A stretch of DNA of 64,000 bases from Rheinheimera pacifica (lineage in GTDB: Bacteria > Pseudomonadota > Gammaproteobacteria > Enterobacterales > Alteromonadaceae): positions 372,001 through 436,000 of the forward strand of contig NZ_FNXF01000001.1 of assembly GCF_900108485.1 (NCBI RefSeq). Reading direction: 5' to 3'. The notes below the pieces were generated by a model, which worked only from the letters and a program-made list of their open reading frames with translations, was not told the DNA's origin and did no database searches. Numbering within the stretch: position 1 is the stretch's first letter; every line of letters begins with the position of its first letter. Of the stretch, positions 1-64,000 are shown piece after piece. A program made the translations under genes and the position numbers.

Positions 1-276
1 TTTGGCCAGCACATGGTGAACACGGGCACCTTGCCGGCTTAAGCGTTCACTGTTGCTGGTTAGCGCCGACAGCGCATTGTCTTTTGCTGCTTTACTGCGG
101 TTTAGCAGTGGATCTTTACTCAGGCTGCTGTCTTTATATTTTACGATATAGCGCTCGCTACTGGCTTGTTCTGCCGCCTGACGTAATGAGTCTGCTGATG
201 CGGCCATGGCATTGGATACCGCGCTTGCCAATAAGCTAACGCCGATCAGTAGTACAGTGTGATGTGATCTGGACAT
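1..276 (-). CDS. Secreted subtilisin-type (S8) protease, N-terminal part only
   Basis: Ninety-two codons are visible, reading leftward off the window edge. The ATG at 276 follows a GGTG-containing leader and begins a signal peptide (SRSHH, then a hydrophobic run ending SNAMA). Residues about 40-50 read RYIVKYKDSS, which resembles the start of an inhibitor I9 propeptide as found in secreted subtilases. The catalytic domain lies outside the window, so the protease call is inference from the propeptide alone. It is divergent from oxyR across a 372-base gap. Confidence 0.5.
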   Translation of the reverse strand, partial: MSRSHHTVLLIGVSLLASAVSNAMAASADSLRQAAEQASSERYIVKYKDSSLSKDPLLNRSKAAKDNALSALTSNSERLSRQGARVHHVLAK

Positions 277-648
277 GTTCACCCTCCAGGTGATTTTTAT
301 AGTTTTTAAACTGTCAGAACCCGATACAACGCGGACGGCCAAACTCGCAAACGGGGGAACTATTGTGTTTAGCTCAGTTATTGCGACGGGGCTATTACCT
401 GCCAGTTTGACTGGTTTAACACAATTCGCTGTTTACGCTATAACAAATAATACGGTTATTCAAACTCATGTTTACATAAATGCGGCAGCTATCACTTAAG
501 GTGTTGAATTTATGTTTACTAATTTTTATCAGTTGTAATTTTATGTGCGCCGTAAAATTGCTGGCTGGCGCTTGCATAGCGCAGTTATCAGGCGTAAAGT
601 TTAACCACTTTTGTAGAACAGTATCTTTGTTTTTAATCGGAATAAATA
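277..648. other. Divergent intergenic region, protease / oxyR
   Basis: This AT-rich gap of 372 bases separates two divergently transcribed genes and must hold both promoters. I see no convincing -35/-10 pair, operator palindrome or small gene. The two short open frames inside it have no ribosome-binding site and no recognisable product. Confidence 0.5.
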
Positions 649-1557
649 ATGAAACGTTTGCCCAGTATTAAACAGTTGCAATACCTGCTGGCATTACATG
701 AACACCAGCACTTTGGCCGTGCAGCTGAAGCTTGTTATATCGGCCAGTCAACGCTCAGTGCGGCTATTGCTAATTTAGAAGAAACCATGGACGCCCAGCT
801 GCTGGAGCGCGATCATAAAACCTTTATTTTTACCCCGCTGGGCGAAGATGTAGTGCGCCAGGCGCGGCATATTATTGAACAATGCGGCGAGTTAACTGAA
901 TTTGCCAAATGCCAGGGTAAACCGATGACAGGGCCGTTCCGTTTAGGCTGCATACCCACCATAGCGCCTTTTGTGCTCAGCGAAGTGATGGCATTGTGCC
1001 GCCAGCGCTACCCTGATTTACAGTTGTTGTTACGCGAAGACACCTCTGAAAACTCGTTACATGCTCTGGCTGAAGGGCGGCTGGATATGGTGCTGCTGGC
1101 GCTGCCGTATGAAACCGGCGCTTTTCACACAGAAGTGCTATCGCAGGACGCCTTTAAACTGGTGCTGCATAAAGACTGGCTAAACCGCGGCTTTAATCAG
1201 GATATCAGCCAGTGGCCGGATGAAAGTATTTTTCTGCTGGAGCGTGAGCATTGCCTGACTAATCATGCAGTAAAAGCCTGTGAGCTGGAAGACAGCCGCA
1301 AGGTTAACCCGTTTTTTGCTACCAGCCTGCACACCTTAACCCAGATGGTAAACAATAAACTGGGCGTGACGTTTATGCCGCAGATGGCGATTAACAGCGG
1401 GTTGCTGGACGGCACCGAGTTGGTTACGCAGGCACCCACAACCGGCAATGCTTATCGTGATATCGGCGTGGCCTGGCGGCCAACGTCGACGAAGGCGCGC
1501 AGCTACCGGCTAATGGCCGATTTGATTAGCGAAGTGCTGCAACAAAAGTGCCGTTAA
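649..1557 (+). CDS. oxyR: OxyR, peroxide-sensing LysR-type regulator
   Basis: A 302-residue LysR-family protein. The N-terminal winged helix-turn-helix (about residues 1-65, RAAEACYIGQSTLSAAI) binds DNA, and the rest is the effector domain. The two cysteines that form the peroxide-induced disulfide in E. coli OxyR (C199, C208) match C202 (EREHC) and C211 here, nine residues apart, in an otherwise conserved context followed by FFATSLHTLTQMV. In the family, oxidised OxyR activates catalase, peroxidase and thiol-repair genes. It stands alone and is divergent from the protease gene. The start is the ATG at 649 after CGGAATAAATA. Confidence 0.93.
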   Translation: MKRLPSIKQLQYLLALHEHQHFGRAAEACYIGQSTLSAAIANLEETMDAQLLERDHKTFIFTPLGEDVVRQARHIIEQCGELTEFAKCQGKPMTGPFRLGCIPTIAPFVLSEVMALCRQRYPDLQLLLREDTSENSLHALAEGRLDMVLLALPYETGAFHTEVLSQDAFKLVLHKDWLNRGFNQDISQWPDESIFLLEREHCLTNHAVKACELEDSRKVNPFFATSLHTLTQMVNNKLGVTFMPQMAINSGLLDGTELVTQAPTTGNAYRDIGVAWRPTSTKARSYRLMADLISEVLQQKCR

Positions 1558-1632
1558 GGCGCTTGTTCTGCTAAAATGCCGGCTGTTTTTTTACAGCCGT
1601 GCCCTCTGGTCGGTAAAGCCAAGGAACTCTCT

Positions 1633-2688
1633 ATGTCAGTTACTTCTGTCCCAGCTAAAAGTATGCAAGTCAGTGATTTTTCATTCGAGCTGCCCGAGCA
1701 GCTTATTGCCCGTTTTCCCAAAGCCGAACGTTCATCCAGCCGCTTACTGGCCATGGACAAACATAGCGGTGCGTTACAACATCATATTTTTAAAGACTTA
1801 GCCGACTTTTTACAGCCTGGTGATCTGCTGGTATTTAACAATACCAAGGTAATACCGGCGCGTTTATTCGGCCAGAAAGCTTCCGGTGGCAAAGTAGAAG
1901 TGCTGGTAGAGCGCATGCTGGACGATAAGCGCTTTTTAGCCCACGTGCGCGCCAGTAAAGCGCCCAAGCCCGGCACCGAGCTGATACTGGAAAACAGTGC
2001 AACAGTGGTAATGAACCAACGCCATGATGAGTTGTTTGAGCTGGAAGTAACAGGCGATGAGCCGGTGCTTGATATGCTGGAGCGTCTAGGCCATATGCCG
2101 CTGCCGCCTTATATCGACCGGCCGGATAATGCTGAAGATAAAGCGCGCTATCAAACGGTATATAACGAAAAACCGGGTGCCGTCGCCGCGCCTACAGCCG
2201 GGCTGCATTTTGACCAGCCGCTGCTGGATAAGCTTAAAGCTAAAGGCGTTGAGTTTGCCTACGTTACGCTGCACGTTGGTGCCGGTACTTTTCAGCCGGT
2301 GCGGGTGGCCAATGTGCTGGAGCACAAGATGCACGCCGAATATATTGAGGTGTCGCAACAAGTGGTAGACGCGGTGGCAGCCTGCAAAGCGCGCGGTAAC
2401 CGGGTGGTAGCCGTGGGTACAACTTCGGTGCGCTCGTTAGAGTCGGCAGCAGCGCAAGGCGGCGGTAATTTGGTGGCTTATAACGGCGATACGCAGATTT
2501 TTATCTATCCGGGCTACGAATTTAAGGTAATTGACGCCTTGATCACTAACTTCCACTTGCCGGAATCTACGCTTATTATGCTGGTATCTGCGTTTAGTAG
2601 CCGCGATTATGTAATGAACGCCTATAACACTGCTATTGCCGAGCAATACCGGTTTTATTCTTACGGCGATGCGATGTTTATTAGTTAA
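1633..2688 (+). CDS. queA: QueA, tRNA preQ1(34) ribosyltransferase-isomerase
   Basis: QueA transfers and rearranges the ribosyl part of S-adenosylmethionine onto preQ1 in tRNA, giving epoxyqueuosine, the penultimate step of queuosine synthesis. The 351-residue product carries typical blocks: [44 protein letters not shown] and [14 protein letters not shown] chose the ATG at 1633 because AAGGAA lies seven bases upstream. An in-frame ATG at 1663 aligns better with the E. coli N-terminus but has a poor ribosome-binding site. The C-terminus ends right after SYGDAMFIS, shorter than E. coli. tgt, which acts earlier on the same tRNA, follows. Confidence 0.95.
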
Positions 2689-2711
2689 CATTGTGCTTGG
2701 ATAAGGGGGAG

Positions 2712-2823
2712 AGCCTACGGCAGGGAAATTCTTATTTCGCCGCCTTCGACAGCACGTCCCTGTGCTGTCTCAGCCTCCGCGGCATCCCTGCCGCTGCTGC
2801 ATAAGAACACCCTGCCATAGCCT
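2712..2823. repeat. Palindromic intergenic repeat, copy A
   Basis: Imperfect inverted repeat between queA and tgt. The left arm (AGCCTACGGCAGGG, then CTTAT) pairs with the right arm (ATAAG, then CCCTGCCATAGCCT). The centre holds ACGTCCCTGT and a second hairpin, CGGCATCCCTGCCG. The layout of outer arms around CATCC-x-TGCC and CGTCCCTG cores matches the elements at 8665 and 30374, although the outer arms differ. It lies downstream of queA and could act as a terminator or boundary element. Confidence 0.6.
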
Positions 2824-2837
2824 TGATAGTCAGCTGA

Positions 2838-4079
<1,242 letters not shown>

Positions 4080-4098
4080 TCACAATTAGGGGACACTT

Positions 4099-4437
4099 AT
4101 GAGTTTATTTATCAGCAATGCATACGCCGACGTAGCCAGCCAGCCAGCTCAGGGCGGCGGTTGGGACCTTATTATTATGCTGGTGGCATTTGGTCTGATT
4201 TTTTATTTTCTGATCTACCGCCCACAGGCCAAACGCGTGAAAGAACACCGTAACCTGATGGCAGCCTTAGGTAAAGGCGATGAAGTATTAACCCAGGGTG
4301 GCCTGATTGGCCGCATCAGCAAAATTGCTGAAGATAAAGACTTTGTGGTAATTGCGCTGAACGACACCACGGAAGTAACGGTACAAAAAGCAGCGATCAG
4401 TGCTGTACTGCCAAAAGGCACACTGAAATCACTGTAA
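4099..4437 (+). CDS. yajC: YajC, Sec translocon accessory subunit
   Basis: A 112-residue single-span membrane protein. One transmembrane helix is seen at about residues 22-42 (LIIMLVAFGLIFYFLIYRPQ), then the conserved GDEVLTQGGLIGRI block of the cytoplasmic part. YajC associates with SecD and SecF, which help drive late stages of protein export. It is 19 bases after tgt and 21 bases before secD, preceded by AGGGGA, so the four genes are probably co-transcribed. Confidence 0.95.
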   Translation: MSLFISNAYADVASQPAQGGGWDLIIMLVAFGLIFYFLIYRPQAKRVKEHRNLMAALGKGDEVLTQGGLIGRISKIAEDKDFVVIALNDTTEVTVQKAAISAVLPKGTLKSL

Positions 4438-4458
4438 GCCCGAAGAAAGGATAAACAG

Positions 4459-6312
4459 GTGTTAAATCAAAACCCACTTTGGCGCTATATCGTCGTTATC
4501 GGCATGCTGCTGCTGGCGCTGATATATGCTTTGCCAAACTTATATCCGGAAGATCCGGCGCTGAACATCAGCGCCACCCGCGGTGGTACCGTGGCAGAAG
4601 AAACCCGCTTGCAACTGGAGCAAAGCTTCCGTGCGGCCAATATTGTTGCTAAATCGGTGGTGCTGGAAGAGGGGCAAATTCTGGCCCGCTTTAACAGCAC
4701 CGAAGATCAGCTGCAGGCCCGCGAAATTGCCAACCAGCAACTGGGTACTAACTTTGTTACGGCGCTTAATCTGGCGCCAGCCACGCCCGACTGGTTAAGC
4801 GCTATTGGTGCTACACCAATGAATTTAGGCCTGGACCTGCGTGGTGGTGTGCACTTCCTGATGGCAGTGGACATGAAAGCCGCGCTGGATAAAAACCTGA
4901 ACGATATGGTGCAAACCTTCCGCGCCGACTTACGCGAAGATAAAATCCGCTACCGCAATGTCCAGGCTGATATTGGCCGTGGCCAGGTGCAGATAAGTCT
5001 TCGCAGCCCTGAAGATGTTACGGCAGCTGAAGCGGCGCTGAGAAAGCGCGATCGTGAACTGGTGTTCAGTACCGGCAGCGACAATCTGACCTTATTGGTT
5101 AGCATCAGCGAAATCCGTTTAAGAGAAATCCGCGAATATGCGCTGGAGCAAAACATCACTATTATCCGTAACCGGGTAAACGAAATTGGTGTGGCCGAGC
5201 CATTAGTGCAGCGCCAGGGCTCTGATCGCATTGTCGTACAGTTGCCTGGGGTGCAAGACACCGCTTCGGCGAAAGAAATTCTGGGTGCTACGGCATCATT
5301 GGAGTTTCGTCTGGTCGATGAGCAAGGCGATTTGTCTGCTGCGCTGGAAGGCCGGGTACCGCCTAATTCAGAACTGTATTACACCCGTGATGGCCGCCCG
5401 CTGTTGCTGGAAAAGCGCATTATGCTTACCGGTGAACATATTACCGGCGCCAGCTCTGCGTTTGACGAATACAGCCGGCCGCAGGTTAGCATTAAGCTGG
5501 ATGCCAAAGGCGGCAATATGCTATCTGCCGCTACGCGCGATGCCATTGGCAGGCGTATGGCGTCAGTGTTTATTGAGTACAAGCCCGGCACCGAAATTGG
5601 TGAAGATGGCAACCCGGTACTGATTAAACAGCAGGAAGTGATTAACGACGCCACTATTCAGGCCCGTTTAGGCCGGGATTTCCGCATTACCGGTATTTCA
5701 TCACCGGGTGAAGCGCAAAACCTGTCTACGCTACTGCGGGCCGGCGCTTTAATTGCGCCGATCCAAATCATTGAAGAGCGCACCATAGGCCCAAGTTTAG
5801 GTAAAGAAAACATTGAGTTGGGTGTCACGGCTATTCAGTGGGGCATGGTATGCGTGCTGATTTTTATGGTTATTTACTATAAAGCCTTTGGCCTGGTAGC
5901 TAACTGTGCACTGATAGCCAACCTGGTACTGATTGTCGGCATTATGTCTATGATCCCGGGCGCTACACTAACCTTACCTGGTATGGCCGGTATCGTGCTT
6001 ACAGTAGGTATGGCGGTAGATGCCAACGTGCTTATATTTGAGCGCATCCGCGAAGAGTTGCTGGAAGGACGTTCGGTGCAGCAAGCTATTCACCATGGCT
6101 ATGACCGTGCTTTTGCTACCATTGCCGATTCTAACATCACTACTTTGTTAGTAGCACTGATCCTGTTCGGTATAGGCACCGGGCCGGTAAAAGGCTTTGC
6201 GGTAACGCTGGCGATAGGTATTCTGACGTCGATCTTTACGGCGGTAGTAGGTACTCGCTTATTAGTGAATTTATTCTGGGGTGGCCGCCGCGTGCAGTCA
6301 TTACCGATATAA
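4459..6312 (+). CDS. secD: SecD, protein-export RND-type membrane protein
   Basis: A 617-residue membrane protein with an N-terminal helix, a large periplasmic domain and a C-terminal bundle of membrane segments. Signature blocks are LGLDLRGGVHFLM after the first helix, IIRNRVNEIGVAEP in the periplasmic part, and VGMAVDANVLIFERIREEL in the membrane part, where the proton-coupling Asp sits. SecD works with SecF using the proton-motive force to pull exported chains. The start codon is GTG at 4459 after AGAAAGGATA. Confidence 0.96.
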   Translation: MLNQNPLWRYIVVIGMLLLALIYALPNLYPEDPALNISATRGGTVAEETRLQLEQSFRAANIVAKSVVLEEGQILARFNSTEDQLQAREIANQQLGTNFVTALNLAPATPDWLSAIGATPMNLGLDLRGGVHFLMAVDMKAALDKNLNDMVQTFRADLREDKIRYRNVQADIGRGQVQISLRSPEDVTAAEAALRKRDRELVFSTGSDNLTLLVSISEIRLREIREYALEQNITIIRNRVNEIGVAEPLVQRQGSDRIVVQLPGVQDTASAKEILGATASLEFRLVDEQGDLSAALEGRVPPNSELYYTRDGRPLLLEKRIMLTGEHITGASSAFDEYSRPQVSIKLDAKGGNMLSAATRDAIGRRMASVFIEYKPGTEIGEDGNPVLIKQQEVINDATIQARLGRDFRITGISSPGEAQNLSTLLRAGALIAPIQIIEERTIGPSLGKENIELGVTAIQWGMVCVLIFMVIYYKAFGLVANCALIANLVLIVGIMSMIPGATLTLPGMAGIVLTVGMAVDANVLIFERIREELLEGRSVQQAIHHGYDRAFATIADSNITTLLVALILFGIGTGPVKGFAVTLAIGILTSIFTAVVGTRLLVNLFWGGRRVQSLPI

Positions 6313-6322
6313 GGAGTACGGC

Positions 6323-7270
6323 ATGAGAATATTTTCCTTTACCCAGCCGCTTAACTTTATGCGGTTAAAATGGCCGGCGATAGTGTTGTCGACCTTGTTA
6401 ATTCTGGGCTCGTTTTTTTCTATTGCGACTAAAGGTATTAATTGGGGGCTGGATTTTACCGGCGGTACTGTGATTGAAGTGGGCTTTGCTAACCCGGCTG
6501 ATTTAACGGCAGTAAGGCAAACCCTGACCGAAGCAGGCTATGGTGATGCGGTAGTGCAGTTATTCGGCACCAGCCGTGATGTGCTGATCCGTATTCCGCT
6601 ACGCACTGATGTAGAGCAGGCAGCCGTGGGCGACAGCGTGATTAAAGCGCTTAATGCCCAGCAAGCCGAGCCGGTAACAATGCGCCGGGTTGAGTTTGTC
6701 GGGCCAAGCGTAGGTGCCGAGCTAAAAGAAGACGGCGGCCTGGCGATGCTGGTGGCGCTGATTGGTATTTTGCTTTATGTCACCATGCGCTTTGAGTGGC
6801 GTTTGTCGGTGGGTGCTGTGGCATCACTGGCGCATGACGTCATTTTAACCATGGGCCTGTTTTCAGTATTGCAGCTGGAATTTGATTTAACGGTGCTGGC
6901 CGCGATACTGGCGCTGATAGGTTACTCGATTAACGATACCATAGTGGTGTTTGACCGTATCCGCGAAAGTTTCCGTAAATTACGTGACACCAGCGTTGAC
7001 GACACCATTAATGATGCTATTACCTCTACATTAAACCGTACGGTAATTACGTCGTTAACCACAGTGCTGGTTTTAGTGGTGCTGTTTTATATGGGCGGCG
7101 CACTAATACACGGTTTTGCTACAGCATTATTGTTTGGTATTGCCATCGGTACTTATTCTTCTGTCTATGTGGCCAGTTCAATTGCAGAAATTCTCGGCAT
7201 CAGCCGTGAAGATATGCTGCCGCCACCACCGGTAGAAAAAGAAGGTGAAAATACCGACGCCTTACTGTAG
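6323..7270 (+). CDS. secF: SecF, protein-export membrane protein
   Basis: A 315-residue partner of SecD with six predicted membrane segments. It carries GLDFTGGTVIEV after the first helix and IGYSINDTIVVFDRIRE, the SecF counterpart of the SecD Asp motif. The ATG at 6323 follows AAGGAG placed ideally, so it is preferred over a longer frame beginning inside secD at 6281. A strong terminator at 7332 ends the operon. Confidence 0.96.
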   Translation: MRIFSFTQPLNFMRLKWPAIVLSTLLILGSFFSIATKGINWGLDFTGGTVIEVGFANPADLTAVRQTLTEAGYGDAVVQLFGTSRDVLIRIPLRTDVEQAAVGDSVIKALNAQQAEPVTMRRVEFVGPSVGAELKEDGGLAMLVALIGILLYVTMRFEWRLSVGAVASLAHDVILTMGLFSVLQLEFDLTVLAAILALIGYSINDTIVVFDRIRESFRKLRDTSVDDTINDAITSTLNRTVITSLTTVLVLVVLFYMGGALIHGFATALLFGIAIGTYSSVYVASSIAEILGISREDMLPPPPVEKEGENTDALL

Positions 7271-7331
7271 TCGCTTTAGTGTAACTGCTTTGCTGTAACT
7301 GTTTCACTGTAATAGTAGCGTTAAACATGCT

Positions 7332-7366
7332 AAAAATGCCGGTCACTGACCGGCATTTTTGTTTTT
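7332..7366 (+). terminator. Rho-independent terminator after secF
   Basis: A perfect hairpin with arms AATGCCGGTCA and TGACCGGCATT, preceded by an A run and followed by TTTGTTTTT. It closes the tgt-yajC-secDF transcript. Confidence 0.9.
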
Positions 7367-7395
7367 AACGCCACCAAATTAAGGATAACCGTACT

Positions 7396-7779
7396 ATGAG
7401 TAAACAACATGCGCCGGCGTTTCTGGCACTGGTAGAACAGGCCAAAGCCCAGATTAAAGAAATTACTATTACCGAGCTGCTTGAGCATAATCAGCCTTAT
7501 GTGCTGCTGGATATCCGTGAAGATCACGAATGGGCGCAAGGCCATCTGCCAGAAGCAATGCACCTGGGCAAAGGCATTATCGAGCGTGATATTGAGCAAA
7601 CGGTGCCGGACAAAAAGCAAAAGCTGGTGTTGTACTGCGGTGGCGGTTTTCGCTCAGCGTTATCAGCGCAAACGTTGCAGCAGATGGGTTACCAGAATGT
7701 GTTTAGTTTAGCGGGCGGTTTTCGTGACTGGTGCGAACGTAAATTACCGCTTGAAGTGCCAACTGCCAATAAAGGTTAA
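7396..7779 (+). CDS. Rhodanese-like domain protein
   Basis: A 127-residue single-domain rhodanese without signal peptide. Landmarks are VLLDIREDHEWAQGHLPEA and the active-site loop VLYCGGGFRSA with C81 as the persulfide-forming cysteine. The family moves sulfane sulfur to thiol acceptors or acts in redox handling; the acceptor here is unknown. The GTACT-ATG start at 7396 is preceded by AAGGATAA. The next gene starts three bases after its stop, so the two are probably translated together. Confidence 0.88.
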   Translation: MSKQHAPAFLALVEQAKAQIKEITITELLEHNQPYVLLDIREDHEWAQGHLPEAMHLGKGIIERDIEQTVPDKKQKLVLYCGGGFRSALSAQTLQQMGYQNVFSLAGGFRDWCERKLPLEVPTANKG

Positions 7780-7782
7780 CTG

Positions 7783-8649
7783 ATGAAAAAACTACTAACA
7801 GGTTTATCTGCGGCACTGCTGCTGTGTGTTTCGACGGTACAGGCTGATACGTCGGTATGGCAGGTAACCAAGGGCGAACAGCGCTTATATATTGCCGGTA
7901 CGGTGCATTTGTTGCCACCCGAGCAGTTTCCGCTGCCGCAGGAATTTAGCCAGGCTTACAGCCAGGCTGATACGCTGGTATTTGAAACCGACGTGCGCGA
8001 GCTTGAAACCGCTAAGGGCATGCAATTGCTGATGCAACACGCCATGTACAGCGACGGCCGCAGTTTATCACAGGTGTTGTCTGCTACTACCTATCAGCAA
8101 TTACAGCAGTACGCTAAAACCCAGGGCGTTGATTTAGCACCGTTAAACAACTTTAAACCCGACTTTGTACTACTGACATTAATGCAGGTTGCCCTGCAAA
8201 AAGCCGGTATGGCAGGCGAAGGGGTAGATATGCATTTTCTTAAGCAGGCGGTAACCGACAATAAACCGATGCTGTTTCTGGAAACAGTAGAGCAGCAACT
8301 GGCGATGTTGCTGAATATCTCGGCAGAAAACGAAGATGCGTTTGTCACGCAAAACCTGCAGCAATTATCTGAGCTTGAAGCTGAATTAACGAAAATTATC
8401 GCAGCCTGGCGCAGTGGCGATACCGACACTATGGCTGCACTGGCAATGGCCTTTACCGATACGCCCGAAGGTAAGCTGTTTTATGATGCATTATTAGTGC
8501 AGCGCAATAAAAACTGGCTGCCGCAGCTGGAGCAAATGCTGGCCACGCCGGAGGTAGAGCTGGTATTAGTAGGGGCATTGCATCTTGCGGGTGAGGCCAA
8601 TGTATTGCAGTTACTGCGTGAACAGGGCTACAGCATTACGCAGTTGTAG
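7783..8649 (+). CDS. TraB/GumN family exported protein
   Basis: A 288-residue protein with a clear signal peptide (KKLLTGLSAALLLCVSTVQA). It has the two GxxH motifs typical of the TraB/PrgY/GumN family: GTVHLL near residue 40 and GALHLAG near residue 265, with a conserved Glu (FETD) between. The family is thought to be metal-dependent peptidases or processing proteins; the substrate is not known. It lies three bases after the rhodanese gene and is followed by a palindromic repeat before suhB on the other strand. Confidence 0.82.
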   Translation: MKKLLTGLSAALLLCVSTVQADTSVWQVTKGEQRLYIAGTVHLLPPEQFPLPQEFSQAYSQADTLVFETDVRELETAKGMQLLMQHAMYSDGRSLSQVLSATTYQQLQQYAKTQGVDLAPLNNFKPDFVLLTLMQVALQKAGMAGEGVDMHFLKQAVTDNKPMLFLETVEQQLAMLLNISAENEDAFVTQNLQQLSELEAELTKIIAAWRSGDTDTMAALAMAFTDTPEGKLFYDALLVQRNKNWLPQLEQMLATPEVELVLVGALHLAGEANVLQLLREQGYSITQL

Positions 8650-8664
8650 TTCTGGCTGGCAAGG

Positions 8665-8760
8665 AACCTGATTACCCACGCTAACACGCCGTGAACCCAT
8701 CCATGGGGGCTCGACTCAGGCATCCATGCCTTCAACGGTTAGCTTAGGGTAAGCAGGTTC
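8665..8760. repeat. Palindromic intergenic repeat, copy B
   Basis: Imperfect inverted repeat between the convergent TraB-like and suhB genes. The left arm (GAACCTGATTACCCACGCTAAC) mirrors the right arm ending GGGTAAGCAGGTTC. The centre reads ACGCCGTGAA, GGCTCGACTCAGGCATCC and ATGCCTTCAACGGTT. In reverse complement it closely matches the copy at 30374. Its position suggests it may serve as a two-way terminator. Confidence 0.75.
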
Positions 8761-8791
8761 TCTGCGGCAAATTACGCTGATGTTACCAAGC

Positions 8792-9595
8792 TTAACGAGA
8801 CAGCGACTCTGTCAGGTGTGGACGAATACCTTTTAGCATAGCTGCCAGTACTTTCGGGCTGGCCGCTACCACGTTGCCACTGCGTAGCTGGTTATTGCCA
8901 CCGACAAAATCACACACCAGGCCACCGGCTTCGCGCACAATTAACTCACCTGCAGCGATGTCCCACGGCTTTAAGCCAATTTCAAAGAAACCATCAAACC
9001 GGCCAGCGGCAACATAAGCTAAATCCAGCGCGGCAGAGCCAGTACGGCGGATATCGGCAGCGTCTGTCAACAATGACGCCAGCATGGCGCCATGCGCAGG
9101 CATATGCGTTTTGTTTTTAAACGGAAAACCGGTAGCCAGAATAGTGCCCTGCATATCGGCCAGGTTAGCAACACGAATACGGGTACCGTTTAACTGAGCG
9201 CCACGGCCACGGGATGCGGTAAATAGCTCACCGCGCAGTGGATCAAAGATCACTGCCTGGTCTAATTTACCCTGATGTTTTAATGCGATAGACACCGCAA
9301 AGTGCGGAATGCCTTTAATAAAGTTGGTGGTGCCGTCCAGTGGGTCAATGATCCATTGAAACTCACTGTCGTTGTTGCCGTAATCACCATGCTCTTCACC
9401 GACAATACCGTGGGTCGGGAACGATTTTTGTAACACCTGAACAATGGCTTGTTCAGCTTCTCTGTCGACATTGGTAACAAAGTCGTTAGTGCCTTTTTGT
9501 ACTTTCTGAACCATATCAAGCTGGCCACAGGCACGAGCGATCACGTTACCCGCGCTACGGGCAGCGCGAACCGCGATGTTTAACATCGGATGCAT
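8792..9595 (-). CDS. suhB: SuhB, inositol-1-monophosphatase family
   Basis: A 267-residue enzyme that hydrolyses inositol monophosphate; in E. coli SuhB also takes part in rRNA antitermination complexes. The metal-binding motifs are visible: GEEHG, WIIDPLDGTTNF and the C-terminal WDIAAGELIVREAGG. I chose the ATG at 9595 (MHPMLNIAVRAAR) because it matches the family N-terminus exactly and follows TAAGGT. The longer frame back to 9652 adds 19 residues with no family counterpart. Confidence 0.95.
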   Translation of the reverse strand: MHPMLNIAVRAARSAGNVIARACGQLDMVQKVQKGTNDFVTNVDREAEQAIVQVLQKSFPTHGIVGEEHGDYGNNDSEFQWIIDPLDGTTNFIKGIPHFAVSIALKHQGKLDQAVIFDPLRGELFTASRGRGAQLNGTRIRVANLADMQGTILATGFPFKNKTHMPAHGAMLASLLTDAADIRRTGSAALDLAYVAAGRFDGFFEIGLKPWDIAAGELIVREAGGLVCDFVGGNNQLRSGNVVAASPKVLAAMLKGIRPHLTESLSR

Positions 9596-9724
9596 AGTAA
9601 TTACCTTATTTTGAAAAGAGCTGTGTAAATTTCGGTCAAAAGAGCGGCGCACATTGTAACGGCTAACAGAAAAAAGTAAAGGTAAAACCGCGGCTGCGGT
9701 TAACTTGCTACAGTCTGCTCAGAA

Positions 9725-10996
9725 CTACTCTGAACTCTCGCCGGGGCTTTGTACCGGGTTCAGTGTTCTCACCAGCGCCCGCACATCCATACCACTGGGG
9801 TGTTGATATACCCGTAAGCCAAACTCCGGCAGAATTGACAGCAAATGGTCAAAGATATCTGACTGAATGCCTTCGTAGGCCAGCCAGTCTGTAGTATTGG
9901 TAAAACAGTAAAGCTCCAGCGGCAGGCCGTCAGCACCCGGCGATAACTGCCGTACCATGATGGTCATGCGCTGATGAATGCCGGCGTGGTTTTTCAGATA
10001 ATGTAAAACATAGGCCCGGAATGAGCCCAGGTTGGTGATACGGCGGGTGTTAACCGGTTCTTTACCCTGCTCGGCCAGTTGCTGGTTCCAGTCGTCAATT
10101 TCCTGTTGTTTGGCCGGTAAGTAATCCTGTAATAAGCGAAACCGCCCCAGCCGGCTAATTTGTTCTTTATCGAGAAAATGCACGCTTTGCTGATCCAGCA
10201 TAATGCTGCGTTTAATACGCCTGCCGCCAGATTCCTGCATACCGCGCCAGTTTTTAAACGGATCGGTCATAAAGCGGCGGGTAGGAATAGTAGTGATGGT
10301 TTTATCCCAGTTCTGAATTTTTACCGTATGCAGCGCAATGTCGATAACATCGCCATCGGCATTTAACTGCGGCATTTCAACCCAGTCACCTACGCGCAAA
10401 ACGTCGTTAGACGAAATTTGCACACTGGCCACCAGTGACAAAATAGTGTCCTGAAATACCAGCATCAGCACCGCGGCCATAGCGCCCAGGCCCGACAGCA
10501 GCAGTAGCGGTGAGCGGTCAAATAACGCAGCAATAATCAGCACCAGCGCAACGGCATATAAGGCAATGGTCATCACCTGAATGTAGCCTTTTATCGGCTT
10601 GGTTCTGGCATCCGGCCGTTGCTCGTATACGGTATTCACCAGATGCAGAATACTGGCGATGGCCAGTGCTATGGTCAGAATAACAAAGGCATTGCAAACG
10701 TTAACAACTACCGTTACCAGCCCCTCTGGTACATGAGGTACCAGCTTAATGCCGATAGAAATAATCAGTGCCGGTACTATATTGGCCAGCCGGGAAATAA
10801 AGCGGAAGTCTTTTACCAGATGATGTGAATTAAGGCTGGTACTTTTAAGCGCGCGGATAATGCCGCCAATCAGGATCCGTTTAACAATAAAATTACCCAG
10901 CCAGGACAACAACAGAATAATGCAAAGTGAAATGCCAAGTTGCCACTGCGGGTATTGTTCAAACCATGCTGAGATATTATTCAGGGTTTCTGTCAC
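9725..10996 (-). CDS. ybdG: YbdG-type MscS-family mechanosensitive channel
   Basis: A 423-residue membrane protein with about five transmembrane helices in the first 190 residues, then the MscS-type pore and beta domain (GLGAMAAVLMLVFQDTILSLVASVQI, shown here only by its outline, and VGDWVEMPQ). The long cytoplasmic domain and the family insertion near residues 290-330 match the E. coli YbdG/MscM subgroup, which gates on osmotic downshock. The start is a GTG at 10996 after GGAGGA, and it overlaps the end of mrpG by 20 bases. It is therefore probably translated as the last gene of the antiporter operon. Confidence 0.85.
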   Translation of the reverse strand: MTETLNNISAWFEQYPQWQLGISLCIILLLSWLGNFIVKRILIGGIIRALKSTSLNSHHLVKDFRFISRLANIVPALIISIGIKLVPHVPEGLVTVVVNVCNAFVILTIALAIASILHLVNTVYEQRPDARTKPIKGYIQVMTIALYAVALVLIIAALFDRSPLLLLSGLGAMAAVLMLVFQDTILSLVASVQISSNDVLRVGDWVEMPQLNADGDVIDIALHTVKIQNWDKTITTIPTRRFMTDPFKNWRGMQESGGRRIKRSIMLDQQSVHFLDKEQISRLGRFRLLQDYLPAKQQEIDDWNQQLAEQGKEPVNTRRITNLGSFRAYVLHYLKNHAGIHQRMTIMVRQLSPGADGLPLELYCFTNTTDWLAYEGIQSDIFDHLLSILPEFGLRVYQHPSGMDVRALVRTLNPVQSPGESSE

Positions 10997-11411
10997 GCGT
11001 TTCCTCCATCAGGCCGGGGCTGTTGGCCCCAGCAGTTGTTGCATGCCCGCTGGCCGGCGGCGTTGGGGGTTTTAAGTCGGGGCTTTGCCTGCCGTTACGC
11101 AAGTCGCGGTATACTGCCGTACGCATTAACAACATCGCCGTTACCGGTGCAGTTAACATGACAAAAGCGGTGATCAATAGTTCATGAATAACAAGCCGTT
11201 GTTGCAGTACCGTGAAATACAACATGGACGCCAGCAAAAAACTGCCGGCACCAAAGGTGATGCTAATGGCGGGGCCGTGAATGCGCTGATAAAAATGTGG
11301 TAAGCGCAGCAAGCCTAAGGTACCTATCAGCGTAATAAGGCTGCCGCCTATCAGCAGCAGGACTACCGGTATGGCTAACCAGGGTGAAATATCCTCGGGA
11401 ATATTCATCAT
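10977..11411 (-). CDS. mrpG: MrpG/MnhG, Na+/H+ antiporter subunit G
   Basis: A 144-residue subunit with three membrane helices. It has the family block LITLIGTLGLLRLPHFYQRIHGP and a charged, proline-rich tail. The start ATG at 11411 overlaps the mrpF stop as ATGA. The longer frame to 11492 lies inside mrpF and is rejected. An alternative ATG follows immediately (MMNIPED). MrpG is needed for assembly of the multi-subunit antiporter. Confidence 0.92.
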   Translation of the reverse strand: MMNIPEDISPWLAIPVVLLLIGGSLITLIGTLGLLRLPHFYQRIHGPAISITFGAGSFLLASMLYFTVLQQRLVIHELLITAFVMLTAPVTAMLLMRTAVYRDLRNGRQSPDLKPPTPPASGHATTAGANSPGLMEETRDRNPE

Positions 11412-11686
11412 TCGATAATCTCGCCACGCATCAGAAATTTTGCCAGTGCTACAGATGACACAAAGCCGGTTAGTGCTATCAGCATGGCCCATTCAAAATA
11501 CACCAGGCTGGCAAAACTGATACCCAGCAACAGCGCAAACAACATGGCGCAGATCCACAGTGTATCCAGCGCCAGCACCCGGTCCTGTGCCGTGGGGCCT
11601 TTTAGCAGGCGCAGCATACACAGCAACATGGCCAGCACGATACAGAACTGGGAAAAATACAGCGCGATTTCCACTAGCAGTTTCAT
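11408..11686 (-). CDS. mrpF: MrpF/MnhF, Na+/H+ antiporter subunit F
   Basis: A 92-residue protein with three predicted helices and the conserved RLLKGPTAQDRVLALDTL segment (arginine and aspartate in the membrane region). It overlaps mrpE upstream and mrpG downstream by four bases each, which signals translational coupling in the antiporter operon. Confidence 0.92.
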   Translation of the reverse strand: MKLLVEIALYFSQFCIVLAMLLCMLRLLKGPTAQDRVLALDTLWICAMLFALLLGISFASLVYFEWAMLIALTGFVSSVALAKFLMRGEIIE

Positions 11687-12228
11687 GATGCCTCCCGGGC
11701 AAAAATAGCCATCAGCGGACTTTCATAGCGTTGTTTAATAGTGTCTATCCACCAGTTTTCGTCGTGCAAATCAAACACATGCAGCGACAATTCATGGGTG
11801 TCCTGCAGAATTTCTACCCATACCGTACCGGGGGTGCAGTTAATCAGGCAGGATAACACTGCCAGGCCGGTTGGGTCGCTTAAATCCAGCGGCACTTTAA
11901 TAAACTGCGAATTAAGGTTATCAGCTTTGCGAAACAAAATAATCCGGCTGACATTAAAGCAAGAGCGGATAATTTCCAGCAAAGCCCAGCTAAATAAGCG
12001 CAATATGGCCGCTGGTTTGCCTATGTGTGCTTTAAATGGCTGCAGAGGTGCGGTCAGTAACGGCGCGGCAATAGCCAGAGCACTGCCAAGTAACAGGTGG
12101 GCCGGTTCCAGTGTCTGATTCAGCATTAACCATAACAGCAGCAGGGCCAGTGATAATAACGGCGAGGGCAGCCAGCGGGTTATAAGCCTGCGGGTCATAA
12201 GCCTGTGAGTCATAAGCCTGTGAGTCAT
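11683..12228 (-). CDS. mrpE: MrpE/MnhE, Na+/H+ antiporter subunit E
   Basis: A 181-residue subunit with N-terminal helices and a C-terminal soluble part carrying SCLINCTPGTVWVEI, the MnhE signature. The N-terminus is unusual: MTHRL, MTHRL, MTRRL and ITRWL, encoded by a 15-base tandem repeat, so three in-frame ATGs occur in a row. AGGAGGG lies seven bases before the first ATG, which I take as the start. It overlaps the mrpD stop as ATGA. Ordinary MnhE proteins begin near the WLPSPLLSL segment. Confidence 0.92.
   Translation of the reverse strand: MTHRLMTHRLMTRRLITRWLPSPLLSLALLLLWLMLNQTLEPAHLLLGSALAIAAPLLTAPLQPFKAHIGKPAAILRLFSWALLEIIRSCFNVSRIILFRKADNLNSQFIKVPLDLSDPTGLAVLSCLINCTPGTVWVEILQDTHELSLHVFDLHDENWWIDTIKQRYESPLMAIFAREAS
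12169..12228 (-). repeat. 15-base tandem repeat at the start of mrpE
   Basis: Two identical units ATGACTCACAGGCTT, then ATGACCCGCAGGCTT, then a decayed unit beginning ATAACCCGCTGG. The unit is a multiple of three, so copy-number change would add or remove MTHRL blocks in frame without disrupting the gene. Confidence 0.9.
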
Positions 12229-13835
12229 AGTCCCTCCTGGGTTGTAACAACCGGATGTTGTAACACCCGTTCGATATAAGCCGGTGTTTGTTGTAAATCG
12301 GTGCTGACACGGTCCAGCAGGTTAAACAGGGGGCCCGCAATAAATACCATGCTGACACCCAGCAGCAGTATTGCCAGTATTGGCAGAGCTTCTGTCGGGT
12401 GCAGCCGCAGCGGTACGCTGTTGTATAAGGTCCAGAACGTACGCACGCCAAAGCGCATCAGCGCAATAATGGCGCTAAGGCCCGCTACCAGCAGCAAAGC
12501 CAGCATAAGCCAGCGTATCCACAAAGGGGCATGTACAGCACTGCTGTCCAGTAAGCCATGTAAGATACTGAATTTGGCAACAAAGCCCGATAACGGCGGT
12601 AAGCCAGCCATAATTAACGCGCAGGCCGCAAAAGCCAGGCCAAGAAATGCCATCGCCGCCGGTATCACCACACCGGCGCTTTGCTGGGTATCTTCTTCTA
12701 CGGCAAAGGCCTCCATACTCAGTGCCAGCACACTGGCTGCCGGGGTGTAAATGCGATCTGTCAGTTCAGTCAGCATAATAAAGGCGGCCACCGCCAGTGT
12801 GGAGCTGATCAGATAAAACAGCGCTGAGCTAAGCAGCGCAGCGTCACCATAGCCAATAAGTGCCAGCAAGGTGCCTGACGAAATTACTGCGCTAAAACTG
12901 GCGATGCGGCGTGGTTCCTGGCTGGCCAGTAAACCGATAGCGCCAAATGCCAGCGTTAACAAACCACCACACAGCAAAACCGAACCGCCAAAACCGGCTG
13001 AAGCTCCGGCATGTTCTGAAAACAGTAGCCACCACAGCCGTAAAATAACGTATACCCCCACTTTGGTTAGTAGTACCAACATGGCAGCAATCGGGGCACA
13101 GGCGGCTGAATAAGTAACAGGTAACCAGAAACCCAGCGGCCACATAGCACTTTTGGTTAAAAATGCCACCGCCAGAATGGCAGCACCGGTTTGCAGAATA
13201 AAACGGTCTGTGCTGTCCAGCGTGGCAATTTTTAATGCCAGATCAGCAAAGTTCAGGGTGCCGGTGGCAGCATATACCAGTGCAATCCCAATCAGGAAAA
13301 ACAGTGAGGCAACCAGGTTCACCACAATATACTGCATACCGGCCCGAATACGGCTGATATTATAACCATGCAGCAGCAAGCCGTATGATGCGGCCAGCAT
13401 TACTTCAAAAAAGACAAACAGGTTAAATAAGTCAGCCGTTAAAATCGCACCGTTAATGCCCATTAACAGTAGCTGGAACAAGGTATGAAAGTGCACACCG
13501 GTTTTAGACCAGCGGCTGTAAGAAAATACCAGCGTAGCCGTACCTAGGGTGGCGGTTAGCAGTAGCATAACGGCAGCCAGCCGATCTGCCACCAGCACTA
13601 TACCAAAAGGGGCAGACCAGTTAGCAGCCAGATATACTGCCATGTCGGCAGGCCACAGGCCGCTCTCGGCCTGCATCAGCAACTGGATTGCTGTTAACAG
13701 CATCACAGCGGTGCTAAACAGGTTAATTAAAAACTTCAGCCGGTGATGGCGTTCATTAATAAATACCATCACTGCACCGGCCAGCAGCGGCAATAGTATT
13801 GGCAGCATCATTAAATGCGGGTTCAGATACATCAT
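12225..13835 (-). CDS. mrpD: MrpD/MnhD, Na+/H+ antiporter subunit D
   Basis: A 536-residue protein with about 14 membrane helices, homologous to the proton-pumping subunits NuoM/NuoN of complex I. Visible landmarks are the conserved Glu/Lys membrane positions around FFEVMLAASYGLLLHG, LTKSAMWPLGFWLP and AGLPPLSGFVAKF. In Mrp complexes MrpA and MrpD form the ion-translocating core. The ATG at 13835 overlaps the mrpC stop. Confidence 0.94.
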   Translation of the reverse strand: MMYLNPHLMMLPILLPLLAGAVMVFINERHHRLKFLINLFSTAVMLLTAIQLLMQAESGLWPADMAVYLAANWSAPFGIVLVADRLAAVMLLLTATLGTATLVFSYSRWSKTGVHFHTLFQLLLMGINGAILTADLFNLFVFFEVMLAASYGLLLHGYNISRIRAGMQYIVVNLVASLFFLIGIALVYAATGTLNFADLALKIATLDSTDRFILQTGAAILAVAFLTKSAMWPLGFWLPVTYSAACAPIAAMLVLLTKVGVYVILRLWWLLFSEHAGASAGFGGSVLLCGGLLTLAFGAIGLLASQEPRRIASFSAVISSGTLLALIGYGDAALLSSALFYLISSTLAVAAFIMLTELTDRIYTPAASVLALSMEAFAVEEDTQQSAGVVIPAAMAFLGLAFAACALIMAGLPPLSGFVAKFSILHGLLDSSAVHAPLWIRWLMLALLLVAGLSAIIALMRFGVRTFWTLYNSVPLRLHPTEALPILAILLLGVSMVFIAGPLFNLLDRVSTDLQQTPAYIERVLQHPVVTTQEGL

Positions 13836-14182
13836 TCTGCTGAGTCCCGTTCTTTGCCATCAACGTGGTCGGTGCCGGTAAGCCCGCGGGAGCCCAGCAA
13901 CACCACCAGATAAAGTGCGGTAGTGGCAAAGCCAATAACAATAGCGGTAAGCACCAGAGCCTGCGGTAACGGGTCGGCATACTGCGAAGGGTCTATCAGC
14001 TCGCCCTGTACAATTAAAGGTGGTTTATTTACCGACAAGCGGCCGGTAATAAAAATAAACAGGTTAACCGCATAAGACAGCAGCAATAGGCCGGTAATCA
14101 CCTGAAAGCTGCGCGGGCGCAGAATAAGCCAGATGCCAGAGCCAAACAGCACGCCGATAGATAAAGCAATGGTTAACTCCAT
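13832..14182 (-). CDS. mrpC: MrpC/MnhC, Na+/H+ antiporter subunit C
   Basis: A 116-residue, three-helix protein homologous to NuoK. The segments LLLSYAVNLFIFITGRL and DPLPQALVLTAIVIGFATTAL are typical. The ATG at 14182 shares one base with the mrpAB stop (TAATG) and the gene overlaps mrpD by four bases. Confidence 0.93.
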   Translation of the reverse strand: MELTIALSIGVLFGSGIWLILRPRSFQVITGLLLLSYAVNLFIFITGRLSVNKPPLIVQGELIDPSQYADPLPQALVLTAIVIGFATTALYLVVLLGSRGLTGTDHVDGKERDSAE

Positions 14183-17088
14183 TAACGGATCTCCCTGCTG
14201 GTTGTGGCGTTGTTTTCTACCGGTGCGCCCGGCACACGGTGGCTACGCACAGACTGGTGCGCCAGCGCTATCAGGATCAGCATGGTGGTGCCGACCACGA
14301 CGGCAAACACACCCAGATCAAAAATAAAGGCACTGGGCAGATGTATTTCACTCAGCAGCGGCAAGGTTAAATGCGCGGTATGGGTGGTAAGAAACGGATA
14401 ACCAAATGCCAGCGAACCCAAACCGGTAAAACAGGCCAGGCCAATACCCACCGCAATCCAGCGATGCGGGTTAAGCTTAAGGCGTGATTCAATCCACACT
14501 GTACCGGCCAACATATACTGAATAATCATCCCGACAGCGAAAACCAAACCGGCAATAAAACCGCCGCCGGGTAAGTTATGGCCGCGCATAAAGAAATAAG
14601 CTGCGCTGATGCCAATTACCGGCAGTAACAGCCGCAGGTAAATACCGGGGATCAGCAAATAGCCGCTGTTGGCTTGCTCTGCCGGTGTTTGCCGGCTGGC
14701 CGGGTCGACCTGATTCGCTTGCTGCGCTGGTATGCCGATGCTCTCTGGCGCCGGGCGAAACCGCCGCAGCAGCGCATACACGGTAAGTGCCACTATGCTT
14801 AGCACGGTAATTTCACCCAGGGTGTCGAAGTTGCGAAAATCAACCAGCAGTACATTCACCACGTTGGTGCCACCGCCACCGGGTACGGCGTTGTCGAGAA
14901 AGAAGTTACTAATGGTAAAGTTAGCCGGGTGTAATAGCACAAAGTAGCTGATCACAAACATTACACTACCGGCAATAATGGCAATAACCAGATCGCGGCT
15001 GCGGCGCAATTTGTCACGGCTGCTGGCCACCAGGTTCATTTTGCGGGCTGAAATCCTTGATGGCAACCAGCGCAGGCCCAGCAACAGCAGTACCGTGGTC
15101 ACGGTTTCTACCATTAATTGGGTCAGGGCTAAATCAGGGGCTGACAGCCATAAAAATGTCAGGCTGGTAACAATGCCGGTGCCGCCCACCAGCATTAAGG
15201 CTGCCAGCCGGTGGTACTTAGCCTGCCAGGCGGCACAAACCGCGCAGGTACAACCTATCAGCCAAAGCAGTGCGAAAGGCAGATTAAAATTTTCAACAGA
15301 CCAGGCGTGGGTAAAATCCGGCATGGCCTGCAGCATCAGCGCCGAGGCAAATAACCCGGCCAGCACCAGCAACAACAGCTGCGGCTGTAGCCGCCGGCTG
15401 CTAAACAGCCGCTCCAGTCTTGCTGCCGATGACGCCAGTATTAACATACTGCTTTCGTAAGCTTGCTTGCCGTTAAAACGATACAACACTGGAATATGCG
15501 CACTTTGCAGCAAGTTAAACCGGTATTTCAGCACCTTAAACAGCAGTATGCCCAAAGCAAAAGCCAGCACGCTCATCACAAGCGGCGCATTTATGCCATG
15601 CCATATGGCCAGGTTGTAATCGGGCAGGCGCTCGCCCAGCACTGAGGCGGCAGCGGTTTGCAACGGTACACCAATGCTCAGCTGTGGTGCCACGCCGACA
15701 ATCAGGCAGCACAATACTAACAACTCAACCGGAAACCGCATCCAGCGCGGTGGCTCGTGCGGCTGTTTGGGTAAAGCCGTTGCTTTGGCGCCAAAAAACA
15801 CGCTGATAAAACGCATAGAATAAGCGACACCAAAAACACCCATTAGCACCGCAGCAGCAGACATCCACCAGTTAGAACTGGGCCCCACCTGCAGTGCCTC
15901 GGCAAAAAACATTTCTTTTGATAAAAAGCCGTTTAATAGCGGTACGCCCGCCATCGCGGCGCTGGCAACAATCGCCAGCGTAGCCGTGTAGGGCATTAAG
16001 CGCGATAACCCGGATAATTTTCGCATGTCACGGGTGCCGGATTCGTGGTCGATAATACCCACAGCCATAAACAGCGAGGCTTTAAAAATGGCGTGGTTAA
16101 GGGTGTGAAAAATAGCGGCTACCATTGCCAGCGGCGTACCTATGCCAAGCAGGCAGGTAATCAGGCCTAAATGGCTGATAGTAGAGTAAGCCAGCAAGCC
16201 TTTTAAATCATGCTGAAAAATAGCCAGATAGGCGCCAATCAGCATAGTACAGACACCGGCGGTGCCGATGATCCAGGTCCATTCCGGCGTACCGGCCAGT
16301 ACCGGCCATAACCGCATTAACAGAAAAATACCGGCTTTTACCATTGTTGCCGAGTGCAGGTAAGCTGATACCGGTGTCGGTGCGGCCATCGCATGCGGTA
16401 ACCAGAAATGAAACGGGAATTGCGCGCTTTTGGTCAGGGCACCCAGTGCAATCAGTACCAGCGCCGGTAAATAAGCCTGATGGGCGCGAATAATATCGGC
16501 AGAAGCCAGCACAGCATCTAAATCATAGCTGCCGGCAATATAGCCCAGTAACAACACACCGGCCAGTAAACACAGGCCGCCAATCGAGGTTACGGTAAAG
16601 GCCATCCGCGCGCCGCGGCGGGCATCGGCACGGTGGTGCCAATAACCAATCAGTAAAAACGAGGTCAGGCTGGTGAGCTCCCAAAACATCACCAGCTGGA
16701 TCAGATTGCCGGAAATCACCACACCTTGCATCGCGCCCATAAAGGCCAGCAAAAAGGCGAAAAAGCGCGGTACCGGATCTTTGGGCGACATATAGTAGCG
16801 GGCATACAGCACCACCAGCAGACAAATACCCTGAATAAGCACCGAGAACAGCCAGGCCAGGCCGTCCATGCGTAATACCAGGTTAAGGTCGAACATGGGC
16901 AACCAGGCCAGCTGATGTTTGATAACAATACCGCTACTAACTTCCGGGTACAGGCTAAGTGTTAATAGCAAGCCGCATAACGCAATAAACGCAGCAAACC
17001 AGGCTTCACGGTTACGCGCATACGCAGGCATGCAGGCCGCAATAACACAACCGGAAAAAGGCAACAGAAGCAGCAGAAGTAGCGTCAT
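14182..17088 (-). CDS. mrpA: MrpAB, fused antiporter subunits A and B
   Basis: A 968-residue membrane protein. Residues 1 to about 780 are MrpA, homologous to NuoL, with FWELTSLTSFLLIGYWHH, LTKSAQFPFHFWLPHAM and ATPVSAYLHSATMVKAGIF-type blocks. The last 150 residues are a MrpB (MnhB) domain: RGHNLPGGGFIAGLVFA. Such A-B fusions characterise the group II operons (pha/mrp of Proteobacteria). The start ATG at 17088 follows CGGAGAA. As first gene it carries the operon promoter upstream. The complex exchanges cytoplasmic Na+ for H+, for pH and salt tolerance. Confidence 0.94.
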   Translation of the reverse strand: MTLLLLLLLPFSGCVIAACMPAYARNREAWFAAFIALCGLLLTLSLYPEVSSGIVIKHQLAWLPMFDLNLVLRMDGLAWLFSVLIQGICLLVVLYARYYMSPKDPVPRFFAFLLAFMGAMQGVVISGNLIQLVMFWELTSLTSFLLIGYWHHRADARRGARMAFTVTSIGGLCLLAGVLLLGYIAGSYDLDAVLASADIIRAHQAYLPALVLIALGALTKSAQFPFHFWLPHAMAAPTPVSAYLHSATMVKAGIFLLMRLWPVLAGTPEWTWIIGTAGVCTMLIGAYLAIFQHDLKGLLAYSTISHLGLITCLLGIGTPLAMVAAIFHTLNHAIFKASLFMAVGIIDHESGTRDMRKLSGLSRLMPYTATLAIVASAAMAGVPLLNGFLSKEMFFAEALQVGPSSNWWMSAAAVLMGVFGVAYSMRFISVFFGAKATALPKQPHEPPRWMRFPVELLVLCCLIVGVAPQLSIGVPLQTAAASVLGERLPDYNLAIWHGINAPLVMSVLAFALGILLFKVLKYRFNLLQSAHIPVLYRFNGKQAYESSMLILASSAARLERLFSSRRLQPQLLLLVLAGLFASALMLQAMPDFTHAWSVENFNLPFALLWLIGCTCAVCAAWQAKYHRLAALMLVGGTGIVTSLTFLWLSAPDLALTQLMVETVTTVLLLLGLRWLPSRISARKMNLVASSRDKLRRSRDLVIAIIAGSVMFVISYFVLLHPANFTISNFFLDNAVPGGGGTNVVNVLLVDFRNFDTLGEITVLSIVALTVYALLRRFRPAPESIGIPAQQANQVDPASRQTPAEQANSGYLLIPGIYLRLLLPVIGISAAYFFMRGHNLPGGGFIAGLVFAVGMIIQYMLAGTVWIESRLKLNPHRWIAVGIGLACFTGLGSLAFGYPFLTTHTAHLTLPLLSEIHLPSAFIFDLGVFAVVVGTTMLILIALAHQSVRSHRVPGAPVENNATTSREIR

Positions 17089-17415
17089 AGTTCTCCGAAA
17101 TCAATAATACGCCGGGGTGCAGGGCGTATGAGGCTGAGTAATGAGTCCGGTACAACAGCCATAGGATCGGGAGATAGCAGAAGGTGTTGTTATTTAGCCG
17201 GGTTTTGTCAGGGTAAATTGCATAAAGTTGTTGTTTTTATTAGTCATGCCGCAGCGATTATATTCAGCGCTGTCTGATGGGTCAACCAGACGCAGGATAG
17301 CACAAGCTGTTTATTACAGCGGTGTGGTTATTTAATTTATTGCAGGTTATTGAAGGCCACTCCAATAGGCGGCTTGGGAAGCGTGGCCTGCAGTAGGTGG
17401 GGGCCAGTGAGGGGG
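17089..17415. other. Intergenic region upstream of the mrp operon
   Basis: This 327-base gap lies between fpr (stop at 17416) and mrpA, both leftward. It must hold the mrp promoter. At 17107-17129 a perfect 7-bp inverted repeat (ATACGCC/GGCGTAT, nine-base loop) would form a hairpin in the mRNA leader about 20 bases before the start codon. A GGCCAC/GTGGCC pair at about 17355-17390 could form a weak stem downstream of the upstream neighbour. No gene is seen. Confidence 0.5.
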
Positions 17416-18159
17416 TTATTTCCAGTATTGTTCAACGGTAATATTACCCGGATCGCGGCGCAGGTTTTTCTTCAGGCCCATGCTTTGTAACAGATCTTTA
17501 GTATCGGTAATCATTTGCGGGTTGCCACACAACATAACCTGCGAGCGTTCATTCAACGCTTGCTTGCATGAGCGCTGTAATTCACCCGTTTGTATCAGCT
17601 GTGGCAGGCGTTTATCTAACGCGCCTGCCATTGCCTCGCGGGTTACCACAGGTTGATAATGCAACTGGTTTGGGTACTGGTGCTGCCAGTGCTGAATGTA
17701 ATCGCGATACGCTAAATCGGCGATGGTGCGCACAGTATGTACCAGCACGATATGCTTAAAACGCTGCCACAGCGTATGAGTGCCCAGCATCGATAAATAG
17801 GGTCCGATGCCGGTGCCGCTGGAAATCAACCACAGGTTATCGCCGTCCGGCACTTCGTCCAGAATAAAAAAGCCCGATGCCGGCTGGCTGACATCCAGTT
17901 TGTCGCCCATTTTCAGTTGCTGTAACAGCGGCGACAGCAGGCCGTCGGCCACAGTGCTGACTAAAAATTCTGCTTCGCTGCTGCCTGGGCTGTTGACCAG
18001 CGAGTAAGCTCGCTGCACCCGGCCATCCGGGGTATCGATGGCCAGCCGGACAAACTGGCCGGCAATAAAGTTAAACGGCGGAGTTTGCACCTTAATGCTG
18101 AACAGGTTGGCGTGCCAGTGATGATTCGCTGTTACCGTGCCGCTAAGCCATTGCGCCAT
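17416..18159 (-). CDS. fpr: Fpr, ferredoxin/flavodoxin-NADP+ reductase
   Basis: A 247-residue flavoprotein close to E. coli Fpr along its length. The FAD-binding motif is RVQRAYSLVNSP, the NADP-binding region begins SSGTGIGPYLSML, and VMLCGNPQMI follows. The C-terminus ends EQYWK as in E. coli (HYW), so the terminal aromatic stacks on the flavin. It passes electrons between NADPH and ferredoxin or flavodoxin. A second, different reductase lies at 56827. Confidence 0.93.
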   Translation of the reverse strand: MAQWLSGTVTANHHWHANLFSIKVQTPPFNFIAGQFVRLAIDTPDGRVQRAYSLVNSPGSSEAEFLVSTVADGLLSPLLQQLKMGDKLDVSQPASGFFILDEVPDGDNLWLISSGTGIGPYLSMLGTHTLWQRFKHIVLVHTVRTIADLAYRDYIQHWQHQYPNQLHYQPVVTREAMAGALDKRLPQLIQTGELQRSCKQALNERSQVMLCGNPQMITDTKDLLQSMGLKKNLRRDPGNITVEQYWK

Positions 18160-18323
18160 AATTAGTTTCCTTAAATTCAGCCCTGCCTTAGCCTAGCTAA
18201 CAACAGGGGGTTACTCAAATAACTTTTTGTTTGCCGGCACGCTGTTGGTGTATGCAAAACCGCTAAACTAATGCTGCGCTGCATGCTATGTTATTGCCAA
18301 TTTTTAATAGCGCAGCAGTTACT

Positions 18324-21300
18324 ATGAGCAGCACCTTTTTCTTCGGCGAATGGCAGGTTGAGCCTGCAGCCAATACATTACGTCGTGGCAAGCAGCTGCA
18401 GCAGCTTGAACCCAAGGCCATGGATGTACTGGTATTGTTATGTCAGCACAGCGGTGAAGTGCTCAGCAGTGATGATATTGTCAGCCGGTGCTGGCCCGAT
18501 ACAGACACCGGCGATAACCCGCTGCATAAAACCATTAACCAGCTGCGCCGGGCGCTGGGTGATACGGCTACCAGCTCCAGTTATATTGAAACCATTCGTA
18601 AACGTGGTTACCGCACCCTCGCAGAGGTGCGTTTTCCGCTGGGGCAGGAGCAAAGTGCCCAACCGCAAAGCTGGCAGGGCGGTTCACCATTTCCGGGCTT
18701 ACAGGCCTACGACGCACGTTACGCTAAAGTGTTTTTTGGCCGTGGGGCGCAAATTGACACCTTATTACAACGTATAGCGCAGCAGGTGCAGTATGGCCGG
18801 GCATTTTGTTTACTGCTTGGCCCCAGTGGCAGTGGTAAGTCGTCATTAATTAATGCCGGTGTTATGCCCAACCTGATGCAAAGTGGTGGTTACAACGGCA
18901 TCCAGGTAATGGACTGCACCAGCCTGGATTTAGCCGACGTCGCGCAGCAACAGTTATTTAGCAGCCTGGCCAGCGCATTACTGGACTGGGAGCAAGCCGG
19001 CACACCGGTGTTTGCCGGTGAAAGTGCCGACAGCCTGGCGCAGCGGCTGTTACAAAGCCCGGAGCAGGTGATCCAGCAGTGCCATACCGTGCTGACGCAG
19101 CAAAGCCAGACCCGACAGCGCTTTGCGTTGTTTGTTGACCGGTTGGAAGTGCTGTTGTCATCCCCCCTGTTTAGCTCTGATGAACGCAAAACCTTTGTTG
19201 ATTTACTCGAGCAGTTTGCCAATTCCGGCGCAGTATTGGTGTTAAGCGCCTGTCGCAATGAATTTTATCCCTCCCTGGTGGCTTACCCGAATTTGATGGC
19301 GGGCAAAGGCCGCGGTGCGCATTTCGATTTGGCCCCACCGGGGCGTGCTGAGCTGTTGCAGATGATTCGCTTACCGGCGCTGGCGGCGAATTTAAGCTGG
19401 GACACCGATCCTGATACTGCCATACCACTGGATGAAATGCTGTGCAGCGAAGCGGCCAGTAACCCGGATGCGCTGCCGATGCTGCAGTACACCCTGCAGG
19501 AACTGTATTTGCAGCGCAGCAAAGATAACCGCTTGCTGGTGTCGGTATACAAAGCACTGGGCGGTATTGAAGGTGCCATTGGTAAAAATGCCGAACAAGC
19601 TATTAAAGGTTTAACCGCAGCGCAAAAGGCCAGCTTACCGCGGGTGTTGTCGTTACTGGTAACCCTGCGCGAAGACGAGCAAACCATTACCAGCCGCAGC
19701 GGCCGTGTGCAGCAACTGCAAACCGACGACGAGCGCATGCTGGTGCAAACGATGGTAGAAAACCGCTTGTTTGTGTCACACCTGCAAAACGGCGAGCCCT
19801 GCTTTAGCATCGCGCACGAAGCCCTGCTGCGGCGCTGGCCAAGGGCAACGGCCTGGATCACTGAGCACCACGACAGTTTAAGCGTTAAAAGCCGGTTGCA
19901 TCACTTAACCAACCGCTGGCAGGCCGAGAGTAAAAACAATGCTTATCTGCTGGCAGAAGGAAAACCGCTGCAAGAGGCTCTGTTGCTGGCAAACAACAGT
20001 TTATTTCAGCTTGATACAGAAGAAGCCGGCTTTATTCAGGCGTCAGCCAAAAAAGCCCGCATGCTGCGCTGGGGCCGGCGAATGACAGTGGCTCTGCTGT
20101 GTGTACTAACCTTTACCGCTGTAATTATGAGCATTAAAAGCTTTGAAGCCGAGCAGCAGGCACAGCAAAAGCGGCTGGCGGCGGAAAACCTGCTGGGTTT
20201 TATGGTGGGGGAGTTCGCCGATAAACTGCGCAGCATAGGCCGGATGGATTTACTCGATGGTATCAGCAATAAAGCACTGGAATATTTTAGTGATTTTTCT
20301 TCTGCCAACGATCATCTCACTGCCGAAGCCCGCTTTAAACATGGCCAAACCCTGGAAGCGATGGGCGAAGTGGCTTATTCACGTGGCAAAATCGACGAAG
20401 CTGTGGCGGCACTGCAAGCGGCCAGAGTTAAGCTGCTTTCAGTGTTGGCGGAGCAACCCGATAATTTAGAGTTATTAAAAACCTTAGGTGCTAATGCTTT
20501 CTGGCTGGCGCAAATTCAATATGATGCCAGTAACTGGCAGGCGGCGAAGCCAGAGTTTGAGCTGTATTACCAATACAGCGAGCGGATGTATCAGCTAGCA
20601 CCAGACGATTTAGACGCCATTATGGAGCTGTCTTATGCTACCAACTCATTAGGTTCGCTGGCGATGGAGCTGCAGCAGTTTGATGTAGCTCGCAAGAACT
20701 TTGAAGAGTCATTGCGACTTAAAGTATTAGCGCAAACAAAACAACCTGATAGCGGGCAACTGCTTGCCGATGTCGCCAATACTCTTTCCTGGTTGGCAAG
20801 TGCAACACTGGCTGGTGGCAATATGCATTTGGCTATTGAAATTCATCAGCAGTTGCAGGCTGAACTGGCAAATACTAAAGCAAAGCCCGAACCCTATTTA
20901 CTACATATCCTGTCAAGCAGCTATCAAATACTCGCAGATTTACTAAGTTACCAAGGCAAAATAGCTGAGGCTCAGATTGCATCCTCTTTGGGAGGACAGG
21001 CTCTATCTCAGGCAATAGAACAAGACCCTGAAAATAGTATATGGCAAAGAAATAAGCATTTTCTCAACTATCAGCAGTTTAGAATAAACGCAATCTCAAA
21101 TGCAGAGCAGGTTGTGCAGAAACTTACTTTACTGACTGACAGATTAAATGCGCAAAAAATGCTGCTCTCAAGCACCAACCATAAAGATATAATGGCCAGG
21201 CTTTGGCTTACGGCGGCAGAACAATTACAAGCGATAAGTCAATTTATGCCAAGTAAAAATTACGCCGATTTAGCTTATATTTCTTTCTCTGAACTTACTG

Positions 21301-21572
21301 AGCAGTACACACAAAACCCAATTTATAGTGCTGCTTTATCAGATAGCCAGTTGCTGCAAGCCAAGGTTTTAATGGCTGAAGATAAGTTTAATGAAGCTAT
21401 AAATCTTTGCCGTCAAACTCAAGACCGTTTAGCTGTTATCACCGAAAAAAACAAAGAACCACGGTATCTTATTACCTATGCAAAGGCGCTGGATTGCCAG
21501 GGTGAGCTAAAAAAACACTCTGATCTTATTGCTATGCTCAAACAAAATGGCATAGTCAATTATTATTTTTAA
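18324..21572 (+). CDS. Winged-helix / nSTAND1 NTPase / TPR membrane regulator
   Basis: A 1082-residue multidomain protein. Residues 3-103 are an OmpR/CadC-type winged helix ([17 protein letters not shown], then [13 protein letters not shown]). From residue 120 a novel-STAND type 1 NTPase begins ([15 protein letters not shown]), with Walker [10 protein letters not shown] at 166-174 and a [12 protein letters not shown]alker B-like strand. One membrane helix lies near 586-605. The rest (about 640-1080) is helical with TPR-like repeats, probably periplasmic. The architecture suggests a one-component sensor acting directly on DNA; signal and target are unknown. I chose the ATG at 18324 because the winged helix starts there; 18288 is possible. 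A DP-EP gene follows after 23 bases. Confidence 0.85.
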
Positions 21573-21595
21573 TACCAACTATAAGGAGTTACGTT

Positions 21596-21964
21596 ATGTC
21601 CACAAGAGCCTCAGAGATTATTCAAGTAGTAGTAAACCTGGAAAACGGCGAGCCAGTATTCAGCTACCAAACACCTGGCGGTGAGCCATGCACTGGCGAT
21701 GTCACCGTTACCGAAGCCAGTACTATTACCTATCAACTACAAGATAACACCGGTAAAGGCTTAAGATTTTCTGGTGTCGGCTTTATAACGCCTTTTGATG
21801 GTATTATTGATGCGGTGACTGTTAGCAGTGACGGCCAGTATGTGCAGATGCTGGATATGGATCAGACAGCCGGCACCACTAAATTTCAGTTTGTGCTAAC
21901 CAACAGTACAAATACATTACTAGTGTTAAGCCCTGATCCAGAAGTTAAAAATAACCCGAAGTAA
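21596..21964 (+). CDS. DP-EP family small protein
   Basis: A 122-residue soluble protein without signal peptide, rich in beta-forming residues, ending with [12 protein letters not shown] recognise it as probably a DP-EP family (DUF1888) protein, a group of small beta-sandwich proteins of unknown role found in Shewanella-like genera. The ATG follows AAGGAG ideally, 23 bases after the STAND regulator, and a terminator follows at 22001. This suggests a two-gene unit. Function is unknown; it may be the regulator's target, ligand or output. Confidence 0.65.
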
Positions 21965-22000
21965 CTCTGGTTGATTTGTTATCTAAAGTATTTCAGCTGT

Positions 22001-22033
22001 AAAAAAGCCCCGCAAGGGGCTTTTTAGTTTTTT
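22001..22033 (+). terminator. Rho-independent terminator after the DP-EP gene
   Basis: The hairpin AAAGCCCCgcaaGGGGCTTT is preceded by A residues and followed by a T-rich tract. It ends the STAND regulator/DP-EP unit. Confidence 0.9.
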
Positions 22034-22131
22034 AAAATCAATAAATTAAATCAGAAGGTTGTCAGAAGGTTGTTTATATAGCTAAAGGTTAAAGTTTGCT
22101 GCAGATAAGCCAACTGTAGCGAGATACCCTG

Positions 22132-23106
22132 ATGACTAATTCCAACCGCAAAAACGAACTTCGGCCGTTGGCTCTGAATGATGACAGCTTATGGTCGGAT
22201 GATGGCTGCAAAGAATTGTCGCCAGGAATGGAAGTAGGCAGTTTTATTCAATACCTGGCTGAAGCTGTATTGGTGGTTAGCCCCGATGGTGTAATCGAGT
22301 GTGCCAATGCCAAGGCAGCGTTATTGCTTAACTGCGTAGATAAACCGCTGATTGGCCAGCAATGGCCGGAATTTTTAATGGGCCGCTGCCAGCAGCAGTA
22401 TCAGGGCCTGGTAAAAATGGTGGCAAAACGGGTATTGTCGCTACAGGCTGGCCCTACTGAAATGGCGCTGCGCTGTGCCGATGGTGAGGTAAAAGATATT
22501 GAGCTGTCGGTATCGTTTTTGCCTGAACCAGAGGCGCACTTAGTACTGGTAATGCGTGACCTTACGCGCTACAAAGCCGAATATGAAAAGCTGCGCCTGC
22601 AGGCTTCTACCGATGCATTAACCGGGCTGGCTAACCGTCGTGCTTTTGACGAACAGTTGTTACAGCAGTGGCAGCAATGCACCGCTGCCAAACGGCCGCT
22701 GAGTGTGGTGATTATTGATATTGATTTTTTTAAGCAGTTTAACGATCGCTACGGCCATATTCAGGGCGATGCCTGCCTGCGTAAAGTAGCCGGTGCCATA
22801 GTACAGGCCATGCCGGTAGATGCCAAGCTGGCAGCCCGTTATGGCGGCGAAGAGTTCGCACTGATATTGCCGAACCATAATGAAATAATGGCACTGCAGG
22901 TAGCCCGTGATGTACAGCACGCCATGCGTCAGTTGCAGTTTACCGACGCTGGCTTACCTGCCACGTTAACTGTGTCAGTAAGCCAGGGTATTGCCACCGA
23001 AATTAACGGCCAGTACCGCACCAGCATGGCATTGCTGTGTGCCGCTGACACTGCGTTATACCGCGCTAAGGCAGATGGACGCGATTGTATTAATGCCAGT
23101 TGTTAG
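22132..23106 (+). CDS. PAS-GGDEF diguanylate cyclase
   Basis: A 324-residue soluble protein. A PAS domain covers about residues 40-150 (EAVLVVSPDGVIECANAKA), and a GGDEF domain about 155-322 (STDALTGLANRRAFDEQL, the signature RYGGEEFALIL, then VSVSQGIA). It should make cyclic di-GMP in response to a signal sensed by PAS. The RxxD inhibitory site usually five residues before GGEEF is replaced by VDAK, so product inhibition is probably absent. No membrane segment is seen. It stands alone; no effector or EAL gene is adjacent. Confidence 0.92.
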   Translation: MTNSNRKNELRPLALNDDSLWSDDGCKELSPGMEVGSFIQYLAEAVLVVSPDGVIECANAKAALLLNCVDKPLIGQQWPEFLMGRCQQQYQGLVKMVAKRVLSLQAGPTEMALRCADGEVKDIELSVSFLPEPEAHLVLVMRDLTRYKAEYEKLRLQASTDALTGLANRRAFDEQLLQQWQQCTAAKRPLSVVIIDIDFFKQFNDRYGHIQGDACLRKVAGAIVQAMPVDAKLAARYGGEEFALILPNHNEIMALQVARDVQHAMRQLQFTDAGLPATLTVSVSQGIATEINGQYRTSMALLCAADTALYRAKADGRDCINASC

Positions 23107-23440
23107 AAGGCCGCAAAGTAATGATTAGCGGCCGCCTGATGCAAGGTGGGAGATATACCTGGCAGTGCAGCACATTTACCCAAAGAATGTGCTGATAAAC
23201 TTCTGATACAGCTTTGTTGATATTTAATAAACCATTATTAATCAGTTGTTTATATTTGTAGCGTCTGAAATTTTTGATATCCGTAAAAGCTTCCAGATAT
23301 GGAATAGTGTTTTATCTGGTGTTGCTAAAGGATAGCCGGTAGTACGAACGTAGCTGAAGCCGCGTTTGTGCTGGTTATGCACCACCGGTATCTGCCGGTG
23401 ATAACAACACACCACTATTCTATTGTTCGGAGAGTCAGAT
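23107..23440. other. Intergenic region upstream of the pectate lyase
   Basis: This 334-base gap contains a hairpin just after the GGDEF stop (GGCCGC/GCGGCC, 23109-23133). Just before the lyase, at 23374-23405, is an inverted repeat whose inner arms are CACCGG/CCGGTG with a six-base loop and outer arms GTTAT/ATAAC. The latter could be an operator or leader hairpin. No gene is seen. Confidence 0.5.
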
Positions 23441-24295
23441 ATGGATCACTTTTATAAACTTGCTGTTGCCGCTGTGCTGCTATTAGCAATGAGTACGCAT
23501 GTTCAGGCGAATACACGCTGTAAGGCTGGGGCTACCTTCACTAATGAAACAGTAGACTGCGGCGGAACCTATGTCACGGGCGGCTCGTGTTCCGGCGATG
23601 GCGATGGCCAGTCGGCTGTAATCATTCTTAAAAATGCCACTATCAAAAATGCAAAATTTGCTCAGGGCCGGTCCAGCAAGGGGATCTGGTGTGAATCAGG
23701 TACCTGCAATGTTGACAACGTTACCTTTGACGAAGTATGCGAAGATGCGGTCAGCACCCGTAAGGATGGCGTAACGCTTAATATTAAAAACAGCACCTTT
23801 AAGAATGTGATGAGTAAGGATAAAAGCTACGGCGGCAAGCCCGACAAGTTTATTCAGGTAAATGGTAAGAATGTGAAAGTAAATATAGAAAACTCTAACT
23901 TCCATATTGTGCCGGCCAGCGGTTCGGTACCCGACAAAATAACCGGTAAGGCTGGTAAGGTAGTGCGCACCTGTGGCAACTGCAGTGGCAACGAAGGGCC
24001 ACGTACCATCACCATGAAAAATGTAAATGTATACGGCCCGATTGATGCAATCGCCGGAGTCAATGCCATGTACCGTGGGTTAAATTCCGGTATACGCGAT
24101 ACTATCACTATTACCAACCTGAAAGTACAGGATTACCAGGCACCCAGCGGCTCGGCGGTTAAGTCTACGCCGGAAATCTGTCAGGAGTTTGAAGGTATTG
24201 ACAAGAACAAGCATTCAGGTGATTCGCCCAAGTTGGGCCAGGCTTGGCAAACCACCAGTTGCAAAGTAAGCACAAGCAACGTTTCCAGGCTTTAA
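23441..24295 (+). CDS. Secreted pectate lyase, polysaccharide lyase family 3 type
   Basis: A 284-residue protein with signal peptide (HFYKLAVAAVLLLAMSTHVQA). The mature part matches the PL3 pattern: ATIKNAKF, GIWCESGTCNVDNVTF, EVCEDAVSTRKDG and KPDKFIQVNGKNVKV. In that family this region forms a right-handed beta-helix with calcium-binding acidic residues (the D/E cluster around VCEDA) and catalytic basic residues. It should cleave polygalacturonate by beta-elimination. I chose the ATG at 23441 after GGAGAG; a TTG at 23423 is also in frame. It has many cysteines, as expected for an extracellular enzyme. There is no other pectin gene nearby. Confidence 0.82.
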   Translation: MDHFYKLAVAAVLLLAMSTHVQANTRCKAGATFTNETVDCGGTYVTGGSCSGDGDGQSAVIILKNATIKNAKFAQGRSSKGIWCESGTCNVDNVTFDEVCEDAVSTRKDGVTLNIKNSTFKNVMSKDKSYGGKPDKFIQVNGKNVKVNIENSNFHIVPASGSVPDKITGKAGKVVRTCGNCSGNEGPRTITMKNVNVYGPIDAIAGVNAMYRGLNSGIRDTITITNLKVQDYQAPSGSAVKSTPEICQEFEGIDKNKHSGDSPKLGQAWQTTSCKVSTSNVSRL

Positions 24296-24353
24296 GCTGA
24301 ACCCTGCTATCTATAAAGCAGGGTAAGGTTGCGGCGGTACTAATACCGGTAAA

Positions 24354-25148
24354 TTACGCAAACACGGTAACCGTCTGGCGGCTGATGGCTGCCAGCTTAC
24401 CGTTTGGTTGCCATAATTTTGCGGCAATATGATGGTAGCCATCGGCGCCGTATTCAATTTCTGCCAGGTAACGCCACCAGTCGGTATTGTTAAACGGCAA
24501 ATCATGGGCAATAAATTCAATGGTCCAGGTCAGTGAGCTGGCAGGTGCAGGCTGATTAAGCAGCGTCAGGCTTACCGGTGGCCAGGCATCAACCAGTGCC
24601 AGCAGTTCCAGAACACCGGCTTGTTTGCTCTCGTTGCCGGCCATACGAATATCGCCACCCAGCTCACGTACCTTGCTGGCACTAAACGGTAATTGCCCCA
24701 GCGCAATATGATAATCAAAGTGCAGGGTAAATTCCGGTGCCGGGCCTTGTTTTGGCAGTACCTGTATTTGCTGTGTTGGCCACTGTGGTGCGGTATCTGC
24801 CGCAAGCTGATGGGCAGACGGGCGCGCGGCGCCAAAGCTGGCCAGCAGTATCAGTGCAACCTGGCCATCCTGTTCAATTTCTGCCTGAGCCTGAATAACC
24901 GACTTCCCCTGGCGTAATATGCGCCGCTGTACTTTTGCTTTGCCGGCATTTAGCGGGGCGACAAAAGACACCGACACTGAACGCAGCGGCATAGCATCGG
25001 GTATCAGCGGCAGTAAGTGCGCCATGGCCAGTGCTGCAGCCATACCGCCAAATACGGCCCGACCCTGGCCCCAGTGTGTTGGTACGTCAATCACAACGCT
25101 GTCAGGTTTATCCGCGCCAAATTGCTGCATTACCTGAGAAAAATGCAT
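24354..25148 (-). CDS. Double-hotdog acyl-CoA thioesterase-like protein
   Basis: A 264-residue protein of the thioesterase-like superfamily (TesB/4HBT_3 type). The N-terminal half has GQGRAVFGGMAAALAMAH and SVSVSFVAPLNAGKAKV, and the second half has a hotdog pattern with LTWTIEFIAHDLP. Such proteins hydrolyse acyl-CoA; chain-length preference cannot be read here. It is followed on the same strand (upstream at 25185) by the TauE/SafE gene with a 36-base gap, so both may share a transcript. Confidence 0.8.
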   Translation of the reverse strand: MHFSQVMQQFGADKPDSVVIDVPTHWGQGRAVFGGMAAALAMAHLLPLIPDAMPLRSVSVSFVAPLNAGKAKVQRRILRQGKSVIQAQAEIEQDGQVALILLASFGAARPSAHQLAADTAPQWPTQQIQVLPKQGPAPEFTLHFDYHIALGQLPFSASKVRELGGDIRMAGNESKQAGVLELLALVDAWPPVSLTLLNQPAPASSLTWTIEFIAHDLPFNNTDWWRYLAEIEYGADGYHHIAAKLWQPNGKLAAISRQTVTVFA

Positions 25149-25184
25149 GTAAATACTCCGTATTAAAGATAAATATTAACTCTG

Positions 25185-25988
25185 TCAGTGCATCAGCACA
25201 GACCAGAGCATTTTAAGGCTGAGCAGCATCAGTAATACGCCAAACACCCGTTTTAACGTTGCTACCGGTAATTTATGCGCCATTTTGGCACCAAGTGGAG
25301 CACTGATAAAACTGGCTGCAGACATTAGCAGTACACCCGGTAAATACACCAGACCAACAGCATAGGGCAACTCCAGCCCCGGCTGGCTGTTAAGCATATA
25401 GCCTGCCGTACCGGCAATTGAAATTGGTAAGCCTACGGCAGCAGAAGTGCCAATGGCCTTTTTAATATCGATACTGCGCGAAGTAAGGTAAGGCACCGTT
25501 AGTGAGCCCCCACCAATAGACACTATGGCAGATACTGCCCCAATACCGGCGCCAACAATAACCTGCTCTGGCTTAGAGGCGTGTTTTTCACCGCCGGTGG
25601 GTTTTTTATTACGCAGCATATTAATAGCGACATAGCCCATGAAAAGGGCGAAAAAAATAGCCAGGTATAACGAGCTGACCCTTGCGGCCAAAAAGGTGGC
25701 TAAAAAGGTGCCAAGAATAACACCCGGTGCCATCGTTTTCACCACCGGCCATAGTACACCGCCTCTGGCATGGTGCGCGCGCATGCTGGAGACAGATGTC
25801 ATAACAATAGCCGCCATCGACGTACCCAGTGCCAGGTGCACTACATGCTCTGCCGCTATCCCCTGGGCCAGAAAAATACTGGTAAGCAGCGGCACCATAA
25901 TACCGCCGCCGCCTATACCCAACAGCCCTGCCATAAAGCCAGCAAAGCTACCTAATAATAAAAATGCCAATAACCACTCAACAGCCAT
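25185..25988 (-). CDS. TauE/SafE family membrane transporter
   Basis: A 267-residue membrane protein with about eight helices. The two repeats start with FAGFMAGLLGIGGGGIMVPLL-like and GAVSAIVSIGGGSLTVPYL-like glycine-rich loops, the family signature. The family is implicated in export of sulfite, sulfoacetate and other organosulfur anions; the substrate here is unknown. The ATG at 25988 follows TTAAGGTGTAGT. Confidence 0.88.
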   Translation of the reverse strand: MAVEWLLAFLLLGSFAGFMAGLLGIGGGGIMVPLLTSIFLAQGIAAEHVVHLALGTSMAAIVMTSVSSMRAHHARGGVLWPVVKTMAPGVILGTFLATFLAARVSSLYLAIFFALFMGYVAINMLRNKKPTGGEKHASKPEQVIVGAGIGAVSAIVSIGGGSLTVPYLTSRSIDIKKAIGTSAAVGLPISIAGTAGYMLNSQPGLELPYAVGLVYLPGVLLMSAASFISAPLGAKMAHKLPVATLKRVFGVLLMLLSLKMLWSVLMH

Positions 25989-26131
25989 ACTACACCTTAA
26001 ATTATTATTGCCGTGACTAAATGTTACCGGCTTTGGGGAACTGAGCGGGGTATCTTAGCTGATATAAAACAGGGTTGCAGAACACTTTTTGTCATAAATT
26101 TGCCTTACAGCCATGTTATAACTGCGCCGCT

Positions 26132-26614
26132 ATGGATAAATACTTATATTTCTTACGTCATGCTACCGCAGAGGTGATCCGGCCAAATCAGCTGGACATA
26201 GACCGCTGCCTGATAGAAAAAGGTCGCTTACAGGCGCGCCGTGTTGCTGCTTTTATGCAACGTCACGGTATTGTCGCTGAAGCTGTGCTTAGCAGCCCTT
26301 ACCCACGGGCTGTGCAAACGGCAGCTATTGCCTGCAAAGAAGCCGGTTTTGCTGCTGCCAGCGAGCAAGCCTGGCTGGCGCTGGAAACACCAACCGATGT
26401 TGCTTATGCCCACTTAACAGAGCAACTTACTACACTGCCGGCGCACAGCTTACTGGTGGGGCACGAGCCAGATTTCTCAGCCCTGATAAGCCGTTTGCTG
26501 GACAGCGATAAGCTATTGCTTAATATCCGCAAATCGTCGTTAACCTGTATTGGTTTTTGCAGTGAAAGCTGCCGCTTTGAATTGCAATGGTCAGTACCAG
26601 CGCGTTTTATGTAA
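26132..26614 (+). CDS. sixA: SixA, phosphohistidine phosphatase
   Basis: A 160-residue histidine-phosphatase superfamily protein. The catalytic RHG-type motif is LRHATAE at the start, the second Arg lies in SSPYPRAVQTA, and the second His in LLVGHEP. E. coli SixA dephosphorylates phosphohistidine on PTS-type phosphotransfer proteins. The start at 26132 (MDKYLYFLRHA) matches the family; the frame extends to 26075 without support. There is no strong ribosome-binding site. Confidence 0.88.
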   Translation: MDKYLYFLRHATAEVIRPNQLDIDRCLIEKGRLQARRVAAFMQRHGIVAEAVLSSPYPRAVQTAAIACKEAGFAAASEQAWLALETPTDVAYAHLTEQLTTLPAHSLLVGHEPDFSALISRLLDSDKLLLNIRKSSLTCIGFCSESCRFELQWSVPARFM

Positions 26615-26696
26615 CAGCAGCAGTTTACCAACACGGCTGTGTTGCCATTAGCTGGGCAGTGCGGCAAAGTAAGTAAAACTTCCTCTATTTGCGGTT

Positions 26697-27092
26697 ATGC
26701 AGCACTATTTATTTGTTTACGGCACTCTGCGGCAAAACGCCAACCATCCAATGCACCAGCTACTGGCACAATATGGCCGCTTTGTTGCTATGGCGCGTTA
26801 TCAGGCCAGGTTGTATCAGGTAGATTATTACCCCGGCGCAGTGCCCTCCAATAATGCAGCCGATCAGATAGTGGGAGAGTTGTATCAGCTGCTACAGCCG
26901 GATCTTCTGTTACCCGCACTGGATAATTACGAAGAATGCAGCCCTCAGTTTGCCCAGCCACACGAGTATCGGCGTGAACAACAAAGCATCATGCTGGAGA
27001 ATGGCGACAGTGTGGTCGCATGGGTGTATGTGTATAACCGCAGCACTGACGGGCTGACGTTAATTCAGAACGGTGATTTTCTGGCGCAGTAA
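26697..27092 (+). CDS. Gamma-glutamylcyclotransferase-like (AIG2/YtfP) protein
   Basis: A 131-residue protein with the family start YLFVYGTLRQ, which forms the phosphate/oxyanion loop, and the conserved Glu in LDNYEECSPQF that acts as catalytic base in true cyclotransferases. The reaction in characterised relatives is intramolecular cyclisation of gamma-glutamyl amines. It is convergent with purH; a shared terminator lies between. Confidence 0.8.
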   Translation: MQHYLFVYGTLRQNANHPMHQLLAQYGRFVAMARYQARLYQVDYYPGAVPSNNAADQIVGELYQLLQPDLLLPALDNYEECSPQFAQPHEYRREQQSIMLENGDSVVAWVYVYNRSTDGLTLIQNGDFLAQ

Positions 27093-27102
27093 TACGCTGA
27101 TA

Positions 27103-27127
27103 AAAAAGGCCGCATAGCGGCCTTTTT
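27103..27127. terminator. Bidirectional terminator between cyclotransferase gene and purH
   Basis: The hairpin AAAGGCCGCtaGCGGCCTTT has A residues before and T residues after, so it can terminate both the rightward cyclotransferase-like gene and leftward purH. Confidence 0.88.
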
Positions 27128-27159
27128 ACATTACTAAAGCAGGTGCTTAGTGGCGGCTT

Positions 27160-28746
27160 TTAATGACGGAAGTGTCTTACACCGGTAAACACCATTGCCA
27201 TGCTGTGCTCGTCTGCGGCGGCGATCACTTCGGCGTCGCGCATTGAGCCACCTGGCTGGATCACAGCGGTAATGCCGGCTGCGGCTGCAGCGTCGATACC
27301 GTCACGGAACGGGAAGAAGGCGTCTGAGGCCATTACTGAGCCTTTTACTTCCAGATTCTCATCAGCAGCCTTAATACCGGCGATTTTCGCACTGTACACG
27401 CGGCTCATCTGGCCGGCACCCACGCCTATCGTCATGCTGTCTTTGACATAAACAATGGCGTTGGATTTAACAAACTTAGCTACCTTCCAGCAGAACAGTA
27501 AGTCTTTTAACTCTTGTTCGGTCGGCTGGCGCTTGGTGACTACTTTTAAATCATCAGCAGTAACTTTGGCCTGATCGCGGTCTTGCAGCAGCATGCCGCC
27601 GTTTACTTGTTTAATATCCAGCGCCGGTGCAGCCGGGCTGAATTCGCCGCATACCAATAAACGCACGTTAGGCTTGGTGCCTACTACGGCAACGGCCGCA
27701 GCAGTCGCTGAAGGCGCAATAATCACTTCGACAAACTGGCGGCTGACAATTTCTTTCGCTGTGGTTTCATCCAGCTCGCGGTTAAAGGCAATAATGCCGC
27801 CAAAGGCTGAGGTTGGGTCGGTCTGGTAGGCGCGGTTGTAAGCGGCCAGAATAGAATCGCCAATGGCCACGCCGCACGGGTTGGCGTGCTTAACGATAAC
27901 GCAGGCCGGTTCGGCGAATTCTTTTACGCACTCCAGTGCCGCATCAGTATCGGCGATATTGTTGTATGACAACGCCTTACCCCGCAGCTGTGTGGCGGTA
28001 GACACTGACGCTTCAGTAGCGCCGTCCTGTACATAAAACGCCGCGCTTTGGTGGCTGTTTTCGCCATAGCGTAAGTCTTGTTTTTTAACGAATTGGCTGT
28101 TGAAAGTACGCGGGAACTTAGTCGCCGGCTCTGCAGGTGTATCGTAGGCCGGTAACATAGCACCAAAGTAGTTGGCTATCATGCCGTCGTACTGTGCGGT
28201 GTGTTCAAAGGCGCTGATCGCCAGGCTAAAGCGGGTGGCATGGGTAGTAGCGCCGCCGTTGGCCTGCATTTCTGCCAGTACGCTGTCGTAGTCTTTGGCA
28301 TTAACAACAATTGTCACATCTTTGTGGTTTTTTGCTGCCGCGCGCACCATAGTCGGGCCGCCGATATCGATATTTTCCACTGCATCTTCCAGCGTACAGC
28401 CAGGTTTGGCCACGGTGCTGGCAAACGGATACAGGTTTACTACCACTAAGTCGATAGGGCCGATATTGTTATCTGCCATCACCGCTTCATCTACGCCGCG
28501 CCGGGCTAAAATGCCACCGTGAATTTTCGGATGCAGGGTTTTCACCCGGCCGTCCATAATTTCCGGGTGGCCGGTGTAGTCAGAGACTTCAGTTACCTTA
28601 ATGCCTTGCTCAGCCAGCAGTTTTGCGGTGCCGCCGGTAGACAGAATATCTACCTGTTGCGCGGCCAGCGCTCGGGCGAACTCTACAATACCGGTTTTGT
28701 CAGACACACTCAGCAGTGCGCGGCGGATGGGTCTTAATGTCGTCAT
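27160..28746 (-). CDS. purH: PurH, AICAR transformylase / IMP cyclohydrolase
   Basis: The 528-residue bifunctional enzyme catalyses the last two steps of IMP synthesis. The N-terminal MGS-like cyclohydrolase domain runs to about residue 195 ([38 protein letters not shown]); the rest is the transformylase ([26 protein letters not shown]). The start at 28746 ([14 protein letters not shown]) follows AGAGAG; the frame back to 28794 is rejected. It is separated from purD by fis, dusB, phosphoribulokinase and a nuclease gene, unlike the purHD pair of enterics. Confidence 0.96.
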
Positions 28747-28793
28747 GCTTAGACTCTCTTGTAGCTTGCAGAAATCAGATTTTAACCTAACCA

Positions 28794-28816
28794 ATAAAAA
28801 AGCACCCGAAGGTGCT
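28794..28816 (-). terminator. Terminator after fis
   Basis: Read leftward, AGCACCttcgGGTGCT is followed by a run of T. A second GC-rich stem (CGGGGC/GCCCCG) lies between it and the fis stop. It separates the dusB-fis transcript from purH. Confidence 0.85.
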
Positions 28817-28846
28817 TAGTGGCGGGGCGCTGGCCCCGCGGTGGCA

Positions 28847-29137
28847 TTAACTCATGCCGTACTGTTTTAGCTTCTTACGCAGCGTACCGCGGTTGATGCC
28901 CATCAGGTTGGCGGCGCGGGTTTGGTTGCCGCGGGTATATTTCATCACTTCTTCCAGTAACGGACGCTCTAATTCAGATAATACCAGTTCATATAAATCG
29001 TTAACGTCCTGACCGTTTAATTGCTGCAGGTAGTTAGCTACGGCTTTTTGCGCGGCAGTGCTTAAAGCTTGTGGCTTTTCCTGCGTTTGTACGTGGGCGT
29101 TAGTAATAAATGGCGAAGTAACGTTCGAATTAAACAT
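28847..29137 (-). CDS. fis: Fis, nucleoid-associated DNA-bending protein
   Basis: A 96-residue Fis. The C-terminal helix-turn-helix is highly conserved ([25 protein letters not shown]), ending YGMS; the N-terminal dimer part is [18 protein letters not shown]. Fis activates rRNA and tRNA promoters and shapes the nucleoid during growth. It lies 18 bases after dusB, the standard dusB-fis operon. Confidence 0.97.
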
Positions 29138-29154
29138 TGCTTTTCTCTTTTACG

Positions 29155-30126
29155 TTAGGTTGCTGCTAGTTGATGAAAATAGTTATTTAAGGCGTCAAGC
29201 TGCTGTTTAGCACACTCAATGCCATTGAATTCACTACGAAAATCTCCGAGCGTGTCGTGCTCGGCTAAATACCAGCCCACATGCTTGCGGGCAATGCGGG
29301 AACCGGCATGCTCACCATAAAGTTGGTGTAAACCCTGCACATGTTCCTGCATGATCTGACGTACTTCGGCTATGCCGGGGGGCGCCAGTTTGTCGCCAGT
29401 GGCCAGGTAATGCACCACTTCGCGGAAAATCCATGGTCGTCCCTGCGCTGCGCGGCCAATCATAATGGCATCGGCACCGGTGTAATCCAGCACATAGCGT
29501 GCTTTTTCCGGCCCGGTGATGTCGCCATTAGCGATGACCGGGATCGACACACTTCGTTTAATGGCGCGGATGGTGTCATATTCCGCTTCACCTTTGTACA
29601 TGCAGGCGCGTGTCCTGCCGTGTACTGCCAGCGCCTGTATGCCGTTATCTTCGGCAATACGGGCGATCTGAATACCGTTTCTGTGCTCTGGATCCCAGCC
29701 GGTGCGTATTTTTAACGTAACCGGTACCTTAACCGCATCGACTACAGCGCGCACAATTTGCTCGACTAACTCCGGGTATTGTAATAACGCAGAGCCAGCC
29801 AGTTTTTTGTTCACTTTTTTCGCCGGGCAACCCATGTTGATGTCGATAATATCGGCACCTATGTCAACATTGTATTGAGCGGCTTCAGCCATTTGCTGCG
29901 GATCGGCACCGGCAATCTGTACCGAGCGGATACCAGATTCCTGCCGGTGGCCCATGCGATTTTGTGATTTTTCGCTTTGCCATACCAGCGGGTTACTCGA
30001 CAGCATTTCAGATACAGCTAATGCTGCACCAAAACGCCGGCAAAGCTCACGAAAAGTGTGATCGGTTACTCCGGCCATCGGAGCACAAATTACCTTGTTC
30101 GCTAACTGATATGGACCTATGCGCAC
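29155..30126 (-). CDS. dusB: DusB, tRNA-dihydrouridine synthase B
   Basis: A flavin enzyme that reduces uridine to dihydrouridine in tRNA. About 323 residues align with E. coli DusB: APMAGVTDHTFRELC, IDINMGCPAKKV (with the catalytic Cys), HGRTRACMYKGEAEYD and GRAAQGRPWIF. There is no ATG at the expected place; GTG at 30126 (or the adjacent GTG at 30129) aligns with E. coli MRIG, with TTGGA a few bases upstream. A TTG at 30189 would add 21 residues. Confidence 0.93.
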   Translation of the reverse strand: MRIGPYQLANKVICAPMAGVTDHTFRELCRRFGAALAVSEMLSSNPLVWQSEKSQNRMGHRQESGIRSVQIAGADPQQMAEAAQYNVDIGADIIDINMGCPAKKVNKKLAGSALLQYPELVEQIVRAVVDAVKVPVTLKIRTGWDPEHRNGIQIARIAEDNGIQALAVHGRTRACMYKGEAEYDTIRAIKRSVSIPVIANGDITGPEKARYVLDYTGADAIMIGRAAQGRPWIFREVVHYLATGDKLAPPGIAEVRQIMQEHVQGLHQLYGEHAGSRIARKHVGWYLAEHDTLGDFRSEFNGIECAKQQLDALNNYFHQLAAT

Positions 30127-30507
30127 CACTGAATCCAAGGCTCTACCCGTAAGGGGCGCTAAGTTTACGGATTTTTGCTGCCAAAGCAAAGGCTATTATT
30201 TAAACAAAAGTGTAAATTTACTGGCCTTTGCGGTCTTGACATTCGCTAAACGGCTGAAAATTGGTGTTTTGTATAGCTGAATTAACGGTGGCATGCGGGG
30301 TAGCGAAAATGAAAATTGTAGTGCTGTTGGTTTTGTGACCACGGAATTAGAGGGTAAACAGTACTTACACAGGACGAACCGCTTTACCCTAAACCAACCG
30401 TTGAAGGCATGGATGCCTGAGTCGAGCCTACAGGGACGTATTCACGGCGTGTTGGTGTGGGTAAAACGGTTTGGCCGGGCTATTTATTATATGCTAAGCA
30501 CTGCCGG
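30127..30507. other. Intergenic region upstream of dusB
   Basis: This holds the dusB-fis promoter region (AT-rich, 30180-30260) and the palindromic repeat at 30374-30474. A rightward open frame of 126 codons spans part of it, but it overlaps both neighbours antisense and the repeat, so it is not a gene. Confidence 0.55.
30374..30474. repeat. Palindromic intergenic repeat, copy C
   Basis: Imperfect inverted repeat. The left arm CGAACCGCTTTACCC mirrors the right arm GGGTAAAACGGTTTGG, with CCAACCGTTGAAGGCATGG, ATGCCTGAGTCGAGCC, CAGGGACGTATTCACGG and CGTGTTGGTGTG between. The core matches the reverse complement of the copy at 8665 in long stretches. It lies downstream of the phosphoribulokinase gene. 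Confidence 0.75.
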
Positions 30508-31404
30508 TCAGGTACCCAGCCAGTCTACCTGGCCGCGCGCTTGGCGCCGCTTAATCATCAGCTCTTCAATCAGCGGCGTTAAAATCAGCTCCATTGCCAA
30601 GCCCATTTTACCGCCCGGTACCACCAGTGTATTTACCCGTGACATAAAAGAGCCATTAATCATTTGCAGATAGTAGGGGAAATCAACGTGCTTAATACCG
30701 CGAAAGCGGATCACGACAAAGCTTTCATCCAGTGACGGTATATCTTTGGCGCTGAACGGGTTAGAGGTGTCTACGGTAGGCACGCGCTGAAAGTTAATGT
30801 GGGTGCGCGAAAATTGCGGCGTAATATGGTTAATGTAGTCGTCCATACTGCGCACTATGCTGGCCTGCACTGCCTCACGGCTGTGGCCGCGTTCAGAGGT
30901 ATCGCGGATAATTTTCTGGATCCACTCTAAGTTAACTATTGGCACCATGCCGATCAGCAAATCAACGTGCTGGGCGACATTATGTTGCTCGGTGACGGCG
31001 CCGCCATGCAGGCCTTCGTAAAATAATAAGTCAGTATTGGCGCGCAAATCCTGCCAGGGGGTGAAAGTACCGGGTAACTGGTTGTAGGGCACGGCTTCAT
31101 CAAAAGTATGCAGATAATGGCGTATTTTGCCGCAGCCGGTTTCGCCATAGCTGGCAAAGAAGTTTTCCAGCGCGCCAAAATCATTGGCTTCAGGGCCAAA
31201 GTAGCTAATGTACTTGCCAGCTTCTTTGGCTTTACGGATCTCTACTTCCATTTCCGGCCGGCTAAAACGATGGAAACTGTCGCCCTCAACAAAGGCTGCA
31301 TCTATATCCAGCGTGCGGAAAATATGCTGAAAGGCGGTACAGGTAGTGCTGGTGCCGGCGCCGGAGGAACCGGTAATAGCAATAATAGGATTTTTGTGTG
31401 ACAT
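30508..31404 (-). CDS. prkB: Phosphoribulokinase, PrkB type
   Basis: A 298-residue P-loop kinase. Walker A is GSSGAGTST at residues 12-20, followed by VEGDSFHRF and the family block LLFYEGLHGGAV. It resembles the short class of phosphoribulokinases found in Calvin-cycle bacteria and, as prkB, in heterotrophic gammaproteobacteria. It would phosphorylate ribulose 5-phosphate. No RuBisCO or other Calvin gene is in the window, so its role here is unclear. It is monocistronic, flanked by the repeat at 30374. Confidence 0.88.
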   Translation of the reverse strand: MSHKNPIIAITGSSGAGTSTTCTAFQHIFRTLDIDAAFVEGDSFHRFSRPEMEVEIRKAKEAGKYISYFGPEANDFGALENFFASYGETGCGKIRHYLHTFDEAVPYNQLPGTFTPWQDLRANTDLLFYEGLHGGAVTEQHNVAQHVDLLIGMVPIVNLEWIQKIIRDTSERGHSREAVQASIVRSMDDYINHITPQFSRTHINFQRVPTVDTSNPFSAKDIPSLDESFVVIRFRGIKHVDFPYYLQMINGSFMSRVNTLVVPGGKMGLAMELILTPLIEELMIKRRQARGQVDWLGT

Positions 31405-31538
31405 AGGCGCGGCCCGCTAAGTTAACTGAACCTCACCTTAAAGCATCCCGTTAAGCTGGTGCAACTGTTTATTGCTAAGTTAAGCATACAACTACCGCTA
31501 AGTTATTGAATTAACTTAGCGGTAGTTGTCAGATGGTA

Positions 31539-33305
31539 TCAGAACTGAAAGGTGGCGATGAGAGGATCATGATCAGATGAGCGGTATGGCGTGGGCGCGT
31601 AAAGCAACTGTTGCAGATTGTCGCTTTTAAATTCCACGTTGTAATCCAGAAATACCGGTTCATCGGCGTTAATAGCCCAGTGCTGCATAGCGGCCAGTTT
31701 TTTCGCCAGCGCCGGGCTGGCCAGCGCATGATCCAGTGAACCGGTGCGGCCACGATAAACATACGAATACTGCGGGCCTGTTTCGGCTTTCAGGTATTTC
31801 CAGCCTTGTTGTTCCAGCATCCGCACCGGATCTTCCAGACGGTACGCATTTAAATCGCCGAGAATAATCTGTTTATCGGTTTTTACGCCGGTAGGTTGGC
31901 TGGCAAGCCAGTCACTCAGTGCCTTAGCTGATACAGTGCGCAGGGCGTTCCAGCATGCCTGGCCATCCTGCTGATCGGCATCTTTCGATGCGGCGTCTTT
32001 CGGGCAACTACCTTTGGATTTAAAGTGGTTGATGCTGACAGTAACCAGCTCATTTGACTGCAGATGACGGAAGCTTTGCGCCAGAGGAGGCCTGCTGCCC
32101 CAGTCAAAGGGTTTACTCAGCAATATAGCGGCATTACCTTCCACGCTAACGCTTGACGGCCGGTACAGTAAAGCAACTTTAATGGCATCAGAACCGGGCT
32201 GCTGTTTAGTGATAATAAAGCGGTAAGGTTTGCTGGCCACTTTATTAAGTGCGTTAGTCAGGCTGGCCAAAGCGCCTTTTTGGCTGTAGCCATTGTTCTC
32301 TACTTCCAGCAGGCCAATGACATCGGCATCCAGCGCTGCCAGCGCTACTATCAACTTCGCCTGTTGCCGCTCCAACTCTGTGGCTGTGCTGGCACCGCGG
32401 CGGGTAGGGAAAGGTTGTGGCTGGCCTTCGCCATTAAAGTAGTTCAGCACATTAAAACTGGCGATACGCAGCGCTTTGGCGGGCTTTTGCTGCGGTTTTG
32501 CCGGGCGGGGATTGTGCACGCTGAACTGTGGCATTTTGGTTGGCAGCAGCCGGTAGCCACGTTCGTCTTGCAGCAATACACCTTCAACACCACTTAAGCT
32601 ATCGCCGATACGTAAAGTGTTGTCTGCTGTTAAGCCGCCAGACGGAAACAATACCGGGTCCGGGTTTTGCTGGTACAGGCCATCGTCCAGTACCAGCATA
32701 TGCCGCTCTTGTTGTACTGTAGCCAATGCGGTGGCGTCTTTGCCTGGCAGCATTATTTCAGTTGCTGTCATCAGGCGTTTATCAGCCAGTGTTATTTCAC
32801 CATAGCGGCCCAGGCTGTAAGTGTCATTAACGGTAAGGGGCTGCTCAAAACGCAGCCATGCACCTTCTAACTGTTCCCAGTTTTGCCCGTCAGCCAGTGG
32901 CAGTTGCAGCGTAACCGGCTGGATGTCAGGTTTACTGCCGCAAACGCTGATCTGTGTCACTGTTGTCAGACTGGTCAGCTGATTAACTTCTGCCACAGAG
33001 CCTGTGATCTGCAGTAACTGGCCTGGCTGATAGGTTGCAGCGGAGTCAGGATCGGCAATAAACAAGCTATCAGAGGCGGTGGTATTACCGCGCTCAGTAG
33101 AGCGCAGTACCAAGCCGGCAGCTTTGCTATTGGGGTACACCACAGCAGTAACAACGCCGCGGGTGGTTAGCTGTTGGCCAAGCAGGGGGCTACTGTTGCC
33201 AGTGCCCTGAATGGCGGGTATCGCGGTAAACTGCGTGGTGCATTCGCTGGCAACCGCCGTGCTTAGCAAGGCGGTGCTCAATAGTAAAAACGGGCTTACC
33301 TTCAT
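31539..33305 (-). CDS. Secreted nuclease of the ExeM/NucH type
   Basis: A 588-residue exported protein. After the signal peptide (KVSPFLLLSTALLSTAVA) comes an OB-fold-like region (about 30-270), then an endonuclease/exonuclease/phosphatase domain from about 290 (LRIASFNVLNYFNGEG, LLEVENNGY, ILGDLNAYR, SSDHDPLIATF, which carry the Asn, Glu, Asp and His of the family). Relatives degrade extracellular DNA for biofilm release or phosphate. The C-terminus lacks an obvious sorting tail. The ATG at 33305 sits three bases past the purD stop; a GTG at 33308 overlaps it. Confidence 0.85.
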   Translation of the reverse strand: MKVSPFLLLSTALLSTAVASECTTQFTAIPAIQGTGNSSPLLGQQLTTRGVVTAVVYPNSKAAGLVLRSTERGNTTASDSLFIADPDSAATYQPGQLLQITGSVAEVNQLTSLTTVTQISVCGSKPDIQPVTLQLPLADGQNWEQLEGAWLRFEQPLTVNDTYSLGRYGEITLADKRLMTATEIMLPGKDATALATVQQERHMLVLDDGLYQQNPDPVLFPSGGLTADNTLRIGDSLSGVEGVLLQDERGYRLLPTKMPQFSVHNPRPAKPQQKPAKALRIASFNVLNYFNGEGQPQPFPTRRGASTATELERQQAKLIVALAALDADVIGLLEVENNGYSQKGALASLTNALNKVASKPYRFIITKQQPGSDAIKVALLYRPSSVSVEGNAAILLSKPFDWGSRPPLAQSFRHLQSNELVTVSINHFKSKGSCPKDAASKDADQQDGQACWNALRTVSAKALSDWLASQPTGVKTDKQIILGDLNAYRLEDPVRMLEQQGWKYLKAETGPQYSYVYRGRTGSLDHALASPALAKKLAAMQHWAINADEPVFLDYNVEFKSDNLQQLLYAPTPYRSSDHDPLIATFQF

Positions 33306-33307
33306 CA

Positions 33308-34594
33308 CTACTTTTGCTCGCGGGCAATGGCACGGTAACCTATATCGGTGCGGCAGAACATGCCGTCCCAGCTGATTTTATCTGCCAGCTGATATGCCGC
33401 CTGTTGCGCTGCAGTGACATTGGCGCCCAAGGCTGTGGCACACAGCACGCGGCCGCCGTTGGTGACGACGTTAGTGCCTTTTAACTCAGTACCGGCATGA
33501 AATACCTTAGCGGTGTTACTGTCTGCGCCATCTAAACCGCTAATCACTTTGCCTTTGGCATAAGTATCAGGGTAGCCACCGGCGGCCAGTACTACGCCTA
33601 CTGCGGCCTGCTGGCTAAACTGGATTTGTTTACCAGCCAGTGCAGTTTGGGTAGCCGCTAAACACAGCTCAACTAAGTCAGATTCCAGCCGCAGCATAAT
33701 CGGTTGGGTTTCCGGGTCGCCAAAGCGGCAATTAAATTCCAGCACTTTGGCACTGCCATCCGGTGCTATCATCAAACCTGCATATAAAAAGCCGGTAAAT
33801 ACTGTACCTTCTGCCGCCATACCGTTTACGGTGGGGTAAATAACATTTTGCATTACCCAATCGTGTACCGCTGGTGTTACCACCGGTGCCGGCGAATAAG
33901 CCCCCATGCCGCCAGTGTTCGGGCCTTTGTCGGCGTTATCGCGCGCTTTATGGTCTTGCGATGAAGCAAACGGCAGGGCCGTAGTGCCATCAACCATTAC
34001 AATAAACGAGGCTTCTTCGCCGGTTAAAAACTCTTCTACCACAACACGGCTGCCGGCATCGCCGAACTTATTGCCGGATAACATATCGTCAATTGCTGCC
34101 GCCGCTTCGTCTTGCGTTTGTGCAATGATCACGCCTTTACCTGCGGCTAAACCGTCGGCTTTAATTACTACCGGTGTGCCCAGCTTTTGCGCAAAGGCTT
34201 TAGCCGGGGCGGTTTCGGTAAAGTTTTGGTAAGCCGCAGTGGGAATGTTGTGGCGGGCTAAAAAGTCCTTGGCAAAGGCTTTAGAGCTCTCCAACTGCGC
34301 TGCGGCCTTGGTTGGGCCAAAAATAGCTAACCCGGCAGCGCGAAAGGCGTCAACTACGCCTTTGGCCAACGGGGCTTCCGGGCCAACAATGGTCAGCTCA
34401 ATGTTTTCTTGTTGCGCAAAGGCCAGCAGCGCTGGCACATCATCTGCCGCAATCGCAACGTTGGTCAGGTTGCTTTCGCGGGCAGTGCCGGCGTTGCCCG
34501 GCGCGACATATACCTTGCTGGCTAAAGGTGACTGCGCTGCTTTCCAGGCCAGTGCATGTTCGCGGCCACCGCCGCCAATTACCAATACTTTCAT
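33308..34594 (-). CDS. purD: PurD, phosphoribosylamine-glycine ligase
   Basis: A 428-residue ATP-grasp enzyme that joins glycine to phosphoribosylamine (second step of purine synthesis). It has VIGGGGREHALAWK at the start, KADGLAAGKGV, GPNTGGMGAYSPAPV and EFNCRFGDPETQ. The next gene (the nuclease) begins at its stop codon, so the nuclease may be read from the purD transcript. Confidence 0.96.
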   Translation of the reverse strand: MKVLVIGGGGREHALAWKAAQSPLASKVYVAPGNAGTARESNLTNVAIAADDVPALLAFAQQENIELTIVGPEAPLAKGVVDAFRAAGLAIFGPTKAAAQLESSKAFAKDFLARHNIPTAAYQNFTETAPAKAFAQKLGTPVVIKADGLAAGKGVIIAQTQDEAAAAIDDMLSGNKFGDAGSRVVVEEFLTGEEASFIVMVDGTTALPFASSQDHKARDNADKGPNTGGMGAYSPAPVVTPAVHDWVMQNVIYPTVNGMAAEGTVFTGFLYAGLMIAPDGSAKVLEFNCRFGDPETQPIMLRLESDLVELCLAATQTALAGKQIQFSQQAAVGVVLAAGGYPDTYAKGKVISGLDGADSNTAKVFHAGTELKGTNVVTNGGRVLCATALGANVTAAQQAAYQLADKISWDGMFCRTDIGYRAIAREQK

Positions 34595-34651
34595 TTAGCT
34601 TTCCGTTAGTTATTCAAAAAAAGTGTGCAATAAAGGTTATTCAGTATCCGC

Positions 34652-35488
34652 TTATTCAGTGACAGGTTTGCGAAACTTCAGTGTCATGCGGTCACTTTCG
34701 CCGATGGCCAGATATTTTTCTTTATCCTGCTCTTTTAAGCGCAGTACCGGTGGTAACGTCCAGACGCCGCCCGGATGATCTGCGGTATCTTTCGGGTTGG
34801 CATTTATTTCGCTGCTGCTGTCAAAAATAAAACCGGCTTTTTCTGCCAGCGTAATGGTTAACTGCTGCGGGAAATAGCCTGATTTCATCCATTCGCCGGT
34901 CATTTTGTCTGCCGGTAAGCGGTGTTCTACTACGCCCAGCACGCCACCGGGCTTCAATGCTTTATAAAAGTCTTTAAAAATGGCAACCATACCGTCATCT
35001 CCGCCATTGCTATACCAGTTATGCAGATTACGGAAGGTTAATACCACATCAGCACTACCAGCAGGGGCAATAGCTGAGCTGTTGTCCGGGGCAAAGTCGG
35101 TTAATTGCACACGGTTGTATATTGGGTTAGCAGCCAGTTTTTCGACAAAGGCGGCGCGGTTGCGTTTGTAATAATCGGAGGTACTGTCGGCAGGAAAATG
35201 CGCAGCATAGTAAGTGCCGTGCGCGGCCAGTAACGGTGCCAGAATTTCAGTGTACCAGCCGCCACCTGGGGATATTTCTACCACGGTGCTGTCGGGTTTA
35301 ACCTCAAAAAACGCTAAGGTAGCAACCGGATTACGGTATTTATCGCGGGCGACATTTGCCGGGCTGCGTGTTGGATGATCTACTGCCAATTGTAAAGCTT
35401 CAGTGTGATCACCCTTACTGGCATCAGCATTAGCCAGTGGGCTTAACAGAACAGCGGACAGCGCAAGAGCAAGTTTTATTGTTTTCAT
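34652..35488 (-). CDS. Exported SAM-dependent methyltransferase-like protein
   Basis: A 278-residue protein whose start at 35488 yields a clear signal peptide (KTIKLALALSAVLLSPLANA). The mature part has a class I methyltransferase fold: VVEISPGGGWYTEILAP (motif I), DVVLTFRNLHNW and LKPGGVLGVVEHR. It belongs to a conserved group of predicted methyltransferases with signal peptides (COG4798 type). A periplasmic site is odd because S-adenosylmethionine is cytoplasmic; binding of another ligand is possible. The longer frame to 35563 is rejected because GGAACC precedes the inner ATG. Confidence 0.78.
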   Translation of the reverse strand: MKTIKLALALSAVLLSPLANADASKGDHTEALQLAVDHPTRSPANVARDKYRNPVATLAFFEVKPDSTVVEISPGGGWYTEILAPLLAAHGTYYAAHFPADSTSDYYKRNRAAFVEKLAANPIYNRVQLTDFAPDNSSAIAPAGSADVVLTFRNLHNWYSNGGDDGMVAIFKDFYKALKPGGVLGVVEHRLPADKMTGEWMKSGYFPQQLTITLAEKAGFIFDSSSEINANPKDTADHPGGVWTLPPVLRLKEQDKEKYLAIGESDRMTLKFRKPVTE

Positions 35489-35658
35489 CTTCGTGGTTCC
35501 CTGTTGTAAAAGTGGCGCTAGTGTAGCAAAACAATAGGCAAAAAGCAGGTTGCAGCGGCGCATTAATCTGCATTATTCAGATGGCCAGACTGCTATTTTC
35601 TCGTCAACAAATGCGCAAGGCTATGCTAGAATGCCAGCCCTTTTACGCGGGAAGCCTT

Positions 35659-36399
35659 ATGTTAAACCAGATCCGTATCATTCTTGTGGGCACCACCCAT
35701 ACCGGCAATATTGGTTCGGTGGCCCGCGCCATGAAAACCATGGGCTTGTCAGCGCTGTATTTAGTGGCGCCTAAAGAGCTGCCCGACGGCCAGGCCTATG
35801 CACTCTCTGCCGGTGCCAGCGATATTTTAGCCAATGCTAAAGTGTTCGATACGCTTGAACAGGCGATAAGTGATTGTGGTTTAGTGGTAGGCAGCAGCGC
35901 GCGTTCACGCACGTTAAGCTGGCCAATGTTGGAGCCGCGTGAATGTGGTGTTAAAGCGGTGCACGAAGCGGCAACCCATCCGGTGGCGCTGGTGTTTGGC
36001 CGCGAAAGCAGTGGCTTAACCAATGAAGAGCTACAACTGTGTAACTACCACGTTTGTATTCCGGCTAACCCGGAATACAGCTCGCTAAACCTGGCGATGG
36101 CAGTGCAAATTGTCACTTATGAAGTGCGCATGGCCTGGTTACAACAAGCATTACAGCAGCAAACTGTTGATGATGTGGCCTACCCGAGCAGCGAGCAAAT
36201 GAACAGCTTTTATCAACATCTGGAACAAACGCTGAACGACACCGGCTTTATTATCCGTCAGCACCCGGGTGTGGTTATGACCAAACTGAAACGTTTATTT
36301 ACCCGGGCCCGGCCGGAAGAGGCTGAATACAATATACTGCGCGGCATTTTAACCTCAGTGCAGCGTTATGGCCGTAAGACACAGGGTGATAAGGAGTAG
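35659..36399 (+). CDS. trmJ: TrmJ, tRNA Cm32/Um32 2'-O-methyltransferase
   Basis: A 246-residue SPOUT methyltransferase with the family start [25 protein letters not shown], knot motifs [16 protein letters not shown] and [17 protein letters not shown]. It methylates the ribose of position 32 in tRNA. The ATG at 35659 follows GGGAAG; the frame to 35581 is rejected. cysE follows after three bases, then iscR, the order seen in many gammaproteobacteria. Confidence 0.95.
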
Positions 36400-36402
36400 C
36401 GC

Positions 36403-37212
36403 ATGTTTGCTGGTATCAAAGAAGATATCAAAAGTGTGTTTGAACGCGATCCGGCTGCACGTAGCAGCTTTGAGATATTAACCACTTACCCTGGTTTGCA
36501 TGCCATTTGGTGGCATCGTGTCTGTCATAAATTGTGGAGCGGCAACTGGAAATGGCTGGCACGTTTTTTAAGCACTATTGCCCGCTGGCTTACCGGTGTT
36601 GAAATTCATCCAGGTGCCAAAATCGGCCGGCGTTTTTTTATCGATCACGGTATGGGTGTGGTGATTGGCGAAACGGCTGAAATTGGTGATGACGTTACCC
36701 TGTATCATGGCGTAACACTGGGCGGCACCAGCTGGAACCCGGGCAAACGTCACCCCACTTTAGGTAATGGGGTGGTTATTGGTGCCGGTGCTAAGGTGCT
36801 GGGTCCGTTAATAGTGGGCGAAAATGCCCGCATCGGCTCTAATGCCGTAGTGGTAAAAGATGTACCGGCAGGTAGCACCGTAATTGGCATTCCGGGCCGT
36901 ATTGTGGCCAAAGCCGATGTTGAGGTCAGTGCAGAGCGCAAACAACTGGCACAAAAGTTTGGTTTTGACGCCTATGCCGTGGCAGCAGATAACCCCGATC
37001 CGGTTGCCAATGCTATAGGCCGTATGCTGGACCATATTCAACTGTTGGATACCAAAGTCGGTGAGCTGTGCCACAGCGTCAATCAGCTCGGTGGCAATGT
37101 CTGTGAAGAAGTACCGACAGTGAATATTGAAGAAGAAGACTTTAAGTTAGCGGAACAGCGCGCGGCGCAAGAGCGCAAACGTGACGTAGAGGCCTTTGAT
37201 CCAACCATCTAA
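36403..37212 (+). CDS. cysE: CysE, serine O-acetyltransferase
   Basis: A 269-residue left-handed beta-helix acetyltransferase that makes O-acetylserine for cysteine synthesis. The hexapeptide repeats contain [20 protein letters not shown] and [17 protein letters not shown]. The C-terminal tail differs from E. coli CysE and is long and acidic (about residues 225-269), closer to the NifP/SrpH subgroup; the feedback-binding Cys is not obvious. It sits next to the Isc operon, whose IscS uses cysteine. An IscR-regulated promoter follows it. Confidence 0.92.
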
Positions 37213-37229
37213 CGGAACCTTAATCCTGA

Positions 37230-37288
37230 ATACCTGACTAATGCAGTAGGTTATTAATACTTGACTAAAACAGTCGGGAATGTACAAT
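37230..37288 (+). promoter_or_regulatory. iscR promoter with two IscR type 1 sites
   Basis: Two 25-base sites, 37230-37254 and 37257-37281, both follow the pattern ATA-C/CTTGACTA-(AT-rich)-CAGT-GG-TAT/AAT of IscR [2Fe-2S] type 1 sites. The second overlaps a promoter: -35 TTGACT at 37261, 16-base spacer, -10 TACAAT at 37283. This predicts autorepression of the isc operon by holo-IscR, as in E. coli. Confidence 0.82.
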
Positions 37289-37315
37289 GGCGCCATTGTT
37301 TTCAGGGAGCAAAGC

Positions 37316-37798
37316 ATGAGATTAACATCGAAAGGCCGCTACGCGGTAACGGCTATGCTGGATGTAGCCTTACACACAGCAACCGGGCCGGTGCCACTGG
37401 CTGATATTTCAGAGCGTCAGGGTATTTCGTTGTCATATCTTGAGCAATTGTTTGCCCGCTTACGTAAACAGGGTTTGGTTAGCAGTGTGCGCGGGCCGGG
37501 TGGCGGTTATCAGCTGGGCCGTGAGGCTGGCAGTATTTCAGTATCAGATGTGATAAGCGCGGTGGATGAGTCGGTAGACGCTACCCGCTGTCAGGGTAAA
37601 TCTGACTGCCACAGCGGTACCCGTTGTTTAACCCATACTCTGTGGAGTGATTTAAGTCACCGCATTGAAGATTTTCTTACCGGCATTACGCTGGGCGAGC
37701 TGGTAAATAAGCAAGATGTACAATACCTGGCAAAACGGCAAAACAGCCGTATTGTAAAGAATCCGGCAACTGATATCGAAGTCAGCTGCCAGCTGTAG
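37316..37798 (+). CDS. iscR: IscR, iron-sulfur cluster-sensing regulator
   Basis: A 160-residue Rrf2-family winged-helix regulator. The start is [19 protein letters not shown], the recognition region [19 protein letters not shown]. The three [2Fe-2S] cysteines lie in [13 protein letters not shown], followed by the conserved His in LTHTLW. The ATG at 37316 follows AGGGAG; the frame to 37280 starts in the promoter. Confidence 0.96.
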
Positions 37799-37815
37799 GC
37801 AACACGGAGCAAATA

Positions 37816-39030
37816 ATGAAGCTACCTATTTATCTGGATTACGCTGCAACTACCCCGGTCGACGCCCGGGTAGCAGAGAAAATGATGCAGTTTTTAACAA
37901 TGGACGGCGAGTTTGGTAACCCGGCGTCGCGTTCGCATCGTTTTGGCTGGCAGGCAGAAGAAGCGGTAGAAATTGCCCGCAGCCAGATTGCAGAGCTGGT
38001 AAATGCTGATCCACGCGAAATTGTATTCACCTCAGGTGCTACCGAATCAAATAACCTGGCCATTAAAGGCGCTGCCGATTTTTACCGTAAAAAAGGTAAG
38101 CACCTGATTACGGTAAAAACCGAACATAAAGCCACGCTGGACACCATGCGTCAGCTGGAGCGTGAAGGCTATGAGGTAACTTACCTTGAGCCGCAAACCG
38201 ATGGTATGGTTACTGTTGCGATGTTGGAAGCGGCTATCCGCCCGGATACATCAGTAATTAGCGTAATGTTTGTTAATAACGAAATTGGTGTGGTGCAGGA
38301 CATTGCTGCCATTGGCGAGCTGTGCCGCAGCAAAGGTATTATTTTCCATGTTGATGCGGCACAAGCTGCAGGCAAGCTGGATATTGACTTACAAGCGCTG
38401 AAAGTAGATTTAATGTCGTTCTCCGGCCACAAGGCTTATGGCCCTAAAGGTATTGGCGCCTTGTTTGTGCGGCGTAAACCCCGTATCCGCTTAGAAGCGC
38501 AGATGCACGGTGGCGGCCATGAACGTGGTATGCGTTCAGGCACTTTACCAACGCACCAGATTGTCGCCATGGGTGAAGCCTTCCGTTTAGCTAAGCTGGA
38601 AATGCACGACGAAATTAAGCGTATTACTGCGCTGCGCGATCGGCTGTTAAACGGCGTAAAAGATATTGAGCAGGTGTTTTTAAACGGCAACCGTGAACAG
38701 CGCGTGCCACATATTACCAATATCAGCTTTAACTATGTTGAAGGTGAGTCGCTGATTATGGCATTAAAAGACATCGCCGTATCGTCAGGCTCTGCCTGCA
38801 CTTCAGCCAGCCTGGAACCATCTTATGTGCTGCGCGCCCTGGGTATGAGTGACGAGTTGGCACACAGTTCTATCCGTTTCAGTATCGGCCGTTATACTAC
38901 CGAAGAGCAGATTGATCACACGATTAAAATTGTGCACCAGGCGATTGAAAAACTGCGTGCAATGTCACCACTGTGGGACATGTACAAAGACGGCGTCGAT
39001 TTAAACACTGTGGCCTGGGTTGCGCACTAA
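37816..39030 (+). CDS. iscS: IscS, cysteine desulfurase
   Basis: A 404-residue PLP enzyme that takes sulfur from cysteine for cluster assembly and tRNA thiolation. Landmarks: [25 protein letters not shown], the PLP lysine in [12 protein letters not shown], and the mobile-loop Cys in [14 protein letters not shown]. It is the second gene of the isc operon, 18 bases after iscR. Confidence 0.97.
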
Positions 39031-39060
39031 GCGCACTGGCTGCACATTGAGGTAACTATC

Positions 39061-39444
39061 ATGGCATACAGTAATAAAGTAATCGATCACTACGAAAACC
39101 CGCGCAATGTTGGCTCATTTGATAAAGATGACGACACTGTTGCTACCGGTATGGTAGGTGCACCAGCATGTGGCGACGTAATGAAGCTGCAAATTAAAGT
39201 TAATGCTGCTGGCATCATCGAAGATGCAAAATTTAAAACCTACGGCTGTGGCAGTGCTATTGCTTCCAGCTCTCTGGTAACAGAGTGGGTAAAAGGCAAA
39301 AGCCTGGACGAAGCGCAGCAAATTAAAAATACTGACATTGCTCAGGAGCTGGCGCTGCCACCGGTAAAAATTCACTGCTCTATTCTGGCAGAAGATGCCA
39401 TTAAAGCAGCGATTGCTGATTATAAGCAAAAACACGGAGGCTAA
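39061..39444 (+). CDS. iscU: IscU, iron-sulfur cluster scaffold
   Basis: A 127-residue scaffold with the three cluster cysteines in [20 protein letters not shown] and [11 protein letters not shown], plus the LPPVK chaperone-binding motif recognised by HscA. It is nearly full length relative to E. coli and is in operon order between iscS and iscA. Confidence 0.97.
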
Positions 39445-39449
39445 ATACT

Positions 39450-39773
39450 ATGGCTATTTCGATGACAACGGCAGCCGCCGAGCGGGTACGCAGCTTTTTG
39501 CAAAACCGTGGTAAAGGCGTGGGTTTACGGGTAGGTGTTAAAACTACCGGTTGCTCGGGCCTGGCTTATGTACTGGAGTTTGTCGATACGCTCAACGACG
39601 ATGATCAGGTGTTTGAACAAGACGACCTGAAGCTGATTGTCGACGGTAAAAGCCTGGTATATATAGACGGCACCCAGCTGGACTTTGTTAAAGAAGGCCT
39701 GAATGAAGGTTTCCAGTTTAACAACCCGAACGTTAACGGCGAATGTGGTTGTGGCGAAAGCTTTACTGTTTAA
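39450..39773 (+). CDS. iscA: IscA, A-type iron-sulfur carrier
   Basis: A 107-residue carrier with the conserved cysteines in [13 protein letters not shown] and the C-terminal GECGCGESF. It passes clusters to client proteins. It starts five bases after iscU. Confidence 0.96.
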
Positions 39774-39814
39774 GTACTTAATCCAAGTAACTAATTTAAA
39801 CATCTAAGGGCCGG

Positions 39815-40339
39815 ATGAATTACTTTCAGCTGTTTAATCTGCCGGCGAAGTTCGACCTCGACTTAACTGAGCTGGGGTCGCGCTATCTTAAGCTGCAAAA
39901 GCAGTTCCACCCGGATCAGCACAGTAGCGGTTCGGAGCGGGACAAACTATTGGCCGTGCAACAAACTGCCAATATTAACGATGCTTATCACAGCTTAAAG
40001 CAGCCATTAATGCGGGCAGAACATTTGCTGGCACTGCGCGGTTTAAAAATAAGCCACGAGCAGCGCAGCTTTACTGATCCGCTGTTTTTAATGCAGCAAA
40101 TGGAGCTGCGCGAGCAACTGGCTGAAATAGACCAGAGCGCCGATCCCGATGCGGTTATTGACACTATAGAGCGCCAGTTGCAGCAGCAGAAAAAACAGTT
40201 GTTACAGCAGTTGGCTACGGCGTTAGACAGTGAAACCGCTGAGCAGGATCAACAGGCAGCAGACCTGATCCGTAAACTAAAATTCTTCTTTAAGCTGCAG
40301 CAAGAGCTGGAGCTGATAGAACAGCAACTACAAGACTAA
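39815..40339 (+). CDS. hscB: HscB, J-domain co-chaperone of iron-sulfur assembly
   Basis: A 174-residue protein with an N-terminal J domain ([22 protein letters not shown] carrying the HPD motif) and a C-terminal helical IscU-binding domain rich in Gln. It stimulates the HscA ATPase. It lies eight bases before hscA. Confidence 0.95.
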
Positions 40340-40347
40340 ACAACACT

Positions 40348-42201
40348 ATGCTATTACAAATCGCAGAGCCCGGACAAAGCGCTGCGCCGCATCAGCACAA
40401 GCTGGCGGCCGGTATTGACCTTGGCACCACCAACTCACTGGTGGCAACAGTACGTAGCGGCGAAGCCAGAACGCTGGTTAACAGCCAAGGGCGCGATATG
40501 CTGCCGTCGGTGGTGCGGTATACCGCAGATAGCGTGGTGGTAGGTGATGCTGCCATGGCATCAGCGATAAATGACGCTGAAAACACCATAGTGTCAGTAA
40601 AACGCCTGATGGGTAAAGGTTACAACGAAACCCTGGCGTTAAAAGACAAAGTGCCGTATCAGCTGATCGATCAGCAAGGTTTAGTTGCCATTAATACCGT
40701 GCAGGGCGTAAAAAACCCGGTGGAAGTATCGGCCGAAATTCTGGCCACGCTGGCTAACACGGCCAGTGAAACCTTAGGTGGCGAATTAAACGGCGTGGTA
40801 ATTACCGTACCAGCCTATTTTGATGACGCCCAGCGCCAGGCCACTAAAGATGCCGCCAAACTGGCCGGTTTAAATGTGATGCGCCTGCTAAATGAACCCA
40901 CAGCAGCAGCACTGGCCTACGGCCTTGATTCCGGCCAGGAAGGTGTGATTGCAGTATACGATTTAGGCGGCGGCACCTTTGATATCTCTATCCTGCGTTT
41001 ACGCCGTGGTGTGTTTGAAGTATTGGCCACCGGCGGTGACTCAGCCCTTGGTGGTGATGATTTCGACCATGCTATTGTCGGCTATTTGCAGCAACATACC
41101 GGTGAAGCTGAGTTATCACATCAGGCAATGCGGCAGTATTTAACCACAGCGCGCAGCATTAAAGAGCAGTTAACCGACAGCGATACGGTCAATTTTTCTT
41201 TGCCTGTGGCAGGCCGCCAATTCAGCGGTACGCTAAGCAAAACAGAATTTGAACAGCTGGTAGCACCGCTGGTTAAAAAAACCATTCGCGCTTGTCGCCA
41301 GGTGCTGCGCGACGCTGGTTTAACCAGCGATGAAATTGTTAAAGTAGTGATGGTTGGCGGCTCTACCCGAGTGCCGTTGGTGCGCACTGAAGTGGCCACA
41401 TTTTTTGCCACTGAACCGCTTACCTCTATTGATCCGGATAAAGTGGTGGCAATAGGCGCAGCTATTCAGGCCAATGTGCTGGTAGGCAATAAAGCCGATG
41501 GCGATACGCTGCTACTGGATGTGATCCCGCTATCGCTCGGCCTTGAAACCATGGGCGGCTTAACCGAAAAAATTATTCCGCGTAACACTGTAATACCGGT
41601 AGCGCGGGCACAGGAATTTACCACCTTTAAAGACGGCCAAACGGCGATGGCACTGCATGTGGTGCAGGGCGAGCGTGAGCTGGTAGAAGACTGCCGCTCA
41701 CTGGCGCGGTTTGAACTGCGTGGCATACCTCCACTGCCAGCCGGTGGTGCCCATATCCGCGTTACTTTTCAGGTAGATGCCGACGGTTTATTAAGTGTTA
41801 CCGCACAGGAAAAATCTACTGGTGTGCAGGCCAACATTCAGGTCAAACCCTCTTATGGTTTAAGTGATGACCAGGTTGCCACTATGCTAAAAGGCTCGAT
41901 GCAGTATGCGCGCCAGGATATGCAGCTGCGGTTATTACGTGAACAGCAGGTAGAAGCCGAACGGGTACTGGAAGCGGTGTCACAAGCGCTTAAAGCCGAT
42001 GCGGCCTTATTAAGTGCGCAGGAGCTGACCAATATTAACCAGGCGCTGACAACCCTCGCAGAGGTAAAACAAGGTGATGATACCGCGGCTATTAAAGCGG
42101 CGATTGAGCATACCAACACATTAACTGATGACTTTGCCGCCCGGCGCATGGATCAATCAATCCGTAGTGCGTTAACAGGCCATAACGTGGACGAGGTATA
42201 A
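40348..42201 (+). CDS. hscA: HscA, Hsp70 chaperone of iron-sulfur assembly
   Basis: A 617-residue Hsp70 family protein specialised for IscU. The ATPase domain has [49 protein letters not shown] and [10 protein letters not shown]; the substrate-binding domain begins near residue 390 ([14 protein letters not shown]). It helps release clusters from IscU. Confidence 0.97.
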
Positions 42202-42204
42202 CAA

Positions 42205-42543
42205 ATGCCACAAATCGTATTTTTACCCCATGCCGAGCTGTGCCCTGATGGTGCCGCAGTTGAAGCCAAAGCTGGTGAAACGGTATTGGATGTGGCGCTA
42301 CGCAGCGGCATTTCGATAGAGCATGCCTGTGAAAAATCCTGCGCCTGCACCACCTGCCACGTTATCGTGCGCGAAGGGTTTTATTCACTAAATGAGAGTG
42401 AAGAACTCGAAGACGATATGCTGGATAAAGCCTGGGGCCTGGAACCTGAATCACGCTTAGGCTGTCAGGCGCGTATTGCTGATGAAGACCTGGTGGTAGA
42501 AATTCCAAAGTACACCGTCAATATGGTCAGCGAAGGCCACTGA
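42205..42543 (+). CDS. fdx: Fdx, Isc-type [2Fe-2S] ferredoxin
   Basis: A 112-residue adrenodoxin-type ferredoxin. Cluster ligands are seen in CEKSCACTTCHVIV and, further on, LGCQARI. It supplies electrons in cluster assembly; a ferredoxin-NADP reductase such as Fpr (17416) could reduce it. It starts three bases after hscA and ends the operon: iscX, which follows fdx in E. coli, is absent and a terminator comes next. Confidence 0.96.
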   Translation: MPQIVFLPHAELCPDGAAVEAKAGETVLDVALRSGISIEHACEKSCACTTCHVIVREGFYSLNESEELEDDMLDKAWGLEPESRLGCQARIADEDLVVEIPKYTVNMVSEGH

Positions 42544-42562
42544 TTTACCTGCCTTGGTAACG

Positions 42563-42587
42563 AAACGGCCCGCAGGGCCGTTTTTTT
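42563..42587 (+). terminator. Terminator of the isc operon
   Basis: The hairpin AACGGCCCgcaGGGCCGTT is followed by seven T residues, 20 bases after the fdx stop. Confidence 0.92.
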
Positions 42588-42688
42588 ATGCCAATAATCT
42601 GTTCTTACTCAATAAAACCAGCGCTTTGCTGGTGATTAATGATGGTTAGGCTAGGATTTGGAAGACAACGATAACAGACGGAGTAACT

Positions 42689-43843
42689 ATGTTAAAAAAA
42701 TCTCTGATAGCGGTGACATTATCAAGCTTACTGATCGCACCGGCGTATGCTGATCTGACTATAAATGGCTTTGCGTCAATTAAAGCCGGTATAACACTGG
42801 ACAGCGACGACACCCTGTATGGTTATGATGATAGCCTGGACTTTAAAAATGAGAGTTTATTTGCTGTACAGCTAATGTCAGATTTGGGTGAAAAGCTGTC
42901 TGTTACTGCGCAGCTAATGGGGCGCGGTGCAGAAGACTTCGATGTTGAATTTGAATGGGCTTTTATCAGTTATCAGCTTACTGACGAAATACGTATTAAT
43001 GCTGGCCGTTTACGCACGCCGTTTTATAAATACTCTGACTTTCGCGATGTGGGTTACGCCTACGACTGGCTACGTGTACCACAAAGCGTTTATGGCTTAG
43101 GCTTTGATAATATTGAGGGTATATCTTTTTACCACACCACGCAGTTAGGCAGCTTTGATTCTAACCTGCAGTTAATTGCCGGAGCTTACGATGGCGATGC
43201 CACAGTCAGCGGCAATAATGTTGATGCCGAGATAAAAAATGTACTGGGCGTGGCCTGGGAGTTGGGTCGCGACTGGTACAGCCTGCGTGCTGCCTATTTG
43301 AGGGGCAAGGTAACCATTGATGCTCAAAGCGCCCAGTTACAGCCCGGTGTTACTTTTGGCGATTTTTTTGCAGGTTTATCCGGTGCGGGTTTTGGTGCGC
43401 TAGTAAACGAGATTGATATTAACGAAGAAGATGGTGCTTTTTTCGGCGTCGGTTTTACTGCTGACAAAGACGATTGGCTGCTGGTGGCCGAGTACACCAC
43501 GGTAAAAGTAGACAATAGTTTTATTGCCGATCAGAAAAACTTCTACGTATCGGTTGGTCATCGTTTTGATAGCATAACGCCCTATGTCTCTTATGAGAAA
43601 GAAGATAATGAGGCCAAAACAGAAATATACGCCCCTTACCTGGCAACATTGCCACCACAATTGTTATTGCCGGTAGCGGGCATAGTGCAAAGCCAGGCCC
43701 GTAAAGCAACCACTTACAATCTGGGGTTACGTTACGACTTCCATCCTTCAGCGGCGTTTAAACTGCAGTACAGCTCTGAAGATAATAAAATCGCTGATCT
43801 GCGTCAGGATGTACTGGCGTTTGGCGTAGATTTGGTATTTTAA
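42689..43843 (+). CDS. Outer-membrane porin-like beta-barrel protein
   Basis: A 384-residue protein with a signal peptide (KKSLIAVTLSSLLIAPAYA) and a mature chain of alternating beta-strand pattern ending in ...AFGVDLVF, a terminal Phe typical of outer-membrane barrels. It begins DLTINGFASIKAG and has NAGRLRTPFYKYSDFRDVGYAY, as in porins of Shewanella-like bacteria. The solute is unknown. It ends nine bases before a small phosphate-binding-like gene, suggesting joint use. Start at ATG after GACGGAGTAA. Confidence 0.82.
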   Translation: MLKKSLIAVTLSSLLIAPAYADLTINGFASIKAGITLDSDDTLYGYDDSLDFKNESLFAVQLMSDLGEKLSVTAQLMGRGAEDFDVEFEWAFISYQLTDEIRINAGRLRTPFYKYSDFRDVGYAYDWLRVPQSVYGLGFDNIEGISFYHTTQLGSFDSNLQLIAGAYDGDATVSGNNVDAEIKNVLGVAWELGRDWYSLRAAYLRGKVTIDAQSAQLQPGVTFGDFFAGLSGAGFGALVNEIDINEEDGAFFGVGFTADKDDWLLVAEYTTVKVDNSFIADQKNFYVSVGHRFDSITPYVSYEKEDNEAKTEIYAPYLATLPPQLLLPVAGIVQSQARKATTYNLGLRYDFHPSAAFKLQYSSEDNKIADLRQDVLAFGVDLVF

Positions 43844-43852
43844 GGGGGCCTT

Positions 43853-44266
43853 ATGCGTACAATTAAAACAGTCTTGTTGCTGGCAACCCTGTTATCCGGC
43901 GCGGCTATTGCAGATATTGCTGTAGTGGTTAACCCGGCCAATGCCAATGCGGTGTCAGCAGATGATTTGAACCGTTTGTTTTTAGGCCGGGCCAGCAGTT
44001 TTGCCGATGGCAGCAAAGCCACGCCGTTGAATATGGCCGAAGGTACGGCAGCACGTGATGAGTTTGACAGCAAAGTGCTGAATCGCTCCGCTGCCCAGCT
44101 AAAGGCCTACTGGTCAAAGTTAGTATTTACCGGTAAGGGCACACCACCGAAAGAACTGGCTGATGATGCTGCGGTTAAAGCCGCTGTTGCTGCCGACAGC
44201 AGCGCTATTGGCTATATCAGTAGCGCCAGTGTTGATAGCAGTGTGAAAGTGGTTGCCAGCTTTTAA
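43853..44266 (+). CDS. Small PstS-like periplasmic binding protein
   Basis: A 137-residue protein with signal peptide (RTIKTVLLLATLLSGAAIA). The mature chain resembles one lobe of phosphate-binding proteins of the PstS/PBP-like type: VVNPANANAVSADDLNRLFLGRASSFADG and IGYISSASVDSSVKVV. It is too short to be a full two-lobe transporter component. It follows the porin gene closely. No ABC permease is nearby. A role as a periplasmic ligand-binding partner of the porin is inference. Confidence 0.78.
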   Translation: MRTIKTVLLLATLLSGAAIADIAVVVNPANANAVSADDLNRLFLGRASSFADGSKATPLNMAEGTAARDEFDSKVLNRSAAQLKAYWSKLVFTGKGTPPKELADDAAVKAAVAADSSAIGYISSASVDSSVKVVASF

Positions 44267-44285
44267 ACACGTCATTGTCATAATC

Positions 44286-44330
44286 AGCCGCGATACTGAA
44301 GGTTCAATACCTAAGTTCGCGGCTTTTTTG
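44286..44330 (+). terminator. Terminator after the PstS-like gene
   Basis: AGCCGCGA pairs with TCGCGGCT across a 23-base loop region and is followed by TTTTTTG. It ends the porin/binding-protein pair. Confidence 0.75.
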
Positions 44331-44426
44331 TCAGCAAAAATAGGTTTTTTTTTGCAACTAGCGTATAATTTGCCGCCTTAAATTTGAATCATTCAGTTTA
44401 ATTACCCACTTAATCAGGAGCCTGTT

Positions 44427-44858
44427 ATGGCGTTAGAGCGTACTTTTTCAATTATCAAGCCGGATGCTGTTGCCAAGAACGTAATTGGTGCTATTTACAA
44501 CCGTTTTGAGTCTGCCGGTTTACGTATCGTTGCCGCTAAAATGCTACACTTAAGCAAAGAGCAAGCTGAAGGTTTCTATGCTGAGCACAGCGCGCGTCCA
44601 TTCTTTGGTGCTTTAGTGTCTTTTATGACCTCTGGCCCGGTAATGGTACAAGTGCTGGAAGGTGAAGACGCTGTGCGTAAACACCGTGAAATCATGGGTG
44701 CTACTAACCCGAAAGATGCGTTAGCCGGTACTTTACGTGCTGATTACGCCGCCAGCATCGACGAAAATGCTGTGCACGGTTCAGACGCTGCCGCTTCTGC
44801 CGCGCGTGAAATTGCTTACTTCTTCACTGAAGCTGAGCTGTGTGCCCGTACCCGTTAA
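44427..44858 (+). CDS. ndk: Ndk, nucleoside diphosphate kinase
   Basis: A 143-residue enzyme that equalises nucleoside triphosphate pools. It begins [18 protein letters not shown], has the catalytic His in [13 protein letters not shown] and [11 protein letters not shown] in between. It is its own transcript: TATAAT lies at 44364, and a GC-rich hairpin follows at 44882. Confidence 0.97.
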
Positions 44859-44881
44859 GCGTTAATCGCCTGCGGTAACGG

Positions 44882-44908
44882 ACTAAGGGGGCAACAGCCC
44901 CCCTTAGT
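44882..44908 (+). terminator. Possible terminator after ndk
   Basis: The strong stem ACTAAGGGGG/CCCCCTTAGT with a short loop is not followed by a clear T run, so termination is probable rather than certain. Confidence 0.55.
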
Positions 44909-44965
44909 GCATGTTGGTACAGTGTTTTATGGCTATTGTTTATTGTGGTAAGGAGCGCTCTGCAA

Positions 44966-46093
44966 ATGACTGAGCAGCAAAACAAAATTAATTTACTTGA
45001 TTTAACCCGTGCGCAAATGCAGCAGTTTTTCGTCGATATGGGCGAAAAGCCGTTTCGTGCTGATCAGGTAATGAAATGGATTTACCACTTCTGTATCGAT
45101 GATTTCGATAAGATGAGCAATATCAATAAAGTATTGCGGGAAAAACTTAAAGCCCGTTGTGTGATAGAAGCGCCGGTAGTCGTAACGCGCCAAGACAGCA
45201 GTGATGGCACCATTAAGTTTGTTATGGGCTTAAGTGGTGGCCAGGAAGTAGAAACGGTGTGGATCCCGGAAAAAGACCGCCGCACCCTGTGTGTGTCATC
45301 TCAGGTGGGTTGTGCGCTGGACTGCTCGTTCTGCTCTACCGCGCAGCAAGGCTTTAACCGTAACCTTAGCGTGGCAGAGATTATTGGCCAGGTGTGGCGC
45401 GTGGCGCAAATCATCGGTAGTTATGGCGATACCGGCGACAAACCGGTTACTAACGTGGTGATGATGGGCATGGGCGAACCATTGCTTAATCTGAACAACG
45501 TGGTACCGGCAATGGAATTAATGCTGGAAGATTTCGGCTTTGGCTTATCAAAGCGCCGCGTAACCTTAAGCACCTCTGGTGTGGTGCCTGCGCTGGATTT
45601 ACTGCGTGATAAAATTGACGTGGCGCTGGCTATCTCGTTACACGCGCCAAACAACGAGTTGCGTAATGAACTGGTACCGGTAAACCGCAAGTACCCGATG
45701 GAAGAATTCTTAGCTGCTTCAAGGCGTTATGTTGCAAACTCGAAGGCCAATGATAAGGTTACCGTAGAGTACGTCATGCTGGATGGTGTGAACGATAGCA
45801 TGGAGCAGGCGCACGAATTGGCGCATGCGCTGAAAGATACGCCATCGAAAATTAACCTGATCCCGTTTAACCCTTATCCGGGTTCACCATACAAGCGTTC
45901 GAGCAATTCCCGGATTGACAGATTTAACAAAGTCTTACAAGAATACGGCTTTACTGTTATTGTACGTAAAACCCGCGGCGACGATATTGACGCCGCTTGC
46001 GGCCAGCTGGTTGGCGATGTGATCGACAGAACAAAACGATTGATCAAAAAGCAGCAGAAAGGCCAACCTATAGCAGTAAAAATGCTGCCATAA
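44966..46093 (+). CDS. rlmN: RlmN, 23S rRNA A2503 / tRNA A37 C2-methyltransferase
   Basis: A 375-residue radical-SAM enzyme. The CxxxCxxC motif is CALDCSFC, and the methyl-carrying cysteine region is near the end (DIDAACGQL). Also seen are [10 protein letters not shown] and [10 protein letters not shown] chose the ATG at 44966 (AAGGAG ten bases upstream); the frame from 44936 is unsupported. It heads the rlmN-pilW-rodZ-ispG-hisS group. Confidence 0.95.
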
Positions 46094-46108
46094 AGCAAGG
46101 AAGGGCGC

Positions 46109-47683
46109 GTGTTAAAGCAGAGATTTTTCATTGGTGTAGCACTGTGTAGTGTTTTAGCACTGGCCGGATGTGTGTCAGAGCAAACCTATGTCGGTAGTGA
46201 TAAGCCAGTGTCAGATCGCTCCTTTGACAATATAGAAGCCGCCCGCACCCGCATTTCGCTGGGTCTGAACTACCTGCGCCGGGGGGACACCTCGCAAGCT
46301 AAATATAATCTGGAACGGGCCCGCAGCTTCGCGCCTAATTCAGCTGAAGTGCACAGTGCTCTGGCATATTATTATCAAAGTGTTGGCGAAGACAAACAGG
46401 CGGAAGAGTATTTTCGCCTGGCCATCCAGAAAGACGCTAATTATGCTGATGCCTATAACAACTACGGTGCTTTTTTGTGCCAGCTGCATCGCTATGATGA
46501 AGCCGAGCAGTTATTGCTAAAGGCGATTAGCCGGCCAGGTTATATTCGCGTAGCGGACAGCTATGAAAACCTGGCGTTGTGTAAGTTGCAGCAAAATAAT
46601 TTCAGTAAAGCCAAAACCTATCTGGACAGCTCCGTCAGCCATAACACTACCCGCATTACCTCGCTGACTATGCAAGCCGGATTATCCTACGCTATGGGGG
46701 ATAATCGCGCCGCGAAAAACCAGTTAGACCGTATTTCACGCCTTGGCCGGGTTTCTGCCCGTACAGTATTGCTAAGTTACCTGATTGCCGAAAAAAGCGG
46801 TGATCGTGACACTATGCAAAGCGCTGAGCAGTTATTGCTGACGCTATACACGGACTCGCCGGAAACCCGGTTATTGTTGCAGGGCCGTTTAGCTGACAGC
46901 GAATTTGAACAACTGCGCGAGCGCTATAAAGACAGCCTGATGGCCAATATTGTGTTGCCGGATGACAGCGCAAAGCAACAAGTACCCACCCAGCCGGTAG
47001 ATAACCCGAAGTTGAAAATAGTCAAACGCAAAACGGCTGAAGCAGATACTCAGGTTGCTGCTGTGGTGGCGCAAAAACCCGTTAAAAAAGCCACGCCAGT
47101 GCCCTCTGCCGTAGCGCCAGCATCAGCTGCTGCGCCAGCTCAGTCACTGAATAACAGTACCAGCGCTATTGCCGGTAGTTTAACGCAAAATAGCGCTGCG
47201 CTAACAACAGCGGCACCGCAGCCTGTAAGCTTACCGCAGGAAACTGCGACACCTAATGCAGCAACAGCGTCAGTGACCGGGCCAGAAACATCGGCAACCA
47301 GTAGCGTGCCGTTTCATATCGTAAAAGAGGCTGAGTCGTTATATGCCATCTCTGTGCAGCATAATATCCGTTTGCCGAGTCTGATGCAGTGGAACCAGCT
47401 AACACCGGCTTCAGTAATTAAGGCCGGACAAAAAATATGGCTGGCTGAGGTTAGCCCTGAACAACTGCAGGCGGCGCAACCGGCCAGTAAGCCCGCGGTT
47501 ATCCAGCAGGATATCAGCTCGCCTTATCATCAGGTAGCAAGCGGTGAAACCATGTTTGCTATTTCTTATCGCTATAACATCCGGCTGGACAGGTTTCTCA
47601 GCTGGAACAATCTAACCGAGCAAAGCAGGCTTAAGGTTGGGCAGCAGGTGTATATTGTCGACCCGGCCAGTATTGAACAATGA
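46109..47683 (+). CDS. pilW: PilW-type TPR lipoprotein with two C-terminal LysM domains
   Basis: A 524-residue lipoprotein; signal sequence with lipobox LALAGC (C21). Residues about 40-270 are TPR repeats as in the type IV pilus pilotin PilW/PilF (RISLGLNYLRRGD, YADAYNNYGAFLCQLHRYDEAE). A low-complexity Ala/Pro/Thr linker (about 300-400) leads to two LysM modules, about 402-446 and 471-517, which in general bind peptidoglycan. Standard PilW is near 250 residues, so the LysM part is an extension. The start is GTG after AAGGAAGG. It overlaps rodZ by four bases. Confidence 0.86.
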   Translation: MLKQRFFIGVALCSVLALAGCVSEQTYVGSDKPVSDRSFDNIEAARTRISLGLNYLRRGDTSQAKYNLERARSFAPNSAEVHSALAYYYQSVGEDKQAEEYFRLAIQKDANYADAYNNYGAFLCQLHRYDEAEQLLLKAISRPGYIRVADSYENLALCKLQQNNFSKAKTYLDSSVSHNTTRITSLTMQAGLSYAMGDNRAAKNQLDRISRLGRVSARTVLLSYLIAEKSGDRDTMQSAEQLLLTLYTDSPETRLLLQGRLADSEFEQLRERYKDSLMANIVLPDDSAKQQVPTQPVDNPKLKIVKRKTAEADTQVAAVVAQKPVKKATPVPSAVAPASAAAPAQSLNNSTSAIAGSLTQNSAALTTAAPQPVSLPQETATPNAATASVTGPETSATSSVPFHIVKEAESLYAISVQHNIRLPSLMQWNQLTPASVIKAGQKIWLAEVSPEQLQAAQPASKPAVIQQDISSPYHQVASGETMFAISYRYNIRLDRFLSWNNLTEQSRLKVGQQVYIVDPASIEQ

Positions 47684-48570
47684 ATAAAGAACCCGAAAAT
47701 GAAACAGTAGCAGAGATCAGCGTAGGCCAATTGCTGCGTCAGGCGCGTGAACAGCGCAAACTGACCATACAGCAGGTAGCGTTGCAGCTGAACCTCAAAG
47801 CAGAGCAGGTCGAGCGGCTGGAGCAGGATCAACCCGACGGCCGCACTCTTGAAACCTTTGCCCGTGGTTATGTGCGTGCTTATGGTCGCTTGTTGAAACT
47901 GCCTGAAACAGAACTGATGGCCGCACTTAGCCGCCAAACGGGTTCTGCCGCATCTACTGCCAAACCCATGCGTACCTTTTCTAATCGTACCGCCCATCAG
48001 GCGACAGAAAACCGTTTTATGTGGCTGACTTATGCCATTATCGCGTTGTTGCTGGTGTTGTTATTTGTCTGGTGGTGGCAAAGCGCGCGTGAAAATACCG
48101 CAGATAGCAGCTCAATACCAGCCAGCCAGCCAGTTGAGGCCAGAACCCAGCCAGTATCGCCGCAGCCAACAACAGAAGTGCCGGCCGCGCAGGCTACAGA
48201 TGAACAAGCCGCTAGCATGGGTAGTGCAGCAGATAATGCCATTTCCGAGCAACAACTGAATGAAATGTTGCAGCAACTGGTACCACCATCAACAGAGCCG
48301 GTGCCTGCGGTTGAAGTGCCGCAGCTGGACACACTGGAAATGCGCTTTAGCGAAAACTGCTGGATAGATGTGGTTGATGCTGAAGGTAACCGGGTAGCTT
48401 ATGGTACTAAGCAGGCAGGTTATATTATGCAGCTTACCGGTAAGGCGCCTTTTGTTATTACTTTGGGCAACCCTAGTGTGGTGAGAATTAATTTTAATCA
48501 GCAAGCCTTTGATATGTCAGCCTTTCCAGGTGGCAGAGTGGCCAAATTTACTATTCCCGAGTCAGAATAA
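47680..48570 (+). CDS. rodZ: RodZ, cell-shape cytoskeletal adaptor
   Basis: A 296-residue protein with an N-terminal helix-turn-helix domain that binds MreB ([20 protein letters not shown], then [14 protein letters not shown]), one membrane helix at about 109-130, a Pro/Gln/Ala-rich periplasmic linker and a C-terminal DUF4115 beta domain ([20 protein letters not shown]). It links MreB to the wall-elongation machinery. ATGA overlap with pilW. Confidence 0.93.
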
Positions 48571-48572
48571 GC

Positions 48573-49676
48573 ATGTTTGCAGAAAATCCTATTAAACGCC
48601 GTCAAAGTACGCAAATCCGGGTAGGCAACGTATTGATTGGTGGTGATGCGCCAATAGCAGTGCAGTCTATGACTAACACCCGCACTACCGATGTTGCCGC
48701 TACCGTTGCCCAAATTCAGGCTATTGCCAAAGCTGGCGCTGATTTGGTGCGGGTATCAGTGCCAACCATGGAAGCTGCTGAAGCCTTTAAGCTGATTAAG
48801 CAGCAGTCACCGATACCGCTGGTGGCCGATATTCATTTTGATTACCGCATTGCACTAAAAGTCGCTGAATACGGTGTAGATTGTCTGCGTATTAACCCGG
48901 GCAATATTGGCCGCGAAGATCGTATCCGTGCCGTAGTAGATTGCGCACGGGACTACAATATCCCCATTCGTATTGGTGTAAATGGTGGCTCGCTTGAAGC
49001 TGACATCCAGGAAAAATACGGCGAACCCACGCCACAGGCACTGGTAGAGTCAGCCATGCGGCATGTCGATATTCTCGACCGGCTGAATTTTGATCAGTTT
49101 AAAGTCAGCGTTAAAGCATCAGATGTATTTCTGGCTGTTGGCGCGTATCGTTTACTGGCACAGCAAATTAAGCAGCCGCTGCATTTGGGAATTACCGAAG
49201 CCGGTGGTGCCCGTGCCGGGGCAGTAAAATCGGCCATTGGCCTGGGTATGTTACTGGCTGAAGGTATTGGCGATACATTGCGGATATCACTGGCGGCTGA
49301 TCCGGTTGAAGAGGTAAAAGTTGCCTTTGATATTTTAAAATCCCTGCGCATTCGCTCACGCGGAATTAATTTTATTGCTTGCCCCAGCTGCTCGCGCCAG
49401 GAATTTGATGTGATCAAAACCATGAACCAGCTCGAAGAGCGGCTGGAAGATATTACCGAGCCTTTAACCGTGTCGGTGATAGGTTGTGTGGTGAATGGCC
49501 CGGGCGAAGCTTTGGTGTCTGATCTTGGCGTTGCCGGTGCCAGTAAAAAAAGTGGTTTTTACATTAACGGCCAGCGGCAAAAGCTGCGGCTGGACAATGA
49601 GCAGGTGGCTGATCAGCTCGAACAGCAGGTACGTGAATACCTGCAGCAAAAAATTGCGGTGCGTCAGCTGGATTAA
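48573..49676 (+). CDS. ispG: IspG, 4-hydroxy-3-methylbut-2-enyl diphosphate synthase
   Basis: A 367-residue [4Fe-4S] enzyme of the methylerythritol phosphate isoprenoid pathway. It has the cluster ligands in [10 protein letters not shown] and [10 protein letters not shown], and the N-terminal barrel [25 protein letters not shown]. It starts two bases after rodZ. Its electron donor may be flavodoxin/Fpr. Confidence 0.96.
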
Positions 49677-49690
49677 GCCGGGCAACAGGC

Positions 49691-49719
49691 TTGGTGTTTA
49701 GCCATGTTACGCCTATAAT
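49691..49719 (+). promoter_or_regulatory. Probable hisS promoter
   Basis: TTGGTG at 49691 and TATAAT at 49714 are 17 bases apart, about 40 bases upstream of the hisS start. Confidence 0.6.
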
Positions 49720-49758
49720 CGCGGCTGTTTTTTAACTCAAACCGATGGAAGTTTAATT

Positions 49759-51033
49759 TTGTCGAAGCAAATTCAGGCCATTCGCGGTATGAACGATTGC
49801 CTGCCGCAGGACACTGTAGCCTGGCAATATGTTGAACAGACCCTGCGCCAGACAGTGGCCAGCTATGGTTACAGCGAAATTCGTTTTCCTATTGTTGAGA
49901 TGACCGAGCTGTTTAAGCGCTCAATTGGCGAAGTAACCGACATAGTGGAAAAAGAGATGTACACCTTTGCTGATCGCAATGGTGACAGCCTAACACTGCG
50001 CCCGGAAGGCACCGCCTGTTGCGTACGCGCCGGTAATGAGCATGGTTTGCTGTACAATCAGGAACAACGGCTATGGTACACCGGGCCAATGTTTCGCCAT
50101 GAACGGCCACAAAAAGGCCGCTATCGGCAGTTTCATCAGTTTGGCCTGGAAGCTTTTGGTATTGCCAGTGCCGATATTGATGCTGAAGTGATTATGCTAA
50201 GTGCACGGCTGTGGCAGCAACTGGGCTTAACGCCTTATGTAAAGCTGGAGCTGAACTCGTTGGGGTCCAGCGAAGCGCGGGCCGCGTATCGTGATGCGCT
50301 GGTAGCCTATTTAGAACAACATAAAGCTGCACTGGATGAAGATAGCCTGCGCCGTATGTATAGCAACCCGCTTAGGGTGCTGGATAGCAAAAATCCGGCA
50401 CTGGCAGATATATTAGCTGCTGCGCCTAAGCTGGCAGATTATCTGGACCAGGATTCAGCAGAGCATTTTGCCCGTTTAAAGCAGTTGCTGACGCAAGCAG
50501 GCATTGAATTTAGCGTAAACCCACGTTTGGTACGCGGGCTGGACTACTACAACAAAACCGTATTTGAATGGGTAACTACAGAACTCGGCGCACAAGGTAC
50601 TGTTTGTGCCGGTGGCCGTTACGATGGTTTAGTTGAGCAATTAGGTGGCAAAGCCACGCCAGCGGTAGGCTTTGCGCTGGGGCTGGAGCGGCTGGTGTTA
50701 CTGCTGCAAACACTGCAGTTACTACCTGCACTGCCGTCCGTTGCTGATATTTACCTGATGGCACTTGGCGAACAGGCTGAACTTGCGGTACTTTCTGTTG
50801 CCGAAAGGCTGCGTGCCAGCTTGCCGGATAAACGCATTATGGTGCATTGTGGCGGCGGCAACCTGAAAAAACAAATTAAGCGGGCTGATAAATCCGGTGC
50901 GGCCATTGGATTGATCATCGGCGAAGATGAACTGGCACGTGGTGAAATCACAGTAAAATGGTTACGTGAAGACAAACCGCAACAAACAATTTTATTAACA
51001 GAACTGGCGAATACGCTGGCCCTTACAGCATAA
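49759..51033 (+). CDS. hisS: HisS, histidyl-tRNA synthetase
   Basis: A 424-residue class II synthetase. It begins [15 protein letters not shown], has the class II motif 2 region [21 protein letters not shown] and the histidine-specific [15 protein letters not shown], plus GLERLVLLL. The start codon is TTG at 49759 with TGGAAG upstream; no ATG fits the conserved N-terminus. Translation from TTG may keep levels low. Confidence 0.95.
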
Positions 51034-51063
51034 CGGGCCTTTGACGTAAAACGGAGCAACGCA

Positions 51064-51696
51064 GTGGAAATTTACAGCAGTGAAGAACAACAGGTAGAAG
51101 CAATTAAACGTTTTTGGCATGAGTACGGCAAAGCGATCCTCGCTGGTGTGGTACTGGGCCTGGCGGCATTATATGGTTTTCGTTACTACCAGGCCGAGCA
51201 GCGCAACACTGCTGAACAGGCATCAACGGCATATAACCAGTTACTGCAACAACGTGAAGCCGGCAGCAGTGAAGACTGGCTGACTCAGGCGCAAAGCTTT
51301 GTGGCGGGATCTAAAGGCGACAATTACGCTGTGCTGGCGGCGTTGATAACGGCAAAAGAAGCAGTAACAGCTAAAAACTATGATGTGGCAACACAGCAGT
51401 TGAACTGGGTACTGGCTAATGCCAAACAACCGGCATTACTGGCGGTAACTCAACTGCGTCTGGCGAAATTGCAACAGGAACAGGGTAGCTATGATGCGGC
51501 GCTGAAAACACTGGAAAAAGCCATGCCAGCGAGTTTTGCTTCTTTGCAGGCTGAACTTAAAGGTGACATTCTGGTACTGGCAGAAAAACTGCCAGAGGCA
51601 AAAGCAGCCTATCAACAAGCGCTGGCAACTGCAGGACAAAATCAGCAGTTGCTTCAGATCAAGCTGGACGAGCTGGCGCACGTCACTGCAGTGTAA
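51064..51696 (+). CDS. yfgM: YfgM, inner-membrane TPR chaperone-network protein
   Basis: A 210-residue protein with a short cytoplasmic start (SSEEQQVEAIKRFWHEYGK), one membrane helix at about 22-40 and a periplasmic TPR region. E. coli YfgM associates with the SecYEG translocon and PpiD. The start is GTG after CGGAGC. It lies between hisS and bamB as in E. coli. Confidence 0.92.
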   Translation: MEIYSSEEQQVEAIKRFWHEYGKAILAGVVLGLAALYGFRYYQAEQRNTAEQASTAYNQLLQQREAGSSEDWLTQAQSFVAGSKGDNYAVLAALITAKEAVTAKNYDVATQQLNWVLANAKQPALLAVTQLRLAKLQQEQGSYDAALKTLEKAMPASFASLQAELKGDILVLAEKLPEAKAAYQQALATAGQNQQLLQIKLDELAHVTAV

Positions 51697-51706
51697 AGAG
51701 GTAAGC

Positions 51707-52888
51707 GTGAAATTACAGTTAAAACAGGTCTTGCTGCTTAGTGCAGTTATACTTGCCGGATGTTCCAGCAAAGAAAAGCTGGTATTACCGCCGGTACAGA
51801 ACAGCATCGATCCTGATGTAGTATGGAGCACCAGTATAGGTTCAGGTGTTGCGCATTATGAATCGTCGTTAACACCTATTATTGTCGGTGATACCGTATA
51901 CGCTGCCAGCCGTGAAGGCCTGGTTGCCGCGTATAACCTGGAAAATGGTAAGCGTAAATGGCAGTTTGATTTGCGCAAACCTGCCGGCAGTTCGTTCTGG
52001 CGTGGCATTAGTGATGTCTGGTCTGGCGATAACGCCCGTATCGCTGGCGGTTTAAGTTACGGTTACGACAAAATCTATTTTGGCACTGAAAACGGCGATG
52101 TGGTTGCCTTATCTGCGGATGGTGAACTGGTATGGCGCTCAGAGGTAAAAGGCGAAGTACTGGCCAGGCCTGCAGTAGGCGAAGGCCTGGTGGTAGTGGC
52201 GACCGGTGCCGGTACTCTGGTGGCACTGCACCCGGACACAGGTGAAGAACGTTGGCAGTTTGAAAACGAACAGCCGGCGCTTACTCTGCGTGGCGTCAGC
52301 GATCCGGTAATTGAGGCTGGTGGTGTAATATACGGTTCTGGTAATGGCCATATTGGTGTGCTGATTGCCGAACGTGGCTATCAGGCATGGGAAGAACCGA
52401 TAGCCGTGCCAAAAGGCAGCACCGATTTATCCCGTCTGGTTGATGTGGACGCGCGGCCATTAGTGGTTGGCGGCACAGTATACAGTATTGCCTTTAATGG
52501 TGAGCTGGTAGCGCTGGAGCTTCGCACCGGCCGTCAGTTATGGAAGCGCGACTACGCCAGTTTCCGCAATATGACGGTGGCAGGTGATACGCTGTATCTG
52601 GTGGATTCTGTAGGCCGTATATATGCTCTGGATGTACGCAGTGGCTCAGAAAAATGGTCGCAGTTTGGCCTTAACAAACATTATCTGACCGGCCCTGCTG
52701 TATATAAAGACTACCTGGTTATAGGCGACAACAAAGGCAATTTGCACTGGGTGAATCGTCAAACCGGTGATTTTGTTGCGCGCCAGAGTATGAATAGTTC
52801 TGGTTTTTACACCGAAGCGGTCAGCAATGGCAGCTATGTGTTGGTGCAAAGCCGCAATGGTAAGCTAGTCTTATTACAAACGCCTTAA
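51707..52888 (+). CDS. bamB: BamB, outer-membrane assembly lipoprotein
   Basis: A 393-residue lipoprotein with lipobox ILAGC after KLQLKQVLLLSAV. The body is an eight-bladed PQQ-like propeller (repeats such as GLVAAYNLENGKRKWQF, GTLVALHPDTGEERWQF, GRIYALDVRSGSEKW). It is a subunit of the BAM complex that inserts beta-barrels. The start is GTG at 51707 after AGAGGT; the long upstream frame overlaps yfgM and is rejected. Confidence 0.95.
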   Translation: MKLQLKQVLLLSAVILAGCSSKEKLVLPPVQNSIDPDVVWSTSIGSGVAHYESSLTPIIVGDTVYAASREGLVAAYNLENGKRKWQFDLRKPAGSSFWRGISDVWSGDNARIAGGLSYGYDKIYFGTENGDVVALSADGELVWRSEVKGEVLARPAVGEGLVVVATGAGTLVALHPDTGEERWQFENEQPALTLRGVSDPVIEAGGVIYGSGNGHIGVLIAERGYQAWEEPIAVPKGSTDLSRLVDVDARPLVVGGTVYSIAFNGELVALELRTGRQLWKRDYASFRNMTVAGDTLYLVDSVGRIYALDVRSGSEKWSQFGLNKHYLTGPAVYKDYLVIGDNKGNLHWVNRQTGDFVARQSMNSSGFYTEAVSNGSYVLVQSRNGKLVLLQTP

Positions 52889-52912
52889 ACCGTTAACAGC
52901 GGTTAAAGTTTT

Positions 52913-52947
52913 AAACAGGCCTGTATCGGGCCTGTTTTGTTATTTTT
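52913..52947 (+). terminator. Terminator after bamB
   Basis: AACAGGCC pairs with GGGCCTGTT and is followed by a T-rich tract. It sits between bamB and der, so der probably has its own promoter or relies on read-through. Confidence 0.8.
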
Positions 52948-52959
52948 GAGGTTCACATA

Positions 52960-54438
52960 ATGTTGCCTGTCGTTGCCCTGGTAGGGCGAGCCAATGTCGG
53001 TAAGTCGACACTTTTTAACCGCTTAACCCGCACCCGTGATGCGCTGGTAGCAGATTTTCCCGGCCTGACCCGCGACCGTAAATACGGCTCGGTAAAGTAT
53101 GAAGGGCTGGAATTTATTGTGGTCGATACCGGTGGTATTGATGGCAACGAGCAGGGCATTGAAGTAGAAATGGCAGAGCAGTCGCTCAAAGCCATAGATG
53201 AAGCTGACGTAGTGCTGTTTATGGTTGACGCCCGTGTTGGTGCTACCGTAGGTGATGAAGCCATTGCTGCGCATATTCGCAAAGTGGAAAAAAAGGTATT
53301 TGTAGTAGCCAATAAAACCGATGGCCTGGATGCTGATACCGCAGTGGCAGACTTCTACAGTTTAGGTTTGGGCGAGGTGTACGCCATTGCTGCTGCCCAT
53401 GGCCGTGGTGTGTCGGTGTTATTAAACCAGGCTTTAATTCCATTATTAAGCGAAGAGCAGCAAAAGCTGCTGGCCGGCGAAGTTGAACCGGAAGAAGGCC
53501 CGGTACTTGAAACCCTTACCGAAGAAGAAGCTGACGCCGAAGCTGCACGCCTGCGTAGCGAGCATATTAAACTGGCTATTGTTGGCCGGCCGAATGTGGG
53601 AAAATCTACACTAACTAACCGCATTTTGGGTGAAGAACGGGTGGTAGTGTTCGATATGCCCGGCACCACGCGCGATTCTATTTATATTCCTATGCAACGC
53701 AACGAGCGCGAATATACCCTGATAGACACTGCCGGTGTGCGCCGCCGCGGCAGAATTGACGATATGGTAGAGAAGTTCTCGGTAGTTAAAACACTGCAGG
53801 CCATTGAAGATGCCAATGTGGTGATTTTAGTACTGGATGCCCGCCTGGGTATTTCGGATCAGGATTTAAGCATTTTAGGCTTTGTGCTTAATGCCGGCCG
53901 TTCACTGGTTATTGCGGTGAATAAATGGGATGGCTTAAATGACAGCATCAAAGAGGAAATTAAGCGCGAACTGGACCGTCGCTTAGGTTTTATCGACTTT
54001 GCCCGGCTACATTTTATTTCTGCATTGCATGGTTCTGGTGTCGGTAACCTGTTTGAATCGGTGGAAGAAGCTTTTGATTCTGCTACCAAGCGCCACAGCA
54101 CCGCCTTGTTAACCCGTATTATGAAAATGGCGCAGGAAGATCACCAGCCGCCTTTGGTGCATGGCCGTCGGGTAAAACTGAAATACGCCCATGCCGGTGG
54201 TTACAACCCGCCGCTGATCGTAATTCATGGTAATCAGGTAGACGACCTGCCAGATTCCTACAAACGTTATCTGATGAACTATTATCGTAAGGCACTGCAA
54301 ATGATGGGCACGCCCATTCGCATTGAGTTCCGCGAAGGTGAAAACCCGTTTGCACCAACGAAAAAGAACACTGAAACGCCGCTGCAAAAGTACAAACGCG
54401 AGCGGTTAATGAAAGCGCGTAAAAAACTGGACCAATAA
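52960..54438 (+). CDS. der: Der (EngA), ribosome-assembly GTPase
   Basis: A 492-residue GTPase with two G domains in tandem ([14 protein letters not shown] near residue 9, [14 protein letters not shown] near 210; Walker-type NKTD and NKWD motifs) and a C-terminal KH-like domain. It is required for 50S subunit maturation. An acidic linker ([15 protein letters not shown]) joins the G domains. Confidence 0.97.
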
Positions 54439-54449
54439 GGACCAACGGC

Positions 54450-56705
54450 ATGAATTTTCGTTTCCCGGTTATTGTTATCGATGAAGACTTTCGCTCAGAG
54501 AATATCTCTGGTTCTGGCATTCGTGATTTAGCGCAGGCCATCAGCAGCCACGGCTTTGAAGTAGTAGGTTATACCAGCTATGTCGATTTAAGCGCCTTTG
54601 CCCAGCAGGCAAGCCGTGCGTCTTGCTTTATTTTATCGATAGACGATGAAGAATTCGGCACCGGCAGCGCCGAAGAAGTGGCCAAAGCATTAAGCGAGCT
54701 GCGTACTTTTATTAAAGAAGTACGTAAGCGCAACGCCGATATTCCGATTTTTCTCTATGGTGAAACCCGTACCACCCGCCATGTACCGAACGACGTACTG
54801 CGCGAGCTGCACGGCTTTATCCATATGTTTGAAGATACGCCGGAGTTTGTTGCCAAGCACATTATCCGCGAAGCGAAAAAGTACCTTGATGCCTTAGCAC
54901 CGCCATTTTTTAATGCCTTAATGGATTACGCCTCTGACGGCTCATACTCCTGGCACTGCCCGGGCCACTCCGGTGGCGTGGCGTTTTTAAAAAGCCCGGT
55001 CGGCCAGATGTTTCACCAATTCTTTGGTGAAAATATGCTGCGTGCCGATGTCTGTAACGCGGTAGATGAATTAGGGCAGTTGCTGGACCACACCGGCCCG
55101 GTAGCTGAAAGCGAAGCCAACGCAGCGCGTATTTTCAGCTGCGACCACCTGTTTTTTGTTACCAACGGTACCTCTACATCTAATAAGATGGTGTGGCACT
55201 CAGTAGTGGCTCCGGGTGATATAGTAGTAGTAGACCGTAACTGCCATAAATCGATACTGCACTCGATTATTATGACCGGCGCTATACCGGTGTTTTTAAT
55301 GCCTACCCGTAACCATTACGGTATTATCGGCCCGATCCCGAAAAGCGAGTTTTCGCCAGAAGCTATCGCCAAGAAGATAGAAGCCAACCCCTTTGCCCGT
55401 AATGCCAAAAACAAAAAGCCGCGCATTTTAACCATTACGCAAAGTACCTACGACGGTATCTTGTATAACGTGGAAGAAATCAAGCAGGAGCTGGGTTCAA
55501 CCATCGATACGCTGCATTTTGACGAAGCCTGGCTGCCGCATGCCAGTTTCCATGATTTCTACAAAAATATGCATGCGATAGGTAAAGACCGGCCGCGCTC
55601 AGAAGACACCCTGGTGTTTGCCACCCAGTCGACGCATAAGTTGTTAGCCGGTTTATCGCAGGCATCGCAAATTCTGGTGCAAAATGCGCAGAACCGTAAC
55701 CTGGATACGCACCGTTTTAACGAGTCGTACCTGATGCACAGCTCTACCAGCCCGCAATATGCCATTATTGCCAGCTGTGACGTCGCCGCTGCGATGATGG
55801 AAGCGCCAGGTGGCACGGCGCTGGTAGAAGAAAGCTTAATGGAAGCCATCGATTTTCGCCGTGCTATGCGCAAAGTGGATGCCGAGTTTGGTGACGACGA
55901 CTGGTGGTTCCGCGTATGGGGCCCGGACGAGTTACCCGAAGAAGGCCTGGGCACGCGCGATAACTGGACCTTGCATGCTAAAGACAGCTGGCACGGTTTT
56001 GGCGCTATCGAGTCGGGCTTTAATATCCTCGATCCGATTAAAGCCACCATTATTACCCCTGGCTTAAACCTGCACGGTCAGTTTGATGAGCAGGGCATAC
56101 CGGCCGCTATTGTCAGTAAGTATCTGGCCGAGCACGGTATTATTATCGAGAAAACCGGCCTGTACTCGTTCTTTATTATGTTTACCATAGGCATTACCAA
56201 AGGCCGCTGGAACTCTATGGTAACCGAACTGCAGCAGTTTAAAGACGACTACGATCAAAACCAGCCGATGTGGCGTATTATGCCGGAGTTTGCCAAAAAG
56301 CATCCGCGCTATGAAAAAGTTGGCCTGCGTGATTTATGCCAGCAAATTCACAATATGTACCGCAAGTTTGACGTGGCCAAAGTCACCACCGAAATGTACT
56401 TATCTAATATTGAAACCGCGATGACGCCAGCTGATGCCTGGGCCAGAATGGCACACCGCGATATTGAGCGGGTATCGATTGACGAAATTGAAGGCCGCGT
56501 AACAGCTATGCTGGTAACACCGTATCCACCGGGCATACCGCTGATGGTACCGGGCGAGCGCTTTAATAAAATTATTATCAGCTACCTGCAATTTACCCGC
56601 GCCTTTAACGGTGCCTTCCCAGGCTTTGAAACCGACGTACACGGTTTAGTGCGCGAAATGGTAAACGGCGAGCTGAAGTACTTTATTGACGTCGTTAAAG
56701 AGTAG
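54450..56705 (+). CDS. Orn/Lys/Arg decarboxylase, class III PLP type
   Basis: A 751-residue enzyme. The N-terminal response-regulator-like wing domain (about 1-130) is followed by the PLP domain (WHCPGHSGGVAFLKSPVG, VTNGTSTSNKMVWHS, DEAWLPHASF, PLP lysine in QSTHKLLAGLSQAS) and the C-terminal domain ending with GFETDVHGL. The length and domains fit AdiA/CadA/SpeC-type acid-resistance decarboxylases; which amino acid is used cannot be decided. No antiporter gene is adjacent, so a biosynthetic polyamine role is also possible. Confidence 0.9.
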   Translation: MNFRFPVIVIDEDFRSENISGSGIRDLAQAISSHGFEVVGYTSYVDLSAFAQQASRASCFILSIDDEEFGTGSAEEVAKALSELRTFIKEVRKRNADIPIFLYGETRTTRHVPNDVLRELHGFIHMFEDTPEFVAKHIIREAKKYLDALAPPFFNALMDYASDGSYSWHCPGHSGGVAFLKSPVGQMFHQFFGENMLRADVCNAVDELGQLLDHTGPVAESEANAARIFSCDHLFFVTNGTSTSNKMVWHSVVAPGDIVVVDRNCHKSILHSIIMTGAIPVFLMPTRNHYGIIGPIPKSEFSPEAIAKKIEANPFARNAKNKKPRILTITQSTYDGILYNVEEIKQELGSTIDTLHFDEAWLPHASFHDFYKNMHAIGKDRPRSEDTLVFATQSTHKLLAGLSQASQILVQNAQNRNLDTHRFNESYLMHSSTSPQYAIIASCDVAAAMMEAPGGTALVEESLMEAIDFRRAMRKVDAEFGDDDWWFRVWGPDELPEEGLGTRDNWTLHAKDSWHGFGAIESGFNILDPIKATIITPGLNLHGQFDEQGIPAAIVSKYLAEHGIIIEKTGLYSFFIMFTIGITKGRWNSMVTELQQFKDDYDQNQPMWRIMPEFAKKHPRYEKVGLRDLCQQIHNMYRKFDVAKVTTEMYLSNIETAMTPADAWARMAHRDIERVSIDEIEGRVTAMLVTPYPPGIPLMVPGERFNKIIISYLQFTRAFNGAFPGFETDVHGLVREMVNGELKYFIDVVKE

Positions 56706-56783
56706 TGCTGGATGTTGAGTGCTTAGTGATGAGTTTTTAGTGTTGAGTGTTTAATGCTAACGACTCAGTTTAGCGTTTGAAAG

Positions 56784-56817
56784 ACCGGGTTGGTATTATG
56801 CCTTCCCGGTTTTTTTA
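56784..56817 (+). terminator. Terminator after the decarboxylase gene
   Basis: ACCGGG pairs with CCCGGT across a 15-base loop, followed by seven T residues. It lies between convergent genes. Confidence 0.8.
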
Positions 56818-56826
56818 TTTGGTCCG

Positions 56827-57615
56827 TTACTTTTCGATAAAGGCTTGTTCAATCACGTAATGGCCCATAGTGCGTGAATTGGCTTTTGCAAAGCCACGCT
56901 GATCCAGCATAGCCATTAGCTGCTGCAACATGGCATCGTTGCCGCACAACATAAATCTGTCATGCTCAGGGTTAAGGGCAGGCATACCAATATCGGCCAG
57001 TAACTTACCACTGTCCAGCAGATCGGTGATACGTCCCTGGTGTGGCACGCCGTTTCTGACATAGTCTTCCCGTGTCACTGTGGGGTAATAAATCAGCTTT
57101 TCACGAACTTCTTCACCAAAGTAAGGGTTGGCCGGTAGCACATGTTCAATTTCATGCTGGTAAGCCAGCTCTGAGCGCCAGCGCGTGCCATGCACCAGAA
57201 TAATTTTCTCAAAACTCTCGTAAATAAACGGATCGCGTATAATGCTCATAAAAGGCGCCAGCCCGGTGCCGGTGCTTAATAAATACAAATGTTTACCGGG
57301 AATAAGGTAGCCGGGTATCAGGGTTCCGGCAGGTCTTACCGTCAGCATAATCTGGTCGCCAGCTTTGATATTCTGCAGCCTTGATGTCAGCGCACCGTCA
57401 GGCACCTTGATGCTGAAAAACTCAAGCTCTTCATCATAATTAGGGCTGGCGATACTGTAGGCGCGCATTAACGGGCGACCACCAACCTCAAGCCCAATCA
57501 TAACAAACTGACCGTTTTCAAAGCGAAAAGACGACTCGCGCGTAGTTTTAAAGCTAAACAGCGTGTCATTCCAGTGATGAACATCGGTAACAATGGCATT
57601 GATAGTATTACGCAT
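56827..57615 (-). CDS. Second ferredoxin-NADP+ reductase, bacterial subclass I type
   Basis: A 262-residue flavoprotein distinct from Fpr at 17416. FAD motif PLMRAYSIASPNYDEELEFFSI, NADP region LLSTGTGLAPFMSIIRDP, and FMLCGNDAML; the C-terminus extends past the aromatic to VIEQAFIEK, as in the Azotobacter/Rhodobacter FPR subgroup. In that group, FPR donates electrons to bacterioferritin-associated ferredoxin and redox defence. A Fur-box match lies upstream at 57667. Confidence 0.9.
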   Translation of the reverse strand: MRNTINAIVTDVHHWNDTLFSFKTTRESSFRFENGQFVMIGLEVGGRPLMRAYSIASPNYDEELEFFSIKVPDGALTSRLQNIKAGDQIMLTVRPAGTLIPGYLIPGKHLYLLSTGTGLAPFMSIIRDPFIYESFEKIILVHGTRWRSELAYQHEIEHVLPANPYFGEEVREKLIYYPTVTREDYVRNGVPHQGRITDLLDSGKLLADIGMPALNPEHDRFMLCGNDAMLQQLMAMLDQRGFAKANSRTMGHYVIEQAFIEK

Positions 57616-57666
57616 AACAGTCCTTACTTAGTGGCCCAGAGCGCAATTATGCCACAGGGCGTCAAG

Positions 57667-57681
57667 TGATAATAGTTATCA
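57667..57681 (-). promoter_or_regulatory. Fur-box match upstream of the second reductase
   Basis: TGATAATAGTTATCA, a 7-1-7 inverted repeat, matches the Fur consensus with one differing arm base. It lies about 50 bases upstream of the reductase start, where a promoter is expected. It suggests repression by iron-loaded Fur. Confidence 0.7.
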
Positions 57682-57746
57682 TTAGCATGGGGCTTGCTTC
57701 TGGCAGTAATTAAAGCCGGGACTGTTAAAATCTGCTGTACCGTGCG

Positions 57747-58064
57747 CTAAATGCCGTTAACTAAAAAATCTATTGCGGCGATAATATGTGCTCTGTGGGC
57801 AGCTAGTGAAGTTTCCTTCTCTTGCAAAAAGCTAACAGAGACAGTCGTCAGTTGGTAAGTTAACAGAGCAAATTTTGTGCCCTCAATTTCAACGACAGGA
57901 CAAAGATTCTTGGGGTAGCTTTTGTCAGATTGCTGCAAGGGCGTTAATGGTATTACTACCCTGCTATTAAGGCTATCGAGTAGATCGTTTTGAATATCAA
58001 TAAAGTAGGGATAAACCTTATTGGTGTTTTGATCAGTATTAACGTACAGGTCGAACTGTGCCAT
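57747..58064 (-). CDS. ccdB: CcdB, gyrase-poisoning toxin
   Basis: A 105-residue toxin of type II. It begins QFDLYVNTDQNTNKVYPYFIDIQ, has VVIPL and ends DFLVNGI, as in plasmid F and Vibrio chromosomal CcdB. In the family it traps DNA gyrase. The C-terminal residues WGI of F CcdB needed for killing appear as VNGI here, so potency is uncertain. The ATG shares one base with the ccdA stop. Confidence 0.9.
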   Translation of the reverse strand: MAQFDLYVNTDQNTNKVYPYFIDIQNDLLDSLNSRVVIPLTPLQQSDKSYPKNLCPVVEIEGTKFALLTYQLTTVSVSFLQEKETSLAAHRAHIIAAIDFLVNGI

Positions 58065-58309
58065 CAGAATGCGCGATGATTGTCAGAGAAAAGACCATTT
58101 TGTTCAGCAAGTTCATTACAGGCTGCAATGGATTCACGGTTTTCTTGCAGCCACTGAATGCGTTTTTCCTGACGGATTTTTTCTGTCAGCGCCCATTCCA
58201 GAGTGGCCGACAGGTTTATGTTCAGACGACGAGCCTCTGCCAATAACTCTCTGCTTATGGTGAGATTTGTCGCTTTTTTTGCGGCTGTGTTACTCACTAA
58301 AGGTTGCAT
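58064..58309 (-). CDS. ccdA: CcdA, antitoxin
   Basis: An 81-residue antitoxin with an N-terminal ribbon-helix-helix DNA-binding part (KKATNLTISRELLAEARRL) and a C-terminal CcdB-neutralising tail (RESIAACNELAEQNGLFSDNHRAF). AGGAGA lies before the ATG at 58309; the upstream ATG at 58327 would put the ribosome-binding site inside the frame. It is the first gene of the pair, as usual. Confidence 0.9.
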   Translation of the reverse strand: MQPLVSNTAAKKATNLTISRELLAEARRLNINLSATLEWALTEKIRQEKRIQWLQENRESIAACNELAEQNGLFSDNHRAF

Positions 58310-58335
58310 CCGATATTCTCCTAACATATATAGTG

Positions 58336-58350
58336 CGCATTATTAATGCG
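58336..58350. promoter_or_regulatory. Palindrome upstream of ccdA, likely operator
   Basis: CGCATTATTAATGCG is a perfect 7-1-7 palindrome about 27 bases before the ccdA start. Ribbon-helix-helix antitoxins bind such sites, so it is a candidate autorepression operator. Confidence 0.65.
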
Positions 58351-58581
58351 TATTATCCTAGTTGCACCAACTTACTAAGTCAAGCAACTAGCCGACCTTG
58401 CTAGCAATGTCGTTACGCTTGCTAATCACGCGCTTTTACCGCAATTATCAGACGGCGCTAAGCAACGGAGAGCCAAACTTGTCTGTAGCTTGCTCAGCCA
58501 AGGCATTGTTAGAATTATGAATTGCTATGTAAGTGTCAGAATTTTTGCCGGGGCATTTTTTTAACGCTGACGCCAATGCTG
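58351..58581. other. Spacer between ccdA and chaC
   Basis: Holds the ccdA promoter area on the minus strand and otherwise no recognisable gene. GCATTGTTAGAAT near 58506 resembles the 3' end of an attC site, but I find no convincing matching 5' arm. Confidence 0.4.
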
Positions 58582-59151
58582 TTACGGCGACAGCGCCAAC
58601 AATTGCCGCTCTATGGCAAATACATGCTCATCCTGCTCATTCATATCACGCAGCGCCTGCGCCAGCTTTAACAGGTATTCACTATTCGGGCCGCTTGGGC
58701 CACGGCTTTTGGCAATATGCGCGGCAATTTCAGCATCACTGGCAGGGCCTAAATAAGCCTCGTTATCGGGGCTGGCTAAATACACCACGCCTCCTGTTTC
58801 GCCGGGTTCATGCAACCAATGCAGGGGCGTAAATACACGCAGGTAACCGTTTTTCTCGCGATGGTCCAAATGCTCAAAGGTATCCGGCGTAACCTGATAC
58901 GCCATACCAACACAGCGCGCACCGGGTTCTTCAATTAGCGTTAATACCCGACCTGGCGCCTCCGGCGTACCACGATGATCATGCGAGCCCTGCCAAAACC
59001 GGCGCTGCCAGCCATAAATGCAGGCCGGTTTAGCGTCCAGATAATCAAAGTCGGTTTTGTAGATCAGTGAGCCATAACCAAACAACCAGACAGAGTCGAG
59101 GTGATCCAACGGCTGGCGCTGTTTATTCAGGGAAATAGTGTTGTGCGACAT
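58582..59151 (-). CDS. chaC: ChaC, glutathione-specific gamma-glutamylcyclotransferase
   Basis: A 189-residue enzyme that cleaves glutathione to 5-oxoproline and Cys-Gly. It has VWLFGYGSLIYKTDF (the nucleotide-loop-like motif of the family), GWQRRFWQGSHDHRGTPEAPGRV and LDHREKNGYLR with the catalytic Glu. The ATG at 59151 is chosen over one at 59178. It is leftward, while the cassettes that follow are rightward, so it may be either ordinary chromosome or a reversed cassette. Confidence 0.9.
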   Translation of the reverse strand: MSHNTISLNKQRQPLDHLDSVWLFGYGSLIYKTDFDYLDAKPACIYGWQRRFWQGSHDHRGTPEAPGRVLTLIEEPGARCVGMAYQVTPDTFEHLDHREKNGYLRVFTPLHWLHEPGETGGVVYLASPDNEAYLGPASDAEIAAHIAKSRGPSGPNSEYLLKLAQALRDMNEQDEHVFAIERQLLALSP

Positions 59152-59312
59152 AACACTCTGCTTAGCCAAAAATAGCATTGTATTTTTATGCAGCGACCAG
59201 CGAAAGTCTTTATTAGACGGAGATTTCCATATTTGTCGATATGACTAAACTAAGCTGTACCTGTAAGCCGTTGTAAATAATCCAGAACCGCTGTAATGTC
59301 ATAAACACAAAA

Positions 59313-59374
59313 TTTACAACGCCGGAAAAAGTCCGTGTTTAAGTACGGATTTTTCCGCGGAATAAGCGTTAGCT
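59313..59374 (+). other. attC site 1 (integron cassette recombination site)
   Basis: TTTACAACGCC at the 5' end and AAGCGTTAGCT at the 3' end bracket a stem of CGGAAAAA and GTCCGT against ACGGA and TTTTTCCG. This is the attC layout of outer core sites around an imperfect hairpin. It closely resembles the right part of attC 5 at 61525. Confidence 0.8.
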
Positions 59375-59391
59375 GACTAGAAGCTCAAACT

Positions 59392-59658
59392 ATGACACAA
59401 CTTGACGTATCATCGATAAGCACAAGCGAAGAGCTTCATTCTCTTCTGGCAAGCGTGTTTAAATTCCCGGACTACTACGGCAAGAACTGGGATGCATTTG
59501 ATGAATGCATCCGTGATTTCCCTCCGGAAGAGCCAATATACATCATGGGAATTAGCCAATTGTCTGAGCAATTACCAAGAGAAGCTGACCTTCTAAAAAG
59601 TTGTCTACAAGAGTTTGCTAACGAACAATCAGTGCCTTTCCAAGTTTATGTCAGCTAA
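59392..59658 (+). CDS. Barstar-like ribonuclease inhibitor (cassette 1)
   Basis: An 88-residue acidic protein. SEELHSLLASVFKFPDYYGKNWDAFDECI is the barstar-family helix and loop (written here in outline), where barstar binds the barnase active site. The next part PPEEPIYIMGISQL is a buried strand. No ribonuclease toxin is in the window, so it is an orphan inhibitor. It starts 18 bases after attC 1 and its stop codon lies in the attC 2 start, as in a typical gene cassette. Confidence 0.85.
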   Translation: MTQLDVSSISTSEELHSLLASVFKFPDYYGKNWDAFDECIRDFPPEEPIYIMGISQLSEQLPREADLLKSCLQEFANEQSVPFQVYVS

Positions 59659-59734
59659 CAAGCGCCATCAAAAACGCGCCCTTTGGGCGCTCGACTCGCA
59701 ACAAGTTGCTCGCGTTTGTGGCGAGCGTTAGGTT
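59653..59734 (+). other. attC site 2
   Basis: An 82-base site from AGCTAAC to GCGTTAGGT. Inner stems include GCGCCCTTTGGGCGC and GCAACAAGTTGC. It is nearly identical to attC 3 at 60199. Confidence 0.88.
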
Positions 59735-59739
59735 TTTGT

Positions 59740-60204
59740 ATGCCCCGAGACCATGCAACTGAAGCTGATTACTATCTATACGGTATCGAGCTGGGAATAC
59801 TTGGCTTCGAAAAAGCGATTGAATGGGCAGACAGTATCATAGAGTTAGAAGCTGAACCGGAAGTAGAAATCATTGATATCGCATTGGCTGCTCCCAAGGG
59901 CCGCAATGGTGTTATGGACGCTCTGAAAGAGGTAAAAGGTGTAAGAGATCCTCAAATGGCTGGAAGAATGCTGTTGAGAGATCTTAAATCACTTTTACAA
60001 AATGGAAGCAATTTAAAAGCTATATCTAGCAAAGCTTTAAATGTTACTTGGGTTACCCAAATGCCTGAAGAAATAAGATGGAAATTTGATCATATCGACG
60101 ATGATATATCACTTGCGAAGCAGGGCATCTACTCTGATATTGAGCAATGCAAAATTGAGCTAAAAGAAATGTTGGAACTGTACCAATATCATGAAGCAAC
60201 CTAA
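59740..60204 (+). CDS. Unknown cassette protein (cassette 2)
   Basis: A 154-residue acidic, mostly helical protein with no signal or membrane segment. I do not recognise it. It begins PRDHATEADYYLYG and contains DPQMAGRMLLRDLKSLL. It is flanked by two almost identical attC sites; its stop codon lies in the 5' end of attC 3. The frame is open back to 59683, inside attC 2, which is not used. Possibly an immunity or regulatory protein, but this is a guess from neighbours. Confidence 0.8.
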   Translation: MPRDHATEADYYLYGIELGILGFEKAIEWADSIIELEAEPEVEIIDIALAAPKGRNGVMDALKEVKGVRDPQMAGRMLLRDLKSLLQNGSNLKAISSKALNVTWVTQMPEEIRWKFDHIDDDISLAKQGIYSDIEQCKIELKEMLELYQYHEAT

Positions 60205-60280
60205 CAAGCGCCATCAAAAACGCGCCCGTTGGGCGCTCGACTCGCAACAAGTTGCTCGCGTTTGTGGCGGGCGTTAGGCT
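60199..60280 (+). other. attC site 3
   Basis: Runs from ACCTAAC to GCGTTAGGC and matches attC 2 with only a few differences (GCGCCCGTTGGGCGC in the inner stem). The pair defines cassette 2 exactly. Confidence 0.88.
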
Positions 60281-60313
60281 ACATATTTTGACGATCGTAA
60301 TCCAAGGATAAAG

Positions 60314-60868
60314 ATGACTGAAAAGAAATTCAAAGCATTAAAATACTACGTGATTGCAGTTACTGTATTTTTCGTAGCTGGACATCTGTTGTGGGAGCAT
60401 TTAAATGGTGGAGTAATAAGCCATAATTTACTGCATCGTTCAGATTATCCCGCAATATCAAATTGGTGGGGACTATTAATTCTCCCATTCTTGGCTTGGC
60501 TTTCTACAGTACGGATAGAGAAGCGTGCAGCTCTTCAATCTGGTGACGCGCCAGTAAGGGCAAAAATTTTACGGGTTGTACTCATCGGTTTTTTCGGCAT
60601 GCTGGTCTTGAGTCTTGTACAGTCACTAAGTTTTAGTGTTGGCTACGAGAACGTTGCAATTTACTTGTCTTTAGGTTTGGTAGTAGTCGGTTTATTCCTG
60701 CCTATATACAGAGCGGAGTGTCTTTTTGGTTATGTATTTGGCTCAATAGTTTTTACTGGAGCAATAATTCCGCTTATAGGTATATTGGTAATAGCGGGGA
60801 TTTCATGGTTTTCTCACGTATGTATAAAGCCATTAGTTTTTCGAGTTATTAGGGCGCAACCACAGTAG
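60314..60868 (+). CDS. Unknown membrane protein (cassette 3)
   Basis: A 184-residue protein with four or five hydrophobic helices (about residues 10-30, 50-65, 85-108, 115-130, 140-168). I do not recognise the family. It starts at ATG after AAGGATAAAG, 34 bases past attC 3. It is AT-richer than the core genes. As an isolated inner-membrane cassette protein its function is open. Confidence 0.75.
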   Translation: MTEKKFKALKYYVIAVTVFFVAGHLLWEHLNGGVISHNLLHRSDYPAISNWWGLLILPFLAWLSTVRIEKRAALQSGDAPVRAKILRVVLIGFFGMLVLSLVQSLSFSVGYENVAIYLSLGLVVVGLFLPIYRAECLFGYVFGSIVFTGAIIPLIGILVIAGISWFSHVCIKPLVFRVIRAQPQ

Positions 60869-60872
60869 TCTA

Positions 60873-60950
60873 GCCTAACAATCCGCGTCATTCTGGGCCT
60901 TCGGCCCCTGCGACGCTCACAAGTTCGCGCGCATGCGCGGGGCGTTACGT
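60873..60950 (+). other. attC site 4
   Basis: GCCTAAC to GCGTTACGT, with inner stem GGGCCTTCGGCCC and CGCGCGCATGCGCG. It follows the membrane-protein cassette. Confidence 0.82.
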
Positions 60951-60972
60951 TTTTAAGTAGGAATCTGAGAGA

Positions 60973-61515
60973 TTGAGTTACTACGAGCTAACCGATGATA
61001 TTAATTTTCCGAACCGATGGTACCTAGGTGATGTTGCTTTTGCTGACAATTGGGAATTGGCAAAGCACCTTGATCCTGAGCGGGAGTATGAGGTTGAGGT
61101 CTATCGCGATGGCTCAGAAATGGACTACACACACAATGAAGCGTATGGCGTCAGTGTGGTAAGCAGAAAATTCAAAGAGGCTCTGGCTGGTATTTCTGGT
61201 ATCGCATTCGCTAAGGCAAATATTATTGGCAATAGGCCAGACGGCGAATTCTATATAATGGCTGTCGCCAATGAAGTTGAGTGCATTGACGAAGAAAAAT
61301 CGGAATTCCAGAAGTTCGAGGTAGATGATCCTGTCCGACCTGATAAGGCTGGTGAGTACAGAGGTTTTTTCAAGATGGTAGTCGATCCGAGAAAATGTAC
61401 TGGCTTCCATATATTTCGGATTAAGGGATTTATTATTGCGGTGGTCGTGAGCGTTCAGGTAAAACAAAGATTAGAATCGGCAGGGGTTTTGGGTGTGCAA
61501 TTCAAGTGCGTATAG
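60973..61515 (+). CDS. Imm11-like (DUF1629) immunity-type protein (cassette 4)
   Basis: A 180-residue soluble protein with NRWYLGDV near the N-terminus and FKEALAGISGIAF, resembling the Imm11/DUF1629 group that neutralises polymorphic-toxin domains. The family assignment is by resemblance and moderate. The start is TTG at 60973 (SYYELTDD) with GAGAG upstream. No cognate toxin is in the window. The stop lies just before attC 5. Confidence 0.65.
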   Translation: MSYYELTDDINFPNRWYLGDVAFADNWELAKHLDPEREYEVEVYRDGSEMDYTHNEAYGVSVVSRKFKEALAGISGIAFAKANIIGNRPDGEFYIMAVANEVECIDEEKSEFQKFEVDDPVRPDKAGEYRGFFKMVVDPRKCTGFHIFRIKGFIIAVVVSVQVKQRLESAGVLGVQFKCV

Positions 61516-61524
61516 CAAGTCAAA

Positions 61525-61676
61525 ACGTAACAAGCGAAATCAAAAGGGTCAGTGTCATTGATTTTGGATTAAGACATATGAATAGCAGAAATATCAATGA
61601 CTCTGACCCCGTAGATCTTCAAATGCAGAAAAGTTCGTGTTTTAGTACGGATTTTTGCGCCTAATAAACGTTAGAG
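61525..61676 (+). other. attC site 5, interrupted by a palindromic element
   Basis: ACGTAAC, then AAGCG, at the left, and GCAGAAAAG, TTCGTG, AGTACGGATTTTTGCG and AACGTTAGAG at the right are attC halves. The right half matches attC 1 closely. Between them lie about 85 bases that contain the inverted repeat at 61546-61610, so this attC is split. Confidence 0.75.
61546..61610. mobile_element. Palindromic mini-element (REP/MITE-like)
   Basis: GGGTCAGTGTCATTGAT at the left mirrors ATCAATGACTCTGACCCC at the right, with two or so mismatches and an AT-rich loop. No transposase is encoded. The left flank and arm (27 bases from 61538) recur exactly at 62674-62700. Such GGGTCAG-type palindromes resemble REP sites mobilised by REP-associated tyrosine transposases; that link is inference. 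Confidence 0.65.
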
Positions 61677-61683
61677 CAAACAC

Positions 61684-62562
61684 ATGAATATACAAGATGA
61701 AATAGATCGGTACTGGGACGCGTACTACGAAGATTCTGGTTGGAAGCTAGATCCAAGATCTAGATTCAGAGGTATAAGAGATACAATTTCCGAAAGGTCT
61801 GTAGTCGGTGCAAGTGAGCATTATGAGCGTTGGAAATCTATATTAGAGTTTGGCATAGAGTGGTTGTCTTATGTTCATTTAGCTTTATCAAAGAATGATG
61901 ATGCTGGGCCAAGAAATGAAAAATCAAGAGCAGCATGGGCGTTAACAGGTGCAGCGACAAATTTCGCTTGCTCAGTTAGAGATACATGCATCGCTGGTCA
62001 TGAGACACCCTCAAAAGCACTGTTGAGAACGCTTACTGAAACACTATATCTTTGTATAGCTATTCTCTATGACGAGAAATTGGGACTTGATTATACTCAA
62101 GCGCAGGATAATAAAAAGGTAAAAGATTTTTGGCATACAAGTGCTTCACCTAAGAATTTGCACTTGAGGATTATCGAAATTGAAAAACAGTTTGGGTTAG
62201 AGCAGGAGGCAATTGATGTCTTCACCAAATACAGGATGAGTGACTATGAAGTGATGTCGCAAGCCTCTCATCTCTCCTTCGAACTTGCTTGCCAGACCTG
62301 TCTGCCAGAACCAATAGAGCGTGCTGGAGTTGTTGCGGTTGGTATTTGGGGGTGTGCAAGTAATCAAGCATTAACCTCTCTTTCAAAAGCGGCAAGAACA
62401 ATATGGTATTTTTCTAAGCTGTCATACCCAAGGATTATGACGCTCGCCGCAGAGAGAAAAAGAGGGTTGCTTGATTTTGATTGTGAAGATGAAAATCATA
62501 GAGCTATAGATGCAGGTTACAAATTATACTCCCATATAATATTGGAAAATTGGAATGAATAG
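61684..62562 (+). CDS. Unknown cassette protein, possibly DUF5677-like (cassette 5)
   Basis: A 292-residue soluble, helix-rich protein. TPSKALLRTLTETLYLCIAI resembles the helical core of DUF5677-type proteins often found in cassettes and defence islands; this is a loose resemblance. Conserved-looking Arg, Glu and His residues (SQASHLSFELAC) might form a site. It starts eight bases after attC 5. No intact attC follows it. Confidence 0.7.
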   Translation: MNIQDEIDRYWDAYYEDSGWKLDPRSRFRGIRDTISERSVVGASEHYERWKSILEFGIEWLSYVHLALSKNDDAGPRNEKSRAAWALTGAATNFACSVRDTCIAGHETPSKALLRTLTETLYLCIAILYDEKLGLDYTQAQDNKKVKDFWHTSASPKNLHLRIIEIEKQFGLEQEAIDVFTKYRMSDYEVMSQASHLSFELACQTCLPEPIERAGVVAVGIWGCASNQALTSLSKAARTIWYFSKLSYPRIMTLAAERKRGLLDFDCEDENHRAIDAGYKLYSHIILENWNE

Positions 62563-62758
62563 TTCTAACACATATGAGCCTTCTCGGAGTCAATAGGTAA
62601 AACCGCTCTTCTGGCCGCGCTAACGGGCAGGCCTTTGCTAGGAAAAGGGAGCGTAGCTAATTAATCACGTGGGAATCAAAAGGGTCAGTGTCATTGATTT
62701 CTGATCCCTTAGGTCTGGAACCGGCTAAAACCAGTCCCTTGCGCAAGCCCGGGTCGGG
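62563..62758. other. Right edge of the cassette region
   Basis: GTTCTAAC at 62562 looks like a 5' attC core, but no matching GTTAG end is found, so the last attC is missing or degraded. The 27-base motif at 62674-62700 repeats the arm of the mini-element at 61546. A short stem AGCCCGGGTCGGGCT lies just downstream of the MipA gene's stop. Confidence 0.5.
62674..62700. repeat. Second copy of the mini-element arm
   Basis: Twenty-seven bases identical to 61538-61564 (centre GGGTCAGTGTCATTGATTT). Only one arm is present; right of it, CTGATCCC gives a shorter, imperfect partner. Confidence 0.8.
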
Positions 62759-63586
62759 CTAAAATATATAAATAAATCCGATGCCTACTTCGGCTTCATA
62801 GTTGCTGCGGGCGATGGGGCTATTGCGCACGTCGCTACTAAAATGCTCATACAGCGCCTCGGCGAAGATCTGCCAGTTCTTGTTGATATTATGCCGGTAG
62901 TTGTAATCAATCCCGATGGAGCGTAAGCCGCCACTCAGCCTGGTTTCGTCTAAGCCCGATGCCGCCGACTGCTGTGCGGTGATGCCGAAACCTGTATTGG
63001 CATATTTGCTGTCGTGAAATACTGCCACGATATTAATTTCCGAACCGGAACCGTCGGTTTTATCGCCAAAGCGGCGGCCGACACCAAACAGGCCAAGATT
63101 GCCGTTGTCTCCGGTCACCAGCCGGCTTACCAACCAATAACGCCAGTCGTTGCTAAACGCCCGCCGTGCCTGCAGTACTACTTCAAACCCCTCTTCGGTA
63201 TCACCAAGTCCGTCCAGACGACCATCATCAGAGTCACTTTCTTCGCGGCCCTCATCAAAGCCTATTAAGGCTTCCAGTAACCAGGTGTCAGCACGCAGGC
63301 CTCGCCAGCCCAAAGCTTCACCGGCAAAATAGAAGATGTCATTACCGCGGCGCCACTGCACAGCGCCCGCTGGCTGTATTTCAACACCAAATTCGTCTGA
63401 CCCTTCGTAGGCAGTTTCATATTCAATACCCAAGCCCAGCCCGAAAGCCCAGCCATCTTTACCTCTGGTGAAGTCGTCTACTGAGGGCAAAGGGACCAGC
63501 GCCGTTTTGCCGTCTTGCGCCAATGCTGTTTGAAAGAAAAAACCATGTATGAAAATGATTAGCAGTAGACCGGTAAAGTTTTTCAT
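62759..63586 (-). CDS. MipA/OmpV family outer-membrane protein
   Basis: A 275-residue protein with signal peptide (KNFTGLLLIIFIHGFFFQTALA), alternating beta-strands and a terminal aromatic (GIGFIYIF). WAFGLGLGIEYETAYEGSDE and FGVGRRFGDK are typical of the MipA/OmpV family, linked to peptidoglycan-enzyme scaffolding or general outer-membrane roles. It is leftward at the right edge of the cassette region and probably belongs to the core chromosome. Confidence 0.85.
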   Translation of the reverse strand: MKNFTGLLLIIFIHGFFFQTALAQDGKTALVPLPSVDDFTRGKDGWAFGLGLGIEYETAYEGSDEFGVEIQPAGAVQWRRGNDIFYFAGEALGWRGLRADTWLLEALIGFDEGREESDSDDGRLDGLGDTEEGFEVVLQARRAFSNDWRYWLVSRLVTGDNGNLGLFGVGRRFGDKTDGSGSEINIVAVFHDSKYANTGFGITAQQSAASGLDETRLSGGLRSIGIDYNYRHNINKNWQIFAEALYEHFSSDVRNSPIARSNYEAEVGIGFIYIF

Positions 63587-63861
63587 GTAAAACCTCCTGT
63601 ATGAGTTCGCAGAACGGCACCCGGGTGTAGGGTTGATTGTTAGATATACGTGTAATTTTGTTGAGAGATCTCAGATTGGCGCTTTTTATTTGAATTTCCG
63701 ATTTGCACTGGTTTTTCAAATTATTAAGGGCAGATAAAAATTAACATCTATCTTTAGCAGAACCTCGCCTCGCTTGGTGGGCGAAGTGAAATACTTTATT
63801 TATATAGCAAAAGAGTAAAACGGTGACAGGCTCAGCCTCTTCTGAGCCTGAGCCTGATAGT
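63587..63861. other. Intergenic region upstream of the MipA gene
   Basis: AT-rich sequence that should contain the mipA promoter on the minus strand. A perfect 9-bp hairpin, CAGGCTCAG/CTGAGCCTG at 63827-63850, lies just downstream of the leftward gene that ends at 63862 and may be its terminator, though the T run is poor. Confidence 0.5.
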
Positions 63862-64000
63862 TTAATTTGTGGCCCAGATCGCATGCCAGGCGGTTACTTG
63901 CAGTTGCTCGATAAAGCTATTGAGCTCTGCGTTTTCCACATCATCTGCATTGATCAGCACTATCAGCGCATTACGGCTAGCTCTGTCCAGTAGCAACAAG
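63862..64000 (-). CDS. C-terminal end of an unidentified protein
   Basis: The last 46 codons of a leftward gene entering from the right edge, ending ...FIEQLQVTAWHAIWATN. The open frame LLLDRASRNALIVLINADD precedes it. There is too little to identify a family. Confidence 0.5.
   Translation of the reverse strand, partial: LLLLDRASRNALIVLINADDVENAELNSFIEQLQVTAWHAIWATN

What the first reader, a model, noticed from the sequence alone, without database searches (positions are those of the whole stretch)
18324..21964. Membrane-anchored winged-helix/STAND/TPR regulator paired with a DP-EP protein
The sequence shows a CadC-like winged helix, a STAND NTPase with intact Walker A, one membrane helix and a long TPR region in one polypeptide, then a DP-EP gene 23 bases later and a terminator. 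STAND NTPases usually act as signal-triggered switches; joining one to a DNA-binding head and, apparently, a periplasmic TPR sensor suggests an ATP-gated one-component sensor. The small beta-rich partner has no known role. I know of no described function for this pair.
Basis: partly seen in the sequence, partly recalled or inferred. Interest (0 to 1): 0.75.

Follow-up and report, generated by a model that had tools for sequence, protein, structure and literature searches.

The report
Membrane STAND regulator controlling c-di-GMP synthesis
In a group of aquatic bacteria, a membrane-spanning DNA-binding switch protein, a small partner with an almost unchanging tail and a c-di-GMP-making enzyme form one conserved unit, and the switch most likely turns on the enzyme gene through a dedicated DNA site.

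Summary
In detail: 18324-21572 encodes a 1082-aa wHTH, nSTAND1, one-TM, TPR protein, followed 23 nt later by a DP-EP gene (21596-21964) and a terminator. The pair is real: 71 of 79 surveyed wHTH-nSTAND loci have DP-EP downstream, and DP-EP tracks the TPR half. Behind the terminator lies a third member, a PAS-GGDEF diguanylate cyclase (22132-23106), found for 66 of the 71 pairs; in the genus all three occur in the same 24 of 31 genomes. Before it sits an 11-bp direct repeat, RGAAGGTTNNCRGAAGGTT (22053-22071), 18 nt from a -10 box, present upstream of the cyclase in 62 of 62 loci tested, following the gene through insertions and inversions, and found once in this genome at up to 1 mismatch. Best reading: the regulator is an ATP-switched, membrane-bound activator dedicated to one c-di-GMP gene (binding not shown). 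DP-EP is not without known relatives: SO1698 is a solved self-cleaving protein. Across the family the cleavage residues vary, but the tail DP(Q/E)(V/I)xN is nearly fixed and also ends some unrelated, exported proteins, so I propose it as the TPR ligand (inferred).

The parts
18324..21572 (+). Membrane-bound regulator: wHTH, nSTAND1 NTPase, one TM helix, TPR superhelix (1082 aa)
   Evidence: Pfam, AF2 model, fold matches
18402..18614 (+). Winged-helix DNA-binding domain (Trans_reg_C, aa 27-97)
18687..19937 (+). nSTAND1 NTPase (aa 122-538); Walker A at 18819-18845
   Evidence: Pfam E 4.6e-88; invariant G171, K172, S174, D272 in 71 sequences
20088..20144 (+). Membrane helix (about aa 589-607), basic flank before it
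   Evidence: hydrophobicity scan
20151..21569 (+). TPR superhelix (about aa 610-1082), probably periplasmic
   Evidence: AF2 pLDDT mostly 87-97 from aa 671 on; LGN, NprR, Rap, MalT matches
21596..21964 (+). DP-EP protein (122 aa)
   Evidence: PF08985 E 5.8e-32; SO1698 chains E about 1e-48
21935..21961 (+). Conserved C-terminal tail DPEVKNNPK
   Evidence: 79 sequences: D114 in 78, P115 in 79, V/I117 in 77, N119 in 77
22002..22025 (+). Intrinsic terminator behind DP-EP
   Evidence: conserved in the genus
22053..22071 (+). 11-bp direct repeat RGAAGGTTNNCRGAAGGTT, candidate operator
22090..22095 (+). -10 element TAAAGT, 18 nt after the repeat
   Evidence: column composition over 61 loci
22132..23106 (+). 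PAS-GGDEF diguanylate cyclase (324 aa), third member of the unit
   Evidence: PF24820 and PF00990; same 24 of 31 genomes as the pair

Best explanation
The locus is a three-gene signalling unit. The regulator sits in the inner membrane with its ToxR/CadC-like wHTH and STAND NTPase in the cytoplasm and its TPR superhelix in the periplasm. When switched (most likely by an ATP-driven STAND rearrangement after a change at the TPR), it binds the direct repeat at 22053-22071, whose second half lies where a -35 box would be, and activates the promoter of the diguanylate cyclase, so raising c-di-GMP. DP-EP is the constant, probably co-transcribed partner of the regulator; its near-invariant C-terminal tail DP(Q/E)(V/I)xN is the likely contact, most plausibly with the TPR, and self-cleavage in front of the tail in SO1698-like members may expose or reset it. 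Shown: the gene set, co-occurrence, conservation of tail and site, promoter geometry. Inferred: that this wHTH binds the repeat, activation rather than repression, ATP gating, tail-TPR binding.
For: 71 of 79 wHTH-nSTAND loci have DP-EP downstream; the cyclase is found for 66 of the 71; regulator, DP-EP and cyclase are present in the same 24 and absent from the same 7 of 31 genomes. The repeat lies within 450 nt upstream of the cyclase in 62 of 62 loci at 0-4 mismatches, reversed control 4-7, with the -10 at fixed spacing, also where the cyclase is inverted. At <=1 mismatch 20 of 24 unit genomes and 0 of 7 others have it, 21 sites, all at the unit. Site plus spacing at <=2 mismatches in 77 chosen genomes: 64 of 68 matches at the unit or its cyclase, control 3. 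Recognition helix GDNxxHK kept in the operator-bearing regulators, changed in those without the site. No sigma-70-like promoter by itself there. Tail conservation, tail on unrelated proteins of the unit, TPR part closest to peptide-binding TPRs.
Against: No binding, expression or ATPase data. The primary DP-EP has no signal peptide, so it should be cytoplasmic while the TPR should be periplasmic. The tail forms a strand of the DP-EP fold in the model and may be kept for that reason. Five of 71 pairs have no cyclase found (G566, G691, G443, G469, G681), one of them (G566) with the usual recognition helix. In L087 an insertion separates DP-EP from a shortened regulator, yet the site persists. 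Adjacent genes can be lost together, so co-occurrence is not independent evidence; counts are not corrected for phylogeny. Conserved structural neighbours do not prove peptide binding.
Confidence: 0.62

Rival explanations
1. The three genes are linked, but the direct repeat is read by another OmpR-family response regulator; the membrane regulator acts on other, unseen targets.
For: Any OmpR-type wHTH could read an 11-bp tandem repeat (recalled); genomes hold many such proteins; no binding data here.
Against: The site is absent (<=1 mismatch) from the 7 genus genomes without the unit and sits only at the unit in the 20 that have it; a general response regulator should have more sites; recognition helix and site change together.
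Confidence: 0.14
2. DP-EP acts as a protease on the regulator or on another protein rather than as a tail-bearing partner.
For: SO1698 is titled an aspartic peptidase and its wild-type chain is cut at Asp-Pro; the window protein keeps the cleavage residues D35, K96, S112, D114, P115.
Against: Across 79 sequences the Asp equivalent to D37 is kept in 33 and the Lys equivalent to K98 in 38, both in 29, while the tail is kept; the cut known is in itself.
Confidence: 0.1
3. The unit is a defence (conflict) system, as for some other nSTAND1 proteins.
For: The nSTAND1 clade is named from bacterial conflict systems (PMC8195603, passages seen).
Against: PADLOC gives one weak P-loop hit (mad3, E 1.3e-4); no match to the window DP-EP in 72,556 plasmid or 50,697 phage records; the proteins diverge together (r 0.70-0.86); the linked gene is a cyclase with its own promoter.
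Confidence: 0.05

Closest known systems
ToxR/CadC-type membrane-bound one-component regulators
   Same: Cytoplasmic OmpR-like wHTH, single TM helix, periplasmic C-terminal part; wHTH closest to ToxR in fold and to CadC in NCBIfam (E 5.7e-18, far below that model's cut-off)
   Different: An nSTAND1 NTPase lies between wHTH and membrane; the outer part is a long TPR superhelix; a DP-EP partner and a single cyclase target
MalT-type STAND activators
   Different: wHTH at the N-end instead of a C-terminal LuxR-type HTH (recalled); membrane helix between NTPase and TPR; nSTAND1 clade
RRNPP peptide receptors (Rap, NprR, PlcR)
   Different: Gram-negative, membrane-bound, STAND NTPase present; partner is a folded beta-sandwich without signal peptide; tail almost fixed, not strain-specific; binding not shown
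SO1698 of Shewanella oneidensis (DP-EP, PF08985)
   Same: Homologue of the window DP-EP, E 2e-45 to 2e-48; cleavage residues present in the window protein; so1699, by its number the neighbour, is called a transcriptional regulator repressed by ArcA (PMC2262068, one passage seen)
   Different: Nothing I could read states a genomic partner or target; the J Biol Chem 2012 paper is recalled, not held

Membership tests
DP-EP family (PF08985) | Score over the Pfam cut-off (25 bits) | tested here: met
   111 bits, aa 8-121
DP-EP family (PF08985) | Residues for Asp-Pro self-cleavage as in SO1698 (D37, K98, S114, D116, P117) | tested here: met
   D35, K96, S112, D114, P115 in the window protein; cleavage itself not tested
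ToxR/CadC-type regulators | N-terminal Trans_reg_C wHTH and one TM helix | tested here: met
ToxR/CadC-type regulators | CadC equivalog model (NF007540) | tested here: not met
   65 bits against a cut-off of 400
STAND NTPases (nSTAND1) | nSTAND1 profile with intact Walker A and B | tested here: met
   296.8 bits; invariant residues
STAND NTPases (nSTAND1) | Nucleotide-driven switching | not testable with these tools
   needs biochemistry
RRNPP peptide receptors | TPR receptor fold | tested here: met
RRNPP peptide receptors | Binding of a short secreted and re-imported peptide | not testable with these tools
   primary DP-EP has no signal peptide; binding untested
Diguanylate cyclases | GGDEF domain with GG(D/E)EF motif | tested here: met
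   PF00990 150 bits; RYGGEEF in the window protein

The most novel reading that the evidence does not exclude
A Gram-negative, membrane-bound counterpart of peptide-receptor signalling: the gene behind the receptor makes a self-cleaving beta-sandwich whose released or exposed C-terminal tail DP(Q/E)(V/I)xN is the ligand of the TPR receptor, and the STAND switch turns tail binding into transcription of one diguanylate cyclase. The same tail has been placed on otherwise unlike exported proteins (next to a subtilase in G506, a signal-peptide protein in G710), so it is a portable address read by the TPR.
Probability: 0.2. Interest if true: 0.9.

Novelty: new variant of a known kind. Interest (0 to 1): 0.73.

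Why it matters
It gives a solved but orphan protein family (DP-EP, SO1698) a genetic context, a proposed partner and a testable job; it names a candidate operator, promoter and single target for a STAND-type membrane transcription factor, a layout for which I found no description in the library searched; and it ties a STAND switch to c-di-GMP control, testable in Shewanella oneidensis MR-1.

Tried and rejected
Anti-phage defence: one weak PADLOC hit, no plasmid or phage match. Autoregulation through the same repeat: in the 79 loci the best sites (<=4 mismatches with the -10; up to three shown per locus) lie downstream of the regulator, none before it. A larger regulon: the four off-unit matches in 77 genomes are at control level (4 against 3), and the 26 off-unit sites in the order likewise (26 against 21 reversed); of the four, two were fetched: G515 has no ORF within 250 nt behind it, G680 small ORFs of 20-88 aa. 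Upstream regions of the regulator in 14 genus loci share a promoter-like block in part only. TPR with DP-EP was not modelled as a complex: the tool gives no contacts. Rfam was not searched.

Rows left out: the 79 loci are the window, 2 named contigs (L005, L006) and 76 fetched stretches that hold a wHTH+STAND ORF over 800 aa. L079 (DP-EP 580 nt from a contig end, no regulator detectable there) and L080 (sub-threshold 61-position fragment with a stop, no regulator detectable) were dropped, as were L140 and L144-L146 (STAND without wHTH, no DP-EP). Regulator hits in G832, G808, G671, G460 and G472 were not fetched.

Literature: DP-EP and SO1698 terms gave no relevant paper (listings); STAND+wHTH+TPR+cyclase terms gave none; nSTAND listing (47), passages of PMC8195603, one passage of PMC2262068, FrpC self-processing papers as listing only, Aeromonas ORF2 listing only (77), SO1695-SO1700 listing (88).

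Full report
1. What is there. The window comes from a Rheinheimera-like genome: the closest named record, Rheinheimera oceanensis GL-53, has a DP-EP 97% identical. At 18324-21572 it holds a 1082-aa protein with an OmpR-like winged helix, an nSTAND1 NTPase with intact Walker motifs, one membrane helix with a basic flank before it and a TPR superhelix; 23 nt on follow a 122-aa DP-EP protein and a terminator stem.

2. The pair is constant, and which half it follows. DP-EP (PF08985) is found in 2 of 369 genomes of the class, 15 of 118 of the family (14 over Pfam's cut-off), 24 of 31 of the genus and 35 of 394 of the order (the samples overlap). In fetched neighbourhoods, 71 of 79 wHTH-nSTAND proteins over 800 aa have DP-EP on the same strand downstream, 66 of the 71 within -50 to 120 nt; four lie at 211-259 nt and one at 2632 nt behind an insertion. 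Pfam misses the partner in G413, G420, G455, G483, G443, G469 and G681, but an ORF of 116-131 aa with the same kind of tail is in place. Seven regulators with the same head but another C-terminal half (one with a weak TPR match) have none. So DP-EP goes with the TPR half. The eighth without DP-EP, L147, has a 168-aa ORF on the opposite strand, tail to tail with the regulator, that aligns to the DP-EP profile only at the C-terminal tail.

3. The third member. Clustering the neighbours showed one other widely recurrent gene, a PAS-GGDEF diguanylate cyclase, window 22132-23106. A cyclase aligning over at least 200 aa is present in 62 of the 71 pairs in the first stretches, further downstream in G413 and G483, and on another contig in G455 and G431: 66 of 71. 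In 31 genomes of the genus the regulator, DP-EP and this cyclase occur in the same 24 and are missing from the same 7, although each genome shows 35-68 first-look candidates for the cyclase and only one match at 1e-40. The genes are adjacent and the 7 may be one clade, so this alone is modest evidence; persistence across families despite insertions, inversions and separation is stronger. The three proteins diverge together (r 0.83 regulator/DP-EP, 0.86 regulator/cyclase, 0.70 DP-EP/cyclase in 62 loci, not corrected for phylogeny).

4. The operator. Aligning the stretches between DP-EP and cyclase revealed a direct repeat with an 11-bp period, RGAAGGTTNNCRGAAGGTT, in the window at 22053-22071. 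Within 450 nt upstream of the cyclase it is found in 62 of 62 loci with 0 (25), 1 (11), 2 (19), 3 (6) or 4 (1) mismatches, against 4-7 for the reversed pattern in the same stretches, including three loci where the cyclase is inverted (L067, L073, L121). 18 nt behind it comes a -10 element, in 61 loci T .98, A 1.0, A .62, A .74, G .74, T 1.0, and CA (.80/.87) at 31-32 nt. Genome-wide at <=1 mismatch: 20 of 24 unit-bearing and 0 of 7 unit-less genomes of the genus, 21 sites, all at the unit, reversed control 0. In the order 36 of 394 genomes have 41 sites: 15 sites at the unit in 15 of 36 unit-bearing genomes, 26 elsewhere, which is near the reversed control (21 in 394 genomes); of 10 exact sites 8 are at the unit. 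Repeat plus spacing at <=2 mismatches in 77 genomes that I chose (70 with unit or DP-EP, 7 without): 58 of 70 and 1 of 7; 68 matches, 64 at the unit or its cyclase, 4 elsewhere, reversed control 3. Of the 12 without such a match, six have a 3-4-mismatch site before the cyclase, five have no cyclase found, and one is a contig fragment.

5. Why the regulator should read the repeat. Tandem repeats 10-11 bp apart, the second half at the -35 position, are the layout of OmpR/PhoB-type activators (recalled). The wHTH is, with the stretch behind the membrane helix, the most conserved part of the regulator (.69 each). The recognition helix keeps GDN(P/S)(L/V/I)HK in the operator-bearing regulators, while the four divergent DP-EP regulators without site read GDSP or SDNP and those without DP-EP GDAPVQK or SDSPVSK; G566 keeps GDNPLHK but shows neither cyclase nor site within the 16 kb fetched (read by eye). 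A sigma-70 scan finds no promoter between 22040 and 22132, which fits an activator-dependent one. In five genomes (G413, G420, G455, G483, G431) a further site precedes a 68-83-aa hydrophobic protein, a possible extra target.

7. Judgement. The unit, its third gene and the site are well supported; control of the cyclase by the regulator is likely; the role of the DP-EP tail is a hypothesis. It is a new variant of known kinds (ToxR/CadC topology, MalT-like STAND switching, TPR peptide reading) in a combination for which I found no description in the library searched.

Noticed in passing
L149 4326-11029 (G413): Between DP-EP and the cyclase lie an HlyD-like 397-aa gene, a 910-aa gene that looks like a C39-peptidase ABC transporter and a 710-aa gene (named by eye), then a first operator copy before a 68-aa hydrophobic protein and a second before the cyclase.
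   Followed up: partly
L150 5190-5514, L151 1096-1422, L152 8308-8634, L153 1724-2068: A small hydrophobic protein of 80-83 aa stands behind its own copy of the operator in G420, G455, G483 and G431: a possible second target.
   Followed up: partly
L082, 3.8-6.1 kb after the regulator start (G506): A secreted S8 subtilase with P-domain and an exported ORF_2_N-like protein ending in LSPDPQVVNRKDN are inserted between DP-EP and cyclase.
   Followed up: partly
L135-L139, L141, L142: A sister type: similar wHTH-nSTAND1-TM head with another C-terminal half, no DP-EP, recognition helix GDAPVQK, and in six of the seven a conserved divergent gene of 211-216 aa upstream.
   Followed up: no
L100 4273-6970 after the regulator start (G487): An operator copy and a shortened copy of the cyclase start follow DP-EP, then a REP-type transposase-like gene and three small genes, then the second operator and the full cyclase: an apparent duplication with insertion.
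   Followed up: no
window 23423-24295: A pectate-lyase family protein (PF03211, E 6.6e-27) follows the cyclase; not conserved with the unit outside close relatives.
   Followed up: no
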